A DNA stretch of 60,911 bases from an uncultured Nitrospira sp. (GTDB taxonomy: Bacteria > Nitrospirota > Nitrospiria > Nitrospirales > Nitrospiraceae). The notes beneath the pieces were generated by a model. The model did no database searches. It saw only the letters and a program-made list of their open reading frames with translations, and had not been told where the DNA came from. Position numbers and translations under genes: made by a program. Shown here piece after piece: positions 1 to 60,911 of the stretch (position 1 is the stretch's first letter; each line of letters begins with the position of its first letter). The stretch spans positions 1 through 60,911 of the forward strand of contig CABVRZ010000026.1 in NCBI GenBank assembly GCA_902500775.1. Direction: 5' to 3'.

Positions 1-96
1 TCATCAACTTCGCCTTGATCGTGGAGGGCTTACGGTAGTGTGAACAGCCCCTAGGGACATTCGTTCGTGAATGGCTACGGGAATGCAGTCTCCACT

Positions 97-123
97 CTCC
101 CACATGAAACACTTATGTGGGAG
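97..123 (+). terminator. Hairpin, possible terminator of a gene upstream of the window
   Basis: A perfect 9-bp inverted repeat (97-105 and 115-123) encloses a 9-nt loop and is followed by TTTATC and an A/T-rich stretch. This is the layout of a weak intrinsic terminator on the plus strand. The T tract is short, so the function is inferred. The rest of 1-215 shows no credible gene. Confidence 0.5.
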
Positions 124-215
124 TTTATCAAATTCTTAGATTGCGCATGAGGGCGCAACTCTTGCCACGGTGAACGGTATACCAGCACAGGCCGTCGCGG
201 TGAGAAACATGTGCG

Positions 216-545
216 GTGAGAGCATTATCAAGACGGTCCATTGCTCATCATTCACTTACGGGAGGATGCTACCTGCGCATTCACACAACCTGTTGCCTTA
301 CGCTCGGTCTTGCCGGTCTATTCGGCAACACCGAACAAGCGTGGGCGGCTGACGACCTTTCGGAAACAAATAACCTGCCTATCACCCTGCCAAGTCTTTC
401 GCACTTTCCTGATGATGTTTTTAGCCATATATTTCTATTTCCCGACGTGCCTTATTGTGCACCACAAACCGCTAAAACCGGAGGGCAAGCCAAGAAGCTC
501 GGCGCACTAGGCGGCATCCTCGATGCCCTAACTAAAAGGCGATAG
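216..545 (+). CDS. Small putative exported protein, unknown function
   Basis: A 109-codon frame with a GTG start. Residues about 20-44 look like a Sec signal peptide: a hydrophobic stretch rich in L, G and C ending in AWA before ADD, a good AxA cleavage site. The mature part would be about 65 residues, hydrophilic, with no domain I recognise. The C-terminus is basic and glycine-rich (KKLGALGG). There is no strong Shine-Dalgarno sequence before the GTG, and the signal peptide would start unusually far in, so the true start could be downstream. The neighbour at 753 is an unrelated sensor kinase. I believe it mainly because of the signal peptide; it could still be a chance frame. Confidence 0.42.
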   Translation: MRALSRRSIAHHSLTGGCYLRIHTTCCLTLGLAGLFGNTEQAWAADDLSETNNLPITLPSLSHFPDDVFSHIFLFPDVPYCAPQTAKTGGQAKKLGALGGILDALTKRR

Positions 546-752
546 AGTAGAATGCCCTCACCATTGAGTGACATTGCACCTATCAACTCCTTGCCTCCGG
601 ACAGCATCACTCGCTCAGAACCTCTGATTATTGAGATTGAACTAGGTTCTTATTGTCAAGGCCATGCTATTGGCGTAGCATGGCGTCACTGATTTGGTTG
701 AGCCTGACAAAAAGTACCGTGTCAGTCGTATTGATGAGAACGGACATTCTTC

Positions 753-2360
753 ATGGTATCCTCTCCTCTTTCTAACACGCCTTTCGATCAGACGAACTAT
801 CGCCCAGAGCAGGTCTCCTGGTTTTCGAGTCACCTCATCGACACCATGCCGGTCGGCGTCTGTGTCTGCGATATGGACGGCTTCGTGGTGGCATACAATA
901 AACAGGCAGTCACCCTATGGGGACAGGCCCCACCTGTCGCTGGGCCAGAACGCGCCAAATATTGCGGCTCCAAGAATATCTGTCGACTCGATGGTGCGTT
1001 GCTGCGTCGCGAGGAGTTCCCGGTTGTGGATGTATTGGCTGACGGACAACCGAAACGAGATCTTCAGTTTCTAATCGAACAACCGTCCGGAGCCCGGGTG
1101 ACAGCCGTCGCTAATATCAACCCGATCTTGGATGCCCACGAAACACAAATCGGAGCAGTGGTGTGTTTTCAGGATATCAGCTTCAAACTGCGCTATGAAC
1201 AGCAACAGTTGGAACTGACGAGGTCGCTCCAGCACGGTGCGAAGCTGGCCGCTATCACTCACATGTCGGCTGAGTGGGCGCATGATTTCAACAATCTTCT
1301 GCATGGCGTGCGATGGGAACTCGATCTCATCCGACGCCGACTCGTGAGGACGGGCGACACTGGAAGTTGTCAACATGTCGACCTGGCCCTCCAGGAAATT
1401 GCCAAAGGGAAACCGTTCGTCCAACGGCTGCTGACACTGGCGCGTGAGTCATCCTCGGATCACGCGCTGTGTCCGGTAGATTCGACACTGGTCTCTCTGG
1501 CCGACCTGATGCAACATGTGCTTGGCCCAACCATACGCCTGACCCTCGATCTCAAGGCTCCGGATGCGGCAGTCCAGATGAATCGGAGCGTGTTCGAGGA
1601 TGTCCTAATGAATTTGTGTCTGTGTACACGCGATACCATGCCGAACGGTGGCGAGGTAGTGATGACTTCATACCTGGACGGTACCCCTAGGGAAACGTCG
1701 CCCGACTCAAGCACTCCTTATCTTGTCCTTTCAGTCAGAGACACGGGTCGAGGCATGTCGCACGAGCAGGTGCAGCGCGCCTTGGACCCATCCTCCCTGA
1801 CCAAGCAAGCCTGCGACAGTTCCATCTTAGGATTTGCCATGGCAAAGCGCTTTACCACATTATCCGGTGGAACATTCGACCTTCACAGTCAAAGCGGAGT
1901 CGGCACGAATGTCACGATGTTCCTGCCGATGGACGATGCACTGGCACCGAGACAGTCCATCGATCATGGACCAGCCGTCGTGTCTGAACAACCACGTCCG
2001 ATCACCTCGCTGAACAAATGCCTACGTATACTACTGGTAGAGGATGATCGCACTATTCAACAAGAACTCGCGGATATGCTCAGGATGGGCGGGCATGAAG
2101 TGTTTGCGTTCGCATCGGGTGAGGACGCTGTCGACCTTCTTCGGACTGAACAGCCACTCGATCTCGTGATTTCCGATCACGCGTTGCCCGGATCACTACA
2201 AGGATCCGATGTGCTGGATATCGCAACTAACCGGCGTCTGGGCTTGAAAACCCTCTTGATCACTGGACTACCTCCTCACCATAGTACTCGGAAGCGCTAT
2301 CCGGTACTGATTAAACCGTTTACATTTGAAGAACTGGAGCAGGCCATTTTAACCACATAG
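753..2360 (+). CDS. PAS hybrid histidine kinase with C-terminal receiver
   Basis: A soluble 535-residue sensor. Residues about 20-145 form a PAS domain (a short N-terminal helix, then a VCVCDMDGFVVAYN core). A kinase core of the HDFNN type follows, with the phospho-accepting His at about 177. The N box lies around MNLCLC and the G1 box VRDTGRGM is intact. The G2 box is weak (SSILGFAMA instead of GTGLGL-like), so ATP-lid function may be altered. Residues about 423-535 are a receiver with acidic pair EDD, phospho-acceptor Asp about 475 (ISDHALPG) and Lys about 521. There are no transmembrane segments, so the signal is cytoplasmic. No partner is fused or overlapping; the several orphan regulators downstream are candidates. 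The ATG at 753 is preceded only by a weak purine stretch. Confidence 0.88.
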   Translation: MVSSPLSNTPFDQTNYRPEQVSWFSSHLIDTMPVGVCVCDMDGFVVAYNKQAVTLWGQAPPVAGPERAKYCGSKNICRLDGALLRREEFPVVDVLADGQPKRDLQFLIEQPSGARVTAVANINPILDAHETQIGAVVCFQDISFKLRYEQQQLELTRSLQHGAKLAAITHMSAEWAHDFNNLLHGVRWELDLIRRRLVRTGDTGSCQHVDLALQEIAKGKPFVQRLLTLARESSSDHALCPVDSTLVSLADLMQHVLGPTIRLTLDLKAPDAAVQMNRSVFEDVLMNLCLCTRDTMPNGGEVVMTSYLDGTPRETSPDSSTPYLVLSVRDTGRGMSHEQVQRALDPSSLTKQACDSSILGFAMAKRFTTLSGGTFDLHSQSGVGTNVTMFLPMDDALAPRQSIDHGPAVVSEQPRPITSLNKCLRILLVEDDRTIQQELADMLRMGGHEVFAFASGEDAVDLLRTEQPLDLVISDHALPGSLQGSDVLDIATNRRLGLKTLLITGLPPHHSTRKRYPVLIKPFTFEELEQAILTT

Positions 2361-2528
2361 CGCACGCCTGCCCACACCAGGCTACAGATCGAACAAAACA
2401 CCCTCGGAAGGTCTGATGTATGTTGAATGTGAATTCCAGGCCAGTTGAATCTCCAGTATTTTGTGATCTTGCTGGCTCAACACACAGAACTACTCAGCCC
2501 TTCCTTAGCGGATGATTGGATAAGAACT

Positions 2529-2537
2529 AAAGGAGGT
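2529..2537 (+). promoter_or_regulatory. Strong ribosome binding site that fixes the start at 2542
   Basis: AAGGAGGTG lies just before ATG 2542. A GTG two codons upstream (2536) overlaps the AGGAGG itself and so cannot be the real start. Confidence 0.8.
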
Positions 2538-2541
2538 GTCT

Positions 2542-5175
2542 ATGAGCACACCATTACACCCACAGAAGTACGAAGCCATGCGACACGAACAGGCACGGCG
2601 AATGGGTGTGCCTCCAAATATGCTTGGCCTCTGTCACGATTCAGCTCCTTCGATCGACATCGCGATGTGGACGGTCACGCAATTTTGTTACCTCGACAAT
2701 CCGCTACCTTCCGTTTTTAAAGAACGGTTGTTTGCCTACCTGTCGCGATATTGCTCTGTCCGATATTGTTTGGCTCGCCACATGGGATTTTTACTTGGAT
2801 ACGGCCACATCGCAGGGGACCCCACCTGTTCTCCATTCCAGCTGGAGCAGGTCCTCCAACTTGTACACCGTGATTTTCCAGAAGGACAATGCCTAGACCC
2901 ACACCTCACCAAATTATCGGCACTTCACGTCCCGCTCGACCTCTCTTCCCTTCATGACGACTCTGAGCTCGACCATGCCGTCTTCGCCTGCTGCGCGCAT
3001 CTTTTTCTCCAGACATCGCAGGCCCCGATGTGCCATCGCGCACTTGCCCATGCTCTTGATAAATCGAGCTACAGCTATCTCCGGCTGTTCCTGGCGTACG
3101 TGCGCATGGCTCACTACTGGGCAACAGTGCATCCCGAGTTGGAATACGATTCAGATGTTCTGCCACTCCTAACATCCTGTGGTGAATTCAGCGAAGTGTT
3201 TTCCGTGTCCGGATCACAGGGAGGGCAGACCTATCCACTGCTTGATCGACTGATGCAGCTGCAAGGTTTGCAAACCAGTCGTCAATATATGGAGACAGCG
3301 ATCCATCATGTGGGAGAAGGGCTGACGACGATCGATCGGCAGAATTGCCTTGTCGGCTTTAATACTCGCGTGAAAACGCTCACGGGATATAGCGACCAAG
3401 AACTTCTCGGCAAGCCTCTGTGTATGCTGGTGGCATCTCCCTATCATGACGAACTCCTTGCCTTTCTCAAGCCTAACCAATCCGCGACAACCGAGGCCTC
3501 CGGCCTCACACGCGAAGTGTTAGGAAGGCGAAAAGACGGTACCGTATTTCCGTTGGAAATCTCGGCCACGTCGTATACGGCGGGAGCCGAGCCCTTAATG
3601 ATCCTTGTCTTGCGAGACATCACGACGCGCAAGAGTAAAGAGGAGCAATTGCGGGCCAGTGAGGAGCGGTTTCGGCTTGCAACGGAAGTCATTCGTGGCA
3701 TCGTGTATGAACTGGACCCACTGACACATCGTATCGAATGGTCGGCCGGTCTTCAGGAGGTGCTCGGATGGGCTGATCATGAGAGCCTGCCGACAATGGA
3801 GTGGTGGCTCATGCGCGTTCACCCCGATGATCGGCACGTGTGTGCCGCGCGAAATACAAAGACGGGAACATTCCCTCCATCGATTGAATACCGTGTACGG
3901 CATCGACTCGGACATTGGATCCATGTGGAAGATCGCGCGACGATACGATCTGCCACTCGCGGGAGCTCGCCGCGTGTGATCGGATGCATTCTCGACATCA
4001 CGGACCGAATACGGGCGCACACACTACTCAATGAACAAGATTGCTATCAGGAAACTTTTCTGGAGCCGCTCGCGTATGAACTGCGCAATTCCCTGATGCC
4101 CATCAAAAGTGGCTTCGATCTCCTTGACCACCATCGTGTCGACGACCCTACCACAAACAAGACACGCGCCATGATCTTCCGCCAAGTACAGCATTTCAGC
4201 AGCTTAGCCGAAGACCTTCTGGATCTTAGCCGTATTCGAAGCGGGAACATGCAGCTGCAATTCGAGCAGCTTGTGCTCCAAGACGTGTTCGAGCGCGCGA
4301 AGGAAATGACTGTGTCATTGATCCAGTCTCGTGGACATGATCTCATCATTCATGTTCCGCCTCGCCCTGTATTCTTCAAGGGAGACAGGCTGCGTCTCTC
4401 ATTGGTCTTCTCTAACCTTCTGTTGAACGCTGCGAAATACATGAAGCCGGGCGGGCAAATAGAAGTGACCGCGAGAACACAATATCCTCATGTGGTTGTC
4501 GACATTGCGAACAACGGCATTGAGATGCCACCGGAGAAACTCCCTGATATCGACGACATGTTCACGCAGCTACCTGAACGACCGCCCTACGCTGCAGAAG
4601 GCATGGGAATCGGCCTGCAGCTGGCCAAGACGATCATTAAACTTCATCAAGGTCGGATCGAAGCACATCATAATGAAGCAGGATTGAGTATTACCGTTTC
4701 GCTCCCCATGCTTCTCGAGACGACTGTGCAGATCGGGTCCGTCACACCTGTTCCAGACACAACGTCCACACTGCAATCGACCCACGTGAGAATTTTGGTC
4801 ACCGATGATAATGTTGATATCGCATCAACCACCTCAATGCTGCTCGAACTGGAAGGATATCAGGTCAAAACTGCCGTAACGAGTGCGGAGGCGCTGTCGA
4901 TTGCCGAAGCGTTTGCTCCTCACGTGATCCTCCTTGACATCAGGATGCCCGGCATGGATGGATACGAAGTTTGCCGATGCATCAGATCGCATGATTGGGG
5001 AGAATCCATTCGTCTGATTGCACAGAGCGGATGGTCACCCTCAATCGAGCGCGAACGCGCACTCAGGGCTGGGTTCGACGCATATCTCGCCAAACCCTAT
5101 TCAGTAGATGAGCTTCAAAAAGCCATACGCGATGTTCTCGAGAACGTCCCACATGATCCGTTGAAGAGACGATGA
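2542..5175 (+). CDS. PAS-PAS hybrid sensor with AhpD-like N-terminus and degenerate kinase core (pseudokinase) plus receiver
   Basis: An 877-residue soluble multidomain protein. Residues about 30-215 resemble an AhpD/carboxymuconolactone-decarboxylase-like helical domain, with a C71-x3-YC76-x3-H80 motif. PAS domains cover about 245-365 and 372-490, the second of PAS_3 type with WWLMRVHPDDR. The HisKA helix follows, but the usual HELRN reads AYELRN, so the phospho-accepting His is Tyr512 (codon TAT). The N box (NLLLNAAKY) is kept, while the G1 box is NNGIE instead of DNGIG, losing the ATP-contacting Asp. The C-terminal receiver is intact (TDDN, Asp799, Lys851). I infer a catalytically dead kinase scaffold controlling a live receiver, or a receiver phosphorylated by another kinase. 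The stop at 5175 is followed by a 459-bp non-coding gap. Confidence 0.88.
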   Translation: MSTPLHPQKYEAMRHEQARRMGVPPNMLGLCHDSAPSIDIAMWTVTQFCYLDNPLPSVFKERLFAYLSRYCSVRYCLARHMGFLLGYGHIAGDPTCSPFQLEQVLQLVHRDFPEGQCLDPHLTKLSALHVPLDLSSLHDDSELDHAVFACCAHLFLQTSQAPMCHRALAHALDKSSYSYLRLFLAYVRMAHYWATVHPELEYDSDVLPLLTSCGEFSEVFSVSGSQGGQTYPLLDRLMQLQGLQTSRQYMETAIHHVGEGLTTIDRQNCLVGFNTRVKTLTGYSDQELLGKPLCMLVASPYHDELLAFLKPNQSATTEASGLTREVLGRRKDGTVFPLEISATSYTAGAEPLMILVLRDITTRKSKEEQLRASEERFRLATEVIRGIVYELDPLTHRIEWSAGLQEVLGWADHESLPTMEWWLMRVHPDDRHVCAARNTKTGTFPPSIEYRVRHRLGHWIHVEDRATIRSATRGSSPRVIGCILDITDRIRAHTLLNEQDCYQETFLEPLAYELRNSLMPIKSGFDLLDHHRVDDPTTNKTRAMIFRQVQHFSSLAEDLLDLSRIRSGNMQLQFEQLVLQDVFERAKEMTVSLIQSRGHDLIIHVPPRPVFFKGDRLRLSLVFSNLLLNAAKYMKPGGQIEVTARTQYPHVVVDIANNGIEMPPEKLPDIDDMFTQLPERPPYAAEGMGIGLQLAKTIIKLHQGRIEAHHNEAGLSITVSLPMLLETTVQIGSVTPVPDTTSTLQSTHVRILVTDDNVDIASTTSMLLELEGYQVKTAVTSAEALSIAEAFAPHVILLDIRMPGMDGYEVCRCIRSHDWGESIRLIAQSGWSPSIERERALRAGFDAYLAKPYSVDELQKAIRDVLENVPHDPLKRR

Positions 5176-5634
5176 GTCGTGTTCGTCCGGCCTTTAGTCG
5201 GATTCCCGGTCTATTGGACAAGAAAGTCACCCAACTACATTGCCAAGTGAACCACCTCATTCTGGATATCAGAAGACTTGACCTAACACATCTCAAGCCT
5301 TTGTTCAGTTTCCTGAACTTGAGTTGTTCAAGGCCTTCCGATCCTGCTTCCAGCTCAGTCACCACACTGCAGCGATTGAGGCTGACCAGCCTTGGGCAAG
5401 TTGCGTAAGCAGACCATAGGATTTCAAGTTTTGACTCTACTCACATGTGTATCATGGCTACTCAATCCCACTCGGTACTCTATGGCAGTGAACTTGCCCA
5501 TCCTGGTTATTGATGGCGCTCCAACGACCTATGAGAGACCTAGCTATACATTTCAAGATGGTATACATAATTGAATTCATGTATGCTTACGGTCGTTCAA
5601 GGCTTTCACCTACCGATGATCCACCGAGGAGGAT
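5176..5634. other. Gene-free interval with one hairpin
   Basis: No frame here looks like a protein. A 6-bp perfect stem with a TTTC loop lies at 5303-5318 (GTTCAG/CTGAAC), followed by TTGAGTTGTT. It could be a weak terminator for the upstream sensor gene. The last 100 bp are AT-richer and probably carry the promoter of the regulator at 5635. Confidence 0.4.
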
Positions 5635-6276
5635 ATGACTCAAGCCCTTAGATGTCTTATCGTTGATGATCACCCCATGATTCGGAGGGGGCTCAAGGCT
5701 CTCCTGCTGGAAGAGGAAAACAATTGCAAGGTCGCCGAAGCAGCCAGTGCCGAAGCGGCTCTGGAGGCCATTCGACGAGAAGACTGGGACTTGATGATTC
5801 TTGATGTGTCGCTTCCCGACAAGCATGGTCTGGAAGTGCTGAAAGAAGCACGCTTACTGCGCCAGAATCTGCCGATTCTTATCTGGAGTCAGTATCCTGA
5901 ACGGGAGTTCGCTCTCCGTATGATCAAAGCCGGTGCAGCAGGCTACCTCTCAAAAGACTGTGCGCCTTCCGAGTTACTGCAGGCAATCAGACAAGTCACG
6001 TCAGGACATCGCTACATTACACCGACCATGGCTGAAAATATCGTGGATTTTGTGACGGACGGACAGCCGGTGTCCCCTCATGATCGACTCTCCGATCGAG
6101 AGCTAGAAGTGCTGCGACTCCTTGGGCAGGGGAAGACGGTCTCCATGATTGCCGACGACATGGCACTCAGCGTGAAAACGATCAGTACCTATCGAGCCAG
6201 AACTCTCGAGAAACTCAACCTCCACACAACTGCTGATTTAATGCGCTACGCAATCGAATACCGGTTGACGACATGA
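5635..6276 (+). CDS. NarL/FixJ-type response regulator
   Basis: A 213-residue DNA-binding response regulator. The receiver covers residues 5-122, with acidic pair D11/D12, phospho-acceptor D57 in ILDVSLPD and K107 in YLSKD. A LuxR-type helix-turn-helix follows at about 148-210 (LSDRELEVLRLLGQGK, then SVKTISTYRARTLEKL). All residues needed for phosphorylation are present, so this is an ordinary transcription factor. A GAGGAGGA ribosome binding site lies 7 nt before ATG 5635. The likely cognate kinase is one of the two soluble sensors just upstream, but nothing in the sequence proves the pairing. The transcript probably ends at the terminator at 6347-6376. Confidence 0.93.
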   Translation: MTQALRCLIVDDHPMIRRGLKALLLEEENNCKVAEAASAEAALEAIRREDWDLMILDVSLPDKHGLEVLKEARLLRQNLPILIWSQYPEREFALRMIKAGAAGYLSKDCAPSELLQAIRQVTSGHRYITPTMAENIVDFVTDGQPVSPHDRLSDRELEVLRLLGQGKTVSMIADDMALSVKTISTYRARTLEKLNLHTTADLMRYAIEYRLTT

Positions 6277-6346
6277 CACGATAAGAGTTTCGCTTCCACG
6301 TTCCCCACTTACGCATACAAGTAATAGACGCACTGATGTCGGCTCT

Positions 6347-6388
6347 CCAAAGCCGTCACACACCGAATGGCTTTGGGCTTTTCCTTTT
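6347..6388 (+). terminator. Intrinsic terminator after the NarL-type regulator
   Basis: A perfect 8-bp stem CCAAAGCC/GGCTTTGG (6347-6354 and 6369-6376) has a 14-nt loop and is followed by GCTTTTCCTTTTC. It lies 70 bp after the stop of the regulator gene and points in the plus direction. Confidence 0.7.
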
Positions 6389-6872
6389 CTGCCCCTTGCT
6401 TGTCAGACGAACACGGACATCGCTATCAGCCGTTGTCCGTTAGATCGTTCCTGCCTGGTCATGTAGCATATCCGAAAAACAATCGGATCGCCTATGCGTG
6501 GTGTGATCACCATCAATCATCCGCTTCTGAGACTGGCTATTCGAGTGGTCATTATCAAGGAGAGTCATTCAGCAGCGGTTCACGTTGTCCCAACCGAGAA
6601 AGACACGTTCCAACTCGTTAAGGACTGGTCCATTCGAGGTTGTGATTGTTTGCATCAGTGCACGAGGCTTCAGCCAAACCCATGACCGGTGCAAGGCACA
6701 CGGAGTTGAACACGGCCTTATAAACGAGATTATCAATCCGGCATCACGTCATCGGACAAACCCCGACAGGTCATTCAGTTTCAAACCGATACCCAGGGTC
6801 AACGTCTCTTGGTAACGTTATTTATCACCCATGATATGTGAGAAGTGTTCATGCTCATCGGAGGAGGTCATC
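6389..6872. other. Gene-free interval before the pseudo-receiver regulator
   Basis: Short frames exist, but none shows domain character or a good ribosome binding site. The segment from about 6800 to 6850 is AT-richer and is the likely promoter and leader of the gene at 6873. I see nothing else. Confidence 0.35.
6860..6867 (+). promoter_or_regulatory. Ribosome binding site fixing the start at 6873
   Basis: GGAGGAGG lies 5 nt before ATG 6873. This makes the in-frame upstream ATG (6831) unlikely to be used. Confidence 0.75.
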
Positions 6873-7634
6873 ATGAAATACAGAACTCTTGAGGACAGAC
6901 GAGCCGACAGTCAGGAGAGATCGACGGAGACACACTCGATTATCGGCTCCCCCCATCGATATCCCATTCTGGTCGTCATTGCAGGAAGCACTGAGATTAT
7001 GAGGGCTGGCCTGCGCGCGTTCCTTCAAGGTGAGGAATCCCTCAAAGTAGTCGCGGAGACAGACACCGCGGGCAACCTGCTGTCCACCGTACAGCAATGC
7101 AACCCAGACATCGTCCTGATCGAGTCTCCCCTAGTAAGGGGAACAGATGCCGACATCTGTAAAACTCTGTTAAGCGCTTTCCCGTCGATACGGATTATCC
7201 TCATCGGATCCGGTGATGGCCATGCGACCTTCCATAAAGCGTTGGAAGCAGGTGCACAGGGGTTCCTATTGACGAATGTCCGCCGTGTGGAACTTGTTCA
7301 GGCCATTCACACGGTTGCGAAAGGAGTCCCGTACCTTTGCTCCGAGGCAGTCACCGAAACATTCCGCCTGTTGAGACGACAACAGAATGGATCCCCCATC
7401 ACCTCCCCGGTGCAGGCTCTCTCACGGCAAGAGCGGCGAATCATTGCGCTCATCGCCGAAGGCTGCACCAATAAAGAAATTGCCCTGAAGCTGATTCTCT
7501 CAGAGAAGACGGTAAAAAATTATATCGCCAATCTCTATACCAAACTGGAGATCGAACGCCGAAGCCAGGCTGCGGCCATTTATGTCAAAGCCCAATTCCA
7601 GGATGCGTCGATGGGTTCGAGCATGAGCGCGTAA
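6873..7634 (+). CDS. NarL-like regulator with a non-phosphorylatable (D-to-E) receiver
   Basis: A 253-residue protein with receiver-like fold (about 30-150) and a LuxR helix-turn-helix (about 182-240: LSRQERRIIALIAEG, SEKTVKNYIANLYTKL). Aligned on NarL-type receivers, all key positions are changed. The acidic pair is Gly-Ser (38/39), the phospho-acceptor Asp is Glu84 (VLIESP, codon GAG), the switch Thr is Gly112 and the Lys is Thr134. The fold markers (RAGLRAF, AGAQGFLL) remain. It is therefore an atypical regulator that cannot be controlled by ordinary phosphotransfer; the Glu may lock it in an active-like state. The next gene, a receiver-only protein, starts 14 bp downstream, so the two are probably cotranscribed. 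Confidence 0.88.
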   Translation: MKYRTLEDRRADSQERSTETHSIIGSPHRYPILVVIAGSTEIMRAGLRAFLQGEESLKVVAETDTAGNLLSTVQQCNPDIVLIESPLVRGTDADICKTLLSAFPSIRIILIGSGDGHATFHKALEAGAQGFLLTNVRRVELVQAIHTVAKGVPYLCSEAVTETFRLLRRQQNGSPITSPVQALSRQERRIIALIAEGCTNKEIALKLILSEKTVKNYIANLYTKLEIERRSQAAAIYVKAQFQDASMGSSMSA

Positions 7635-7648
7635 GACAGGAGCGCATT

Positions 7649-8017
7649 GTGCCCACAATACTCATCGTGGACGACGACCAACTGATTCGTGAATTCTTAC
7701 GCATTGTCCTTGAGGAGAATGGTTACCAAGTTGCGGAAGCCGATAGCGGAAAAGCGGCCATACTCTATCTCGAACAGGTTGAGCCCAGTCTCATCATCCT
7801 GGATATGTGTTTGGGTGATATGAACGGCCTGGATATTCTCCCCTATGTGCATTTACGCTGTCAGTCCGCAAAGATTCTGGCAATATCCGGCAGGCCGTTC
7901 GATGGATACAAAATGTGTGAAACCGCGAAAGTGCTCGGCGCGCATGATGCCCTGATGAAGCCATTCGACGTGGCGACATTGGTACAGCGAGTCGCGGCGC
8001 TGCTTGCCCAGCCATGA
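7649..8017 (+). CDS. Single-domain response regulator (CheY-like)
   Basis: A receiver-only protein of 122 residues. The acidic triad VDDD, phospho-acceptor in IILDMCLGDMNG, switch Ser (AISGR) and Lys (MKPFD) are all present. The start is GTG at 7649, supported by CAGGAG 6 nt upstream; no ATG is suitably placed. It has no output domain, so it acts by protein contact or as a phosphate shuttle. Its position 14 bp after the pseudo-receiver regulator suggests the pair work together, one partner carrying the phosphate and the other binding DNA; that is inference. Confidence 0.9.
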   Translation: MPTILIVDDDQLIREFLRIVLEENGYQVAEADSGKAAILYLEQVEPSLIILDMCLGDMNGLDILPYVHLRCQSAKILAISGRPFDGYKMCETAKVLGAHDALMKPFDVATLVQRVAALLAQP

Positions 8018-8371
8018 GGACAGTGCCCCAGTCCAAGGAGGCAAGCAATCACGGCCATGACGAACCCTGTGCACACATGAGCCGCGTCAGCGTATGAGTC
8101 AAGACACATGAGACAGGACGCGAGTTCCCGCACAGAATCCGTGCGGCGCGTGCGAAGCCGGTACGCATGGGCTCACCGGCCGTCATCCTCCGGCACAGGG
8201 TTCCATCCCGACTGTCCGCCTGGTGGACGCCTGCGCCGAATCAAGCCCGATGTCGCCTGTGCGCCTGGTCAACCACGAGGGGCCAGTCAGTCGCCTCCGC
8301 CCTCGCCGGTCGCCTCACCGTCCACACGCTGCGACACGACTGCCCTCGTCTCGTAAAAGGATCACCCTCGC
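8018..8371. other. Gene-free, locally GC-rich interval
   Basis: Three overlapping plus-strand frames are open here, but they look like GC-rich chance frames (Arg/Pro/Ser-rich, no domain). An AAAGGA element at 8356-8361 is the ribosome binding site of the kinase at 8372. I see no RNA gene or repeat. Confidence 0.35.
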
Positions 8372-10837
8372 ATGTGGCATGGCATCAACGACTGGCCAAT
8401 CGAGCGAAAGCTGACAGCCATGGGCGTCCTGTCGACGAGTCTGGCGTCGCTGCTCGTCGTCCTGGCGTTCATGGTCAACGACCTGCTCTCCACCCGTGGC
8501 ACGATTGAGACTCGCATGGCCTCGCTCACCGACGTGATCGGCACGAACAGTACCGCAGCCCTGGCGTTCAACGATCCTGCCGCGGCCCGTGATACGCTGG
8601 CCGCCTTGCGCCACGACCCCCATGTCGTATCGGCCTTCACGATCGATGCGGATCGCAACACGTTTGCCGTCTATCGCAATCCGCATGTCTCCGGGCAAGC
8701 GGAACGCCTGTTGGAAGGGGTGGACAAGGAAGCGGTAGCCGCCACGCGCCAGAGCCGCCGGCTCGGGAACTATATTGAGGTCTCGACTCCCATCGTCCTG
8801 GACGGGCAGCTCCTCGGCTGGATCCTGCTCCGATCAGATCTGACGGAATTGGATCACCAACTGCGCCGATCCGGCATGATCGCCCTCGGCATTCTGCTGG
8901 CATCGGGCGTGCTCGCGCTGCTGGTCTCCCGCCAACTCCAGCGCATTATGACCGTCCCTCTGCTCCGCCTGGTGACCACGATGCAGACGGTGGCGAACAC
9001 GAACGATTACGCCCTGCGCGCGCCTACGCCCTCCGCCCAGGATGAAATCGGCGTGTTGACCGACGGGTTGAACACCATGCTGGGGCAAATCCAGACGCAA
9101 CATCGCCAGTTGGCGCAACATCGCGAAGACCTCGAGCAGGAGGTGACGACACGCACCCGGGACCTGCTCGCGGCCAAAGACGCTGCGGAAGCGGCGACCG
9201 TCGCCAAATCCCAGTTTCTGGCGAACATGAGCCACGAAATTCGCACACCGATGAACGGCGTCCTAGGCATGACCGAGCTCTTACAGACCACCCCGCTGAA
9301 CGACCGGCAACGGCACATGACGACAACCATTCAGCGGTCCGGGAATGCGTTGCTCGGGATCATCAACGACATTCTGGATTTTTCAAAAATCGAAGCCGGC
9401 AAACTCGAGTTGGAACACATTCCGTTTAACCTCCACCAGACCATCGAAGATGCCGTGGAATTGTTTGCGGAACCGGCCGCCGCCAAACAGTTGGAGTTAA
9501 CCTGCTTCATCCCCCCGGAGATCCCCGAGATGGTCCTCGGCGATCCGGGCCGACTCCGGCAGATCGTGCTGAACCTCTTGGGGAACGCCATGAAGTTCAC
9601 TACCCGCGGCGAGGTCGCGGTGCGCCTGTCCCGGCTGACCTCGCACGCCGACCGGGTCACGATGAAATGCGAGGTACGAGACACCGGCATCGGTATCGCG
9701 CATAACGTGCAACAACGCCTCTTTACCTCGTTTTCCCAGGCCGATGGGTCGACGACGCGGCAGTTCGGCGGTACGGGACTCGGCCTCGCCATTGTCCGAC
9801 AATTGGCACAGTTGATGGGGGGCGAGGTGGGGGTCGAGAGTACGCCGGGGCATGGGGCGACATTCTGGTTTACGATGCAACTTGCGTATGATCCGGCCCT
9901 GCAGCCACGGGACCCCACCACCGCGCCTTCGCTCGCCGGGATTCACATCCTGATCGTCGACGACAATGCCACGAATCGGTGGATTCTAGAAACCCAAATC
10001 CGCAGCTGGGGGGCCCTCCCCCTCAGCCTGGATCGAGCGGCGACGGCCCTGGCATATCTCCGGCAATCCGTCCGCCAGGGGCCTGCGATCGAGATAGCCA
10101 TTCTCGACATCCACATGCCGGAGATGGACGGTCTCATGTTGGCCCAGGCGCTCAAGGCGGATGCGGACCTGCGGCACATTCCCCTCATCGCCCTCAGTTC
10201 AGGCGAACACCAATCATCGGCCGTGGAGACGACGGCCATGCCCTTTGTCGCCTGGCTCCGCAAACCCGTGCGACAGGTGTTGCTGCACGACTGTGTGCTC
10301 CGGCAACGACAGCGCACGGTGGCAATCACATCGAGTCACGACGACCCAGTCCCCGCCGCCGTTCTCGTCACGGGCCGCATCCTTCTGGTGGAGGATAACC
10401 CCGTCAATCGTGAAGTGGCTGTGGCCATGTTGGAGCTCTTGGGGTATCACGTCGACCAAGCCGAGAACGGCCGTCAAGCCGTGGAGATTCTCGCCAAGCA
10501 CGCTGACGCGTACGCGCTCGTCTTGATGGATTGTCATATGCCGGAGCTGGACGGCTTCGCCGCGACCGCTGCGATTCGACGGCAGGAAGCTGCCCACGGC
10601 CTTGGTCGCCACCTGCCGATCGTGGCCCTCACGGCGAATGGCATGGAGCGCGATCGCGAGAATTGTCTCACAGCCGGCATGGATGACTATCTCTCCAAAC
10701 CCTTTACCCAGGCACATCTGGGGGCGGTGCTGCACCGCTGGCTGGCACCTGGTGCCAGCCCACCGTCTCCGCTGCCTGCGGTCCCCGTCAAGGACGGGAG
10801 GGCTCGGACGACCCCCCTGGGCAGTACCGGCACGTAA
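8372..10837 (+). CDS. Membrane CHASE8-HAMP hybrid histidine kinase with two receivers
   Basis: An 821-residue inner-membrane sensor. TM1 is about 15-37. The periplasmic part, about 40-160, matches the CHASE8 pattern known from YfiN/TpbB ([15 protein letters not shown], then a short loop and FAVYRNP). TM2 is about 168-188, then HAMP. HisKA follows with His288 ([11 protein letters not shown]), then an intact HATPase (N box, G1 DTGIGI, G2 GTGLGLAI). Receiver 1 has VDDN, an [11 protein letters not shown] phosphosite and RKP Lys. Receiver 2 has [15 protein letters not shown] and SKP. There is no HPt domain, so an external one would be needed for a full relay. The TonB receptor and YfiR gene immediately downstream fit a YfiR/CHASE8 periplasmic switch. 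AAAGGA lies 10 nt before ATG 8372. Confidence 0.92.
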
Positions 10838-11191
10838 CGCCTCCGCAAGGGATGACCGTATGGCACTAACGCGATCAAGACGAATGCCTGCGTGTACAAG
10901 ATTCGCGAGATCATTCACGCCAGAGCTGAGACAACTTTGAAAAAGAAGTCTACGCACGAATCTTCTGAATTGTGAGGAGTATCGGATTTCTGTGACACCA
11001 GTGTTGGAACGTATTACACACCTGAAGATCACGAATCGTCGATGTGCGACAGCAGTGATCGCTCGATAGACCTGTGGGCACCGACGAAACCATTGTGATC
11101 ACGTGCAGTAGGTTCAACGATGCAAAGATCCCGACCGATTAGAGCCAGATGGCGTATCGATTTGGGCCGATCTGTCTGAAGGTGGCCAACC
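10838..11191. other. Gene-free interval between kinase and TonB receptor genes
   Basis: No frame is convincing. The interval may carry the promoter of the receptor/YfiR pair; I cannot point to a clear -35/-10. No hairpin with a T tract was seen after the kinase stop. Confidence 0.35.
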
Positions 11192-13255
11192 GTGACATTA
11201 CACGCTACGATCATTGAGCGATTGCGTCTCGTCCTGATCAGCATCCTCGGCTGGACCCTCGTGCCGTACACGAACGTTCCGACCTTCGCCGCCAATACCG
11301 ACTTGCAACGAGACGCCACGACGGTATTGACGGACCTCAGCTTGGACGAATTGATGAAGATCGAGGTGACCTCTGTCGCCAAGCACGCTCAACCGCTTCA
11401 ACAGGCGGCGGCCGCAGTCTTTGTCATCTCCCAAGAGGATATTCGACGGTCCGGTGTCACGACCATTCCCGAAGCTCTGCGGATGGCGCCGGGGATTGAA
11501 GTGGCGCGCATTGACGCGCATCGGTGGGCCATTAGCTCACGAGGATTCAATGAGGAGTTTGCCAATAAACTTCTCATCTTGGTGGATGGACGCACCGTGT
11601 ATTCTCCGCTTATTTCAGGAGTGTTTTGGGATGTGCAGGATACCCTCCTTGAGGATATCGATCGCATTGAGGTGATTCGCGGTCCAGGCGCATCACTCTG
11701 GGGGACCAATGCCGTGAACGGGGTCATCAATGTCATTACCAAAAAGGCCTCCGACACCCAAGGCTTTCTGGCCGTTGCGGGGGCCGGCACCGAGGAGCGT
11801 GGCTTTACCAGCCTCCGATACGGCGGTTCGCTCGGTGATCAGACCCATTTCCGAATCTATGGGAAATTCTTCGAGCGCGATAATTTCGCCAGACAAAGTG
11901 GAGCGCCGGCCTTGGACAATTGGCGGAATACCAGAGGAGGATTTCGCCTCGACCATACTCCCTCATCGCAGGATGATCTCACCGTTCAAGGCGAGTATTA
12001 CAATGGCTCGGAGGGATTAGAGTTCTCGGAGCCGATCCTCACGGCGCCCTACAGCCAGTTGACTCGCGGCAGATGGACGTTTGCTGGCGGGCACCTCCGG
12101 TCGCGCTGGGCTCACCGCTTCGCCGACAACTCGTCCCTCATTGTTCAGGCTTATTACGATCGAAGCGACCGCGAGAGCGCGCTCTTCACAGAACGGCGCA
12201 ATACCGTTGATTTCGACGCCCAACATTCGTTTGCCGTCGGCAGTTCTCATCTCGTGGTCTGGGGGCTGGGTTATCGGTTTACGCACGATCACATCGTGCC
12301 TTCCACGACGATCAGAGTTTCCCCGACAGATCGCGGGTTGAGTTTCTTCACCGGATTCCTTCAGGACGAAATCTCTCTCATTCCGCACACGCTCGCGTTC
12401 ATTCCCGGTACGAAAATTGAGCACAATGATTTTACCGGGTGGACGATTCAGCCGAGCGGCCGAGTGCGCTGGACCCCCCGGCAAAACCTCACGATTTGGG
12501 GCGCGGTATCTCGCAGTGTCCGAACGCCGTCACGCGCCGAGTTTGACGGGATGGGCGATCGACAGACCCTGCCACCGAACACGCTGTTCCCCGGCGCGCC
12601 TGTCGCGTTGGTATCCGTAGCAGGCAGCCGCCGTATTCAGAATGAATCGCTCATGGCCTATGAGCTCGGCCTACGGTATCAACCGGCCGATTCTTTGTCG
12701 ATCGACGTGACGGCTTTTTACAATCGGCATAGCCGACTCAGAAGCTTGGAGCCCGAAACTCCGGCTCTCGTCACGACCTCGTTCCCCCCGCATGTTGTCA
12801 TTCCGTTCACCACGAATAACAAGCTGTCGGCTGAGGCCTACGGAATCGAGGTTTCGTCGGATTGGCGTCCCCTCGAATGGTGGCGACTGCAGGCTACCTA
12901 CTCGTTTCTGACCCTTCACATGATCACAGGAGACTCTCTAGATCCAGACGGCAGAAAACTCAATGGACAGAGCCCGTCACACCACGCATCGCTGCGATCA
13001 CTGATGCGCCTGCCCGGCAATGTCGAGTTCGACCTCTGGGGGCGCTACGTGGACCGCCTGCCGACGTTGAATATTCAAGGATATTTCAATCTTGACCTGA
13101 GACTCGGTTGGAAACCACTCCATAATCTCGACCTGTCGGTGGTTGGCCAGAATTTGATTGACAGCCACCGCCCGGAGTTTAACGCGTCTTTCCTCGAGCA
13201 AGGTTCCAGTGAGGTCCAGCGAGGTGCATACGTCAAGCTGACGTGGCAATATTGA
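11192..13255 (+). CDS. TonB-dependent outer-membrane receptor
   Basis: A 687-residue outer-membrane protein. A signal peptide (about 8-34, ending FAA) is followed by LSLDELMKIEVTSVAK, typical of the start of this receptor subgroup. A plug domain covers about 55-175 (GVTTIPEALRMAPGIEV, ISSRGFN, LLILVDGR, IEVIRGPGASLWGTNAVNGVINVIT). A long beta-barrel then runs to an aromatic C-terminal residue (KLTWQY). Ligand class cannot be read from the sequence. The start is GTG 11192, with GAAGGTGG 6-13 nt upstream. The YfiR gene follows 33 bp downstream on the same strand. Together with the CHASE8 kinase upstream, this suggests a sensing role in addition to, or instead of, uptake. Confidence 0.93.
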   Translation: MTLHATIIERLRLVLISILGWTLVPYTNVPTFAANTDLQRDATTVLTDLSLDELMKIEVTSVAKHAQPLQQAAAAVFVISQEDIRRSGVTTIPEALRMAPGIEVARIDAHRWAISSRGFNEEFANKLLILVDGRTVYSPLISGVFWDVQDTLLEDIDRIEVIRGPGASLWGTNAVNGVINVITKKASDTQGFLAVAGAGTEERGFTSLRYGGSLGDQTHFRIYGKFFERDNFARQSGAPALDNWRNTRGGFRLDHTPSSQDDLTVQGEYYNGSEGLEFSEPILTAPYSQLTRGRWTFAGGHLRSRWAHRFADNSSLIVQAYYDRSDRESALFTERRNTVDFDAQHSFAVGSSHLVVWGLGYRFTHDHIVPSTTIRVSPTDRGLSFFTGFLQDEISLIPHTLAFIPGTKIEHNDFTGWTIQPSGRVRWTPRQNLTIWGAVSRSVRTPSRAEFDGMGDRQTLPPNTLFPGAPVALVSVAGSRRIQNESLMAYELGLRYQPADSLSIDVTAFYNRHSRLRSLEPETPALVTTSFPPHVVIPFTTNNKLSAEAYGIEVSSDWRPLEWWRLQATYSFLTLHMITGDSLDPDGRKLNGQSPSHHASLRSLMRLPGNVEFDLWGRYVDRLPTLNIQGYFNLDLRLGWKPLHNLDLSVVGQNLIDSHRPEFNASFLEQGSSEVQRGAYVKLTWQY

Positions 13256-13288
13256 GCGAGGCGTGATCCTCGAGCGATACAGATATTG

Positions 13289-13867
13289 ATGAGACAACGT
13301 CGCCTTCATACGCCGTTTTTCAGACGTGCCCTGCTCATGGGCAGTTGTCTCGTTGCGCTGTTGGGAGGGAGTGCCCCCGGGTACGGGGACGACTTCTCGC
13401 AGAAAGGCGAGCAGCTATTGAAAACGGCGTTCCTCTACAACTTCGCCAAGTTCGTCGAATGGCCGGCGACGGCGTTTGCCGATGAGCACACCCCGGTGAC
13501 CATCTGTGTGCTCGGAACGGGCCCCTTGGGAGCTGAGCTGAAATCCCTCAATGGAAAAGTGATTCGCGAGCGGCGCCTGCTGGTCACGCAGGTGTCGCTC
13601 GATACGCACCTCACCGACTGCCATCAGTTGTACGTCAGTCCCAATGAGCTCGCCCACACTCCAGACCTGCTCCGGCTCCTGCGGACCGCCCCGGTGCTGA
13701 CCGTCTGTGATAGCGAGGGCTGCGCGGAAGCCGGGCTCATGATCAACATGCGGATGGTCGACAATCGCGTGGCCCTGGACCTCAACCTCGAAACCCTCCA
13801 GCGTACCCCCCTCAAAGTCAGCTCCCAACTGCTCAAGCTCATGCGCATCGTCAATGGAGCGCCCTAG
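13289..13867 (+). CDS. YfiR-family periplasmic protein (DUF4154)
   Basis: A 192-residue exported protein with a signal peptide at about 10-35. The YfiR core is clear: an N-terminal LLKTAFLYNFAKFVEWP followed by FADEHTPVTICVLG, and a C-terminal VALDLNLETLQ then VSSQLLKLMRIV. Cys pairs (CHQLYVS; VCDSEGC) match the redox-sensitive cysteines described for YfiR. YfiR binds and represses the CHASE8 domain of the diguanylate cyclase YfiN. Here the adjacent CHASE8 protein is a hybrid histidine kinase, so I infer that this protein gates that kinase, with the TonB receptor in the outer-membrane role that YfiB plays in Pseudomonas. ATG 13289 is preferred over the TTG one codon earlier. Confidence 0.9.
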   Translation: MRQRRLHTPFFRRALLMGSCLVALLGGSAPGYGDDFSQKGEQLLKTAFLYNFAKFVEWPATAFADEHTPVTICVLGTGPLGAELKSLNGKVIRERRLLVTQVSLDTHLTDCHQLYVSPNELAHTPDLLRLLRTAPVLTVCDSEGCAEAGLMINMRMVDNRVALDLNLETLQRTPLKVSSQLLKLMRIVNGAP

Positions 13868-13876
13868 CGGATACAG

Positions 13877-13902
13877 GTGGAGAGGACCCGGGCTGTCTCC
13901 AC
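13877..13902. terminator. Hairpin between convergent genes, weak terminator candidate
   Basis: GTGGAGA (13877-13883) and TCTCCAC (13896-13902) form a 7-bp stem with a 12-nt loop just after the YfiR stop. There is no T tract, so termination is only a possibility. Confidence 0.3.
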
Positions 13903-13989
13903 TTAACGAATACACAGCAGCGCCTGCTATCACGGTGGAGCAATGAGAAAAGACATCGACGAACAACTCATCGTGATGACCTGTTTCAC

Positions 13990-15483
13990 CTACCACCAAT
14001 GCTCCATATGTGCACCAAATGTCCACCCGGACGTCTCGGCCCCATAGGGCGCATCGTCCGGGCTGTTTCCTACCAGACCTTTAAAACTATTACTCCAGAT
14101 CGCATGCGTGGCAAAGAGATATAAAATAGGTCTCGCAAAAAACCTTCGATCGACTGAAAGCTGAAGGCCGATGGTGGACTTTTGCACGCCGCCAGACCGA
14201 TTCTGTTGTCGATCATTGACATAGTCGTACCCGACCTCGCCGATTGCATTGACATAGTCCGAAAAGAAATATCGGACATGCACTCCCGTGGATCCCCAAA
14301 ACACGGATCGACCGGACACCCCTTTGCGGCCGAAATTTTCAAGACGGGCCACGCTTCCCCATTGTAATGCGAAATTGAGCGGGACGCATTCATACACGAG
14401 ATCATTATTAAATTCCAAAGAATATGAATTTCTCAGGTCGTACCCTTGCCCCTCCTGAACGGGACGCGGATTAAACGTGCCCTGTACCATGGCCGCCCCC
14501 TGACGAAACATCACTCCAGAAATATTGCGACTCCCGTCAGACAAGTCGCGCTGAATCCACCCCCCGACCCCGAATCCATATCGCACAGGAAGCCCCAGCT
14601 CATCGGAACCATTCCGATGTGTCATATTGCCCCACAAGGCTACCGTCCAGTCCTTGGCGAGCGCAATATTGGTATACCGGATATCCAGCGCGCGCGCGTC
14701 CGTTCTTCCCAGTTCCCCCGCCTCTTTCAGGGAGGGCATCAGTTTATCTTGGAGATGAAAGAGCGCGATGTGCAGACGACCCGGACCAAGAGTGATCTCT
14801 TCCAACCCCACTCCCGAATGAGCGTTTTGCCCGGCATTGAGCCAGAAGTGGTCGTTCAAATACATCAATCGTCGCTGATAGAATCGCCTGCCTACCCAGA
14901 TATGAATGCCTGTCCCACGGACATTGGCATATTTCACATAGAGTTCCGCGACATTATCCATGCGAAATTCTTTCTCGATCTGGCCTTTCACGGCGTAATC
15001 ATCCAGCGTGAACGCCGTTTGAAGAAACGACGGATTCTCCTGTGCGTGACGAAGTATATAGCGATAGTCCAACCACAGAATGGCGTTCATGTCGGGCTCA
15101 TTGCCCAACCGGTACTTCGATTGAGCTCCAGGAGCACCAAATGCGGCTTGCGCATGGCCGCCTCGACTCCAACCTACTCCTGCTCGCATATAGCCATGAA
15201 ACCCCACCTGATGATTGCCTGTCAGAAAATCCGTCCCTGTCCGCTCGTAGGCCTTTGTTGCCGACTGACCGTAGGCCAAGGATCCTGGGATAGACAACAC
15301 CACACTCAGGCATAGCATTCCCCACAGACGAAATGCCTTGTTCGGAATTGAGAATACAATGCGTGCAGGAATGAAGGGGCAGGCGCGAATTACTAACACA
15401 CGAGCCGGACGAGACCACCAAGAATAATGGCCTATCCCGACGGATGTCGAAAAAGCCTCTCGACCTTTCGTCCATCGGTCCAT
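13990..15483 (-). CDS. LamB-like carbohydrate porin
   Basis: An outer-membrane barrel of the maltoporin family. Markers are the first strand VGFHGYMRAGVGWS, KYRLGNEPD, the WVGRRFYQRRLMYLNDHFW region and a C-terminal GWTFGAHMEHWW ending in an aromatic residue. The signal peptide (FRLWGMLCLSVV...LAYGQ) lies some 50 residues after the first possible start, so the true start is probably downstream of 15483; the exact codon is not decidable here. LamB proteins form trimeric sugar channels. It is the last gene of the minus-strand operon, 44 bp or more after the ABC-kinase fusion. It would therefore bring sugar to the periplasm, where the tethered binding protein waits. Confidence 0.85.
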   Translation of the reverse strand: MDRWTKGREAFSTSVGIGHYSWWSRPARVLVIRACPFIPARIVFSIPNKAFRLWGMLCLSVVLSIPGSLAYGQSATKAYERTGTDFLTGNHQVGFHGYMRAGVGWSRGGHAQAAFGAPGAQSKYRLGNEPDMNAILWLDYRYILRHAQENPSFLQTAFTLDDYAVKGQIEKEFRMDNVAELYVKYANVRGTGIHIWVGRRFYQRRLMYLNDHFWLNAGQNAHSGVGLEEITLGPGRLHIALFHLQDKLMPSLKEAGELGRTDARALDIRYTNIALAKDWTVALWGNMTHRNGSDELGLPVRYGFGVGGWIQRDLSDGSRNISGVMFRQGAAMVQGTFNPRPVQEGQGYDLRNSYSLEFNNDLVYECVPLNFALQWGSVARLENFGRKGVSGRSVFWGSTGVHVRYFFSDYVNAIGEVGYDYVNDRQQNRSGGVQKSTIGLQLSVDRRFFARPILYLFATHAIWSNSFKGLVGNSPDDAPYGAETSGWTFGAHMEHWW

Positions 15484-15527
15484 GTCTCACCGCTATTGAC
15501 GGTCATCAACGTAGGACCTAAGATGAT

Positions 15528-17852
15528 TCAGCTTGAGGAATGAGGCTGTCCTAACGCTTTCGTCAAGACTTCGGAGAGCTCGTCAAGACGTACAGGCTTT
15601 CGTAAAAATCCATAGATGCCCGTCTTGGCTATGTCCTCCCCAAAATCAGACCCACGATATCCTGAAATGATCAGGACCCTGACGCTCGGGCACAAGACAC
15701 GAAGCTGTTGGAAGCACGCATACCCCGACATACCAGGCATCAAATCATCGAGCAGGACCGCATCAAACAGGCCTCGTTGCGCATGAAACACGTCGATGCA
15801 TTCAACCCCACGCGAGGTCGATGTCACCTCATATCCAAGTTCCTCCAACATAGAGGCCAACACAATCCTGATTCGTTCATCATCATCACAGATGAGAATT
15901 CTGGCCTGCCCTTGAGATCTGACCGGAGGCGGCGCAACCTGGGACACCTCGGGACTGGCCGAGGAGATCGGAAAACGCAAGGAAAATTGCGCTCCTCCCT
16001 CATCTAAATTCTGAGCACAAATACTCCCGTTATGCTCTTTCACCGTCCCATAGACGACTGACAAACCCAGACCATTTCCTCCGCTGGCCAATTTAGTGGA
16101 CACAAAGGGCTCAAAAATTCGATCGATGACATCCGATCGTATCCCCGGACCGTTGTCCGTCACTGTCATTTCCAACAGAGGCGGCTGAACGTCTCCCTCT
16201 ACTTGAAGCCCGTCGGCCGACATGACGTTGGTCGTCCCAAAGACCACCGTTCCCGTCTGAGCATTCACGGCCTGAATGGCGTTCAGTCCAATATTCACAA
16301 CCATATTTTTCAACTCAGCGGCATCGCCCAAAATTGCGGAATCCTGGGCCTCTAATTCCAGTCGCATCTCAACTTTTTTAGAAATGCCGCTTTGAAGAAG
16401 AGCGAACGCTTCCACAATCACGGCGTGCAGATCTACCCCCTGAAACGTGGTCGTTCCTTTTTGAGAAAAACTGAGTAATTTTCGCGTGAAGCTTTCGGCG
16501 CTGCTGGTTGCCCGCATGATGATGTCGAGATAGCGCGCCAACGTTGGATCGTCGACCTTTCTCTGAAGGACGGCGGCCGCTCCCTGAATAGCAAAGAGCG
16601 AATTATTGAAGTCATGGGCGACCCCGCTGGCCATCATGCCCAATGAGTCCAGCCGTTCTCGATGCTTGACTTCACTTTCTAAACCGCGATCCAGCAGGAT
16701 GGAGCATAGGGACGCGGCAAAATCATTCAAGAGTGAGTCAAGAGGAAACTCGAACGGCAGCTCATGCACAATACATCCGAATACCGCAATGATCTTTGAT
16801 GCGCTTCCTCGCTGTGCAAAGAATTCCGGAGTACGAAGGAGCACAATCTTATACTCCAATTCTCCCCATCGGCAGGTGTGAGAACTATCGCCCTCCTCAC
16901 GAAGCAATGGTCGAACGGTTGCCTGCAACTGTTCGACGTCGTGCGGCGCGATCTGGGATGTACGAACACAATGTTCGTTTTGTTGGAGATCGCGGTACAG
17001 ACAAAACAAGGGAACGTCTTTCCCCATGAACATGGCGATGAGATGGAAGACGTGCTGAATAAACACATTCGGCTGATTCGCTTCACGCCGTTCTCGGTCG
17101 AGTTCACGAATGATAAGCTTCCTGGCACTGCTCGTGTTATTGACCAATCGACATTCGATGTCCAGGAGACTCAATGTCGTGGGATCTCCATAAAACACGT
17201 TTTGTCCGCAGGACAGCAACAGCGCACTGGTGCAAACCGAACGGATCTCCGATAGTTTTTCGGTCGACATGACCACTGTGAAGCTCTGTTGTGTCAACAT
17301 CTGTAACTTCTCAAAAACCCGCAACAATATCTTCTCTTCAAGGACATCGAGCGTGCGATCGAAGAGATACAGAGAAGCCTGGCGAAGAAAGGCACGGGCG
17401 ATCAACGCGATCACACGCTCCTGAGGCGACAGGTGGTAACAATGTTGATGCCAGACGAGAGGGACCTCTAATTTTTCATACAAATGTTCCACACGTTCAC
17501 GCATCTCGTGTCTATGACACAATTCCCCGCACCACGGTTGTGGAACTCCAAGGAACACATTGTCGAACAGGGACCATTCCTGGAAAAATCCCTTATCCTC
17601 CCAGGTCGCGGACACGGAGGGGGACCGCCTCGCTGTACTGGTTCCATCATACGAAAGGGTTCCGGTGGTCGGCTGGACCCGTTGAGCAAGCACTTCCAGA
17701 AATGTCGTCGTTTCACGAGGATTCGCACTGGCTATTGCCACGATGGATCCACGCGGAATATCGAGCGTCATGGATTCCAACAGAAGATGTCCCGGCATTT
17801 CTGAGTCAACGCTAACGGCATTCATCGCAATAGTCGGGCACGGCTTATCCAT
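15528..17852 (-). CDS. Pseudo-ABC ATPase fused to histidine kinase and receiver
   Basis: A 774-residue soluble fusion. Residues about 5-225 align along their whole length with sugar ABC ATPases of the MglA/RbsA type, but every catalytic motif is lost. The Walker A Gly/Lys positions read ASANPRETT (Lys to Glu47), the Q-loop Gln is Glu85, the signature is LSPQE (141-145), the Walker B Glu is Arg166 and the H-loop His is Thr197. Residues about 240-395 form a linker, perhaps GAF-like. The kinase core is intact: His413 (VAHDFNN), N box NIGLNA, G1 DNGPG and G2 GNGLGL. The receiver (650-770) is intact, with DDD 656-658, Asp702 and Lys752. It overlaps the permease gene by 8 bp. I infer a sensor kinase that docks on an ABC permease through a dead ATPase domain. 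I know of no described precedent. Confidence 0.92.
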   Translation of the reverse strand: MDKPCPTIAMNAVSVDSEMPGHLLLESMTLDIPRGSIVAIASANPRETTTFLEVLAQRVQPTTGTLSYDGTSTARRSPSVSATWEDKGFFQEWSLFDNVFLGVPQPWCGELCHRHEMRERVEHLYEKLEVPLVWHQHCYHLSPQERVIALIARAFLRQASLYLFDRTLDVLEEKILLRVFEKLQMLTQQSFTVVMSTEKLSEIRSVCTSALLLSCGQNVFYGDPTTLSLLDIECRLVNNTSSARKLIIRELDRERREANQPNVFIQHVFHLIAMFMGKDVPLFCLYRDLQQNEHCVRTSQIAPHDVEQLQATVRPLLREEGDSSHTCRWGELEYKIVLLRTPEFFAQRGSASKIIAVFGCIVHELPFEFPLDSLLNDFAASLCSILLDRGLESEVKHRERLDSLGMMASGVAHDFNNSLFAIQGAAAVLQRKVDDPTLARYLDIIMRATSSAESFTRKLLSFSQKGTTTFQGVDLHAVIVEAFALLQSGISKKVEMRLELEAQDSAILGDAAELKNMVVNIGLNAIQAVNAQTGTVVFGTTNVMSADGLQVEGDVQPPLLEMTVTDNGPGIRSDVIDRIFEPFVSTKLASGGNGLGLSVVYGTVKEHNGSICAQNLDEGGAQFSLRFPISSASPEVSQVAPPPVRSQGQARILICDDDERIRIVLASMLEELGYEVTSTSRGVECIDVFHAQRGLFDAVLLDDLMPGMSGYACFQQLRVLCPSVRVLIISGYRGSDFGEDIAKTGIYGFLRKPVRLDELSEVLTKALGQPHSSS

Positions 17853-18843
17853 AGATGATCCGTCTTTCTTCTTCTATCTGGTCCGAGCTTCTGACGTGCC
17901 GAAGAAGCAAGGTATAGAGAATCAGGAACCCGGTCAGAAGAAAACGGGTATTCGGCAACAGTCCTAAGACTTCAATTTGCGTATAAATCTCTGCCAACAG
18001 AAACGTGACGATTAGTAATCGAACAAGCGATGGCGCTCTCCGTTTCGTCCCCCCGTTACTGATAATGACGATCGCGAGGGCATCAAAAGGAATGCTCACC
18101 CCAAGATCTGGATTGACGGTCTGGAGGCGTGCGTAATACAAGATGCTCGCAATACCGGCCATCTCGGCCGCAAAAATAAACGCGCCGATCTTATAGGCGC
18201 GAGTGTTCAACCCACCGTCCTGAGCGACACGGTTGTCGATACCGATCGCCCGAATACTTCTTCCCCACGTGCTATGATAGAAAAATACGTGCAGCCCCAT
18301 GGCCATTCCAAAAAATACCCATGTGGCAATGGGGAGACCGAGAAAGGACTGCCAGCCGATGGCATACAACAGTGACCCTTGCGTGGACACAACGTGGGTG
18401 ATCGACATACCGTTGCTCAGGAAATCCGAGATACCCTGCAGGATAAACATCATGACGAAGGTGATCAGCAGCCCGGAGCGTAACGTGGCGGTAAACCATC
18501 CATTCACATACCCGATCAGGCCGATCAGACCGAAGACCAACACCCAAGTCACCAATGGGGAAATCCATCTCTCAAGAGAGACTACGGTAATCAGACAAAG
18601 AGCAAAAATCGATCCCACGGAAAAGTCATACTCATTCACGTAAAAAACGACTAACACCCCTAATGCAACGATGCCGAGCACTGCGGCTTTATACCCGAGT
18701 GCGATAAAGTCTCCAAACGTGAAGGCATGTCCACCGATATAGGCCAACACGGCGAGCGTGTTGGCCAGCATGAAAATGATGACCCACTCCAGGTATGGGA
18801 AACGACTTTCTCGATTACTCGACATCACCACGAACCTCACCAT
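17845..18843 (-). CDS. Ribose-type ABC permease (RbsC/BPD_transp_2 family)
   Basis: A 332-residue polytopic membrane protein with about eight to ten hydrophobic segments. Family markers are YDFSVGSIFAL (NxDLSVGS-like motif), the cytoplasmic coupling loop WGRSIRAIGIDNRVAQDGG, and FDALAIVIISNGGTKRRAPS in place of the usual AAVVIGGTSLSGG. The fold is therefore kept, while the coupling loop and the GGTS loop are divergent. It lies between the binding-protein gene (7-bp overlap if ATG 18843 is used, 4-bp GTGA overlap if GTG 18840) and the ABC-kinase gene (8-bp overlap), so translation is coupled. With a dead ATPase partner it probably transmits a binding signal rather than pumping sugar; this is inference. 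Confidence 0.9.
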   Translation of the reverse strand: MVRFVVMSSNRESRFPYLEWVIIFMLANTLAVLAYIGGHAFTFGDFIALGYKAAVLGIVALGVLVVFYVNEYDFSVGSIFALCLITVVSLERWISPLVTWVLVFGLIGLIGYVNGWFTATLRSGLLITFVMMFILQGISDFLSNGMSITHVVSTQGSLLYAIGWQSFLGLPIATWVFFGMAMGLHVFFYHSTWGRSIRAIGIDNRVAQDGGLNTRAYKIGAFIFAAEMAGIASILYYARLQTVNPDLGVSIPFDALAIVIISNGGTKRRAPSLVRLLIVTFLLAEIYTQIEVLGLLPNTRFLLTGFLILYTLLLRHVRSSDQIEEERRIIYG

Positions 18844-19955
18844 TCGGGAGTCACGGATCGGGCATCATCGGCGGACAACAGCACTTGGGGGATTTCCACA
18901 AATTTCGGAACAGCCTCTTTATTGAGGATTTTTGCCAACGTGACGATCGTTTGACGACCTTCTTCGGCGACGGAAAAATTTGACGTGGATTGGGCGGTTC
19001 CCGCTATCAGTAGTTTTTGAAGCTCTCGGGTATACTCCAGACTGACGATTTTAACGTTGGTGACATGATTATTGTGAAGCGTATGGGCCGCTGCCGTGGC
19101 CGCCCCTGCCCATTGTGTCGCGATCACATTAAAGTCTAATTTCATATCGAGCGCTTGCTGAACTTCGCGCTCCACGTCTGCTCTATCCCAGGCAGGAATC
19201 AGGACATCTTTCACGATGGTCCATTGTGGGTGATTGGCTGTGATCGTCCTGAACCCCATGTCACGAAACCGTTGCGGAGGCGTTCCGGGCGACCCTTGAA
19301 TGAGTAAAATTCGTGTTGGATGCGGTAAGGCTAATTGCTCAATCGACATGCCCAGCATTTGACCCGCCTTGAATTCGTCTCGTCCCACATGGGCCTGCAC
19401 CCCATTGACCAGGCCGTGAGGATCGTGCCCAATCCCATTGGTAAAAGTGACAAGCGGCAGGTTACGGTTATCCATCAACGTGGAGGCAGCCATTAAGGCT
19501 TCATTATTCACCGCGCAGAGCGCGATGGCCTCAATGCCGCTCATCAACAAGACCTTTTCAAGTTGATGAATTTGCTGATAGGAATCCCAACCCGCATTGA
19601 AAAAGAGGAGGTCCAAGGCATAGGCCTTTGCCGTTTCACGCATGGCCGCACGTTCAATCGAAAAAAACTCGACGGATCCCGGCAAGAGTACAGCGATTCG
19701 CTTCTGATGCGTTGCCTCGGGGCGGTTCCACTGGTGCCAGACATTCGCGAGGACCAGCATTGTAAACAGACAAGCCATGGCCATGAAGAGGCCTTTTTCC
19801 CCTATTAGTACGCGTACTGTCTTCACCAAAGCGAAGGGATGCTGGAACCAAGACTCCACTCCCCGCGCGTCCCCTCGATTGAGGAGGCGCCCTAAGTGAG
19901 CCCCGTGTAATTCAAGTTGGTGATGGCCCTGATCACTAGGCGGTATGGAAGCCAT
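18837..19955 (-). CDS. Membrane-tethered periplasmic sugar-binding protein
   Basis: A 372-residue protein of the ribose/galactose-binding (type I periplasmic binding protein) family. From about residue 85 it has the canonical pattern: RIAVLLPGSVEFFSIERAAM, a first lobe with GIEAIALCAVNN, the hinge LPLVTFTNGIG and RILLIQGSPGT, and a second lobe ending near VEIPQVLLS. It lacks a cleavable signal. Instead a cytoplasmic tail of about 53 residues precedes one transmembrane helix (about 55-74), so the domain is anchored in the inner membrane. AGAGGAAC lies a few bases before ATG 19955. First gene of the operon. A tethered receptor fits a sensory complex better than a transporter that uses a free binding protein. 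Confidence 0.9.
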   Translation of the reverse strand: MASIPPSDQGHHQLELHGAHLGRLLNRGDARGVESWFQHPFALVKTVRVLIGEKGLFMAMACLFTMLVLANVWHQWNRPEATHQKRIAVLLPGSVEFFSIERAAMRETAKAYALDLLFFNAGWDSYQQIHQLEKVLLMSGIEAIALCAVNNEALMAASTLMDNRNLPLVTFTNGIGHDPHGLVNGVQAHVGRDEFKAGQMLGMSIEQLALPHPTRILLIQGSPGTPPQRFRDMGFRTITANHPQWTIVKDVLIPAWDRADVEREVQQALDMKLDFNVIATQWAGAATAAAHTLHNNHVTNVKIVSLEYTRELQKLLIAGTAQSTSNFSVAEEGRQTIVTLAKILNKEAVPKFVEIPQVLLSADDARSVTPEW

Positions 19956-20069
19956 TTGCGTTCCTCTCGTGAAAGCTTTCCGAGTCTAACCCAAATAGTT
20001 CATGTCGGTTGAACATCCGCTACGGTGGACACCCAACCTTTCCGTGAGGAGGATGCCTCGACCACGATA

Positions 20070-20096
20070 ATTATAGAGGAGTTCAGAACATTCCAA
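20070..20096 (-). promoter_or_regulatory. Putative sigma70-type promoter of the ABC-kinase operon
   Basis: On the minus strand a perfect TATAAT (20070-20075) is preceded 15 nt upstream by TTGGAA (20091-20096). The spacer is short, so the -35 assignment is weak. The leader to ATG 19955 would be about 110 nt. Confidence 0.4.
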
Positions 20097-20107
20097 CACG
20101 TGAGAAG

Positions 20108-20123
20108 CCCTCGATGACGAGGG
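20108..20123 (-). terminator. Small hairpin downstream of the 50-residue gene
   Basis: CCCTCG/CGAGGG is a perfect 6-bp GC-rich stem with loop ATGA (TCAT on the minus strand). It lies 42 bp after the stop of the small minus-strand gene and upstream of the operon promoter. There is no clear U tract, so it could equally be a regulatory hairpin. Confidence 0.3.
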
Positions 20124-20165
20124 ACTGCCTGATCCATACTTTGCACCCCCTCGTCTTTCCCGGCA

Positions 20166-20318
20166 CTACCGCCGAAAAGCGTCCTTACCTTTGAGCACAT
20201 TCTCCAGCAACCTATCGGCTAACTTACCGGCCTTCCAGCGGCGGTATCGCTGGTGAATCACGAGCCAAAGTACCACCCCACCGCTTCCCATGAGAATCAT
20301 CCAACCCGTGTCGTCCAT
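20166..20318 (-). CDS. 50-residue single-pass membrane protein
   Basis: A short frame of 51 codons including the stop, starting at ATG 20318 with AAGGAT a few bases upstream. It begins MDDTGWMILMGSGG and continues as one hydrophobic helix (about 6-21). A basic, amphipathic tail (HQRYRRWKAGKLADRLLE) ends in two Arg. This topology, N-out with a positively charged cytoplasmic tail, is typical of small accessory membrane proteins. It lies 210 bp upstream of the sugar-binding sensor gene on the same strand and could belong to the same system. No family recognised. Confidence 0.6.
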   Translation of the reverse strand: MDDTGWMILMGSGGVVLWLVIHQRYRRWKAGKLADRLLENVLKGKDAFRR

Positions 20319-20608
20319 TGATCCTTACCAAGGAGTGTTCCTATCCACCGCATGCTCATCGTTGTCATCACCGCTGTGGCTTTCGGCATGATACCTGCGC
20401 CAGAATCCTTAGTCCACCCTGTAGAATCAGAGGTGAAACACAGTCGCAATTCTATCGACAAGCCACTGTCACGAAGCCACAGATCACGGTGGGCCTTCCT
20501 CATTATTGAAACACCTCATGACCAGAGCCGATCAACCAAGACACGCAACCCATCGGACTTGGCCACCGGTTCATAAGATAGGTTCGACCAAGATCTTTCC
20601 CATCGCAG

Positions 20609-21448
20609 CTAGAGACCAATGGTCTCGATCTGCCTGACCTCATCTGGGAGCAAGGTGAACCGATCGGATTTCAGATCGTCTTTCATATGCTGTGAGTTCG
20701 TCGTGCCGGTCAAAGGCAGCATGCCGACCTGCTGTGAAAATCGAAACACGAGTTGGGCGAGGCCGGCCTGGTACTTCGCGGCCATCGTGCGGAGCGCCGG
20801 TTCGGCAAAGATGGCTTGATTGGCCGTGAGGAGAGAAAACCCCTGATAAATGATCCTGTTGGTTGCACAAACCTCCCGTACTGCTTGATCCCACCCGAAA
20901 GCCGCATAACAGCGATTCTGCACCACCATCGGCTTATGCTTAGCTTTTGTGCAGAGCAAGCTCAGTTGCTCGACCGTGACATTGCTGATCCCGATCATCT
21001 TCGTCTTGCCCGCCTCATAGAGCGATTCGATGGCAGCCCAGACTTCCCAATCCTCAGCTCCTAGACCACGCCGTGAATAGGGACCATGTAATACATAGGA
21101 GTCGAGATAGTCGGTATGGAGGTGCCCCAGAGAACTGGCAAAGGATTGCTGAACTTGCGTGGTGATACTCGCCCGTGCGTCGTACGGTAGGCGATGGTCC
21201 TGGCCATTGATGGGGGTGAACTTTGTTTGGAGAAAGAGTGTGTCTCGCGTCATGCCTTGTTCCGTTAATTTCACCAGCGCCTCCCCCACCCGCGCCTCAT
21301 CGTAGTGGACGAGTTGATTGGCAGTATCGATTGCCGTGAATCCGGCCTCAACAGCCTGTAATACGAGTCCCGTCGTGGCCTCTTTCTTCCAGGCCGTGCC
21401 GTACATGAAGGAAGGGATTGAAACGTTATTATAGGTTGTCAATGGCAT
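20609..21448 (-). CDS. Aldo/keto reductase
   Basis: A 279-residue NADPH-type oxidoreductase of the AKR superfamily. The catalytic tetrad is visible: Asp41 (AIDTAN), Tyr49 (HYDEARVG), Lys76 (LQTKF) and His121 (YVLHGP). The barrel continues with IGISNVTVEQL and VVQNRCYAAFG, and the cofactor end carries LPLTGTTNSQHMKDDL. I prefer ATG 21448 because GGGAGA lies a few bases upstream; the frame is open to a GTG at 21478 without such support. Substrate cannot be told. Its 5' end and upstream region (21404-21511) recur at 27355-27461, bracketing the Rhs island. Confidence 0.9.
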   Translation of the reverse strand: MPLTTYNNVSIPSFMYGTAWKKEATTGLVLQAVEAGFTAIDTANQLVHYDEARVGEALVKLTEQGMTRDTLFLQTKFTPINGQDHRLPYDARASITTQVQQSFASSLGHLHTDYLDSYVLHGPYSRRGLGAEDWEVWAAIESLYEAGKTKMIGISNVTVEQLSLLCTKAKHKPMVVQNRCYAAFGWDQAVREVCATNRIIYQGFSLLTANQAIFAEPALRTMAAKYQAGLAQLVFRFSQQVGMLPLTGTTNSQHMKDDLKSDRFTLLPDEVRQIETIGL

Positions 21449-21511
21449 GTGAGAATCTCCCGTGATTGCCCGTACCATACACAGTTAGTAGTAACGGTCT
21501 CAATGGGAGAA
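21404..21511. repeat. Direct repeat A: 5' end and upstream region of the aldo/keto reductase
   Basis: This roughly 108-bp segment matches 27355-27461 with scattered substitutions. Shared blocks include GGGATTGAAACGTTATTATAG and CGTACCATACACAG. Both copies have the same orientation. They flank the Rhs island and its transposase and could recombine to excise it. Confidence 0.75.
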
Positions 21512-21692
21512 TGCAGCCAAGACAGACCCACCGAGTCAATCTCCACGTACGTTCAGGAAACGGCAATGGCGCCTTGGATAGGGCCATCTTCGGGGATTGA
21601 CACGCGTCGAAAACCGCGTAGATTCAACCACGTAAGCTCTTGTCTCTGCGTGAGACGGCATTCCGAAAGACTTCCAACACCGGCTTATCGCG

Positions 21693-22016
21693 GTCAGTAG
21701 TCTCGCCGTCACACCGGCTCAGACTACCCTTCCCATCGGCAGCCAACAACCGTTCCGCAGCATCGCGACCTTTGTGGATCAGACGATGAAAGAAGTGACC
21801 AGTCTCACGACATGGACGACCAGTACCGCAGGTGTTGCCTCTCTTACTAGTACCGGCCTTGCACAAGGGGTGGCCCTCGGGACCGCCACCATCACCGGCA
21901 CGCTAGGAACGTTCACCGGGACCGGCCAGGTGCGTGTGGTCGCGGCCTCCGCCACGCCCTTACCTCCTGATCCAGTCACCATCGCGCCTCCGATCAATCA
22001 GACCATCCCCACCTCT
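21693..22016 (+). pseudogene. Fragment of an Ig-containing YD-repeat (Rhs) protein
   Basis: The frame starting around 21693 has no start codon of its own and reads as a bacterial Ig-like (BIg2) domain. It shows VTPAQTTLPIGSQQPF, then MKEVTSLTTWTTS, ASLTSTGLAQGVALGTATIT and TGTGQVRV, followed by a Pro-rich linker PPDPVTIAPPINQTIPTS. Such Ig plus linker segments precede YD repeats in large secreted Rhs proteins. Homology stops near 22016, and the next gene starts at 22049. I read it as the remnant of the 5' part of the rhs gene whose core resumes at about 22740. Confidence 0.65.
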
Positions 22017-22048
22017 AGAATATTTCCAGATGGGAGAGCGGCGCGCAA

Positions 22049-22663
22049 ATGATCCTTACACAAAGACCAATCGTTGCTCACGAGGCGAAGACTTACATTC
22101 GAGAATGTCTGGAGGAGGGGAAAACATTGGCCAGAGTCCTCCTTGAAGTGCAGGATTTAGAGAGGGGAAGCATCACCACATTTCTCCCGCCGGAAATAAC
22201 TGAAACCGACGCAATTCTATTCACCACCGGCGGGAAACTGTCTCGGCTCGCTGGCGAAATTGTCCAACTTGCTGGAGAAGCTGGATTAGCTTTGCGGATG
22301 GAGCCTAAGGCTACAACAGAATCCTGTCTGGCAAGATTGTTATCCAGTGGGTTGAAAGCCGACTGCCGGCGAATATGCATCTTTGAAAATGCGTTGGCAA
22401 AGCCAGATGATCCTTATCTTCGAACTAGTAATGTGCGAATGTTGGTGCACAAACAAGAGGTTTATCACTTGGTTATCCAAAGGGATCTTTCGTCCGACCA
22501 AATAGTCAAGGCGATAAGAGTTGCTATGTCGCCAACTCTATTCATTGGCGCACTCACATATGGGTCCGTAGACAGGTCCTTTCCTGAACTAATTGAAAAT
22601 GTTGCGTCGGATGAATTGAAAGGCCTCGCTAAAAAAGCGATATCCATTGTTGTCGGAGCATAG
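22049..22663 (+). CDS. Hypothetical 204-residue protein inside the Rhs island, possible immunity protein
   Basis: A mixed alpha/beta soluble protein with no signal peptide. Its base composition is visibly AT-richer than the Rhs parts on either side. GGGAGAG lies upstream of ATG 22049. I do not recognise a family. Readable features are an N-terminal helical stretch (KTYIRECLEEGKTLARVLLE), a paired Ala/Leu helix (AGEIVQLAGEAGLAL) and a C-terminal SIVVGA. It sits between a broken Rhs 5' fragment and the next Rhs core. That is where immunity genes for displaced toxin tips are usually found, so an immunity role is plausible but unproven. Confidence 0.65.
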   Translation: MILTQRPIVAHEAKTYIRECLEEGKTLARVLLEVQDLERGSITTFLPPEITETDAILFTTGGKLSRLAGEIVQLAGEAGLALRMEPKATTESCLARLLSSGLKADCRRICIFENALAKPDDPYLRTSNVRMLVHKQEVYHLVIQRDLSSDQIVKAIRVAMSPTLFIGALTYGSVDRSFPELIENVASDELKGLAKKAISIVVGA

Positions 22664-22664
22664 G

Positions 22665-25466
22665 ATGGTGAAAGCTTTCTTGTATGGGACAAGATGCCTG
22701 AGATCGCTATTCAGAAAGCTTAGCTCTGATTTTTATCCAATGCCCATCGTGGCACCGGGTGGACAACAGACGGCGTTGACGCTCGAGGGCAACGGCTATC
22801 TGCAGTCCGTCACGAATCCGAACGGCGAAAAGATCGAGCTGACCTATACGGCGGACGGCCTGCTCACCACACTGAAAGACGCCCGCGGGAATCTGCATAC
22901 GAACAGCTATGATGCCAACGGGCGGTTGATCAAAGACGAAGACCCGGCCGGTGGGTTCAAGGCGCTCACGCGGACGGACCACGCCACCGGCTGGACGGTG
23001 AACCTCTCCACCGCGCTCAATCGCACGACAGGCTATCAGGTGGAGGATCTGCCCATTGGGGATCTGCGACGCACCGTCACGGAGCCGACGGGGCTCGCCA
23101 CGGTGTCGGTGCAGAAGACCAACGGCACGACGACCCTCACGGCACCGGATGGCACGATCACCACGCAGGTCGAAGGGCCCGATCCCCGCTTCGGCATGCA
23201 GGCGCCGATCCTGAAGAGTCTGACGGTCCAAACCCCCTTAGCCGTAACCTCCACCGTGACCTCGTCCCGCGCAGTCACATTGTCGAACCCAAGCGATCCC
23301 TTGAGCCTCGCCACGCAGACCGATACGCTGGTGATCAATGGGCGGATGTACACGAGTACCTATACACAGGCCACGCGATTATTGCGGACGACGACTCCCG
23401 CCGGACGCATCAGCGATGTCACGCTTGACGCGAAAGGGCGTGTGGTCCAAGAGCAAGTCACTGGACTGGAACCGGTGGCCTATACCTATGATGTGCTGGG
23501 CCGCCTCGCGACGATCACGCAAGGGACGGGTGCAGGAGCCAGAAGCTCGATCTTGAATTACAATACGAAGAACGAACTGACGAAAATCACCGATCCATTG
23601 TTGCGTGATGTGCAATTTGCCTACGATCTCGCGGGGCGCATCACCACGCAAACCCTGCCGGACACGAGAACGATCGGCTACACCTATGATGCGAACGGCA
23701 ACGTGACGGGCATTACGCCACCTGGTCGCCCTGTCCACCAGTTCAGCTACACGCCGGTGGATCTCGAAGCGAACTATGACCCACCAGCAGCAGGATTCAG
23801 TCCCAAGAACACGCAGTACAGTTACAACCTCGATCGGCAGCTCACAACCGTGACGAGACCTGACGGGCAAACGATCCAACTCGGCTATGAGTCAACAGGC
23901 GGGCGCTTGAGCACACTCACCTTGCCGGGCTCACAAGTGACCACGTATGCCTATGGGGCAACGACGGGAACGCTCTCATCGATCACGGCACCGGGTTCGA
24001 CGCTCAGTTATACCTACGATGGTTCACTGTTAAAGAGCGCCACCTGGACAGGAACAGTCGCGGGCAGTGTCTCACGGAACTACGATAACAATTTTAGAAT
24101 CACGTCACAGTCGGTCAACGGCGGCAACACCATCACGTTTGGCTATGACAACGACTCGCTGCCCACAAGCGCAGGCGCACTCACGATCAGCCGGAATGCG
24201 CAGCATGGGCTGATCACGGGCACGACTCTCGGGACCGTGACTGACACGCGCGGCTATAACACGTTCGGTGAGTTGAGTTCTTACACAGCCAACGTCTCTG
24301 GTTCGCCGGTCTTCGCCGTGAATTACACCCGCGACAAACTGGGCCGGATTACCCAGAAGCTGGAGACCGTCAGTGGGACCACGACCACGTATGATTATGC
24401 CTACGACACCGCTGGCCGGCTGCAAGAAGTCAAAACCAACGGCACGGTGACGGCGACCTACCACTATGATTCCAACGGGAATCGCAGCAGCCTGGTCACG
24501 GCGGGCGGCACGACGAGCGGGAGCTATGACAATCAGGATCGCCTGACCACGTATGGGACGACCACGTACACCTACACCAACAATGGAGAAGTCCAAACCA
24601 CGATAGCCGGAGCCCAGACCACGAACTCTGTCTACGACTTGCTGGGGAATTTGAAATCAGTCACGCTCCCGAACGGCACGCTTAGCGAGTATGTGGTCGA
24701 TGGGCAGAACAGAAGAATCGGCAAGAAGGTGAATGGGACGCTGACGACTGGGTGGCTCTATCAGAATCAGTTGAACCCGGTTGCGGAACTGGACGGGACA
24801 GGCGCCGTGGTGAGCCGATTTGTCTACGGCACGAAAGCCAACGTGCCGGACTACATGATCAAGGCCGGCGTGACCTACCGAATTGTGAGCGACCATCTCG
24901 GCTCACCCCGGTTGGTCATTAATACGTCCACCGGTGCGGTCGCACAGAGAATCGACTACGACGAATTCGGAAATATCACGCAGGATACCGCCCCCGGCTT
25001 CCAGCCCTTCGGCTTCGCCGGTGGGCTCTACGATCCTCAGACCGGTCTCACCCGGTTTGGGGCGCGGGATTTTGAGGCGCAGACAGGAAGATGGACAGCG
25101 AAGGATCCGATTGGGTTCAGTGGCGGCGATACGAATCTATTTGGGTACACTGAGGGTGATCCAGTGAACTTTGTCGATTCTGATGGACTTACGAAAGGAG
25201 GAAAGCAACGCATCGAACCATCTATTGGCGACCCAATTGGTGACCGCATTAGGGAGATACAGCGAGACACGAGTTTATCCGCCGAAGAGAAGAACAAAGC
25301 ACTTAAAAAACTGGAACGAGACATTGAAAAACTTCCTAAGGGAGGCCGAAAGAAAGAACTTGATGGTTTTCTAAAAGTGGCGAAACGAAATCTTAAGTTT
25401 ATTTGTCCGGTTCCCATTATTGGCGTAATTCTTAATGATCTCCTCAATCCTTCTGGAGCTGAATAG
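22665..25466 (+). CDS. Rhs/YD-repeat protein with C-terminal variable tip, 5'-truncated
   Basis: The YD-repeat core begins around residue 26 (PIVAPGGQQTALTLEGN) and runs to the hallmark end of the core, RFGARDFEAQTGRW, then DPIGFSGGDTNLFGY and PVNFVDSDGL. Dozens of repeats of the YDxxGR(L/I) type are visible. The first 25 residues have no Rhs character and no signal peptide, so the gene looks truncated and rejoined at its 5' end. After SDGL comes a tip of about 95 residues, AT-richer and Lys/Glu-rich (LSAEEKNKALKKLERD), with a hydrophobic end (CPVPIIGVILNDLL). In Rhs systems this tip is the toxin. The next gene starts 2 bp after the stop. ATG 22665 is chosen; a TTG at 22647 is also in frame. 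Confidence 0.8.
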   Translation: MVKAFLYGTRCLRSLFRKLSSDFYPMPIVAPGGQQTALTLEGNGYLQSVTNPNGEKIELTYTADGLLTTLKDARGNLHTNSYDANGRLIKDEDPAGGFKALTRTDHATGWTVNLSTALNRTTGYQVEDLPIGDLRRTVTEPTGLATVSVQKTNGTTTLTAPDGTITTQVEGPDPRFGMQAPILKSLTVQTPLAVTSTVTSSRAVTLSNPSDPLSLATQTDTLVINGRMYTSTYTQATRLLRTTTPAGRISDVTLDAKGRVVQEQVTGLEPVAYTYDVLGRLATITQGTGAGARSSILNYNTKNELTKITDPLLRDVQFAYDLAGRITTQTLPDTRTIGYTYDANGNVTGITPPGRPVHQFSYTPVDLEANYDPPAAGFSPKNTQYSYNLDRQLTTVTRPDGQTIQLGYESTGGRLSTLTLPGSQVTTYAYGATTGTLSSITAPGSTLSYTYDGSLLKSATWTGTVAGSVSRNYDNNFRITSQSVNGGNTITFGYDNDSLPTSAGALTISRNAQHGLITGTTLGTVTDTRGYNTFGELSSYTANVSGSPVFAVNYTRDKLGRITQKLETVSGTTTTYDYAYDTAGRLQEVKTNGTVTATYHYDSNGNRSSLVTAGGTTSGSYDNQDRLTTYGTTTYTYTNNGEVQTTIAGAQTTNSVYDLLGNLKSVTLPNGTLSEYVVDGQNRRIGKKVNGTLTTGWLYQNQLNPVAELDGTGAVVSRFVYGTKANVPDYMIKAGVTYRIVSDHLGSPRLVINTSTGAVAQRIDYDEFGNITQDTAPGFQPFGFAGGLYDPQTGLTRFGARDFEAQTGRWTAKDPIGFSGGDTNLFGYTEGDPVNFVDSDGLTKGGKQRIEPSIGDPIGDRIREIQRDTSLSAEEKNKALKKLERDIEKLPKGGRKKELDGFLKVAKRNLKFICPVPIIGVILNDLLNPSGAE
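22961..23330 (+). repeat. Rhs core repeat copy A
   Basis: This 370-bp block inside the Rhs core recurs at 26034-26403 with high identity over the whole length. It covers the segment from the LTRTDHATGW region to SLATQTDTL. Confidence 0.8.
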
Positions 25467-25468
25467 AC

Positions 25469-26074
25469 GTGGCTACTCGAAGTGAAAAATTTAGAATAAA
25501 GAAAAGCGTGTTTGACGCTATTAGAAAAATAGATCTGCAACGGGACAAGGTAACTCCTTTGAGCCTGATTGACCAGTACCTCACTGATGTTGGTCCGGAC
25601 GATGTGGACATGCTGAGACTCAAGGCCAATGTACTGGACATTCAACTGAGACGTGTTCAATCTTTGGGAATCTACAAGAAACTTCTACGCTTAAATCCTT
25701 CAGATGTTTTAGCTCTAATAGACGTAGGCGATCTCTATGCTCATCGTGGGCAGTATGCACATGCGATCAGGTATTACAATCGTGCTTTGCGGGCCATGGA
25801 ACAAGGGCACTGCAATTCCGGGATGTATTCATATATTGGAAAGGGTGAGGAATGGATTACGGTGTGTAAGGGCAAGGCGAATGCGTTGCTCGAATTAAAC
25901 CGCACGATGGATGCATTGAAGTGCATTCTTCAAGGTCTCCAGAGGACTCCTGCAGAGCCCCTGTTAGGAGATCTCTTGCGGAAGGCGCAGGCTCATCATG
26001 CAAAGACTGAAATCGCGAAAGGTACGACTGCACGGCGCTCACGCGGACGGACCACGCCAACGGCTGGACGGTGA
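25469..26074 (+). CDS. TPR-like protein, putative immunity partner of the Rhs tip
   Basis: A 201-residue soluble protein with a GTG start 2 bp after the Rhs stop and a weak GGAG upstream. It is helical with TPR-like repeats (LLRLNPSDVLALIDVGDLYAHRGQYAHAIRYYNRAL is typical, shown here only as positions about 72-107). AT-rich like the toxin tip before it. The location directly after a variable Rhs tip is the normal place for the cognate immunity gene; that role is inferred. The last 15 or so residues (RRSRGRTTPTAGR) are read out of frame from Rhs core repeat B, so the native C-terminus was probably replaced by recombination. Confidence 0.65.
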   Translation: MATRSEKFRIKKSVFDAIRKIDLQRDKVTPLSLIDQYLTDVGPDDVDMLRLKANVLDIQLRRVQSLGIYKKLLRLNPSDVLALIDVGDLYAHRGQYAHAIRYYNRALRAMEQGHCNSGMYSYIGKGEEWITVCKGKANALLELNRTMDALKCILQGLQRTPAEPLLGDLLRKAQAHHAKTEIAKGTTARRSRGRTTPTAGR

Positions 26075-26403
26075 ATCTGTCGACGGCGCTCAACCGCACG
26101 ACCAGCTATCACGTGGAGGATCTGCCTATTGGAGATCTCCGGCGCACCGTCACGGAGCCTACGGGGCTCGCCACAGTGTCGGTGCAGAAGACCAACGGCA
26201 CGACGACCCTCACGGCACCGGATGGCACGATCACCACGCAGGTCGAAGGCCCGGATCCCCGGTTCAGCATGCAATCGCCGATCCTGAAATCACTTACGGT
26301 GGCCACGCCACTGGGGCTCACCTCCAATGTGACCACCACCCGCGCGGTCACGTTATCGAACCAAAGCGATCCCTTGAGCCTCGCCACGCAGACCGATACG
26401 CTC
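26034..26403 (+). pseudogene. Orphan Rhs core fragment (repeat copy B)
   Basis: Near-identical to 22961-23330. The frame from 26071 reads on as Rhs core (LPIGDLRRTVTEPTG, TLTAPDGTITTQVEG) up to DTLA at 26403. There it runs into the transposase element and then into meaningless sequence. It lacks both ends of the Rhs gene. Displaced Rhs core fragments after a toxin/immunity pair are a known product of tip switching by recombination. Confidence 0.75.
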
Positions 26404-26418
26404 GCTACAAGCAATAAA

Positions 26419-27336
26419 GGGTCAGGTCTTGTTTCTTGCTACATATCATCTCGGCATGATAAATTAGCGGTATGGCTCGGCCACTTCGACTACAATTTGA
26501 CGGGGCGCTTTACCATGTCACGTCTCGGGGCAATGGACGGGAAGACATTTTCGAGGACGACCGGGATCGCCTCGCGTTTTTGGAGTGCCTGGGAAAGGTT
26601 GTGCAGCGCTTTCACTGGCTCTGCCACGCCTACTGCCTGATGGACAACCACTATCACCTGGTCATCGAAACCCCCGAGGCGAATCTCGCACGGGGCATGC
26701 GCCAACTCAACGGCATCTACACTCAACGCTATAACCGGCGGCACCGCACGGTGGGCCATCTGTTCCAGGGCCGATACAAAGCCATCTTGATCCAGAAAGA
26801 GAGCCACCTCCTGGAAGTCTCTCGCTACGTGGTGCTTAATCCGGTCCGGGCGAAGGCTGTTGCGAAAGTGGAGCAATGGAAATGGAGCAGCTACCGAGGG
26901 ACGGCGGGAGTTGCCGATCCTCCTCCATGGCTGACCGTGGACTGGGTGCTCAGGCAATTTAGCAAGGAGCGCCATAAGGCAGCCCATCACTATCGGCGAT
27001 TTGTCAGAGAAGGGATCAGCCGACCTTCGATCTGGGATGATGTGCGGGCCCAGGTGTTGTTAGGGAAAGAGGATTTTGTCGAGCGGCTCAAAGGGTATGT
27101 GAAGGGATACGAGGAGATCTCCGAGATCCCCCGTCGCCAGCGATATGTGAGCCGACCGCCACTCAAAACATTATTTGAGGCGAAACCCACCAGGACCAAG
27201 CGGAATACGGCCATCATTCAGGCGGTCCATCGATACGGGTATAGCCAGCGAGAGGTTGCGGATTGGCTGGGGCTGCACTACGCGACCATCAGCCGAATCG
27301 CAAATAGACGGTGATACAAAAAGCAAGACTTGACCC
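26419..27336 (+). mobile_element. REP-associated transposase (RAYT) element with inverted ends
   Basis: The left end GGGTCAGGTCTTGTTTCTTG (26419-26438) is mirrored by the right end at 27317-27336, whose reverse complement differs at only a few positions (GGGTCAAGTCTTG...). These ends enclose one Y1-transposase gene. The element interrupts Rhs fragment B on the left and abuts the reductase-derived repeat on the right. Confidence 0.7.
26472..27314 (+). CDS. Y1-family transposase (REP-associated tyrosine transposase)
   Basis: 280 residues. It begins MARPLRLQFDGALYHVTSRG, standard for this family. The HUH metal motif is His60-Tyr-His62 (MDNHYHLV), and the nucleophile is probably Tyr119 (RYVVLNPVRA). 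An arginine-rich middle part and a C-terminal helix-turn-helix (about 255-278: YSQREVADWLGLHYATISRI) complete the protein. The reading frame and all catalytic residues are intact, so it may still be active. These enzymes cut single-stranded DNA at short palindromic ends; the inverted ends at 26419 and 27336 fit. No accessory transposition genes are present. Confidence 0.92.
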   Translation: MARPLRLQFDGALYHVTSRGNGREDIFEDDRDRLAFLECLGKVVQRFHWLCHAYCLMDNHYHLVIETPEANLARGMRQLNGIYTQRYNRRHRTVGHLFQGRYKAILIQKESHLLEVSRYVVLNPVRAKAVAKVEQWKWSSYRGTAGVADPPPWLTVDWVLRQFSKERHKAAHHYRRFVREGISRPSIWDDVRAQVLLGKEDFVERLKGYVKGYEEISEIPRRQRYVSRPPLKTLFEAKPTRTKRNTAIIQAVHRYGYSQREVADWLGLHYATISRIANRR

Positions 27337-27354
27337 TACTGACATGCTTTCTTG

Positions 27355-27461
27355 CATGAAAGAAGGGATTGAAACGTTATTATAGCTCGTCAACGGCATT
27401 GGAGCATCTCCTGTGGATGCTCGTACCATACACAGGTTGTCGTGATGGTCTCAACGTAAGA
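27355..27461 (-). pseudogene. 5' fragment of a second aldo/keto reductase (direct repeat B)
   Basis: Read on the minus strand, this begins ATG and encodes MPLTSYNNVSIPSFM. That is one residue different from the intact reductase (MPLTTYNNVSIPSFM), with a similar upstream region. Coding stops at the transposase element's right end, so the rest of this copy is lost. It is either the remnant of a tandem paralogue or a duplication that arose with the island. Confidence 0.75.
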
Positions 27462-27702
27462 ATTGAATTGATGGAATGCAGCGCTGTTTTGGCGAGTTTA
27501 GAATTCGCTGGGACAGTATGATTGTGGCAGAACGATTCATGTACTCACCGACCGTCAGTCGCTACACTTCAATTGCCCCGTCGGACTGCAGACGCAACCT
27601 CTCCTCAGGGCTGAGAAATCTTGTCAGGAAACGTTTTGCAGCCTGTGGTGAAGTGTCGCGGATGTGTTATAGAATATTCGTATAACGAGTCGCTTTCCTC
27701 AT
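27462..27702. other. Short non-coding interval before yajD
   Basis: An open frame of 69 codons (27476-27685) has no domain, no convincing ribosome binding site and an odd composition. I treat it as chance. The segment probably carries the yajD promoter. Confidence 0.3.
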
Positions 27703-27707
27703 GGAGG
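27703..27707 (+). promoter_or_regulatory. Ribosome binding site fixing the yajD start at 27713
   Basis: GGAGG sits 5 nt before ATG 27713, inside what would be the coding sequence if the ATG at 27701 were used. The later ATG is therefore the start. Confidence 0.75.
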
Positions 27708-27712
27708 CCCGC

Positions 27713-28033
27713 ATGGCACGGGACACCAGAGAGCAGCCCTACCGAGCACGCGCCTTGAAATTATTCCCATGGATCTGTGCTCACTGCGGACGTGAGTTTG
27801 AGGGCAAAAAGCTGAGCCAACTCACGGTCCATCACAAAGACCACGACCATGACAATAATCCTCCGGACGGCAGCAACTGGGAGTTGCTCTGTCTCTACTG
27901 TCATGACAATGAGCATCAGCGCGATCAGATGAGCGGTGGACCGAATGAGCCACCGGTCGACCATGAGCCAGATCGCCCATTCACCCCATTCGCCAAGCTG
28001 GCCCACCTGCTCAAACGCAACTCGGCAGCCTGA
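27713..28033 (+). CDS. yajD: YajD-like HNH nuclease family protein
   Basis: A 106-residue protein very close in layout to E. coli YajD (about 115 aa). It has YRARALKLFPWICAHCGREF with the first CxxC, then LTVHHKDHDHDNNPPDGSNWELLCLYCHDNEHQ in the HNH position, including a second CxxC. The motif (HH...N...H with two zinc-binding Cys pairs) defines a small HNH endonuclease fold. The cellular role of YajD is not established. It stands alone, just outside the Rhs island, and is followed by a convergent gene. Confidence 0.9.
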   Translation: MARDTREQPYRARALKLFPWICAHCGREFEGKKLSQLTVHHKDHDHDNNPPDGSNWELLCLYCHDNEHQRDQMSGGPNEPPVDHEPDRPFTPFAKLAHLLKRNSAA

Positions 28034-28191
28034 TCCAGGCCCTGTCCAACTTCCTGCTTCCTACGCGGGTGCGAAGACTGAAGATCTCGTACGAGTTCAA
28101 ACAAGCAAGAACGGAACAAGACATCGGAAAGCCTGCGCCAATCTGACGCAAGGCCATCCGACCGTTTTCATACGCCTCTTTCGTTAGAACC

Positions 28192-29883
28192 TCAGAATCG
28201 CGATGCCGTCAGCGTCACGTCTGCGTCAGGCCAGGCCTTGCGAAAACGTGCGTCCGCGGCAGCGGCTTCCTCCTTCTTGCCCTGCGCTCGGAGCGACTGC
28301 ATAAGCCCGAACAGTGACCAGCCGTTCTCGGGGAAGCGGCGAAGGTCCTCGCGATACACCGTCTCGGCCTTGGCATGCTGTCTAGCCTTCACGAGGGCGG
28401 CGCCGAGTGAGTGTCGAATCGGGTAATACCACTTGGGTGGTTCGAAATAGAGTCCCCCGTCTTCGATCTTGACCGCTTCTCGAAAGTGCGTGATGCCCGC
28501 GTCGAGGTCTCCGCGACGGGTCGCGATTTCACCGGATAGAGCGCGCACGGCGACTGAAAGCGCTGTCTTTCCCTCCGCATCTTTGGGCGTTCCAGCATCG
28601 ACACCTGTCACCGTGCCGAGTGCAGATTCGGCCTCCGCCCATTCTCCTTTGGCGGCGTGCGCCACGCCGCGAGCGTAGGAGGCCATGGCATAGGCGAAGC
28701 GGATGTCTTGAGGCGGAAGCGGCAGGGCCAGTACGTCGTCCCATCTTCCGAACGTCGTGAGGGTCAGTGCGTGGTAGGGCAGCATTTCTTGAAGGAGTGC
28801 GACTTGGCGCGCGGCATCGAGGTTGACCTTGGACGCGAGTGTCTTGGAGGCCTCGATCGCCTGCGCACTGAGCCCTGCCATGGTGGAGGCAAAGGCGAGG
28901 AAGTGAATGTTGTGCGGGTAGTAGGCAAGCGGATAGACACCCATTGGGTGTTGTCCTTCGATAAATACTTCATCGCTATGGATGGCATGGTGGTTGGCCT
29001 GTACGGCGTCATTCCACCGTCCGACGCGAATGAAGATGTGCGCCGGCATGTGGACCATGTGCCCTTCACCAGGCATGAGCTGAGCGAGTCGTTCGGCGCA
29101 CGGTACCGCGGCCTTCGGATTTACCGCTTCGACCGCGTGGATGTAATAATGACACGCACCGGGATGGTTTGGATTGCGCGTGAGGACATTCTCAAGCTGG
29201 CGCACGATTATCTTCGTTTCCGGGTAAGGAGTCCCGTCAGGATGCCAGTAATTCCATGGGCGAAGGTCCATCAACGATTCGGCATACAGGGTTGCGGCAT
29301 CGAGGTCCTTGGGATAGGTCTTCGCGACCTGCCCCATGGCGCGGGAGTATGCCGTATCCAACCGGGCACGATCAGCCGGTGGGTCCGCCTTGTAGCGCTG
29401 GGCAAGTGCCTCGATGTAGGCACGCTCGGACGGCGTGGCGTGAGACTTGAGTGCCAGCGCTTTCCGTACCGCAGCATGAGCGGCGATGCCGCTGGCCTTG
29501 TCCATCGGCGCATTGACGTGCGGTCCATAGGCCAGCGCGATTCCCCAGTAGCACATGGCGCAGGCGGGATCGAGCTCTGCCGCATGCGTGAACGAGCGGA
29601 TCGCTTCCGCATGATTGAATCCGTAGACAAGTCGTAGGCCCTGATCGAAGTATTGTTGTGTCGCCGGGATTTGCGTGGAGATGCGTTTGTGATGAGAGCC
29701 GAGGTTCGTGTAGAGGGGGACCGTATCGGAAAGGTTCGGCAGCGACATGGGTGTGTCCGTCGTTTCTGCGGTCAAACCGGGAGCAGCACAGGCGAGCAGC
29801 GCGACTGCAATCACTCCGATGATCGGGGCTGACAATATAGCGTGCCGCCGCCCATTTAATATACGCAAGCCCAATCGTTTCAT
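28192..29883 (-). CDS. Exported TPR protein with conserved Cys/His motifs
   Basis: 563 residues. A signal peptide (about 14-38, ending LTAE) is followed by a long array of TPR-like helix pairs. Fixed motifs of this family are visible: GFNHAEAIRSF, then DPACAMCYWGIALAYGPHVN (a CxxC next to the first repeat), NHPGACHYYIHAVEA and GHMVHMPAHIFIRVGRW. The dense His/Cys content in otherwise ordinary TPRs suggests a metal or haem site, but that is inference; no function is known to me. GAGGTT precedes ATG 29883. It is divergent from an AraC-type regulator (257-bp shared intergenic region), which could control it. Confidence 0.85.
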   Translation of the reverse strand: MKRLGLRILNGRRHAILSAPIIGVIAVALLACAAPGLTAETTDTPMSLPNLSDTVPLYTNLGSHHKRISTQIPATQQYFDQGLRLVYGFNHAEAIRSFTHAAELDPACAMCYWGIALAYGPHVNAPMDKASGIAAHAAVRKALALKSHATPSERAYIEALAQRYKADPPADRARLDTAYSRAMGQVAKTYPKDLDAATLYAESLMDLRPWNYWHPDGTPYPETKIIVRQLENVLTRNPNHPGACHYYIHAVEAVNPKAAVPCAERLAQLMPGEGHMVHMPAHIFIRVGRWNDAVQANHHAIHSDEVFIEGQHPMGVYPLAYYPHNIHFLAFASTMAGLSAQAIEASKTLASKVNLDAARQVALLQEMLPYHALTLTTFGRWDDVLALPLPPQDIRFAYAMASYARGVAHAAKGEWAEAESALGTVTGVDAGTPKDAEGKTALSVAVRALSGEIATRRGDLDAGITHFREAVKIEDGGLYFEPPKWYYPIRHSLGAALVKARQHAKAETVYREDLRRFPENGWSLFGLMQSLRAQGKKEEAAAADARFRKAWPDADVTLTASRF

Positions 29884-30140
29884 GACAACCTCCTCATGTG
29901 GATTACATTCTCAACTTCCCCGATCATTCTCCCCGTCATAATGACCTCCCCTCCTTTGATCAGTCCTCATGAACTGTCCGGAGCGCGATCTTGTTTCTGT
30001 TCTCACTATACAAGAACGGTCTTTGTGACGCCTTAGCAAGGCGTCTGGCTCTCTTATCGGGAGGATGCTAAGCTGCACAGACCGTTTCTCCTGATGTCAG
30101 GCAGATTGAGCCACGAAGTCTTCTAGCGAAGGTTTGTCAG
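29884..30140. promoter_or_regulatory. Divergent promoter region of the TPR gene and AraC-type regulator
   Basis: 257 bp between divergent genes. A TATACA hexamer lies near 30008, but no well-spaced -35 was found. AraC-type regulators often bind such a shared region; no repeat pair is obvious by eye. Confidence 0.35.
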
Positions 30141-31115
30141 ATGGCGGATGTGCTCTCGGAAATGCTGAAAGCCGTGAAACTGGACGGTGCAGTCTTCTTC
30201 AATGGTGAATTCTCGTCTCCATGGTGTATGCGTACGCCAGACTCACGCACCATGGCATCCTATTTACCCTCCGGTCCTAAACATATCTTTATCTTCCACT
30301 TGGTCGCCGAAGGACGGTGCTACTGGCGGGACAAAGAAGGCGGCCACGCCGTGCTATTGAAAGCCGGCGATATCGTCATCCTTCCACATGGGAACGAACA
30401 CCTCATGGGCAACGGCCCTGACATCACACCTCTCGACAGCGCACCATACCTGAAGCAGGTCTTCGCTGAAGGCCGGATTCTGTCCCAATTGGGCGGCGGC
30501 GGAGAGATCACAAAGCTGGTCTGCGGGTACCTGACTTGTGACCCGCAACTCGGCCACGTTCTCTTGGCCGGGCTTCCACCGATCGTCAAAATCCATATTC
30601 GGGATAACCCGTCTGGGCAATGGCTCGAAGATACGTTCCGTTATTCAGTCGATCACGCGGAGGCCTCCGGCCCAGGCGGCGCTGCAGTCATCGCGAAATT
30701 ATCTGAAGCAATGTTCATCGAAACATTACGTCGCTACATCGTCCAGTTGCCCCAGACGCAGAAGGGCTGGCTCGCCGGTGTGCGAGATCCGCATGTTGGA
30801 AGGGCGTTGGCGATTTTGCACAAGCAGCCGTCTTTTGCCTGGACGATTGCCTCGCTGGCTAATGAGGTCGGTCTCTCTCGTTCCGTATTGGCCGAACGAT
30901 TTCGGCGTTATCTGTCAGACACGCCGATGGGATATCTCACGCGCTGGCGCTTGCAGCTCGCCGCTCAAGCATTGACGTCCACGTCCAAGAGCGTCGCCGA
31001 AGTGGCGGGCCATGTAGGGTATGAATCAGAACCCTCGTTCAATCGCGCCTTCAAACGAGAGTTCGGGACACCTCCCGCTCGATTCCGTAACCAGACCAGA
31101 CGTGCGCACCAGTAA
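30141..31115 (+). CDS. AraC-family transcription regulator with cupin sensor
   Basis: 324 residues. The N-terminal half (about 10-190) is a cupin-type ligand domain (IFHLVAEGRCYWRDKEGG, then LKAGDIVILPHGNEH), as in AraC regulators with a cupin_6 domain. The C-terminal half (about 215-320) holds two helix-turn-helix motifs, WTIASLANEVGLSRSVLAERFR and SVAEVAGHVGYESEPSFNRAFKREFG, followed by PARFR. This is the standard signature. The ligand is not known; cupin_6 members often sit next to oxidoreductases or exported proteins. The divergent TPR gene is the natural candidate target. Confidence 0.93.
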   Translation: MADVLSEMLKAVKLDGAVFFNGEFSSPWCMRTPDSRTMASYLPSGPKHIFIFHLVAEGRCYWRDKEGGHAVLLKAGDIVILPHGNEHLMGNGPDITPLDSAPYLKQVFAEGRILSQLGGGGEITKLVCGYLTCDPQLGHVLLAGLPPIVKIHIRDNPSGQWLEDTFRYSVDHAEASGPGGAAVIAKLSEAMFIETLRRYIVQLPQTQKGWLAGVRDPHVGRALAILHKQPSFAWTIASLANEVGLSRSVLAERFRRYLSDTPMGYLTRWRLQLAAQALTSTSKSVAEVAGHVGYESEPSFNRAFKREFGTPPARFRNQTRRAHQ

Positions 31116-31229
31116 AATTAATCGGGTACAGAGATAGCTGAACAACCCCAAACACTCATGAGCCTCGGGCTGTACCAACCACCCGTCGCTTCATTGCTCC
31201 CTATCATCTTCTTCTGACGGTGCGCCAGG

Positions 31230-31589
31230 CTACGTCTCCATCATCTCCAGCCTGGCATCAAATTCATGTCCACAGGCCGTGCAGTGGATGCAGTCCGATT
31301 CGACGACGAACTCATCAGCTCGGATCCCCATGCCTCCGCAATCGGGACAGCGGGCAAGATGAACCCGCTCGTCGTGCACCGTCTCGTATTGGGTTCCACG
31401 AAGACAATAGACCGGTTTTCCATCAACTAGCCATGGTCGCCCTTGATTATCGACGACCGGCAGGACGATGTAATGATGGTTCACGTAATCTTCAAGCGTC
31501 TGCTGATTGGCAAAACTATCTTTGATCAACTTGCCTCCGTGCGCCTCGTAGAGCGCATGTCCTTTGACGATTGCCTTTGTCGGTCCCAT
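31230..31589 (-). CDS. Small zinc-ribbon protein, unknown function
   Basis: A 119-residue soluble protein. The start at ATG 31589 is fixed by an excellent AGGAGGGGG at 31592-31600; a longer frame to 31694 has no such site. The N-terminal two thirds is a compact alpha/beta stretch (KAIVKGHALYEAHGG, then HHYIVLPVVDNQGRPWLVDGKPVY). The C-terminus is a four-Cys zinc ribbon: CPDCGGMG and CIHCTACGHEFD, 20 or so residues apart. No family recognised. It follows a small membrane protein gene on the same strand. Confidence 0.75.
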   Translation of the reverse strand: MGPTKAIVKGHALYEAHGGKLIKDSFANQQTLEDYVNHHYIVLPVVDNQGRPWLVDGKPVYCLRGTQYETVHDERVHLARCPDCGGMGIRADEFVVESDCIHCTACGHEFDARLEMMET

Positions 31590-31711
31590 ATCCCCCTCCT
31601 CTCGGTACGCGTCAGATTGATCACACCATTGGTTATGAACACACCCATCTTTCCACGTCCGACGACCCCGACAAGATTTCGACCCGCTCACCACGCGCCA
31701 ATGCCAACCCC

Positions 31712-31894
31712 TTACGCCACTCGCCTGTGAACGGTTGGCGGTTCCGAATTCTTGTCCACCGATCCGCCGATCTCTTGCTTTAATCTCTGTCGATTCTCTT
31801 CGTTACGATCGAATGAGAGGAGGCGGATGCACGCAATCAGCATCACGATCAAGGCTGAAAGGCCGATGACGATTCCCCAATATGTCCATGACAT
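31712..31894 (-). CDS. 60-residue single-pass membrane protein
   Basis: Begins MSWTYWGIVIGLSALIVMLIACIRLL, one strong transmembrane helix, followed by a charged cytoplasmic tail (DRNEENRQRLKQEIGG). GAGAGGGTG lies upstream of ATG 31894. No family recognised. It is upstream of the zinc-ribbon gene on the same strand, with a 122-bp gap, so cotranscription is possible. Confidence 0.6.
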   Translation of the reverse strand: MSWTYWGIVIGLSALIVMLIACIRLLSFDRNEENRQRLKQEIGGSVDKNSEPPTVHRRVA

Positions 31895-32303
31895 ACGTCA
31901 CCCTCTCGCGCCATGCGACGCGAGTCCTCTGTAAGATTGATTGGATGGATCGCTGCCGTGGAATCCAATCGGATGTCCGTGCAAGACGCAGCAATGTGAG
32001 AAGAGAGGGACCGTCTGGTGAGGAATACACACACAGCAGGTCCAAACCGTTGGGACTGTGTTCCACGGAGGACCATGATCACCACCTCCGGAATGAGGCG
32101 GCAACGAAATGATACTGGTACCCTACGCCTCCCGTCATAACCAGGTCAAGGGGGAATACTGAGTCATACCGGCAGAGCGGCAAAGCAGATGTGTTGCTGT
32201 TTCGTCTTCCCGCCCTTTCTTTGCGATAGACCTGTTTCTGCCGACACCGTAGAATGGGCGCGCGTGCCCCTCATCGATCCCTCCTGTTTGAAAAGAAGTC
32301 TCC
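31895..32303. other. Gene-free interval
   Basis: Several short overlapping frames exist on both strands, none with domain character or a good ribosome binding site. The divergent small genes on either side probably take their promoters from here. Confidence 0.35.
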
Positions 32304-32525
32304 ATGATAGTGATGCACGCAACCCACCTGCTCTTGGCGGCGACGATCATTATCGAAGGTCTTGGTATCGGGATTCGTTCCGAGGCCGCGCGACGCCTTG
32401 TTCACTCTTGGTTACGTCAAGGACGCCTTGAGCATGACGCCTTCCAGTCTTATCTAGTGGCGGTCACCACGCGAGACTTGATAGAGTGCCCCAGTGGAAT
32501 CTCACGAACACATCACGACCACTGA
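32304..32525 (+). CDS. Possible small membrane protein
   Basis: 73 codons from ATG 32304, with the N-terminus hydrophobic (THLLLAATIIIEGLGIGI) and a Ser/His/Arg-rich tail. No clear ribosome binding site beyond AAAAGAAG. It overlaps the next frame by 32 bp. Weak candidate; it may be a chance frame. Confidence 0.3.
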   Translation: MIVMHATHLLLAATIIIEGLGIGIRSEAARRLVHSWLRQGRLEHDAFQSYLVAVTTRDLIECPSGISRTHHDH

Positions 32526-32805
32526 ACTCCGACTCAGCTACCGCTACATCAAGGAACATCCCTGGGTAGTAACCGCTGTCAACGGTTTCCTCTCCGCGTA
32601 CTTCATGGAACAGCCGAGCTTTCGTGTGCAACGTCACTTTGATGAATTGGAATCCGGCATGCACGTCTGGGTTTGCGAAATACCCAGTACGATGAAAATG
32701 ACGACCCTCTTGCGAAGGCTGCAAGCGGATATTCCTCCTTGCCAATATAGTCACGTGCCAGCAGCCCCCCCCATTCCTTCACACTATGTGATTGATTCTC
32801 GGTAA
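32494..32805 (+). CDS. Hypothetical 103-residue protein
   Basis: A soluble frame with GTG start. The sequence has normal protein character (LRLSYRYIKEHPWVVTAVNGFLSAYFM, positions about 13-38; then a hydrophilic middle and a Pro-rich end). No family recognised and no strong ribosome binding site, so the start is uncertain. It precedes the lysine-degradation operon by 86 bp on the same strand. Confidence 0.45.
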   Translation: MESHEHITTTELRLSYRYIKEHPWVVTAVNGFLSAYFMEQPSFRVQRHFDELESGMHVWVCEIPSTMKMTTLLRRLQADIPPCQYSHVPAAPPIPSHYVIDSR

Positions 32806-32891
32806 ATTGCGTCGAACGTAGACGTTCGTTTCGGTGCATCGTTTTTCAAAGCGCGTGGAGAGAACGCTCTGGTGCGGTATACTATCCCCCT

Positions 32892-33980
32892 ATGAATCGT
32901 GTGCTGGTACTCGGGGCCGGAAAAATCGGCTCGCTCATTGCCTGTCTCCTCAATCAGTCCGGTCGGTATGACGTCCATCTCGGCGATATGACCTTGGACG
33001 CGCCGACCCACCTCATCGACCAACTCAAGTTGGAGCGAGTGACACCCTGCCTGCTGGATATACGACATCCGGATACTGTCAGCACCTATCTCTCCACACA
33101 TCGGTTTGATGCCGTGGTCTCGAGTCTCCCCTATTTTTGTAACCCCACAGTGGCCGGCCTGGCCTTGACCCATCGCTTACACTATTTCGACCTGACAGAA
33201 GATGTGGAAGTCACCAACCAGATCAAGGTGTTGAGCGCCGGAGCCACACAGGCCTTTATGCCGCAATGCGGTCTGGCCCCAGGGTTCATCAGTATCGTGG
33301 CACACGAACTCATGACGCACTTTGACACGTTGGACACGGTCAAGATGCGAGTTGGTGCGCTGCCGGTGCATCCCAGTAATGCCCTGAAGTATTCGCTGAC
33401 CTGGTCGACGGACGGACTGATCAACGAATACGGGAATATCTGCTATGGGATCGAAGCAGGAGAAAAAGTCCCGCTTCAACCGCTCGAAGGCTACGAAACG
33501 ATCGAACTAGATGGCCTTCTCTATGAAGCGTTCAATACCTCGGGAGGCCTCGGAACGCTGGCTGATAGTTATGCCAGCAAAGTCCGTACGATGAACTACA
33601 AAACGCTTCGGTACCCTGGCCACTGCGACAAGATCCATCTGTTGATGAAGGACCTCAAGCTCAATGAAGACCGGGATACCTTGAAGCGTGTGCTCGAACG
33701 GGCCGTGCCTCAGACCTTCCAAGATGTCGTCTTGATCTATGCCTCAGTCACCGGCACGAATAAGGATGGTTTTTTCGAAGAAAATTACGTGAAGAAAGTG
33801 TACCCGCAATGCATCAAGGGCAAACTCTGGTCTGCCATCCAGGTGACGACCGCTTCGAGCATCTGTTGCGTCATGGACCTTGTCTTGAACCATCCCGAGC
33901 AGTACCATGGGTTTATCACTCAGGAATCCGTCTTCTTACGAGACTTTTTGGACAATGAATTGGGAGGTTGTTTTCGATGA
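32892..33980 (+). CDS. Saccharopine dehydrogenase-like oxidoreductase
   Basis: 362 residues. It opens with a Rossmann motif (VLVLGAGKIGSLIACLL) and the family segment FDAVVSSLPYFCNPTVAGLAL. Then come YFDLTEDV, the substrate-domain marker MPQCGLAPGFISI, and RVGALPVHPSNALKYSLTWSTDGLINEY. It matches the glutamate-forming (LYS9-type) saccharopine dehydrogenases, which split saccharopine to aminoadipate semialdehyde and glutamate; the reverse synthetic direction is also known. The next gene, an aldehyde dehydrogenase, overlaps its stop by 4 bp (ATGA), so the semialdehyde would be oxidised at once. That context favours lysine catabolism. Confidence 0.9.
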   Translation: MNRVLVLGAGKIGSLIACLLNQSGRYDVHLGDMTLDAPTHLIDQLKLERVTPCLLDIRHPDTVSTYLSTHRFDAVVSSLPYFCNPTVAGLALTHRLHYFDLTEDVEVTNQIKVLSAGATQAFMPQCGLAPGFISIVAHELMTHFDTLDTVKMRVGALPVHPSNALKYSLTWSTDGLINEYGNICYGIEAGEKVPLQPLEGYETIELDGLLYEAFNTSGGLGTLADSYASKVRTMNYKTLRYPGHCDKIHLLMKDLKLNEDRDTLKRVLERAVPQTFQDVVLIYASVTGTNKDGFFEENYVKKVYPQCIKGKLWSAIQVTTASSICCVMDLVLNHPEQYHGFITQESVFLRDFLDNELGGCFR

Positions 33981-35506
33981 GCACGAGTCATTCCGCGTTG
34001 AGAGATCTTGGCATTCAGGCCGTCAACTCAGGCGGAAGTACCGGCAACGGTTGGTGGTCTGGTCGTAACGATGGAACCCTGCTCCCCTCGATCAACCCAA
34101 CGACGGGCGAACAGATCGCTGGCGTCTATCCTTGTTCATCGGATGATTATCAACGCATCGTGCAAGAATCAGTTGAGTCGTTTCAGACCTGGCGAATGGT
34201 CCCGGCTCCCAAGCGCGGCGAGGTGGTTCGGCTGATAGGCCAAGCCCTCCGAGAGAAGAAAGATCAGTTGGGAACGTTGGTCTCACTGGAAGTTGGAAAA
34301 ATCAAGGCCGAGGGCGACGGAGAAGTGCAAGAGATGATCGATATGGCCGATTTTGTCGTCGGCCAGTCACGCATGCTCTACGGAGCCACGATGCAGTCTG
34401 AACGCCCAACGCACCGCATGAGCGAACAGTGGCATCCGTTGGGTCCGGTGGGCGTCATCACCGCGTTCAATTTTCCCGTGGCAGTCTGGGCCTGGAATGC
34501 ATTTATTGCGGCAATCGCAGGAGATACCGTAATCTGGAAACCCTCACCAAAGGCACCCCTCTGTGCGATTGCAGTTCAGCAGATCTGTAATCGTGTGATG
34601 CAGCAACAGGGCTATGCCGGTATCTTTTCGCTGTTCATCACAGATCAACCGGCATTGGCTGATCAGATGGTGCAGGATGAACGTCTCCCGCTCATCTCGT
34701 TTACCGGATCGGTACCAGTCGGTCGCCGAGTGGCCGCAGCGGTCGGACAGCGGCTAGGCCGAACCCTGCTTGAACTGAGCGGCAACAATGCCATCACTGT
34801 TGATGAGACCGCCGATCTCAACATGGCGACCCGCGCGATTGTGTTCGGTGCGGTCGGAACCGCAGGGCAACGCTGTACAACGACCAGACGGCTGCTCGTA
34901 CATGAATCATGCTACGAGGAATTGATCGGCAGACTGGTGAAGGCGTATGCCCAAGTGCAGATCGGCAATCCTTTGGAAAAAGAAGTACTCATGGGACCGC
35001 TGATCGATCAAGTCGCGGTGGAGGGCTATCGAACTGCACTCGACGAAATCAAGACGGAAGGCGGCGAGGTGCTCTATGGAGGGCGGGTACTGACCCGTCC
35101 CGGCTACTTTGTCGAACCGACGATTGTGCGGGCGCAGAACCACTGGCCAGTCGTGCAGCGCGAAACCTTCGCCCCGATTCTCTATGTGATGACATTCACG
35201 ACGATGGACGAGGCCATCGCGCTGCAGAACGACGTCCGGCAGGGACTGTCATCGGCCCTGTTCTCGAACGATGTGCGCCGGAGTGAGCGATTTCTCTCCG
35301 CCGCGGGGAGCGACTGCGGGATCGCCAATATCAATATCGGCACCTCCGGTGCCGAAATCGGTGGCGCGTTCGGTGGAGAAAAAGAAACTGGCGGCGGCCG
35401 CGAGGCCGGTTCCGATTCTTGGAAGGCCTACATGCGCCGCCAAACCAACACCGTCAACTGGGGAACGGAACTGCCGCTGGCCCAAGGCATTAAGTTCGGT
35501 TCTTGA
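33977..35506 (+). CDS. amaB: ALDH7-type aldehyde dehydrogenase (aminoadipate semialdehyde dehydrogenase)
   Basis: 509 residues. A GGGAGG at 33962-33967 and the ATGA overlap place the start at ATG 33977 rather than the TTG at 33968. Motifs are GPVGVITAFNFPVAVW, the catalytic Glu near 265 (LLELSGNN), the catalytic Cys300 (GTAGQRCTTTRR) and the C-terminal GGAFGGEKETGGGREAGSD region. The GQRCTTTRR and KETGGGRE signatures are those of the ALDH7 (antiquitin) family, whose substrate is alpha-aminoadipate semialdehyde. Cotranscribed with the saccharopine dehydrogenase. The symbol is given by family and context, not by proof. Confidence 0.9.
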   Translation: MSTSHSALRDLGIQAVNSGGSTGNGWWSGRNDGTLLPSINPTTGEQIAGVYPCSSDDYQRIVQESVESFQTWRMVPAPKRGEVVRLIGQALREKKDQLGTLVSLEVGKIKAEGDGEVQEMIDMADFVVGQSRMLYGATMQSERPTHRMSEQWHPLGPVGVITAFNFPVAVWAWNAFIAAIAGDTVIWKPSPKAPLCAIAVQQICNRVMQQQGYAGIFSLFITDQPALADQMVQDERLPLISFTGSVPVGRRVAAAVGQRLGRTLLELSGNNAITVDETADLNMATRAIVFGAVGTAGQRCTTTRRLLVHESCYEELIGRLVKAYAQVQIGNPLEKEVLMGPLIDQVAVEGYRTALDEIKTEGGEVLYGGRVLTRPGYFVEPTIVRAQNHWPVVQRETFAPILYVMTFTTMDEAIALQNDVRQGLSSALFSNDVRRSERFLSAAGSDCGIANINIGTSGAEIGGAFGGEKETGGGREAGSDSWKAYMRRQTNTVNWGTELPLAQGIKFGS

Positions 35507-35519
35507 ATGAGGTGCACTC

Positions 35520-36116
35520 ATGGATGACGCTCGAGCCCTCGATAATCTCTTGGAGCGGATGGTGGCCGACTATGTCGAGCATAACCAAGCTGCCGGCGTC
35601 CTGAAGATCCTGCTGGAGGAAACCGGCGTGGGTTTCTGGCCGGTCATCGACCATCTCACGATCAGAACTTTGGATATTGACCGAGGTGCTGAACCCTTTG
35701 TGACATTAGGCTATGCCTACGATGAAACCTTGCAATATGATGACTGGTACGCCAAGGTCTATCGAAAAAGAGGGTACCCCAGCCTCTTCGTCGATCAGGC
35801 CTACCCGGATGAGCGAGGCAAGACCAGCATCATTCCCGGCTGGGTAAACAAATTCGGCGACAAGGTCTTTCACCATGTGGCGGTGCGAGTGGAAGATATC
35901 GAACAAGCAGTCGTCCGCTTGAAACAGAAGGGCGTAGTGTTTGCCGGCAACATCGTCGGAGAGCCAGGCGGGCACCTCAGGCAAATTTTTTCCTCTCCGG
36001 AGATGGTTGACGGCCAGCCCTTCACCGTCTTGGAATTGGCAGAACGGCACCGCGGCTACCTGGGTTTCCTCCCGCCGCAGGCCGACAGCCTCATGAAATC
36101 ATCGACTGGGAAATAA
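35520..36116 (+). CDS. VOC-fold 2-His-1-carboxylate oxygenase, possibly 2-oxoadipate-acting
   Basis: 198 residues starting 13 bp after the dehydrogenase stop, GAGGTG just upstream. Metal-ligand candidates are His in VIDHLTIRTL, His in FHHVAVRVEDI and Glu in FTVLELAER. This is the iron triad of vicinal-oxygen-chelate enzymes and of DUF1338/HglS proteins (2-oxoadipate dioxygenase/decarboxylase), though it is much shorter than HglS (over 450 residues). In a saccharopine/aminoadipate operon, 2-oxoadipate is the expected next intermediate after transamination, so this is a reasonable but unproven assignment. The aminotransferase needed in between is not in the window. Confidence 0.75.
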   Translation: MDDARALDNLLERMVADYVEHNQAAGVLKILLEETGVGFWPVIDHLTIRTLDIDRGAEPFVTLGYAYDETLQYDDWYAKVYRKRGYPSLFVDQAYPDERGKTSIIPGWVNKFGDKVFHHVAVRVEDIEQAVVRLKQKGVVFAGNIVGEPGGHLRQIFSSPEMVDGQPFTVLELAERHRGYLGFLPPQADSLMKSSTGK

Positions 36117-36178
36117 AAGGTGTGTCCGGTCGATCGCGCATGATTCAATTGAGCGAGGTGAGCGCCCCACTCATCCCA

Positions 36179-37786
36179 CTATCCCATCTCGCGCAAGATA
36201 TGATCGGGGTTCCGGTCGCGGGCGATGGTCTTCATCAATTGATCACCGAACAAGACGACAATGCGGTCACGCTGATCTTTGACCAGCATCGACGCTGACG
36301 GTGACTTGAAGGTGGAAGGGTCTCCCTCCAGCCAGGCACTACAGCTAAAGGGCAACGCATCTACAATGCTTTCAACGCGATACTCGTGGCGAAGCCGATA
36401 TTGCAGCACGTCGAACTGCAGTCGCCCGACGGCGGCAATCAAGATCTCTTGATCATGGAGACTGCGCATGATCTGCACCGTCCCTTCTTGCGCCATCTGG
36501 GACACTCCCTTATCGAAAGCTTTTCGTTTTCCGACATCATTCGGTCGCAAACGCGCAAAGATCTCAGGTTGAAACTGCGGCAGTGGTTTAAAGTTAAAGC
36601 CGCCAGTTGTGGAGACCGTATCGCCGATCGCGAAGACACCGGGATTGATGATGCCGATGATATCGCCTGGGTAGGCCTCTTCGACCGTACTTCGCTCCTG
36701 CGCCACCAGACTATGCGGTCGCGACAAGCGAATGTCCTTACCCGTCCGATGATGTTTCACGACCAGATCGCGCTCGAAGCGTCCTGAACACACGCGAAGA
36801 AATGCCGTGCTATCACGATGTTTGGGGTTCATATTTGCCTGAAGCTTGAACACATAGGCACTGAAGGGCATGTCGAGCGGGTCAACCGTGAGCGCTGCCC
36901 CATCCTCTCGGTCAGCCAAGCGTGCACCAGGGCTGGGTGCCAACTCCACAAAGGCGTCCAGAAAACTCTCAATACCAAAGTTCGTGAGTGCCGAAGCGAA
37001 AAACACCGGAGTGACATCGCCTTGAAGAAATTGCTCTCGAGTGAATGGGTTCCCGGCGATGTCCAACAGTTCCAGGTCATGCTGCACTTGCGCCAACATC
37101 TCTTCCGTGACTCGGCTATGTGAGCCCAGCTCCGCGAGTGGCAATGTATCGGTCTCCACCCTGGTCGCTCCACCATGCATGGTCTTGCTGAACAGCTGCA
37201 CCCGACTGTCGGCGCGAGTCACAATACCCACGAAATCGCTACCCGACCCAATCGGCCAATTGACGGCGCTCGCGTGAATATTTAACGCCTGCTCCACCTC
37301 CGTCATGAGGTCCAGAGGAGGACGCCCCGGCAGATCCATCTTGTTGATCAACGTCAGGACTGGAATCCGTCGCATGCGGCATACGGCAAAAAGTTTTCTG
37401 GTTTGCGTTTCCACACCTTTCGCCGCATCGATCACCATGATGGCACTATCCGCAGCCGTCAAGGTACGATAGGTATCTTCGGAAAAGTCCTGGTGGCCGG
37501 GCGTGTCGAGCAAATTAATGACCGCACCCTTGTACGGAAACTGCATCGCCGACGCGGTGATCGAAATGCCACGTTCCTGCTCCATACCCATCCAATCCGA
37601 GGCCGTCGTCTTTCCGCCCTTGCGTCCACGCACCATGCCGGCCGTGCGGATCAGACCCGAATAGAGCAGGAGCTTTTCCGTCAGAGTTGTTTTCCCGGCA
37701 TCCGGATGGCTGATAATCGCAAACGTCCGCCGTTGCCGAGTCGCAGCCGTCAGTTCACTCAACGTAGTCGTGTCAGACATCATCAT
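36179..37786 (-). CDS. prfC: Peptide chain release factor 3
   Basis: A GTPase that recycles RF1/RF2 from the ribosome. 535 residues, the usual length. G1 is SHPDAGKTTL, the switch region includes RGISITAS, G3 is DTPGHQDF and G4 is NKMD. The RF3-specific end is also present (VGRLQFDVLQYRLRHEY, AWLEGDP). The frame starts with three Met codons; without a strong ribosome binding site, the first (37786) or third (37780) is equally possible. It stands alone, divergent from nothing, and converges on the lysine operon end at 36116. Confidence 0.96.
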   Translation of the reverse strand: MMMSDTTTLSELTAATRQRRTFAIISHPDAGKTTLTEKLLLYSGLIRTAGMVRGRKGGKTTASDWMGMEQERGISITASAMQFPYKGAVINLLDTPGHQDFSEDTYRTLTAADSAIMVIDAAKGVETQTRKLFAVCRMRRIPVLTLINKMDLPGRPPLDLMTEVEQALNIHASAVNWPIGSGSDFVGIVTRADSRVQLFSKTMHGGATRVETDTLPLAELGSHSRVTEEMLAQVQHDLELLDIAGNPFTREQFLQGDVTPVFFASALTNFGIESFLDAFVELAPSPGARLADREDGAALTVDPLDMPFSAYVFKLQANMNPKHRDSTAFLRVCSGRFERDLVVKHHRTGKDIRLSRPHSLVAQERSTVEEAYPGDIIGIINPGVFAIGDTVSTTGGFNFKPLPQFQPEIFARLRPNDVGKRKAFDKGVSQMAQEGTVQIMRSLHDQEILIAAVGRLQFDVLQYRLRHEYRVESIVDALPFSCSAWLEGDPSTFKSPSASMLVKDQRDRIVVLFGDQLMKTIARDRNPDHILREMG

Positions 37787-37829
37787 TGAACCGGGAGTCT
37801 ATCATATTGTGTTCAAAAGAGGAGGCTGA

Positions 37830-38360
37830 TCATCTGGGGAAATCGTCGGAAAGCTCGAATCCAGCCCGCCCCACCGCCCGACGAACGGCACCCAGGACGG
37901 CCGGAGCATCAGAACAAGGAATCACCGCCAGATTCGGAGCGGCACGAAGTTGAACCAACAGTCGGTCCATCTCTTCTTGCAGGACGGTGTCACAGGTGGG
38001 GTAGAGGCCCTCAGGGCCTTCCTCAAGCAGATTGTGTTTTTCAAGAATGGACCGCAGCATTGCCAGGACACTGGACGTAGGGGTCGGCATGAGCAAGGCT
38101 GCGATCGCCCCATGATCGAGCCGGAGTTTTGAGGCGATGGGAAGCGGCTCTCCCCCACGTTGTCGCTGAGCGGCAGGGAGCAAGATCTTCTCCTCGATCC
38201 CGATGTGGCGCAGGAGCCCGGCTCGGAAGTGATTATAGGAGTCCGGCTCCACATGGCCTTCTGAATCCACTGCCGATTCAAGCAACTGCTCGAGTCGCCG
38301 GTGATCGTCCACCAGAATGCCGGTGATGGAGCCGTTCCCCTCACTGTCAGCAGGCACCAT
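37830..38360 (-). CDS. Hemerythrin-like (HHE) domain protein
   Basis: 176 residues. Iron-ligand pattern is visible: VDDHRRLEQLL, NHFRAGLLRHIGIEEKILLP, RLDHGAIAALL and EKHNLLEEGPEGLYPTCD. This is a full set of His/Glu ligands for a di-iron hemerythrin fold. A Cys (TCD) and a 40-residue tail (AVRRAVGRAGFELSDDF) follow. GGAG precedes ATG 38360, so I prefer it to the GTG at 38375. Roles of such proteins are O2, NO or iron handling; the substrate is not readable here. Confidence 0.85.
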   Translation of the reverse strand: MVPADSEGNGSITGILVDDHRRLEQLLESAVDSEGHVEPDSYNHFRAGLLRHIGIEEKILLPAAQRQRGGEPLPIASKLRLDHGAIAALLMPTPTSSVLAMLRSILEKHNLLEEGPEGLYPTCDTVLQEEMDRLLVQLRAAPNLAVIPCSDAPAVLGAVRRAVGRAGFELSDDFPR

Positions 38361-38590
38361 TGAGACCGACTCCACAGTAACTATTCCAATAACACGTGAG
38401 TCTCATGTGGTTCTGACCTCCATCGCTGATGACTTCGTATAGTATCGCCAGGTGACGCAACGAAGCATACCGGTTTAGGAGGCCAGAATTCTAGAGCTCC
38501 GCCAGAGCGACATAATAAGGTAGAAGGAAGAGCGTCATCCATCCCCGACAAACGAATGGTCGCTTACTCCAGGAAGGGGCACCAGTCCGT

Positions 38591-38791
38591 TCAGTGCCGG
38601 ACCGCTTGGGCGTAGACTGCTAAAACTGAGATGAAGAAGATGACGAAGGCGGTGGAAAAGGACGCCAGGAAGGAGAACGGGCCGGACGGCTGAAACCGGG
38701 TCCGTCGAATACGAGGGAACCGCATCAAACAGAACGTCATGAACGACGTCCCTGCTCCCAGAAGTGCCAGAAGCATGTAGATCACATCCAT
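38591..38791 (-). CDS. 66-residue two-pass membrane protein
   Basis: The start is fixed by AGAGGAGGTG at 38801-38810, 9 nt before ATG 38791; the longer frame to 39058 reads through the next gene and is not real. It has two hydrophobic segments, MLLALLGAGTSFMTFCLM and FLASFSTAFVIFFISVLAVYA, linked by an Arg-rich loop (RFPRIRRTRFQPSGPF). No family recognised. It starts 20 bp after the stop of the L7/L12-like gene, so the two are one transcription unit. Confidence 0.75.
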   Translation of the reverse strand: MDVIYMLLALLGAGTSFMTFCLMRFPRIRRTRFQPSGPFSFLASFSTAFVIFFISVLAVYAQAVRH

Positions 38792-38800
38792 CGTGATATC

Positions 38801-38810
38801 CACCTCCTCT
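38801..38810 (-). promoter_or_regulatory. Ribosome binding site of the 66-residue membrane protein gene
   Basis: AGAGGAGGTG on the minus strand, 9 nt before ATG 38791. It decides this short start against the longer frame. Confidence 0.7.
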
Positions 38811-38811
38811 G

Positions 38812-39132
38812 CTACGTCAGGAGATACAGCAAGCCCGCGCCTCCGATGAGGAAGAACATCACCCAACGATACAACCCTGCTCGCGCATCGGCGTGATCTT
38901 GGTCGATTCGCCGCTGCAAGGCAGGCTGACTGCGCAGATAGGCATCCACTGAAGCTTTTGCCTCTGTCAGATTGACCTGTTGTTCTTTGCGAACTAACTT
39001 GATGGCGTCGATGACCTGTCCTTTCCAGAGGGCAGCCACTGCTGCCTCTGAGAGACATGGGTCAAACAGCGACGGTCTCGCAGACTCAGTAATCGGTGTG
39101 TGAAGAGAAGGGGGTGACATAGGCTGATACAC
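38812..39132 (-). CDS. Membrane-anchored protein with ribosomal L7/L12 C-terminal-like motif
   Basis: 106 residues. The middle (about 36-68: WKGQVIDAIKLVRKEQQ, LTEAKASVDAYL) has the bL12 C-terminal-domain-like pattern, K...AIK..R...L.EAK..V, found outside the ribosome in small stress and membrane proteins. The C-terminus is one transmembrane helix (LYRWVMFFLIGGAGLLYLL), so the domain faces the cytoplasm. The start (GTG 39132 or ATG 39120) is not decided by a ribosome binding site. The real L7/L12 is a separate gene; this is a tail-anchored relative. Function unknown. Confidence 0.7.
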   Translation of the reverse strand: MYQPMSPPSLHTPITESARPSLFDPCLSEAAVAALWKGQVIDAIKLVRKEQQVNLTEAKASVDAYLRSQPALQRRIDQDHADARAGLYRWVMFFLIGGAGLLYLLT

Positions 39133-39504
39133 AGCCTACCACCATCATGCAATAGGCAGAAGCAAATCGACAGAACCGACAGCAACATTGATCACGCAGA
39201 AACGAGCCGTGAAGGCATCGGCATCCCTTCGACTGGTCATGGAGGCATTGTTGGATGATCCCCACATGATTCATGATGATTCCTGACCCATCAACCAAGC
39301 TCAGGGTCCCAAGCACCATCGAGGGACGAGACCACTGGGATCACGTCCCTCGTCGAGCGTCGCACATGAAGCGTGCCTGGTTCCGGATGATGACGCTTCA
39401 CGCCTCGCAAACGAGGAACGACGAATGGTGTTGGAGCGACGTATCGGTAGTGGAAGCGCTCGTGAATACTGCAGGCCAGATCGCGGAACAGACAAAGAAA
39501 CAGG
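39133..39504. other. Gene-free interval with a long hairpin
   Basis: A perfect 9-bp stem CGAGGGACG/CGTCCCTCG (39320-39328 and 39344-39352) with a 15-nt loop stands in the middle. There is no T tract. The 86-codon frame at 39273-39533 has no domain and overlaps the pyrophosphatase end; I treat it as chance. Confidence 0.4.
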
Positions 39505-40233
39505 TCATAACTGTTTCGGCCATAAGGAGCTGAGTTCAGGATATTGATCCCGGTAGTCGGCGTGGCTCGCACGAATCACTTTGAGTGCTTCCTCCCTGCC
39601 ATACACGCTGGTAATTTCCACCTTATGCTGAGTCGTCCCCGGCGCGCTCTTGTAGGTCAGAAAATAATGTTGCAAGCGATCCATGAGCGCCGACGGACAT
39701 TGTGAAATGTCCGTGAAGCCCCCGTACACTGCATCGTCCCGCATGACGGCGATAATCTTGTCATCGGCTTCTCCGCCGTCGGCCATGCTCAACCCACCGA
39801 TCGGGAGCGCCGTGAGTAAGATATCGCTATGCGGAATGTTTTTTTCTGACAAGACACAGATATCCAGCGGATCACCGTCCCCGACCATGCCCTTCCGACG
39901 GGCTCGCTTCGCAAAGATCCCTGCCACCTGTTCTCCGGAATAGGTCTGCGGAATTAGGCCGTAGTAGACTGGACAACAATTGGAGAACCGCTGGGGCCGA
40001 TCAACTTTGAGGAACCCGCTGCGTTTGTCGACTTCATACTTGACCGTATCAGTGGGAACAATTTCGATATAGGCCATGACGACGTCCGGAGCTTCCTGCC
40101 CGATCGATACGCCGTGCCACGGATGCGCCTTGAACATCAGCCCGAGCAACCGCTGAAACGGGTCACTGCCGTTCCGAACGTCATCGGTCTGTTCACCGTT
40201 ATCTCCTCGTTTCCGACCCTTGCTGTGCTTCAT
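39505..40233 (-). CDS. ppa: Inorganic pyrophosphatase (family I)
   Basis: 242 residues. It has the family-I pattern: EIVPTDTVKYEVDKRSG, then FSNCCPVYYGLIPQTY, and the active-site GDGDPLDICVLSE with the DxDPxD motif. It is longer at the N-terminus (about 50 extra residues) than the bacterial standard of 175, resembling the longer branch. AAGGGGAAG precedes ATG 40233, so the TTG at 40254 is not used. Hydrolyses pyrophosphate from biosynthesis, keeping activation reactions irreversible. The regulation is not visible; it sits alone between small membrane-protein genes. Confidence 0.93.
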   Translation of the reverse strand: MKHSKGRKRGDNGEQTDDVRNGSDPFQRLLGLMFKAHPWHGVSIGQEAPDVVMAYIEIVPTDTVKYEVDKRSGFLKVDRPQRFSNCCPVYYGLIPQTYSGEQVAGIFAKRARRKGMVGDGDPLDICVLSEKNIPHSDILLTALPIGGLSMADGGEADDKIIAVMRDDAVYGGFTDISQCPSALMDRLQHYFLTYKSAPGTTQHKVEITSVYGREEALKVIRASHADYRDQYPELSSLWPKQL

Positions 40234-40318
40234 GCCACTTCCCCTTCTTCCCAAGCCAAGCCCACGATACTCTTCTCACGGCGAATGCGCTGCCGACCGC
40301 CAGCCCTGTTGAGCGTAA

Positions 40319-40642
40319 TTACTGTGAACGCATTCTCATGATCACTGCCGCCACATCATTCATCTTGACCGTCCCGTCGAACAACTCCATCCCGACCAAC
40401 TCCGTCAGCTGCACGGCATGAGAACCAACCCTGGCGACCTTGCCCTCCACGTCTTGCCCCGAGCACAACTTGATCTTCACACGTTTTCCGACCTACTGCT
40501 CGAACAAAGCCTCCATGACATCCGGACTATTCCCATCCACATTCAATTCATCGACAGCGACGAACGGCATGGCTCCAACCATGCTGAGTCCGGCGAGCAT
40601 CACAAACCCAGAAACCACTTTGCTCATGCACTTCTGCATCAT
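40319..40642 (-). pseudogene. Small exported protein gene broken by one in-frame TAG
   Basis: The frame from ATG 40642 (GAGGAGGAAAG just upstream) encodes a signal peptide (VVSGFVMLAGLSMVGAMP) and DGNSPDVMEALFEQ, then TAG at 40493-40495. The same frame resumes at once with VGKRVKIKLCSGQDVEGKV, ARVGSHAVQLTELVGMEFFD-like sequence and ends at TAA 40319-40321. The whole span is 108 codons and is otherwise in frame. One CAG-to-TAG change would explain it. Either a young pseudogene, a sequencing error, or a readthrough case. No family name is known to me; the second half looks like an Sm-like or short beta domain. Confidence 0.75.
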
Positions 40643-40946
40643 CTTTCCTCCTCGACCGTATTCCAGATCACCACAGACATCACCACGATATCCGAGCTTA
40701 CCGTGAGTGCGCGGGAAAGTCATCTTCTACGTCATTCACTTTCACGCAATCATACGTTGCGCATGTGACATCCAACACCCCCACCACTCACAGAGCACCA
40801 CAAGATTAAATACATATATTACCAACCTATCCACGTTCGATTCACGACATTCCGATCAAGACAGCCACATCCAAGTTCAGACCCTTTGCACAACTTTAAA
40901 GAACAATGGATCTCTCGATTGTTTTTGTTACACTGACGTCTCGATT
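40643..40946. other. Interval between divergent small genes
   Basis: About 300 bp, AT-richer toward 40800-40930. It probably carries the promoters of both neighbours. A frame open from 40707 joins the membrane protein gene, but its first 80 codons have no protein character. Confidence 0.35.
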
Positions 40947-41474
40947 ATGATCAATCCTGTCGACATACATGAGCGGCAAGAGAGAGGCGCAACCGACCAG
41001 ATCAGCAAACCGACATCATCCCCTATTTCGACCATCCCCGCGAAACTCTACGATGCTCAGCAAAAAATTCGCGCTTCCCTTGTGGTACGGGCAGGCGGCG
41101 TGTATTTTCTCGTCGCGTTGGGAGTCGGATTCGTACTCGAGGTCGTCCGGCTGGAAGTGGTCGCCCTCCATATCAGCGAGCTGATTGCTCGGTTGCTGGA
41201 AGTCCCCAACACACTCCTGGCCATGATTATTGGGGCACAATGGACGATCGACCATTTCAAGTTACCACCCCTACCGCGCATACGGCTCGGCATCGGCTTC
41301 GTCGCCTTCGTTCTGATGATTCTCACTGAATCAGCCGTCATTCTCCCGCTTCATGGACTGTCAATCGATGAGTACATGGCCCTTCAACATGCTGTCGTGG
41401 GGATGTTGCCGTTCGGAGTGCTGGGCGTGTTAGCTGCCATGCCGCTTCTCGTCGGATATCGTTGGGAACGTTGA
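40947..41474 (+). CDS. Four-pass membrane protein, unknown function
   Basis: 175 residues from ATG 40947; the frame is open further upstream but composition there is non-coding. After a 45-residue hydrophilic N-terminus come hydrophobic segments: GVYFLVALGVGFVLEVVRL, the MIIGAQWTI region, IGFVAFVLMILTESAVIL and a C-terminal VVGMLPFGVLGVLAAMPLLVG. No family recognised. The charged residues between segments (RLEVVALHISELIARLLEVP) suggest an amphipathic helix. There is no obvious partner gene. Confidence 0.65.
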   Translation: MINPVDIHERQERGATDQISKPTSSPISTIPAKLYDAQQKIRASLVVRAGGVYFLVALGVGFVLEVVRLEVVALHISELIARLLEVPNTLLAMIIGAQWTIDHFKLPPLPRIRLGIGFVAFVLMILTESAVILPLHGLSIDEYMALQHAVVGMLPFGVLGVLAAMPLLVGYRWER

Positions 41475-41748
41475 CGTGAGTGTTTACCTGGCCAAAGTTG
41501 ACCACGCCCAGTTAGCCTGATGACGTCGACAGTCCATTTCTTCCTCTAACGTCTAGTCCTCACTTTACCCATAAACCACTCATCATGATGCTCTGCAAAG
41601 AAATCTGCCCTGCTAAACGCTTGCCGTCTTGACATCCGTGTCTCCTCTTGCGAGATATGGGTGGGAATGCTGACCTGAGTGTCTGCCCAGATAGCAATCA
41701 TCACACCCGAACACTCGCATGGAAGGGACGCCAACACAGGAGTACCGG

Positions 41749-42606
41749 ATGAGCTTTTTTAGATGTACGGCATGGCTGATTCTAGTGGCCGTCATGACCA
41801 TTGTCACGAGAGCGACCGCATCGGAACCTACTGATCCTGAGTCGGCCATCCGTCGGCTCGTGCGTGCCAATGCTGAAAAGGATTTACCCACCCTGTCACG
41901 CATGATGGCCCACGATGCCGATATCATCAGCTACGGGGTTGCCGGCCGAAAGTATGTCGGCTGGTCTGAGCTGGAGCAGGGCATGAAGGATGAGTTCCTC
42001 AACGCTCAGAAACTCGAGATTCCGATTAAAGAGCTGAAGGTGTGGAGGAAAGGCACTTTCGCCTGGTATGCCATGGAGCTCGACTATATCCGCTCTGTCT
42101 CCAATGGTGTTGAAGTCACGCGAACCGTGCTTCCAATGAGGGAGACCGGCGTGCTGGAACAACGCGATGGCCGATGGCAGTTGCTCTCATGGCATGAATC
42201 ATTTCGCTCCGCTCAACTGGGTATCCCACTCACCGCGCTGTCTACGGACTCTTCACAACCTGAACTCGGCAACTCAGACGCTTCATCCGGTACGGATCTC
42301 AGCGGGGAATGGCACATTCTCGAGGTTGAGGATGATAAACGATACACAGCGACGTTCGATCACAATGGCAACGGGCCGTACACCCAGCACGGCGGTCGCT
42401 TCACGACCAGCACGATCACGAACCGTCTGTGGCAAGGCACCTGGCATCAGCCAGGCAATGATCGCGAGGGAGGATTTGAAGTCCTCCTTTCAGAAGACGG
42501 CACTCAGGCCAAGGGGATCTGGTGGTATACCAGAGTCGGCACACAGCAGAATATCCCACCACGCGAACACGGGGGCACCTATCACTGGAGGAAAGTCACA
42601 CCGTAG
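41749..42606 (+). CDS. Exported NTF2-like protein with a second beta domain
   Basis: 285 residues. AGGAG 6 nt before ATG 41749 fixes the start. A signal peptide (about 6-25, ATA then S) is followed by an NTF2/SnoaL-like domain (about 28-150: ESAIRRLVRANAEKDLPTLSRMM, HDADIISYG, and the closing WQLLSWHESFR). After a Ser/Asp-rich linker, a second domain (about 185-285) starts LSGEWHILEVEDDKRY and looks like a small antiparallel beta barrel with repeated GTWHQPG and GIWWYTR motifs. Enzymatic activity cannot be read. Cotranscription with neighbours is not evident. Confidence 0.75.
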   Translation: MSFFRCTAWLILVAVMTIVTRATASEPTDPESAIRRLVRANAEKDLPTLSRMMAHDADIISYGVAGRKYVGWSELEQGMKDEFLNAQKLEIPIKELKVWRKGTFAWYAMELDYIRSVSNGVEVTRTVLPMRETGVLEQRDGRWQLLSWHESFRSAQLGIPLTALSTDSSQPELGNSDASSGTDLSGEWHILEVEDDKRYTATFDHNGNGPYTQHGGRFTTSTITNRLWQGTWHQPGNDREGGFEVLLSEDGTQAKGIWWYTRVGTQQNIPPREHGGTYHWRKVTP

Positions 42607-42709
42607 GTGATTCGGCCCCACTGAGAGATTCAGAGGATGGAGGAGCCAACATCTGCACCCATTGCTGGGGGCAAGCGAAACCTCGACGGTTCTACGGCTG
42701 GGGGAAGTA

Positions 42710-45496
42710 TCAGGCCGCCTTGGGAGGCGCCTGCTGATCATCCGGATTCGGTTCTTGAGCCGTCTGTTCAGTTGCTGCCTCCTGATCACTGGTAGGGAGT
42801 TCGCCGTGCAGAGTGGCCAGCTTTTCTTTTCTCCTTACGGTTCCTTGTAGGGCAGCACCCACAAGACCCGCCATCATCGGCATGGCAAGATCCCTAGCGT
42901 TATCAGGCGCATTGTGTGTTTCCTCAGTGGGCTGCCACGCAACCTGACTTGATTCAGGACGAGCGGAATCCGATGAGTCACGGTCCACCATGGTTCCTTC
43001 CTGCTGGCTCGATGCCGTCGAGGAGTGTCCCTTCCTTTCTGAGCCACCCACTTGCTTCTCAACTCCTTCAAGGGCATGATCCGACAGATTTCGCCCGGGG
43101 GCGAGAATATCGACTGTAGGAGCAGCCGGCAGATCCCACTCAACCGGTTTTCGAAGCTCATTCGGCAACCACAATTCACTCCGGTCACCGTCGCTCTCGA
43201 TACTCGGTGAAGAAGCACGCGGCATCACTGCCTCAGACCACGCAGGACTCTTCTGAAACAGAGAGGCAACCAACGTCTGTTCTCCGCCATCACCTTTCTC
43301 AACCTGAGCCGGGCCTTCGTTCACATTGGTCAGAGTGATGGTAAAGCGCTCGCGATAGCTCGCCCCGCCGCTATCCGTCACCTGCACCGTCAGGTTGTGA
43401 CTGGCCGCATGCTCATAGTTCAGTAACGACCCATCCGCCACCGTAATCACGCCGGTACTGGCATTGATCGCAAACCGCCCGCCCGCCGTATCCGTCAAAC
43501 TGTACGTCTTGGTATCGCGTGCATCGGGATCCGTGCCCGTTACGGTGCCCACGACAGTCCCGGTGCGGGCATTCTCGGCCACGCTGTTGGCCGACAAGCT
43601 CAAGTCCGTCGGGCCTTCGTTCACATTGGTGAGGTTAATCGTAAAGCGCTCGCGATAGCTCGCCCCGCCGCTATCCGTCACCTGCACCGTCAGGTTGTGA
43701 CTGGCCGCATGCTCATAGTTCAGTAACGACCCATCCGCCACCGTAATCACGCCGGTACTGGCATTGATCGCAAACCGCCCGCCCGCCGTATCCGTCAAAC
43801 TGTACGTCTTGGTATCGCGTGCATCGGGATCCGTGCCCGTTACGGTGCCCACGACAGTCCCGGTGCGGGCATTCTCGGCCACGCTGTTGGCCGACAAGCT
43901 CAAGTCCGTCGGGCCTTCGTTCACATTGGTGAGGTTAATCGTAAAGCGCTCGCGATAGCTCGCCCCGCCGCTATCCGTCACCTGCACCGTCAGGTTGTGA
44001 CTGGCCGCATGCTCATAGTTCAGTAACGACCCATCCGCCACCGTAATCACGCCGGTACTGGCATTGATCGCAAACCGCCCGCCCGCCGTATCCGTCAAAC
44101 TGTACGTCTTGGTATCGCGTGCATCGGGATCCGTGCCCGTTACGGTGCCCACGACAGTCCCGGTGCGGGCATTCTCGGCCACGCTGTTGGCCGACAAGCT
44201 CAAGTCCGTGGGAGCTTGATTCACCGCTTCGGTGTCATAACTGATTTGCACATTGTCGACAAACAGGCGATCCCCTCCACTCGTCCCTGTCACAATAAAT
44301 TGGATCTTGGTATTTGCCGATGCATAGTCGGAGATATCAAACTTTGCCGTACCACTTCCGGTATTGTCTGCACGTGAGAAGGTCCCACCGTCCAACGTCG
44401 TATAACTTTTTCCACCGTCAGTGGAGATACGGATATCAACACTGCCTCCCTTGTCGAAATCATTCTCATAGTCAAAACTGAGCGTCGCACTGCCCACCCC
44501 GCTCAAATTCACACCACGACTGACGGAAGCTCCAACCTTCTGAGTCTCGATCCGCAACTCCCCCGAGTTGACCTTAATATGCCCACCATTGGCATCGCTC
44601 GCCCCAACATCCACCTCTGACCACTTTGAGGACCACGACTGTGTCCCATCGTTGTTTCCATATGACTTATCCGAGAACGTATCTGCCACGGTCTCGGTTC
44701 CCAATATTCCGGCCCAATTCATCTGCGCATCATAGTCAATGGCCAACGACGTCTCGATTGTTCCCGTACTGACTTCAAATTCCCAATCTCCCCCGAGTGA
44801 GATGCTGCCGGTGAGATCGGTACTGGCTTGCACATCGGCCCCCGTGAGTTCAGCCAGCATGTCCACCGCGGCTTGCCCCACTTCCCCTTGTGCGAACTCA
44901 CACCCATAGACGAGGATATCGGCCTGCTCGGAAAGTGCTTGTTGAATCACCGCCATGTCATCCGCATATTGCGTCGACATCGAGTCCGCATTGAGTACCC
45001 CGGTCCCGAGTTGGAGCTCTCCGGCGCCGCCGTGTGAGATGACATGAATCGCATCAATACCGCTGCGACCAGACAGGGCGTTGGCCATCTGCTCAATGCC
45101 ATCTTGCCCGCCGTCGAGCATAATCACTTCGACGTTCGAATTCATGCCGCTGAGGAGATCCTGGTAGTTCGGAACGGTGGGGTCAACGAACACCACTTCA
45201 CTTCTCGATTCGCCTGGATTATAGGTTGCAATCGCATCGAGTAGACCCTGTGATTCAGCCTGTTCCGCAGACTGACCCTCAGTGTGAGCATCGGACGACA
45301 CCGCCGCCTCGGCCTGCTCTTGTGCGACCTGTTCGGACGCGACTTCGGAAACCGTCGCCGATGCCGCCGCATCGAACATGAGCCGCTGTTCGAGGGAAAC
45401 GAGCGACCCTTTGATGCCCGGCGACGGGACCGAGATCTGCCGGTCCTTTTTCTCACTCGAGTCAGATGAGTTCTTTTTTTTCCCGAATCCAAACAT
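42710..45496 (-). CDS. Large surface protein: DUF4347 domain plus three cadherin-like repeats
   Basis: 928 residues from ATG 45496 (GAGAGGA just upstream). The N-terminal FGKKKNSS and LEQRLMFDAAA (LEPR-like motif) are followed by a DUF4347 domain (about 100-250: VIMLDGGQDGIEQMANAL, IHVISHGGAGELQLG, ADILVYGCEFAQGEVGQAAVD). Then comes a jelly-roll-like segment (about 265-430) and three 100-residue cadherin-like repeats (SLSANSVAENARTGTVVG, ... RFTINLTNVNEGPTD). The C-terminus is low complexity with one hydrophobic stretch (MPMMAGLVGAALQG). LEPR/DUF4347 proteins are surface-attached or type-I-secreted adhesins. The three repeats are near-identical in DNA. Confidence 0.85.
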   Translation of the reverse strand: MFGFGKKKNSSDSSEKKDRQISVPSPGIKGSLVSLEQRLMFDAAASATVSEVASEQVAQEQAEAAVSSDAHTEGQSAEQAESQGLLDAIATYNPGESRSEVVFVDPTVPNYQDLLSGMNSNVEVIMLDGGQDGIEQMANALSGRSGIDAIHVISHGGAGELQLGTGVLNADSMSTQYADDMAVIQQALSEQADILVYGCEFAQGEVGQAAVDMLAELTGADVQASTDLTGSISLGGDWEFEVSTGTIETSLAIDYDAQMNWAGILGTETVADTFSDKSYGNNDGTQSWSSKWSEVDVGASDANGGHIKVNSGELRIETQKVGASVSRGVNLSGVGSATLSFDYENDFDKGGSVDIRISTDGGKSYTTLDGGTFSRADNTGSGTAKFDISDYASANTKIQFIVTGTSGGDRLFVDNVQISYDTEAVNQAPTDLSLSANSVAENARTGTVVGTVTGTDPDARDTKTYSLTDTAGGRFAINASTGVITVADGSLLNYEHAASHNLTVQVTDSGGASYRERFTINLTNVNEGPTDLSLSANSVAENARTGTVVGTVTGTDPDARDTKTYSLTDTAGGRFAINASTGVITVADGSLLNYEHAASHNLTVQVTDSGGASYRERFTINLTNVNEGPTDLSLSANSVAENARTGTVVGTVTGTDPDARDTKTYSLTDTAGGRFAINASTGVITVADGSLLNYEHAASHNLTVQVTDSGGASYRERFTITLTNVNEGPAQVEKGDGGEQTLVASLFQKSPAWSEAVMPRASSPSIESDGDRSELWLPNELRKPVEWDLPAAPTVDILAPGRNLSDHALEGVEKQVGGSERKGHSSTASSQQEGTMVDRDSSDSARPESSQVAWQPTEETHNAPDNARDLAMPMMAGLVGAALQGTVRRKEKLATLHGELPTSDQEAATEQTAQEPNPDDQQAPPKAA
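43311..44210 (-). repeat. Three tandem 300-bp repeats inside the surface protein gene
   Basis: Units 43311-43610, 43611-43910 and 43911-44210 are identical over long stretches; the first (C-terminal) unit differs by a few bases near its start. Such near-identity points to recent amplification or ongoing homogenisation, and the repeat number may vary between strains. Confidence 0.9.
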
Positions 45497-45984
45497 AGGG
45501 ATCCTCTCACCCATCCAGGATGCAACCCCACATCACATATCGGTCGAATACCGTCCCCTCTGAAAGAAATCCATACATGGTTGGACAGGAACGGATCTGA
45601 ACCATCAGAAAGAAACTGATGGCCTGTCTTGCATTCGACTGCAAGTATTGCTCATGCAAAGCCCGTTTCATGATCTACTTCGGACACACACCCGGCTGAT
45701 CCCCCCACTCACTAGTCCTAACCTCACGCCAACATCACCTGGATTTAGCTTGCCCAGAAGACCTAATCACTCACATGCTATTTACATCATAAGCCATTGA
45801 TTATAAATTATTTTACATTTAACTATCGCGTTGTCGTCATGAACCTTGGCCAATTGAATCTCCCCAGACGGCACTCCTCTCCCATGCTCCTTGTTATGGA
45901 CTGGGCCAACTGACACCGGTAGAATGCAAACATCTCCTGACGCCGGTCATCTCAGCAAACTCTAGGCCTTCTGGAGGGTGCCCC
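45497..45984. promoter_or_regulatory. AT-rich divergent regulatory region
   Basis: 488 bp between the surface protein and the DUF3617 gene with no protein-like frame. The core at 45775-45835 is strikingly AT-rich and contains TATAAT on the minus strand (45800-45805). It probably holds the surface protein promoter with a long leader. No clear -35 was found. Confidence 0.4.
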
Positions 45985-46551
45985 ATGAACACAAACCAGT
46001 GGATGCGCGCTCATGTGATCACAATCGTTGGAACGATGATCACCTGCACTCATGTTCTTCTCCTCCCGACACCGGATGCCTCTGCTGAGCCTTTCAATGT
46101 CAAACCCGGCGCATGGGAGATGACCGTTACCACCATGACATCCGGGATGAAGTCTTCGTCAGAACTAGCAACGAAGATGACACCAGCTCAACGAGCTCAA
46201 ATGGAACAGATGAGGAACGCCAGAGAGGGCAAACCCCATACCATGACCGCCCAATCCTGCATTACCACGGATGATCTGAGCCAGGATCGGATCATCAAGG
46301 AAATGGAAGACGAAGACGAGGATACGGCAGTGCAGTGCAAGGTGAAGGTCCTCTCAAAATCCTCGTCCAAACTTGTGCTCGACCAACTGTGCCCCGGTCC
46401 ACCCAGTTCGACCACTCATTTCACCGTCGAAGCAAAAACGACCGAAAGCATCGTGGCAGTCGGAGATCGGAGCGAGACGAGATTGGGCAAGTCTCATATC
46501 GACATTAAAGGGAAGTGGCTCAGCGCTAATTGTGATGGGATCAACGAATAG
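45985..46551 (+). CDS. Exported DUF3617 family protein
   Basis: 188 residues, signal peptide about 8-34 (ASA then EPF). DUF3617 marker: VKPGAWEMTVTTMTSG near the mature N-terminus, later a Cys pair (QSCITTDDL, VQCKV) and the closing beta strands with SHIDIKGKWLSANCDG. GGAGGGTG lies just before ATG 45985. These small periplasmic proteins are common in Proteobacteria and Nitrospirota; no molecular function is established. It stands divergent to the surface protein. Confidence 0.85.
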   Translation: MNTNQWMRAHVITIVGTMITCTHVLLLPTPDASAEPFNVKPGAWEMTVTTMTSGMKSSSELATKMTPAQRAQMEQMRNAREGKPHTMTAQSCITTDDLSQDRIIKEMEDEDEDTAVQCKVKVLSKSSSKLVLDQLCPGPPSSTTHFTVEAKTTESIVAVGDRSETRLGKSHIDIKGKWLSANCDGINE

Positions 46552-46847
46552 AACTCAATGCGCATCCTCTACGTTTACTTTGCGAGAGGTGATCAAGATG
46601 GGACTCATGTCCGTGCTGATTGACAAGCCGCCTCTCCAGAGAACTCCCTTTAACACTGCACAACAATACTCCCCGTCGTGACTTCAACTCAGAACCATAA
46701 GAATACCCTGCCAAGTGGTGCCGTCGAAGCCAACTCTGCAGCCTCTATAACCGAGCGCTTGAGGAACAAGGGCCGTCAGAGTACACTGATTTTCTTCCGT
46801 CGTTCCCAAGCACAGGTACAACTTAATTATCTGAAGGAGATTCTTGC
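46552..46847. other. Non-coding interval before the rhodanese gene
   Basis: About 296 bp, no convincing frame or hairpin with T tract. AAGGAG near 46834 is the ribosome binding site of the next gene. Confidence 0.3.
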
Positions 46848-47315
46848 ATGAAGACCATGAATGCCGCGGCCCTCTTCTCCATCACAGTCCTCATCGGCGC
46901 CTCTCTTTCTCATTCTTCGTCGGCCCTCGCTCAGAGCGGCACACCGACGGTCACGCAGAACGGTCACGCCGTACAGAAACATGTCAAAACCATTGGCATG
47001 GAGGAGTATCGAAAGATCGTCGATCATCCAGGCACAGCACTCATCATTGACGTACGGGAGCCCCAAGAGTATGCGGCCGGGCATGTCCCAGGAGCGATCA
47101 ACATTCCTCGCGGTGTGATCGCCTCCCAAATCTGGAACCATGTTGGATCGTCAGACAAAGCCGACGTTGACCGTCCGATTGTGCTCCAGTGTCAAGCTGG
47201 GAGACGTGCGACCCTCGCAGCTCAAACCCTCAGCGAACTTGGATTCACGCAGACTTCAGCGGTCATTATGAACCTTGATGATTGGCAACAATCCGGCAAT
47301 CCTTTCGTGAAATAG
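46848..47315 (+). CDS. Periplasmic single-domain rhodanese
   Basis: 155 residues. Signal peptide about 6-29 (ALA then QSG). Rhodanese domain about 45-152: IIDVREPQEYAAGHVPGAINIPRG, then the active-site Cys115 in LQCQAGRRA, a normal six-residue loop. Transfers sulfur or handles persulfide in the periplasm; the donor is unknown. AAGGAG precedes ATG 46848. It is followed 37 bp downstream by an ABM-domain gene on the same strand, perhaps cotranscribed. Confidence 0.92.
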   Translation: MKTMNAAALFSITVLIGASLSHSSSALAQSGTPTVTQNGHAVQKHVKTIGMEEYRKIVDHPGTALIIDVREPQEYAAGHVPGAINIPRGVIASQIWNHVGSSDKADVDRPIVLQCQAGRRATLAAQTLSELGFTQTSAVIMNLDDWQQSGNPFVK

Positions 47316-47352
47316 CCCTTCGTCTATTCAGCGTACAACTGTGGGGAAGCCC

Positions 47353-47655
47353 ATGACTGTCGATACCTCGCTCCGTGTGATTGCCCGTGCCCACGCCAAG
47401 CTCGACCATGTGGCACAGGTACGAGAGATCCTGATCGCCTTAGTTGATGCGACTCGTCGAGAACCCGGCTGTCTCAGCTACGAGCTCTTGCAAAACCATG
47501 CCGATGCGACTGAATTCATGTTTGTGGAACGATGGGCAAGTGCTGCAGCAGAACAGGCGCATTTCGTGACGCCCCACCTGTTGGCCACACTGCAGCAGTT
47601 GAGCGGCCTCCTGGCCTCTGAACCTCAGATTTGTCGGTACGGCGTCGTCCGATAG
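47353..47655 (+). CDS. Antibiotic biosynthesis monooxygenase (ABM) domain protein
   Basis: 100 residues. GGGGAAG a few bases before ATG 47353 favours this start over the GTG at 47341. ABM pattern: VIARAHAKLDHVAQVREIL, TRREPGCLSYELLQNHADATEFMFVERWAS and HFVTPHLLATLQQL. These dimeric ferredoxin-like proteins include quinol monooxygenases (YgiN-like) and haem-degrading enzymes; many members have no known substrate. The rhodanese gene upstream gives no clear pathway. Confidence 0.88.
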   Translation: MTVDTSLRVIARAHAKLDHVAQVREILIALVDATRREPGCLSYELLQNHADATEFMFVERWASAAAEQAHFVTPHLLATLQQLSGLLASEPQICRYGVVR

Positions 47656-47766
47656 CCGGCCGCACGTATCGACCGATGGGAGGCCCCCCCCTTGGATGGA
47701 AGCACCCAGACATTCCGCTCACGCAGTCGATCTTGTAAAACCTGACAGGCACGGAGAACCCAGATA

Positions 47767-48774
47767 ATGACACCCGTGACACCAGATACTGAACTTACGC
47801 TCTCATTTCAGAATCAACGAGCTGTCGTGTCTCCGTGGGGCGCATCCTTACGCCGATACCTCTTGATTGATGCAGATGGACGAGAGCTCGATATTGCCTG
47901 GGGCTATTCAGGCGGCAACGGAAAACGAGGGGGACAAGGCGATGTCCTAATCCCCTTTCCTGGCCGTATCGGCAATGGACGGTTCTCCTTTGACGGCCAG
48001 ACATTCCAGCTGGAATGTAATGATAAGGAAGGCCCGAACGCCATTCATGGTTTTGTTCGCAACCTACCTTGGCAAATACAGGAATCTCGTCCGAACCGGA
48101 TCACATTTGAGGTACATCTCGACGCCACAGCGTATGCGGTTCGAGGCTATCCCTTTTCCCTTCGGATCTCGGTGACTTATGAACTGGACGAACAGAGCCT
48201 TAGCTGCAGGTTTTCCGTGACGAACGTTGGTCACGCACCGGCACCAGTGGGCGTGGGGTTTCATCCCTACTTCACCGTCGGCACCAGCAGCATCGACGAA
48301 GCGGAGGCGCAGATCCCCGGCACGGGATTCTTGGAATTCAATGAACGACTCGTACCGACCGGGACCATCTATCCCGTACAGGATACGCCATGGGACTATC
48401 GCCGGTTTCGCCCGATTGCACAACAACGCTTCAACCATTGCTATGTGAACTTGGAGCGTGATGCGAAAGGAATCGCCACGGCCTCGCTTCGCCATGTCCC
48501 AAGCAACCGAACGATCACCATCACAATGGACGAAGCCTTTTCCGCAGTGGTCGTCTATACCGGAGATGCCATCGCGGATGCCCCACGCGCTGCGCTTGCC
48601 ATCGAACCAATGACCTGTGCGAGTGACGCATTCAATCATCCGGACTGGGGGCTCATGCGACTGCATCCTGGCGAAACCTTCTCAGGATGCTGGAGCGTGG
48701 ACGACTCAAGCCGCGGCACGGCGAGAACCCCGAACTCTGGGATCGGAGGAGCCGCTTGTGTTCTGGAAAACTGA
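47767..48774 (+). CDS. Aldose 1-epimerase family protein
   Basis: 335 residues. Motifs of the GalM family: PFPGRIGNGRFSFDGQTF, the catalytic His94 in NAIHGFVR, the second His166 in VGVGFHPYF and the likely base Glu near 284 (LAIEPMTCASDAF). Interconverts the anomers of aldoses. No signal peptide, so cytoplasmic. In this window it is the only clear sugar-metabolism enzyme on the same chromosome stretch as the LamB/ABC sensory operon, but it lies 28 kb away and no link is shown. The C-terminus converges on the HicB-like gene. Confidence 0.92.
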   Translation: MTPVTPDTELTLSFQNQRAVVSPWGASLRRYLLIDADGRELDIAWGYSGGNGKRGGQGDVLIPFPGRIGNGRFSFDGQTFQLECNDKEGPNAIHGFVRNLPWQIQESRPNRITFEVHLDATAYAVRGYPFSLRISVTYELDEQSLSCRFSVTNVGHAPAPVGVGFHPYFTVGTSSIDEAEAQIPGTGFLEFNERLVPTGTIYPVQDTPWDYRRFRPIAQQRFNHCYVNLERDAKGIATASLRHVPSNRTITITMDEAFSAVVVYTGDAIADAPRAALAIEPMTCASDAFNHPDWGLMRLHPGETFSGCWSVDDSSRGTARTPNSGIGGAACVLEN

Positions 48775-48796
48775 CGCACTCGGAAACGAGTACGGT

Positions 48797-49183
48797 TCAG
48801 GCTGCTTTTCGAATGGGAGGAGACTGTCGGCTGGCGAGCTCACGCCAGAGGAGACTAAGCTTAAACTCCACTTCATCGAAGGAATCCCCTTGTGCTGACT
48901 GATCAGGGTATCCCTGCAGATAACCTCGCCACTTATCCTGATCCAGCGAGACGATATAGCGCGGGGTGTCTAGACGTGGGGTATCCTGGCGTGGCCGTTC
49001 CACAACGGATCGTTCGACACGGGGAAGCTCACGGGACGCTTTTGTGAGTTCTTGGCTCATCTGTTGAATCTTCAAGTCCAGTTCCTCGAAGGAGGCTGCC
49101 CGAACTTCTCGCTGCGGATTCCCTTCGGGATACGCAAACCACTTACCCTGCTCTTGGCCAAATACCCAATTGGGTCGTTCCAT
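48797..49183 (-). CDS. Protein with two HicB-like segments
   Basis: 128 residues from ATG 49183. Two segments share a pattern: GKWFAYPEGNPQREVRAASFEELDLKIQQM (about 12-41) and DKWRGYLQGYPDQSAQGDSFDEVEFKLSLL (about 80-109). Both fit the HicB partial RNase-H-like fold (G(x)2Y..G.P....G.SF.E...K). The linker is Arg/Pro-rich and charged. No HicA toxin gene is adjacent. The longer frame to 49276 would overlap the divergent hydrolase start, so the shorter start is preferred; neither has a good ribosome binding site. Role unknown. Confidence 0.6.
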   Translation of the reverse strand: MERPNWVFGQEQGKWFAYPEGNPQREVRAASFEELDLKIQQMSQELTKASRELPRVERSVVERPRQDTPRLDTPRYIVSLDQDKWRGYLQGYPDQSAQGDSFDEVEFKLSLLWRELASRQSPPIRKAA

Positions 49184-49247
49184 AAGGGGCAAGCATAGCG
49201 GAGCCATCACAATCTGACTAGCATTTTTACAATTTGAGCAATTCAAA

Positions 49248-50144
49248 GTGGATCCCTCACTTACCTCTACTACCACAGACTGGTCTTTTGGCTATGTCCC
49301 GGCCAATCAATTATCCTTTCGTGTCGCCATGGCTGGAACCGGAAACCGGCTGGTGCTCTTCCTGCACGGATTCCCTGAATCCGCACTGTCGTGGAGACAT
49401 CAGATTCAACCGCTCGCACAGGCCGGATATCGCGTGTGGGCCCCTGATCTTCGTGGATATGGGGGAACGACACGGCCTGTTGGTCGTGAGACCTACTCGA
49501 TAGAATCGTTGCTGAATGATGTCAGCGGGCTACTAGCTGCCGCGGGCACGCCGGAGGTTATCCTCGTCGGACACGACTGGGGTGGCCTCATCGCCTGGTA
49601 CTATGCCCTACGGCACCCGGACCACCTCAAGGCCCTGGTGATTCTGAACGCCCCCCATCCCGCCTGCTTTGAGCGTGAACTCCGACGCTGGCGACAATTG
49701 CGCCACTCCTGGTACATGGGGGTGTTCCAAATCCCTCGACTTCCTGAAGCCGTCTTGTCTACGCGCCACGGCTACATCGTCGGAAAGATCTTCGAACATA
49801 TGGTGGTTCATCGTGAGCACATGCCTGATGACATCGTGGAATGTTACCGGCGTCAGGCATGCGCGCCAGGTGCTCTCACTGCCATGCTGAACTACTATCG
49901 AGCCGCACTGCATGGCGGAGGGGCGCTGCGCCAACGTACGTTAGGCTATCCCACAATCGAGATGCCCACACTGGTCATCTGGGGACTCCAGGACCAGGCG
50001 CTTGTCAGTCACAATCTCGATGGGCTTGGACATGTTGTGCGTAACCTGACCGTCGTCCGGATGGCCAATGCAGGCCATTTTGTGCATGAAGAGGAGCCAA
50101 ACCGAGTGACGGGAGAGTTGTTGGCCTGGCTGCAGAATCTATAG
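49248..50144 (+). CDS. Alpha/beta hydrolase, epoxide-hydrolase type
   Basis: 298 residues, GTG start. Oxyanion motif HGFPES (40-45), the nucleophile Asp110 in GHDWGG with the lid-facing WYYALRHPDHLKALVILNAPHP, the acid in WGLQDQAL and the catalytic His in NAGHFVHEEEP. An Asp nucleophile with HGFPES is the signature of soluble epoxide hydrolases and haloalkane dehalogenases; the lid here (RRWRQLRHSWYMGVFQIPRLPE) fits epoxide hydrolase. No signal peptide. Substrate not readable. Confidence 0.9.
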   Translation: MDPSLTSTTTDWSFGYVPANQLSFRVAMAGTGNRLVLFLHGFPESALSWRHQIQPLAQAGYRVWAPDLRGYGGTTRPVGRETYSIESLLNDVSGLLAAAGTPEVILVGHDWGGLIAWYYALRHPDHLKALVILNAPHPACFERELRRWRQLRHSWYMGVFQIPRLPEAVLSTRHGYIVGKIFEHMVVHREHMPDDIVECYRRQACAPGALTAMLNYYRAALHGGGALRQRTLGYPTIEMPTLVIWGLQDQALVSHNLDGLGHVVRNLTVVRMANAGHFVHEEEPNRVTGELLAWLQNL

Positions 50145-50304
50145 CCTGATCCCTTGCTCACCCGCACTCCTTTTCCCCGATCCATAGTCCCCTAAATGGC
50201 TTCTGCTTCACAGCTGCAAGTACCACTTCCAATTTTTCCTTCTTCGCACATTCCTACCACCACAAATCGTTGTATTTTCCACCTTACAGGAAATGATCAA
50301 GTTA

Positions 50305-50332
50305 TTGACCAATTAGCCGAACACGATACGAT
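50305..50332 (+). promoter_or_regulatory. Putative sigma70-type promoter of the six-gene operon
   Basis: TTGACC (50305-50310) and TACGAT (50327-50332) with a 16-nt spacer, 57 bp before the first start codon at 50389. The -35 is good and the -10 moderate. Confidence 0.45.
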
Positions 50333-50388
50333 GCAATGACAAGACGTGAGCGGTGTCTTCCCAATCACACAGGGAACCCAGGAAACGA

Positions 50389-50814
50389 ATGTCATCTACC
50401 ACAACTTTGCCTACTGCACAGCCTTCCAATCGATCGACGACGGTGTTGATCGCCATCGCCGGACTGATGCTGGTCGGTTTCATCTATAGCGTGGTGGTAC
50501 GAGACCAACCCGTCTCTTGCCCAAATGAATTAGTCGGCGCCTGGGTCACTACGGCACAAGGATACGAAGAAGGGATGCTGGTGTTTACAAGAACTGGTGT
50601 GTCGTTCAGCGTTGGTTTTGAACACCTGGACGCACAAGCCATGCGGCGCATCGACGTGAGTGCTGAAGGGCCTCGCACATGGTACACGATCGTGTACGGC
50701 AACTCTCGAAGCGATGAACAAACGCTTTCGTTGTATTACCACCCCAAAGATCAGACCATTACCTTCAAGAACCAATCGCACCTTGTCTGGACCAGAAAAG
50801 CGGTGGAGTCATGA
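50389..50814 (+). CDS. Membrane-anchored small protein, first gene of the pseudopilin-kinase operon
   Basis: 141 residues from ATG 50389 (AGGAA 5 nt upstream; a GTG at 50353 is open but unsupported). An N-terminal Ser/Thr/Pro-rich tail of about 20 residues, one transmembrane helix (STTVLIAIAGLMLVGFIYSVVV), then a periplasmic beta-rich domain (ELVGAWVTTAQGYEEGMLVF, YTIVYGNSRSDEQTLSLYY, ITFKNQSHLVWTRK) resembling a small lipocalin-like fold. No family recognised. It overlaps the next gene by 4 bp (ATGA). Its role is likely tied to the operon's sensor. Confidence 0.7.
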   Translation: MSSTTTLPTAQPSNRSTTVLIAIAGLMLVGFIYSVVVRDQPVSCPNELVGAWVTTAQGYEEGMLVFTRTGVSFSVGFEHLDAQAMRRIDVSAEGPRTWYTIVYGNSRSDEQTLSLYYHPKDQTITFKNQSHLVWTRKAVES

Positions 50815-51476
50815 TCCGTCCCTTCCATCGGAGACAGTTATTTGTGCATCCTGTCCAATACTGGTTTGTCGGAACCACGCTGATTTACGTTGCCTGTCTG
50901 TTGATCTTGCTGTATGCCGTGCTCTTCCTGCCGATGGTGCAGCCGCTCTACGACCCTTCCGTGTCCTGGGAACAGCATGCACAGATTGCATCCCAGTTTC
51001 TTGAACTGAATTCGCGGATCTGGCCTTGGCTGATCATCACCTTCCTCGCACTGCTTCTCCACTCCCTGTATTTCATGCACCGTATTGCCGGACCACTGTA
51101 TCGATTCTCCACCCTCTTTCGATCGATCGAAACCGGCGCGCTGCATCAACGAGCACGGTTACGGAAACACGATTACCTCCATCGGGAAGCACAGGCGTTC
51201 AACAATATGTTGGACAGTCTTGAGAATCGAATCAAGGCCATCAATCTCCATTCAGTACTCGTCACCGAAGCCTATGAGGCGGTCGCGAGCCACGTGCAGG
51301 CACAGACGTCTGGACAGATCACGCCTGCGCTGCAGACATTCGATGGAGAGCTCCGCCGATTCAAGGCCTGTTTGACCGACTTCGAGCTGAAGATAGAGAG
51401 CACCCCGGAGCAACAACGCTTCACATTTGATGAGTCCGCTCAGCTGGACGCACTCACGATTAGGAAAGCTGCCTAA
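50811..51476 (+). CDS. Two-pass membrane protein with HAMP-like cytoplasmic part (paralogue 1)
   Basis: 221 residues, ATGA overlap with the preceding gene. TM1 about 17-42, a short periplasmic helix-rich loop with VSWEQHAQIASQFLELNSRIWP, TM2 about 73-91. Then a HAMP-like segment starting HRIAGPLYRFSTLFRSIETGAL and a helical coiled-coil tail without any catalytic domain. It shares this architecture and the MHR(I/V)xxPLYR motif with the next gene. A HAMP without output domain suggests it passes conformational change to another protein, perhaps the hybrid kinase further down. Confidence 0.75.
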   Translation: MIRPFHRRQLFVHPVQYWFVGTTLIYVACLLILLYAVLFLPMVQPLYDPSVSWEQHAQIASQFLELNSRIWPWLIITFLALLLHSLYFMHRIAGPLYRFSTLFRSIETGALHQRARLRKHDYLHREAQAFNNMLDSLENRIKAINLHSVLVTEAYEAVASHVQAQTSGQITPALQTFDGELRRFKACLTDFELKIESTPEQQRFTFDESAQLDALTIRKAA

Positions 51477-51478
51477 TC

Positions 51479-52231
51479 ATGGGGCAACCACGTCGCACGA
51501 CCGACCAATTGGACCAGGGCCTTACCGAACCGACCGAACCGGCGGAGCCACACACCGTACGAGAATCGTCACACCAGACTCCAGCACTCACCGTCGTACC
51601 ACCTAGTCGAATCGACATTGAACCTCAACCTGACCATCCTCGTAGCAGGCGTTGGAGTCACATGGTGCACCCGCTGCAAGTCCGCATGATCAGTCAGGTC
51701 ATCATTTATTCATTGATTATCTTTGTATTACTGGTTATCCCCGTGTTTCGACCGCTCATGCAGGCGATCGACAATCCCGCTCTGTCCTGGCAAGAACGCG
51801 CCGTCGTCGCCAACGACCTCCTCAGCCTCCACGCCAGATTCTGGCCCTATGCGCTCGGTGCAAGCCTCGTGGTTGTGCTCCATTGCATTCACTCGATACA
51901 GCTGATGCATCGAGTGACTGCCCCTCTCTACCGACTCAAACCTGTGTTGCTCCAAATCGGCAACGGCAATCTCTGCGCTCGGACTACCCTCGGTCAAGGG
52001 GACGACCTGACTCCGGAGGTCGATCTGGTCAACCAGATGACCGGTCAGCTGGAATCAAAGATCATGAGACTCAAACATGTGCACACCCTCGTGGCACTTG
52101 ATGCCACCCATATCAGAGAACTCGCCCTAGCGAAAGAGGATCCAGCCCTGGCCAGGCTCGCCAAGCAAATGGAGCAGAACTTATTGGAACTGAAGGCCTC
52201 CTTAGATACGTTCAAAACCCATAGCAGCTAG
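51479..52231 (+). CDS. Two-pass membrane protein with HAMP-like cytoplasmic part (paralogue 2)
   Basis: 250 residues, starting 2 bp after the previous stop. A cytoplasmic N-terminus of about 65 residues rich in Pro, Thr and Glu comes first. TM1 is about 73-92, then ALSWQERAVVANDLLSLHARFWPY, with TM2 about 125-143. The HAMP-like part starts MHRVTAPLYRLKPVLLQIGNGNL, followed by a coiled coil. Clearly a paralogue of the gene before it (same SW..xA..A..LL.L..R.WP core). Two HAMP-only membrane proteins in tandem are unusual; a heterodimer is plausible. Confidence 0.75.
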   Translation: MGQPRRTTDQLDQGLTEPTEPAEPHTVRESSHQTPALTVVPPSRIDIEPQPDHPRSRRWSHMVHPLQVRMISQVIIYSLIIFVLLVIPVFRPLMQAIDNPALSWQERAVVANDLLSLHARFWPYALGASLVVVLHCIHSIQLMHRVTAPLYRLKPVLLQIGNGNLCARTTLGQGDDLTPEVDLVNQMTGQLESKIMRLKHVHTLVALDATHIRELALAKEDPALARLAKQMEQNLLELKASLDTFKTHSS

Positions 52232-52240
52232 ACGATCTCC

Positions 52241-53071
52241 ATGAAACACGAGCACGAATCTGACTTGACGATAGCCCCCTATCGTGCGAGCCAAGCACGC
52301 CGATCGTGCCTCCCACACGGTGATGGATTTACCCTCATCGAAGTCATGCTGGCTATCTCAATCGTTGGCGTCTTGGCCACTCTTGCCGTCCCTAATTATG
52401 TGGAGTTTATCGAGAAGGCACGCGTAGCGCGAGCCGTTTCTGAACTGCATGGGCTCGCCAAGGACATTAAAGGATTTGCCTTGGCTGTCGGGACCTATCC
52501 GAATAGCATCGCGGACGTCGGTCGTAGCACCCTGCTGGATCCCTGGGGAACTCCGTACCAATACTGGCGGGTCGAGTGTGGAACAGTCGATGATCTCGGC
52601 AGTCTGGCTAAACTGAAACTGCGTAGGAAGAGCAGTCCGCAAATGATTCCGGCCATCTACTCACTCTCTGCAGACGGTGAATGGCCTGTCGCTCTTCGAT
52701 TTAATACTGAACCTCGTACAGCCTACTTGCATCTTGCTGCTGGCGGTAACGCGGGTGGAAGTGCAAATGCTGGAGGAAATGGCGGGGGCGGTGGAGGAGC
52801 CGGGGGCGGTGGGGCAGGTGGCAACGGGAGCGGAAATGGTGGAGGGAACGGTGGAGATGGAGGTAACGGCAATGGCGGTGGAGGAGGACCGAACTGTGGG
52901 CAAGGCGGGGCGAGAAAAGACCGTCATTTACATCCGATCAGTTCAGATTTTGATCTCTACAGCATGGGAAAGGACAAAGATTCTGTGAAGCCGCTGACGG
53001 CACAGAAAAGTCATGATGACGTCATTCGGGCAAGTGATGGTGGGTACTACGGTCTGGCTAGAAATTTCTAG
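52241..53071 (+). CDS. GspG-like pseudopilin with glycine-rich insertion
   Basis: 276 residues, 9 bp after the previous stop. A 29-residue leader ends at the prepilin cleavage site (DG then FTLIEVMLAISIVGVLATLAVPNY), so it is a class III/type IV-type pseudopilin processed by a prepilin peptidase. Core GspG-like motifs: DPWGTPYQYW, then later FDLYSMGKDKDS and DDVIRASDGGYYGLARNF. Between them lies an added stretch with a glycine-rich block (about 168-223). No secretion or pilus assembly genes are in the window. In an operon with HAMP proteins and a kinase, it may act as a sensor pilus subunit or as a ligand of the system. Confidence 0.85.
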   Translation: MKHEHESDLTIAPYRASQARRSCLPHGDGFTLIEVMLAISIVGVLATLAVPNYVEFIEKARVARAVSELHGLAKDIKGFALAVGTYPNSIADVGRSTLLDPWGTPYQYWRVECGTVDDLGSLAKLKLRRKSSPQMIPAIYSLSADGEWPVALRFNTEPRTAYLHLAAGGNAGGSANAGGNGGGGGGAGGGGAGGNGSGNGGGNGGDGGNGNGGGGGPNCGQGGARKDRHLHPISSDFDLYSMGKDKDSVKPLTAQKSHDDVIRASDGGYYGLARNF

Positions 53072-53083
53072 CTGCGTTGGATC

Positions 53084-56000
53084 ATGCAGAATCGATTCTC
53101 CAATTCAGTATTTCACAGCCGTATTGGACGCCGTATTCTGGCGCTGTTCGTGCTCTGTGCGCTGGTTCCAACCTCACTTCTTGGCTGGATTTCTTACCGT
53201 CAAGTTACGGAACAACTCATTGTTCAGTCAACGGCCAGGCTCAAACAAGAGAGCAAATCTCAAGGAATGCTGATTTATAACCAGCTTCTGACATTCGCCG
53301 GAGACTTGAGTCGGGTCGCTGCTGAACTTCCACAAAATGGTACCGTCACGGAGGACGTCGCAATCACCCCTTCAACGAAGGAGTTTCTTCATCACCTCCG
53401 TGATATACGGCTCCTTCCCACAACCGGCCCTCAACAACGAAGATTGACAGAGGCACAGACCACGCATCTTCAGAAAAACAAATCGTTCATCGAGATTCAC
53501 CTCGATGCAAACCATGCTCCTCAGTTTACACTGACCCGTGTTGTGAATCCCGCGCGCTGGGAGGCCGGGCTCCTCTCTGCGCAACTCGATGAAACGACCT
53601 TGTGGAGCACACAAGCCAAGGAGACCTTGCCTGGCGACATGGATCTTGTCATCGAAGACGAGGACCACCGCGCACTCTATTCGACCTTCTCCCAACCGAT
53701 CACCCTCCCCGATTTTCGTCGACATGACATTGCGACGCCGATGGGTGACGGGGCACTCTGGCACATGGGTGGACAAGACTATGTTTCCGGTGCCTGGTCA
53801 ATGCCGCTCCGGCATACGTTCTTGGTTGAACCATGGGTTATCGTACTGAGCCAAACTCGTGCTTCGGCACTGGCGCCCGTCGAACAGTTCCGCCACACCT
53901 TCCTGTTGGTCATTGCGTTTGCCTTGAGTGCAGTAGCTCTCCTCAGTTTTTCGCAAATCCGTCGGAGCCTTCACCCCATGACCATCCTGAAAGAAGGCAC
54001 GGCTCGACTAGCCGACGGAGATTTCTCCACTCACGTGACGGTTCACAGTGACGACGAGTTTGAGGAACTGGCCCATTCGTTCAACAGTATGACCCAACAA
54101 CTCAGCCAGCAATTCCAGATGTTAGAAACCATCTCAGCAATCAGTCAGGCCATTCTCGCCTGCCATGAACCCGCCATGATCGTGAAGATTCTGCTGTCGC
54201 GGATCACGGAAACGCTCAACTGTGCTGCCGTGGGAATGACGCTGCTAGATGCTGAAGAACCAGGACCCTCCGTGATGTCCATGCGATTCCTCGACACCCA
54301 CTCTGAGAATGATGTAACCGACGCTCCCTGTCAGCTTTCGGATGAACACCGCACCGCGCTTCAGACGTCTCCACATCACATGCTGGTTTCGTCATCGTGC
54401 TTACCAGCCTATCTCAAACCCATGGCTCGGCCAGACCTGTTGCTGTTCGCCATCTTTCCTATCATGGTCAACGAGAGTCTCAGTGGAGTCTTGATACTCG
54501 CCTACTACGACAGGAAACGACCACCCGCCGACCATATGACTCGGGCCCGCCGGCTGGCCGATCTGGTCATGGTAGCCCTCACCAACATACGAGCTACTCA
54601 GGCACGTGCGCAAACGCAGATCGAGCTGACAGGAGCCCTCCATGCCAAGCAGCAAGCTGAGCAGCAAGCAACGAATCTCCAGGTAATAACTCAGTCGTTA
54701 GAAACGAAGGAGGAACGCCTTCGCCATCAACAGAGTGCGACGCTTGCGCTTGTTCAAGACCGTACGGTGTTTGAGGGCGCGCTCCCTGTTACGGCAAAAC
54801 AGTTGACAACAATCGCGGCAGAAGCGCTCGCGGTCCAACGAGTGAGTGTGTGGATTTACGAGGAGCAGACCCAGTCGCTCTACTGTCTCGATAAGTATGA
54901 TCGAGTCACTCATCAGCACACCTTTAACCACAAACTCCTCCGCGGACTGTATCCTCACTACATCGCGACCCTCAACGAGGGACAGCTCATCGCCGCTGCG
55001 GAGGCGTTACAACACCAGGCCTTCAAGGAACTGGTCCCCGAGATTCTCGCGCCGGATCAGATCGGTGCGAGGCTTGATGCACCGTTTCACTCGCAGCAGA
55101 AACTCGCCGGAGTCGTCTCGATCGAACATGTCGGCTCCTCCCGAGCCTGGGCGCCAGACGAGCAACAGTTCGCACAAGCACTCGCGAACTTTATGACGCT
55201 GGTACTTGAAGCGGCACGACGCCGTGAGTCTGAACAAGCCCTTGCCATTGCGAAACTTGCGGCCGAAGAGGCGACGAAGACAAAGGCCGCATTTCTGGCG
55301 AATATGACTCATGAAATCAGAACACCGATGAATGGCATCATCGGCATGACTGAAATCCTTGCCCGTTCCGCCCTTTCAGAGACGCAACAGCACTATGTTG
55401 AGGCGATTCACAACAGCGGAGACGTCTTACTTGCTCTGATCAATGATATTCTCGACTTTTCAAAAATTGAGGCTGAAAAACTGGAGATCCAGTCGGTCCC
55501 GATCGATTTACGGGAGATTGTCGAACGTGCCGTTGAACCGTTGGCTGAACATGCCCAACGGAAAGACTTGCCTATCTTGACCGACTACGATCCCACAGTC
55601 CCAACCGCCGTCATGGGGGATCCTATTCGGATCCAACAGATTGTGACCAATCTGCTCAACAACGCCATCAAATTCACCCAAGCCGGAGAGATAACCGTCT
55701 CTGTCACTCAAGAACCGGTTCCATCACGCCAGGAGGATACTCCTAGAATCAGGCTCGCCGTCAGGGATACAGGATCCGGCATCAGTCTGGAAGGCCAAGC
55801 AAAACTCTTTCAATCTTTTTCTCAAGTAGACGGGTCCTCGACGCGCGTGCACGGCGGCACGGGTCTCGGCCTGAGCATCTGCAAGCAGCTCAGCGAACTG
55901 ATGGGTGGGACCATCGGCGTTGAAAGCACGATCGGGCAAGGGAGCACCTTCTGGGTCGTTCTCCCCTTGCCGATTCAAGTAGCGGCGGCCGCCCCTCCCG

Positions 56001-57280
56001 AGGCGGATCCTTTGTTTGCCGATCTTCGGATTTGCATGGCAGTCAGCCATCCAGGGACGCGTCAGGTGCTCACGCGATACCTTGCGTCCTGGGGAATTTC
56101 CTCATATCTGGCGGATACCGAAGCGCAATTCCTGGTACAGGTGATGACTGAGGTCGCAACCGATGGGCGTCGGGTCATCGCGCTGATCGATGAGACCTTC
56201 GTCGACACGACTGACTCACAATTACTGGACACGCTGAACTCCGACTCCTCATTGGAGTCGGTGAAAATCTTGCGGCTGGTCTCGTCCATGAGACGGGCGG
56301 ACGTCGAACAGGATCCTGCAATTGGTCAGACGGCCTTTGTGACCAAGCCACTCCGGTATCACGCGCTGCACCAAGCCCTGATCAACCTGCTCGCTGATCA
56401 ACCGCCAGCCTCGCAGCCCTCGCACATGGCGCCGGCGACGCCGACCTTATCCGGTCATGTCCTCCTCGCGGAAGACAATCCGGTCAATCAAGAAATCGCC
56501 CTATTCATGCTCGAAACCATAGGGTGCACAGCGACCGTTGCTCAGAATGGGCACGAAGTCCTCACCTGTGCAAAGGCGACGTCATTCGATCTTATTCTCA
56601 TGGATTGCCAGATGCCGGAGATGGACGGGATCGAAGCGACCCGATTGATTCGTGAATGGGAACAGGCGGAATCCAGAACTCCTATTCCCATTATCGCCCT
56701 GACAGCCCATGCAACCAAGGGTGATCGCGAACAATGTTTGGCTGCCGGCATGACTGACTACTTGACGAAACCTTATACTATGGAACGCCTCCAGACAATG
56801 CTGGCTACCTGGCTCCGGACAGGCCCCATGACTCCGCACGTTGAACATTCCTCCTCTCACCAGGCCTCGTCCACAACCTCGATCCCTATTGCCTCAGCAT
56901 CCGACCAGGACCCGCAGGCCTCCTTGTTTGTCGATCAGAAGGCCTGGAGGTCAATCACGAGCCTGCAAAGACCGGGGAAAGAAGATCTATTGACTAAACT
57001 GTTGTCTTTGTACTTGGTGGACTCGAAAGACCTGGTTACGAAGATTGCTCAAGGGATCGCCGATGGGAACGCACAGGCGGTCAACCATGCGGCTCATAGT
57101 CTGAAATCCAGAAGTTCGGTGCTTGGTGCAGTCTCGCTTTCCAAACTCTGCAGACAGTTCGAAGAATTCAGTCGCCACGAGCATCTCAAAGAGGCTGAAC
57201 CATTGGTGGACCAACTCCGTCTGGCGTTCGACCATGCCAGTCAAATTTTTCATGGTGAACTCGAGAGGCGATCCCGATGA
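53084..57280 (+). CDS. Large membrane hybrid kinase: sensor-HAMP-GAF-GAF-HisKA-HATPase-REC-REC-HPt
   Basis: 1398 residues. TM1 about 16-38, a large periplasmic sensor domain, and TM2 about 270-290. HAMP follows ([22 protein letters not shown]), then two GAF domains (about 340-505 and 560-705). HisKA with His743 ([15 protein letters not shown]) and an intact HATPase ([15 protein letters not shown]) come next. Receiver 1 (about 980-1105) is degenerate: the acidic pair reads SH and only the Lys (TKPL) and a weak LID remain. Receiver 2 is intact (AEDN, Asp1174 in [15 protein letters not shown]). The C-terminal HPt has His1338 in [11 protein letters not shown] complete relay in one chain. ATGA overlap with the EAL regulator, its likely target. 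Confidence 0.92.
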
Positions 57281-59448
57281 CCTCCCCAATAGATCTGCAT
57301 TCCCCCCTTGCACTGATCATCGATGATGATGCCACGTTCCGCGTCCTGTCGCGAATGAGTCTGGAACAGGAGGAGTTGCGCGTGGAAGAGGCAACCTCAG
57401 GCCAAGCCGCACTGGACTTCGCCGCATCTACGATGCCGGACATCATCCTCCTCGATCTGCAAATGCCGGATATGGATGGGTTCACCACATGCCGACGTCT
57501 TCGGCAGTTGCCGGCGGGAGAGTTTGTTCCTATTCTCATCATGACCGGGCTCGACGATATCGACTCGATCGCGCAGGCCTATGAAATGGGTGCCACCGAC
57601 TTCATCATCAAGCCATGCCACGGGCTTATTCTCAGTCAACGAGTCCGCTACATGCTTCGTGCAAGCCAAACACTCACGGCGCTGCGTGATAGTGAATCTC
57701 GATTGGCACAGGCCCAGCGGATCGCACAATTAGGTGGGTGGGAATGGGATATCACACAGGATCGCTTGGAGTTCTCGGATGCCGCCTGTCACATTGTTGG
57801 CATGCCACCCTTCTCGCTCATGAACCAACCGCACACAGCCTATCTCGCCTGCGTTCATGAAGGCGATCGCGAGCTGGTCGCCAACGCTCTGCGTGTGGCT
57901 GCTAAAGACCAGACCGCATTTGAATTGAACCATCGTATCGCTCACTGCACCGGAACCCATCGTATTGTTCACCTCCACGCCGAGCCCCTCATGAACGAGG
58001 GCGGATCTGCTCAACGGATGTTGGGGACGGTACAAGACATGACCGATGAACAGGCGACGGAGGCAAGAATCTATTTCTTAGCAAATTACGACAACCAAAC
58101 GCATCTTCCTAATCGGGGTCTGTTCCTCCATCGAATCTCGCAAGCCATGCTCCCTGGCACAGGGAGCAGCACAATTGGTGCCATAGTGGTCCTGGGGATG
58201 GATCGCTACCACCGCATCGGCGATCTGCATGGATCGGGAAGCACCGATCACATCATGAGGGTTGTAGCTGAACGTCTCCAGCAGTCGCTGTCTGAAATCA
58301 CGACTATCGCACAACATGCTGGGAGAGACGCTCCGATACTGGCACGCCTCAGCGATGATCAATTTGCAGTATTCCTGAGCAATCTCTCCGAGCCTGACAA
58401 CGCGGCGAGAGTCGCCCAAGGATTTCTACAAGCGCTGACCCGCCCATTCGTAATCGGAACAACCAGCCTGACGCTCTCCGCGAATATTGGCATCGCTATT
58501 CCAGGATCCGACGGCCTGGATCCCGAGCAGCTGCTCCGCAATGCCTGTACTGCCCTCCAGGCAGCAAAAAGAAAAGGGGCCAACGGGTACCAGTATTTCT
58601 CGGAAGCAATGAATACCACCATCGCCACTCGGGTCAAACTTGAACAGGATTTGAGAATCGCGATTGCGAGTAACCAGTTCATCCTGCACTATCAACCAAA
58701 GGTGGATATCCTCTCGGAACAGGTCGTTGGATTCGAAGCGCTGATTCGCTGGCAACACCCGACCCGCGGCCTGATTGCTCCGACAGAATTCATCCCGGTT
58801 GCTGAGGAAGAAGCCCTCATCATTCCAATGAGCGAATGGGTCATCAGAAGCGTGGCGCAACAACAACGCCTCTGGCATAAGAACGGGCTGGCCCCGAGCT
58901 TGGTCTCAATCAACCTATCCGGGCTGCAGTTTAGACAACGAAATATCGCACAGCAGATAAAGGGTCTGGTCTTTGCGGAGGGAGGACGCCCACAAGACAT
59001 CGAGCTTGAGCTGACGGAAAGTGTCTTAATGACAGACGCGTCATCAACCGTTACCATCTTGCAAGAGCTCAAAGCGTCCGGCTTTCGACTCGCCATCGAC
59101 GACTTTGGAACAGGCTATTCCTCTCTCGCCTATCTGCAGCAATTCCCAATCGATACGCTCAAGATCGACCAGGCGTTTATCAAGGATCTCAAGCTCGGGA
59201 AGGGGGATTCTCCGATCATGCGGGCAATCATCGGGATGGGGCGTGCCCTCACGCTGCAAATCGTCGCCAAAGGAGTAGAAACACGCGACCAGCTGGCCTT
59301 TCTCCGTCTACAAGGCTGTGACACCTATCAAGGCTATCTCTTCAGCAAACCGGTTCCAGCACATGAACTGCAGCATCTACTGCGAGACCGTTTTTCAGAT
59401 GAAGCGTCCCGGCGCATGGATCGATCACGACATCGGTTCGTGAGCTAA
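57277..59448 (+). CDS. REC-PAS-GGDEF-EAL response regulator, phosphodiesterase type
   Basis: 723 residues, overlapping the kinase gene by 4 bp. Receiver 10-125: IDDD, Asp60 in [18 protein letters not shown] (about 150-275) contains [14 protein letters not shown]. The GGDEF domain is degenerate: the active site reads SDDQF (359-363) instead of GGDEF, so no diguanylate cyclase activity is expected. The EAL domain is intact: E487-A-L489 in [16 protein letters not shown]608-D609 in DDFGTGYSS, and the catalytic loop KxDQxFI. I therefore predict a c-di-GMP phosphodiesterase controlled by phosphorylation from the neighbouring kinase, with the degenerate GGDEF perhaps serving as a GTP-sensing part. 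Confidence 0.93.
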
Positions 59449-59479
59449 GTGGAGACGTCCCCACCTACATGATTTCCCC

Positions 59480-60751
59480 TCAGGGTGTCTGTCTAAATGT
59501 GACAATAGCGGAAGGATTGCTCTGTGCAGGAAAGGGATTCCTGAGCACCGGTGTCAGGGGAACTAAGGTCCCTGCCTCAGGAACGATGGTGTAGGCTAAG
59601 ACAGTGCCTCCCGAATCACTGGTGGTACGATTCGCCACATATAAGAACTGTCCATCCGGGGAAGTTGTGAGCGCGACGGGGGTAGACCCAGCAGGCAGCA
59701 CGGGGGCAGGATTTTGTGATGCTCCCGACGGCGGCACAAGGGCGAGTACGCCATTGCTTCCGATCGAAAACGTCGAGACTGTGCCGCTTCCATTGGCGAT
59801 ATACACATGAGTCCCATCCGATGCCACTGCCAGAGCGTTTGGGTTCGTTCCGCCCGTAGGGAGTGGGTTGGAGCTCGCTGATGGAACGAGGGTGAGCAGC
59901 CCGGATGACTCAACCCGAAATACCGTCACATTATTGGACGTCTCATTGGTCACATAGAGAAACTGTCCATTCGGCGGAGCCAGCGCAATCGCCGTGAGGC
60001 CTGTCCCACCTGATGCAATAGGATTCTTCGCAGGCCCTGTCGGTTGGACAAGCGTGAGCACTCCAGACGAATCAACCTGAAACGTCGTGATCATGTTGGA
60101 GGTGTTGGTTGCGACATAGAGAAACTTTCCATTTGGTGACACGGCCAGTGCGATCGGTGAAGAGACCCCCTCACCGATAGGCTTGGAAGGTCTCCCCTCC
60201 GCCTGTGGAACAAGCGTGAGCACTCCACCCGCGCCAATCTTAAAAACCGTCACATCATCTGATCCACTATTCGCAACGTACAGAAACTGAGAATCTTTTG
60301 AGATGACAAGAGCTCGTGGGGTTGTCCCCACGGAAACTGGGTTCCGATTGCCGGAAGTCGAATCCCCGAGCACTAACGTCCCGTTGGTGCCAATCCGGAA
60401 GGCTGTTACTTGGTTCGTCTGGTTGTTGGCGACATAGGCGAACAATCCATCTGATGACACGGCAATAGCCGACGGAGTCGGAATACCCAAGAAAGGAGAA
60501 CCAGCTAGTGTCGTGAGTCCGCCGCTCGATGAATTTACGGTGTACCCAGACACACTATTGGCTCCACTATTGGTGACGTAGACGACCAAACCTGCCGTTC
60601 GCTCTCCCTCCCCCCCGATTGCTCCTACCAGTCCACCGACTCCAGCTCCACCACCATCGCCACAGCCAGAGAGAAGCATCAGGTAAGGGATAAGCCAGAT
60701 AAGGCGTCTCCGCGTCGCAATTGATGACGCACAAACTCTGCTCTGCACCAT
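59480..60751 (-). CDS. Beta-propeller (lactonase-like) lipoprotein
   Basis: 423 residues. Lipobox LLSGC (about 26-30) marks a lipoprotein; the following Gly-rich stretch is a flexible tether. From about 55 the protein is a seven-fold repeat of about 50 residues, each with the pattern AIAVS-DG-FAYVANN-TNQVTAFRIG or close variants (GKFLYVATN, GQFLYVTNE, GTHVYIANG). This is the YVTN/lactonase-type beta-propeller. No catalytic metal site of a true 6-phosphogluconolactonase is evident, so it is probably a binding or surface protein. The end converges on the EAL gene. Confidence 0.88.
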   Translation of the reverse strand: MVQSRVCASSIATRRRLIWLIPYLMLLSGCGDGGGAGVGGLVGAIGGEGERTAGLVVYVTNSGANSVSGYTVNSSSGGLTTLAGSPFLGIPTPSAIAVSSDGLFAYVANNQTNQVTAFRIGTNGTLVLGDSTSGNRNPVSVGTTPRALVISKDSQFLYVANSGSDDVTVFKIGAGGVLTLVPQAEGRPSKPIGEGVSSPIALAVSPNGKFLYVATNTSNMITTFQVDSSGVLTLVQPTGPAKNPIASGGTGLTAIALAPPNGQFLYVTNETSNNVTVFRVESSGLLTLVPSASSNPLPTGGTNPNALAVASDGTHVYIANGSGTVSTFSIGSNGVLALVPPSGASQNPAPVLPAGSTPVALTTSPDGQFLYVANRTTSDSGGTVLAYTIVPEAGTLVPLTPVLRNPFPAQSNPSAIVTFRQTP

Positions 60752-60911
60752 ATTTGTGGTTATACCACTCTCGGAAAGCCCTCACAACACCACATGGAAT
60801 GACCGTGCGCCAGGGTGATCCTGGAAACAGGAGGCGTAGTGAGAATCTATACCGTAACAGTAGTGTCCGGAGATCACGTGAATAGATTCAACTGGTTACC
60901 GTTTGCGACAG
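60752..60911. other. Right edge of the window
   Basis: No gene is complete here. The 160 bp upstream of the lipoprotein gene probably hold its promoter; no clear hexamers were recognised. Confidence 0.3.

Follow-up and report, generated by a model that had tools for sequence, protein, structure and literature searches.

A candidate hybrid pseudo-histidine kinase with an intact receiver in an uncultured Nitrospira

Group A Streptococcus has RocA, and Corynebacterium glutamicum has the ChrS pseudokinase; to our knowledge, both are membrane sensors that carry no receiver. They are dead kinases that act on the signalling of another kinase (PMC7028121, PMC9491836). In DivL of Caulobacter and other Alphaproteobacteria, Tyr occupies the position of the phospho-accepting His in a protein that combines PAS domains with a DHp/CA fold. 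The DivL Tyr550 protein has neither kinase nor phosphatase activity and acts as a sensor of DivK~P, and restoring the His did not rescue autonomous activity (PMC4211667). Pseudo-histidine kinases are already known, from a few studied cases.

Here we describe a gene at 2542-5175 of a contig of 60,911 nucleotides (the window, i.e., the whole stretch of DNA that was analysed). With moderate confidence, we regard its product as a hybrid pseudo-histidine kinase, in which a regulated receiver output would be fed by another kinase and gated by sensors. Its closest relatives by sequence are the HELRNP hybrid kinases of Burkholderiales, Planctomycetes and others (loci L022-L042 and L188-L191; 30-38% in the kinase core, about 40-48% in the receiver). 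Their domain order is like that of our protein, but all those examined keep the His and the G1 Asp that it has lost.

Reading frame, domain layout and the N-terminal domain

The reading frame is open from end to end (2536-5175), and its 877 codons agree in codon-position composition with the neighbouring kinase gene at 753. Since the Shine-Dalgarno sequence AAAGGAGGTG lies just 5' of ATG 2542, this codon is likely the start. Numbered from it, the residues discussed below are Tyr 512, NNGIE 657-661 and receiver Asp 799; from GTG 2536 they become Tyr 514, NNGIE 659-663 and Asp 801. Besides two PAS domains, Pfam detects a HATPase_c, a receiver and, weakly, a HisKA (Table 1), with no match in the first 240 residues. 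HisKA, just under its cut-off in one search, reached 30.0 bits and passed it in a second. The predicted model of the kinase core shows a two-helix part plus an alpha/beta core, with an ATP lid of low confidence, and the DHp and CA domains are recognisable by both Pfam and model.

The first 200 residues are predicted to adopt an all-helical AhpD-like fold. Their model (pLDDT 78, pTM 0.80) has AhpD as its top Foldseek match, at a probability of 1.00 but an E-value of 0.05, and VIA-align superposes it on 6e8l with a Z score of 13.8 over 167 residues (rmsd 3.3), rows 2 to 13 being all of AhpD-like fold; by sequence, the domain has no match in the PDB. Six aligned sequences have the motif K-E-x-L-F-x-Y-L-S-R-x-C-x4-C-x3-H in common. 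The domain shares with AhpD and carboxymuconolactone decarboxylase the predicted fold and the Glu, Cys and His of the motif, whereas the CxxC pair of the AhpD active site is replaced by C-x4-C in all six sequences and the domain here precedes PAS sensor parts. The predicted fold invites the guess, and no more, that the signal is redox or peroxide.

In a search of 295 genomes of the phylum, this predicted AhpD-like domain occurs in front of PAS sensors in 5, this one included, and further in G001 (from the search of the genus) and on one Pseudomonas plasmid; neither in these 295 genomes nor in a search of 79 genomes of the genus with the kinase part did another gene have the identical domain set. 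The relatives of the N-terminal domain (in G001, G311, G260, G119 and G271) have different PAS and kinase parts or are truncated, and are thus uninformative on Tyr512. A search of published papers on Nitrospira pseudokinases, or on histidine kinases with an AhpD domain, returned nothing relevant.

Table 1. Features of the candidate pseudokinase gene and of its neighbours in the window
Feature	Position	Strand	Remarks
Candidate hybrid pseudo-histidine kinase gene	2542..5175	+	877 aa from ATG 2542; 879 aa from GTG 2536
N-terminal AhpD-like domain (predicted)	2560..3144	+	uncatalogued in Pfam
PAS domain 1	3286..3621	+	PF00989, E=2e-12
PAS domain 2	3733..3984	+	PF08447, E=4e-19
HisKA/DHp domain, degenerate	4051..4245	+	PF00512, 25.2 bits (cut-off 26.9)
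Tyr codon TAT replacing the phospho-accepting His	4075..4077	+	
HATPase/CA domain	4381..4710	+	PF02518, E=2e-19; fold predicted kept (model)
N-box Asn631	4426..4428	+	kept
Broken G1 box NNGIE	4510..4524	+	D-x-G-x-G expected
F-box Phe replaced by Asp	4552..4554	+	residue 673
Intact receiver domain	4792..5130	+	PF00072, E=1e-22
Receiver phosphoacceptor Asp801 (GTG 2536 numbering)	4936-4938	+	codon GAC
Neighbour hybrid kinase	753..2360	+	PAS-HDFNN-CA-REC
753 protein, His177	codon 1281	+	kept
753 protein, N-box Asn replaced by Cys291	codon 1623	+	
753 protein, G2 box	1815	+	DSSILGF
LuxR-type response regulator	5635..6276	+	intact receiver; kernel shared with G091
LuxR-type regulator with pseudo-receiver	6831..7634	+	Glu in place of the acceptor Asp; shared with G091
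Stand-alone receiver	7649..8017	+	shared with G091

Catalytic losses in the kinase core

The kinase core was aligned with 104 cores from other loci. A sequence-only reading of the DNA had pointed to Tyr in place of the acceptor His and to NNGIE where DNGIG is expected, and both observations hold, with positions that are exact when counted from ATG 2542: every one of the 103 rows with a residue in the Tyr column has His, and the G1 Asp, here Asn, and the second G1 Gly, also lost, are each present in 103 of the 104 cores. That reading had counted two active-site losses. Although both are real, the count was too low, as 9 of the 31 columns conserved at 85% or more are lost, including Pro at H+5 (Pro in 103/103) and the first Phe of the F box (conservation 0.99). 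This is the highest number among the 105 aligned sequences (the next has 7), and five of the lost columns are 99-100% conserved. The N box, the PAS domains and the receiver Asp are intact, as had been noted; in addition, the G2 glycines (Gly689, Gly691 and Gly693) and the Y-E-L-R-N of the DHp helix are retained. Of the hallmarks of an active HELRNP-type hybrid kinase, then, the C-terminal receiver with its phosphoacceptor is present, while the H-box His and the G1 D-x-G-x-G are not; the mark of a pseudo-histidine kinase, a missing acceptor His, missing ATP-site residues or both, is found.

A sequencing error as the sole cause was rejected, since the losses are spread over two domains and one error would be insufficient. 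A nearby His as a new acceptor was likewise discarded: the other His residues belong to the loop and the second helix (LLDHHR, RQVQHF), one of them where relatives often carry His as well, so that no replacement acceptor site is evident. A HisKA search of this genome returned 48 places, 47 of them readable, and two of the 47 lack the His (Tyr here, Thr at C2:10966). The second of these domains (L236, G000:C2:10930-11200) has its Thr in FLATEVREPL. The published rate of a missing His in HisKA domains is 0.9% (PMC12632262). Judged by sequence, the missing acceptor His is real, and it is uncommon, not unheard of. With no acceptor His, a broken G1 box and a lost F box, established histidine-kinase biochemistry leads us to infer that the protein would be incapable of autophosphorylation.

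The receiver and its stand-alone relative

Only one syntenic locus was found, in 1 of 79 genomes of the genus (G091, a draft genome of 86% completeness). In order, it carries a 753 orthologue, 75% identical in amino acids, a stand-alone receiver of 133 residues and then orthologues of 5635, 6831 and 7649. This receiver, 81% identical to that of the 2542-5175 gene, sits exactly between the 753 and 5635 orthologues, with no sensor or kinase attached. The 79 genomes yielded no orthologue of the kinase part (best match about 32% identity), and the orthologue comparison at positions 512 and 657 met a single gene, that of G091, which carries no kinase part.

In a tree of 111 receivers, whose bootstrap is not fully settled and in which deep branches of the hybrid-kinase clade are poorly resolved, the two receivers fall together in a 39-row clade (100/99) whose members are nearly all receivers from hybrid kinases. 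Inside this clade they belong to a HELRNP-type set of 32 rows (92/90), whereas the phylum's solo receivers are placed elsewhere in the tree. When plasmids were searched with only the G091 receiver as query, the top matches were receivers at the C-terminus of hybrid kinases, at 45-48% identity. Because the tree sets both receivers inside those of hybrid kinases, the fused form is probably ancestral, the receiver being what G091 retained after losing the sensor and kinase. A resemblance between the two gene starts was considered as proof of one in-frame deletion and rejected as too weak: 3 of 2000 shuffles reach its score, and equal scores occur elsewhere in the window.

A codon comparison of this genome with G091 gives a dN/dS of 0.15 for the receiver, which is thus under purifying selection. 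The receiver-only relative supports an output of the 2542-5175 protein through its receiver; together with this selection and the reality of the catalytic losses, it lends support to the earlier suggestion of a pseudokinase acting via its receiver.

The neighbouring kinase, the cassette and competing explanations

The sequence-only reading had also brought in the kinase at 753, as a heterodimer partner and, in a suggested assay, as phosphodonor of the receiver; neither the donor role nor that of an active partner is supported. The 753 protein retains His177 and its receiver Asp475, but Cys replaces the N-box Asn here (Ser in G091) and its G2 box is DSSILGF (ESSIVGF in G091), vs GTGLGLA in the CckA-like 5idj. 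Having lost both, it is an unpromising candidate for either role and can probably not autophosphorylate, judging from these residues. It is a second CA-dead kinase, with losses shared with G091 and a dN/dS of 0.17. Its CckA-type relatives include PDB 5idj; the NCBIfam CckA models match it at E about 1e-34, far below cut-off, and a weak match to the ChpT-type PF10090 (E=2e-4, below cut-off) fits a phosphotransferase without showing it. What a 753-like protein could still do may be illustrated by analogy with the N-box mutant EnvZ N347D, described in a reference list (PMC2688746) as kinase-negative and phosphatase-positive, with reverse phosphotransfer.

Several further observations concern the surroundings. 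The pseudo-receiver of the 6831-7634 regulator also lacks the Lys, and its nearest homologues in other genomes of the genus mostly have Glu, Lys or Thr at the acceptor site. At about 6490-6720 lies what is left of a small, degenerate receiver gene; its frame is broken here but open in G091 (L128, about 10600-10950). An intact CHASE8-HAMP-HisKA hybrid kinase (8372-10837), missing from the syntenic locus, is probably a later arrival; its GC content at codon position 3 is 0.77, vs 0.56-0.59 in its neighbours. Finally, the G091 homologue (L128, 2422-4812) of the HDFNN kinase at 42710-45514 stands upstream of the 753 orthologue, which indicates that the two loci have been rearranged.

The favoured explanation, a hybrid pseudokinase with a working receiver, would operate within a small cassette comprising the 753 protein (His intact, CA-dead), the 2542-5175 protein, the LuxR regulators 5635 and 6831 and the receiver 7649. 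The AhpD-like and PAS modules would sense a signal, the inactive dimer/CA core, predicted still to fold, would set the exposure of the receiver or its choice of docking partner, and the C-terminal receiver would be the output, receiving phosphoryl groups on Asp801 from another protein. As far as sequence can tell, the kernel shared with G091 has several phospho-acceptor sites and no evidently active kinase, which would place the phosphoryl source outside the kernel. It is tempting to extend this to the whole cassette, as a phosphorelay without an active kinase in which 753 is a phosphotransferase hub, the Tyr pseudokinase a signal-gated receiver, the phosphoryl source external and the receiver freed in G091, but this scheme is doubtful.

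Alternatively, the dead core might act as a DivL-like adaptor that binds a phosphorylated receiver, its own or a partner's, and allosterically switches the CckA-like 753 protein, the receiver being the input. The Tyr stands at the same place as Tyr550 of DivL, with PAS domains upstream; DivL binds DivK~P without catalysis (PMC4211667); 753 resembles CckA (NCBIfam models, PDB 5idj); and in G091 the stand-alone receiver beside the CckA-like gene recalls the relation of DivK to CckA. However, a 753 protein without N-box Asn and G2 box leaves hardly any kinase for the adaptor to switch, a fused receiver is lacking in DivL and the kinase core is missing in G091, which makes this explanation unlikely.

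Another possibility is that the kinase core is in decay in this genome, a functionless relic beside a receiver that alone is still selected, with the loss complete in G091. The many invariant residues lost and the total absence of the kinase part in G091 would agree with this, but the frame runs for 877 codons without stop or frameshift, the PAS matches are sound, the N box and G2 glycines are kept and the core is predicted to fold. Moreover, the remnant near 6490-6720 is visibly frame-broken, so that decay, where present, shows in this window; we consider decay of the core quite improbable.

Slighter still are the prospects of a dedicated phosphatase, whose DHp E-L-R-N, with its acidic residue and Asn at H+4, would dephosphorylate a partner receiver without the His. 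Y-E-L-R-N is kept and the His is dispensable for HisKA phosphatase activity (PMC12632262), yet DivL, with the same substitution, has no such activity (PMC4211667), damage to the nucleotide site would make it weaker, the Pro at H+5 has gone too and G091 has no kinase core. A heterodimer with mutual rescue, in which 753 gives the His and the 2542-5175 protein the N box and G2 for phosphorylation in trans, is hardly credible: the defects are complementary on paper, but the loss of the G1 Asp, second G1 Gly and F box predicts poor ATP binding, the DHp domains are of different types (HELRN vs HDFNN) and G091 retains the 753 protein without any partner core.

Two neighbouring dead kinases appear to share one cassette, and automatic annotation would label both as active hybrid kinases. 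The hybrid pseudokinase and the receiver-only form, apparently the same gene in two genomes, offer a natural comparison on the role of the dead kinase part.

For the Tyr substitution, DivL is the nearest precedent that has been studied, and the protein also matches it by sequence (PDB 4q20, E=4e-16). Nevertheless, it is not DivL: where DivL has no receiver, it carries a fused one and an AhpD-like N-terminus, and its kinase core comes from the HELRNP hybrid family, with no orthology to the alphaproteobacterial protein. DivL, too, has a CckA-type protein beside it in its pathway, but the CckA-like neighbour here is itself CA-dead; the partner kinases of RocA and of the ChrS pseudokinase are active.
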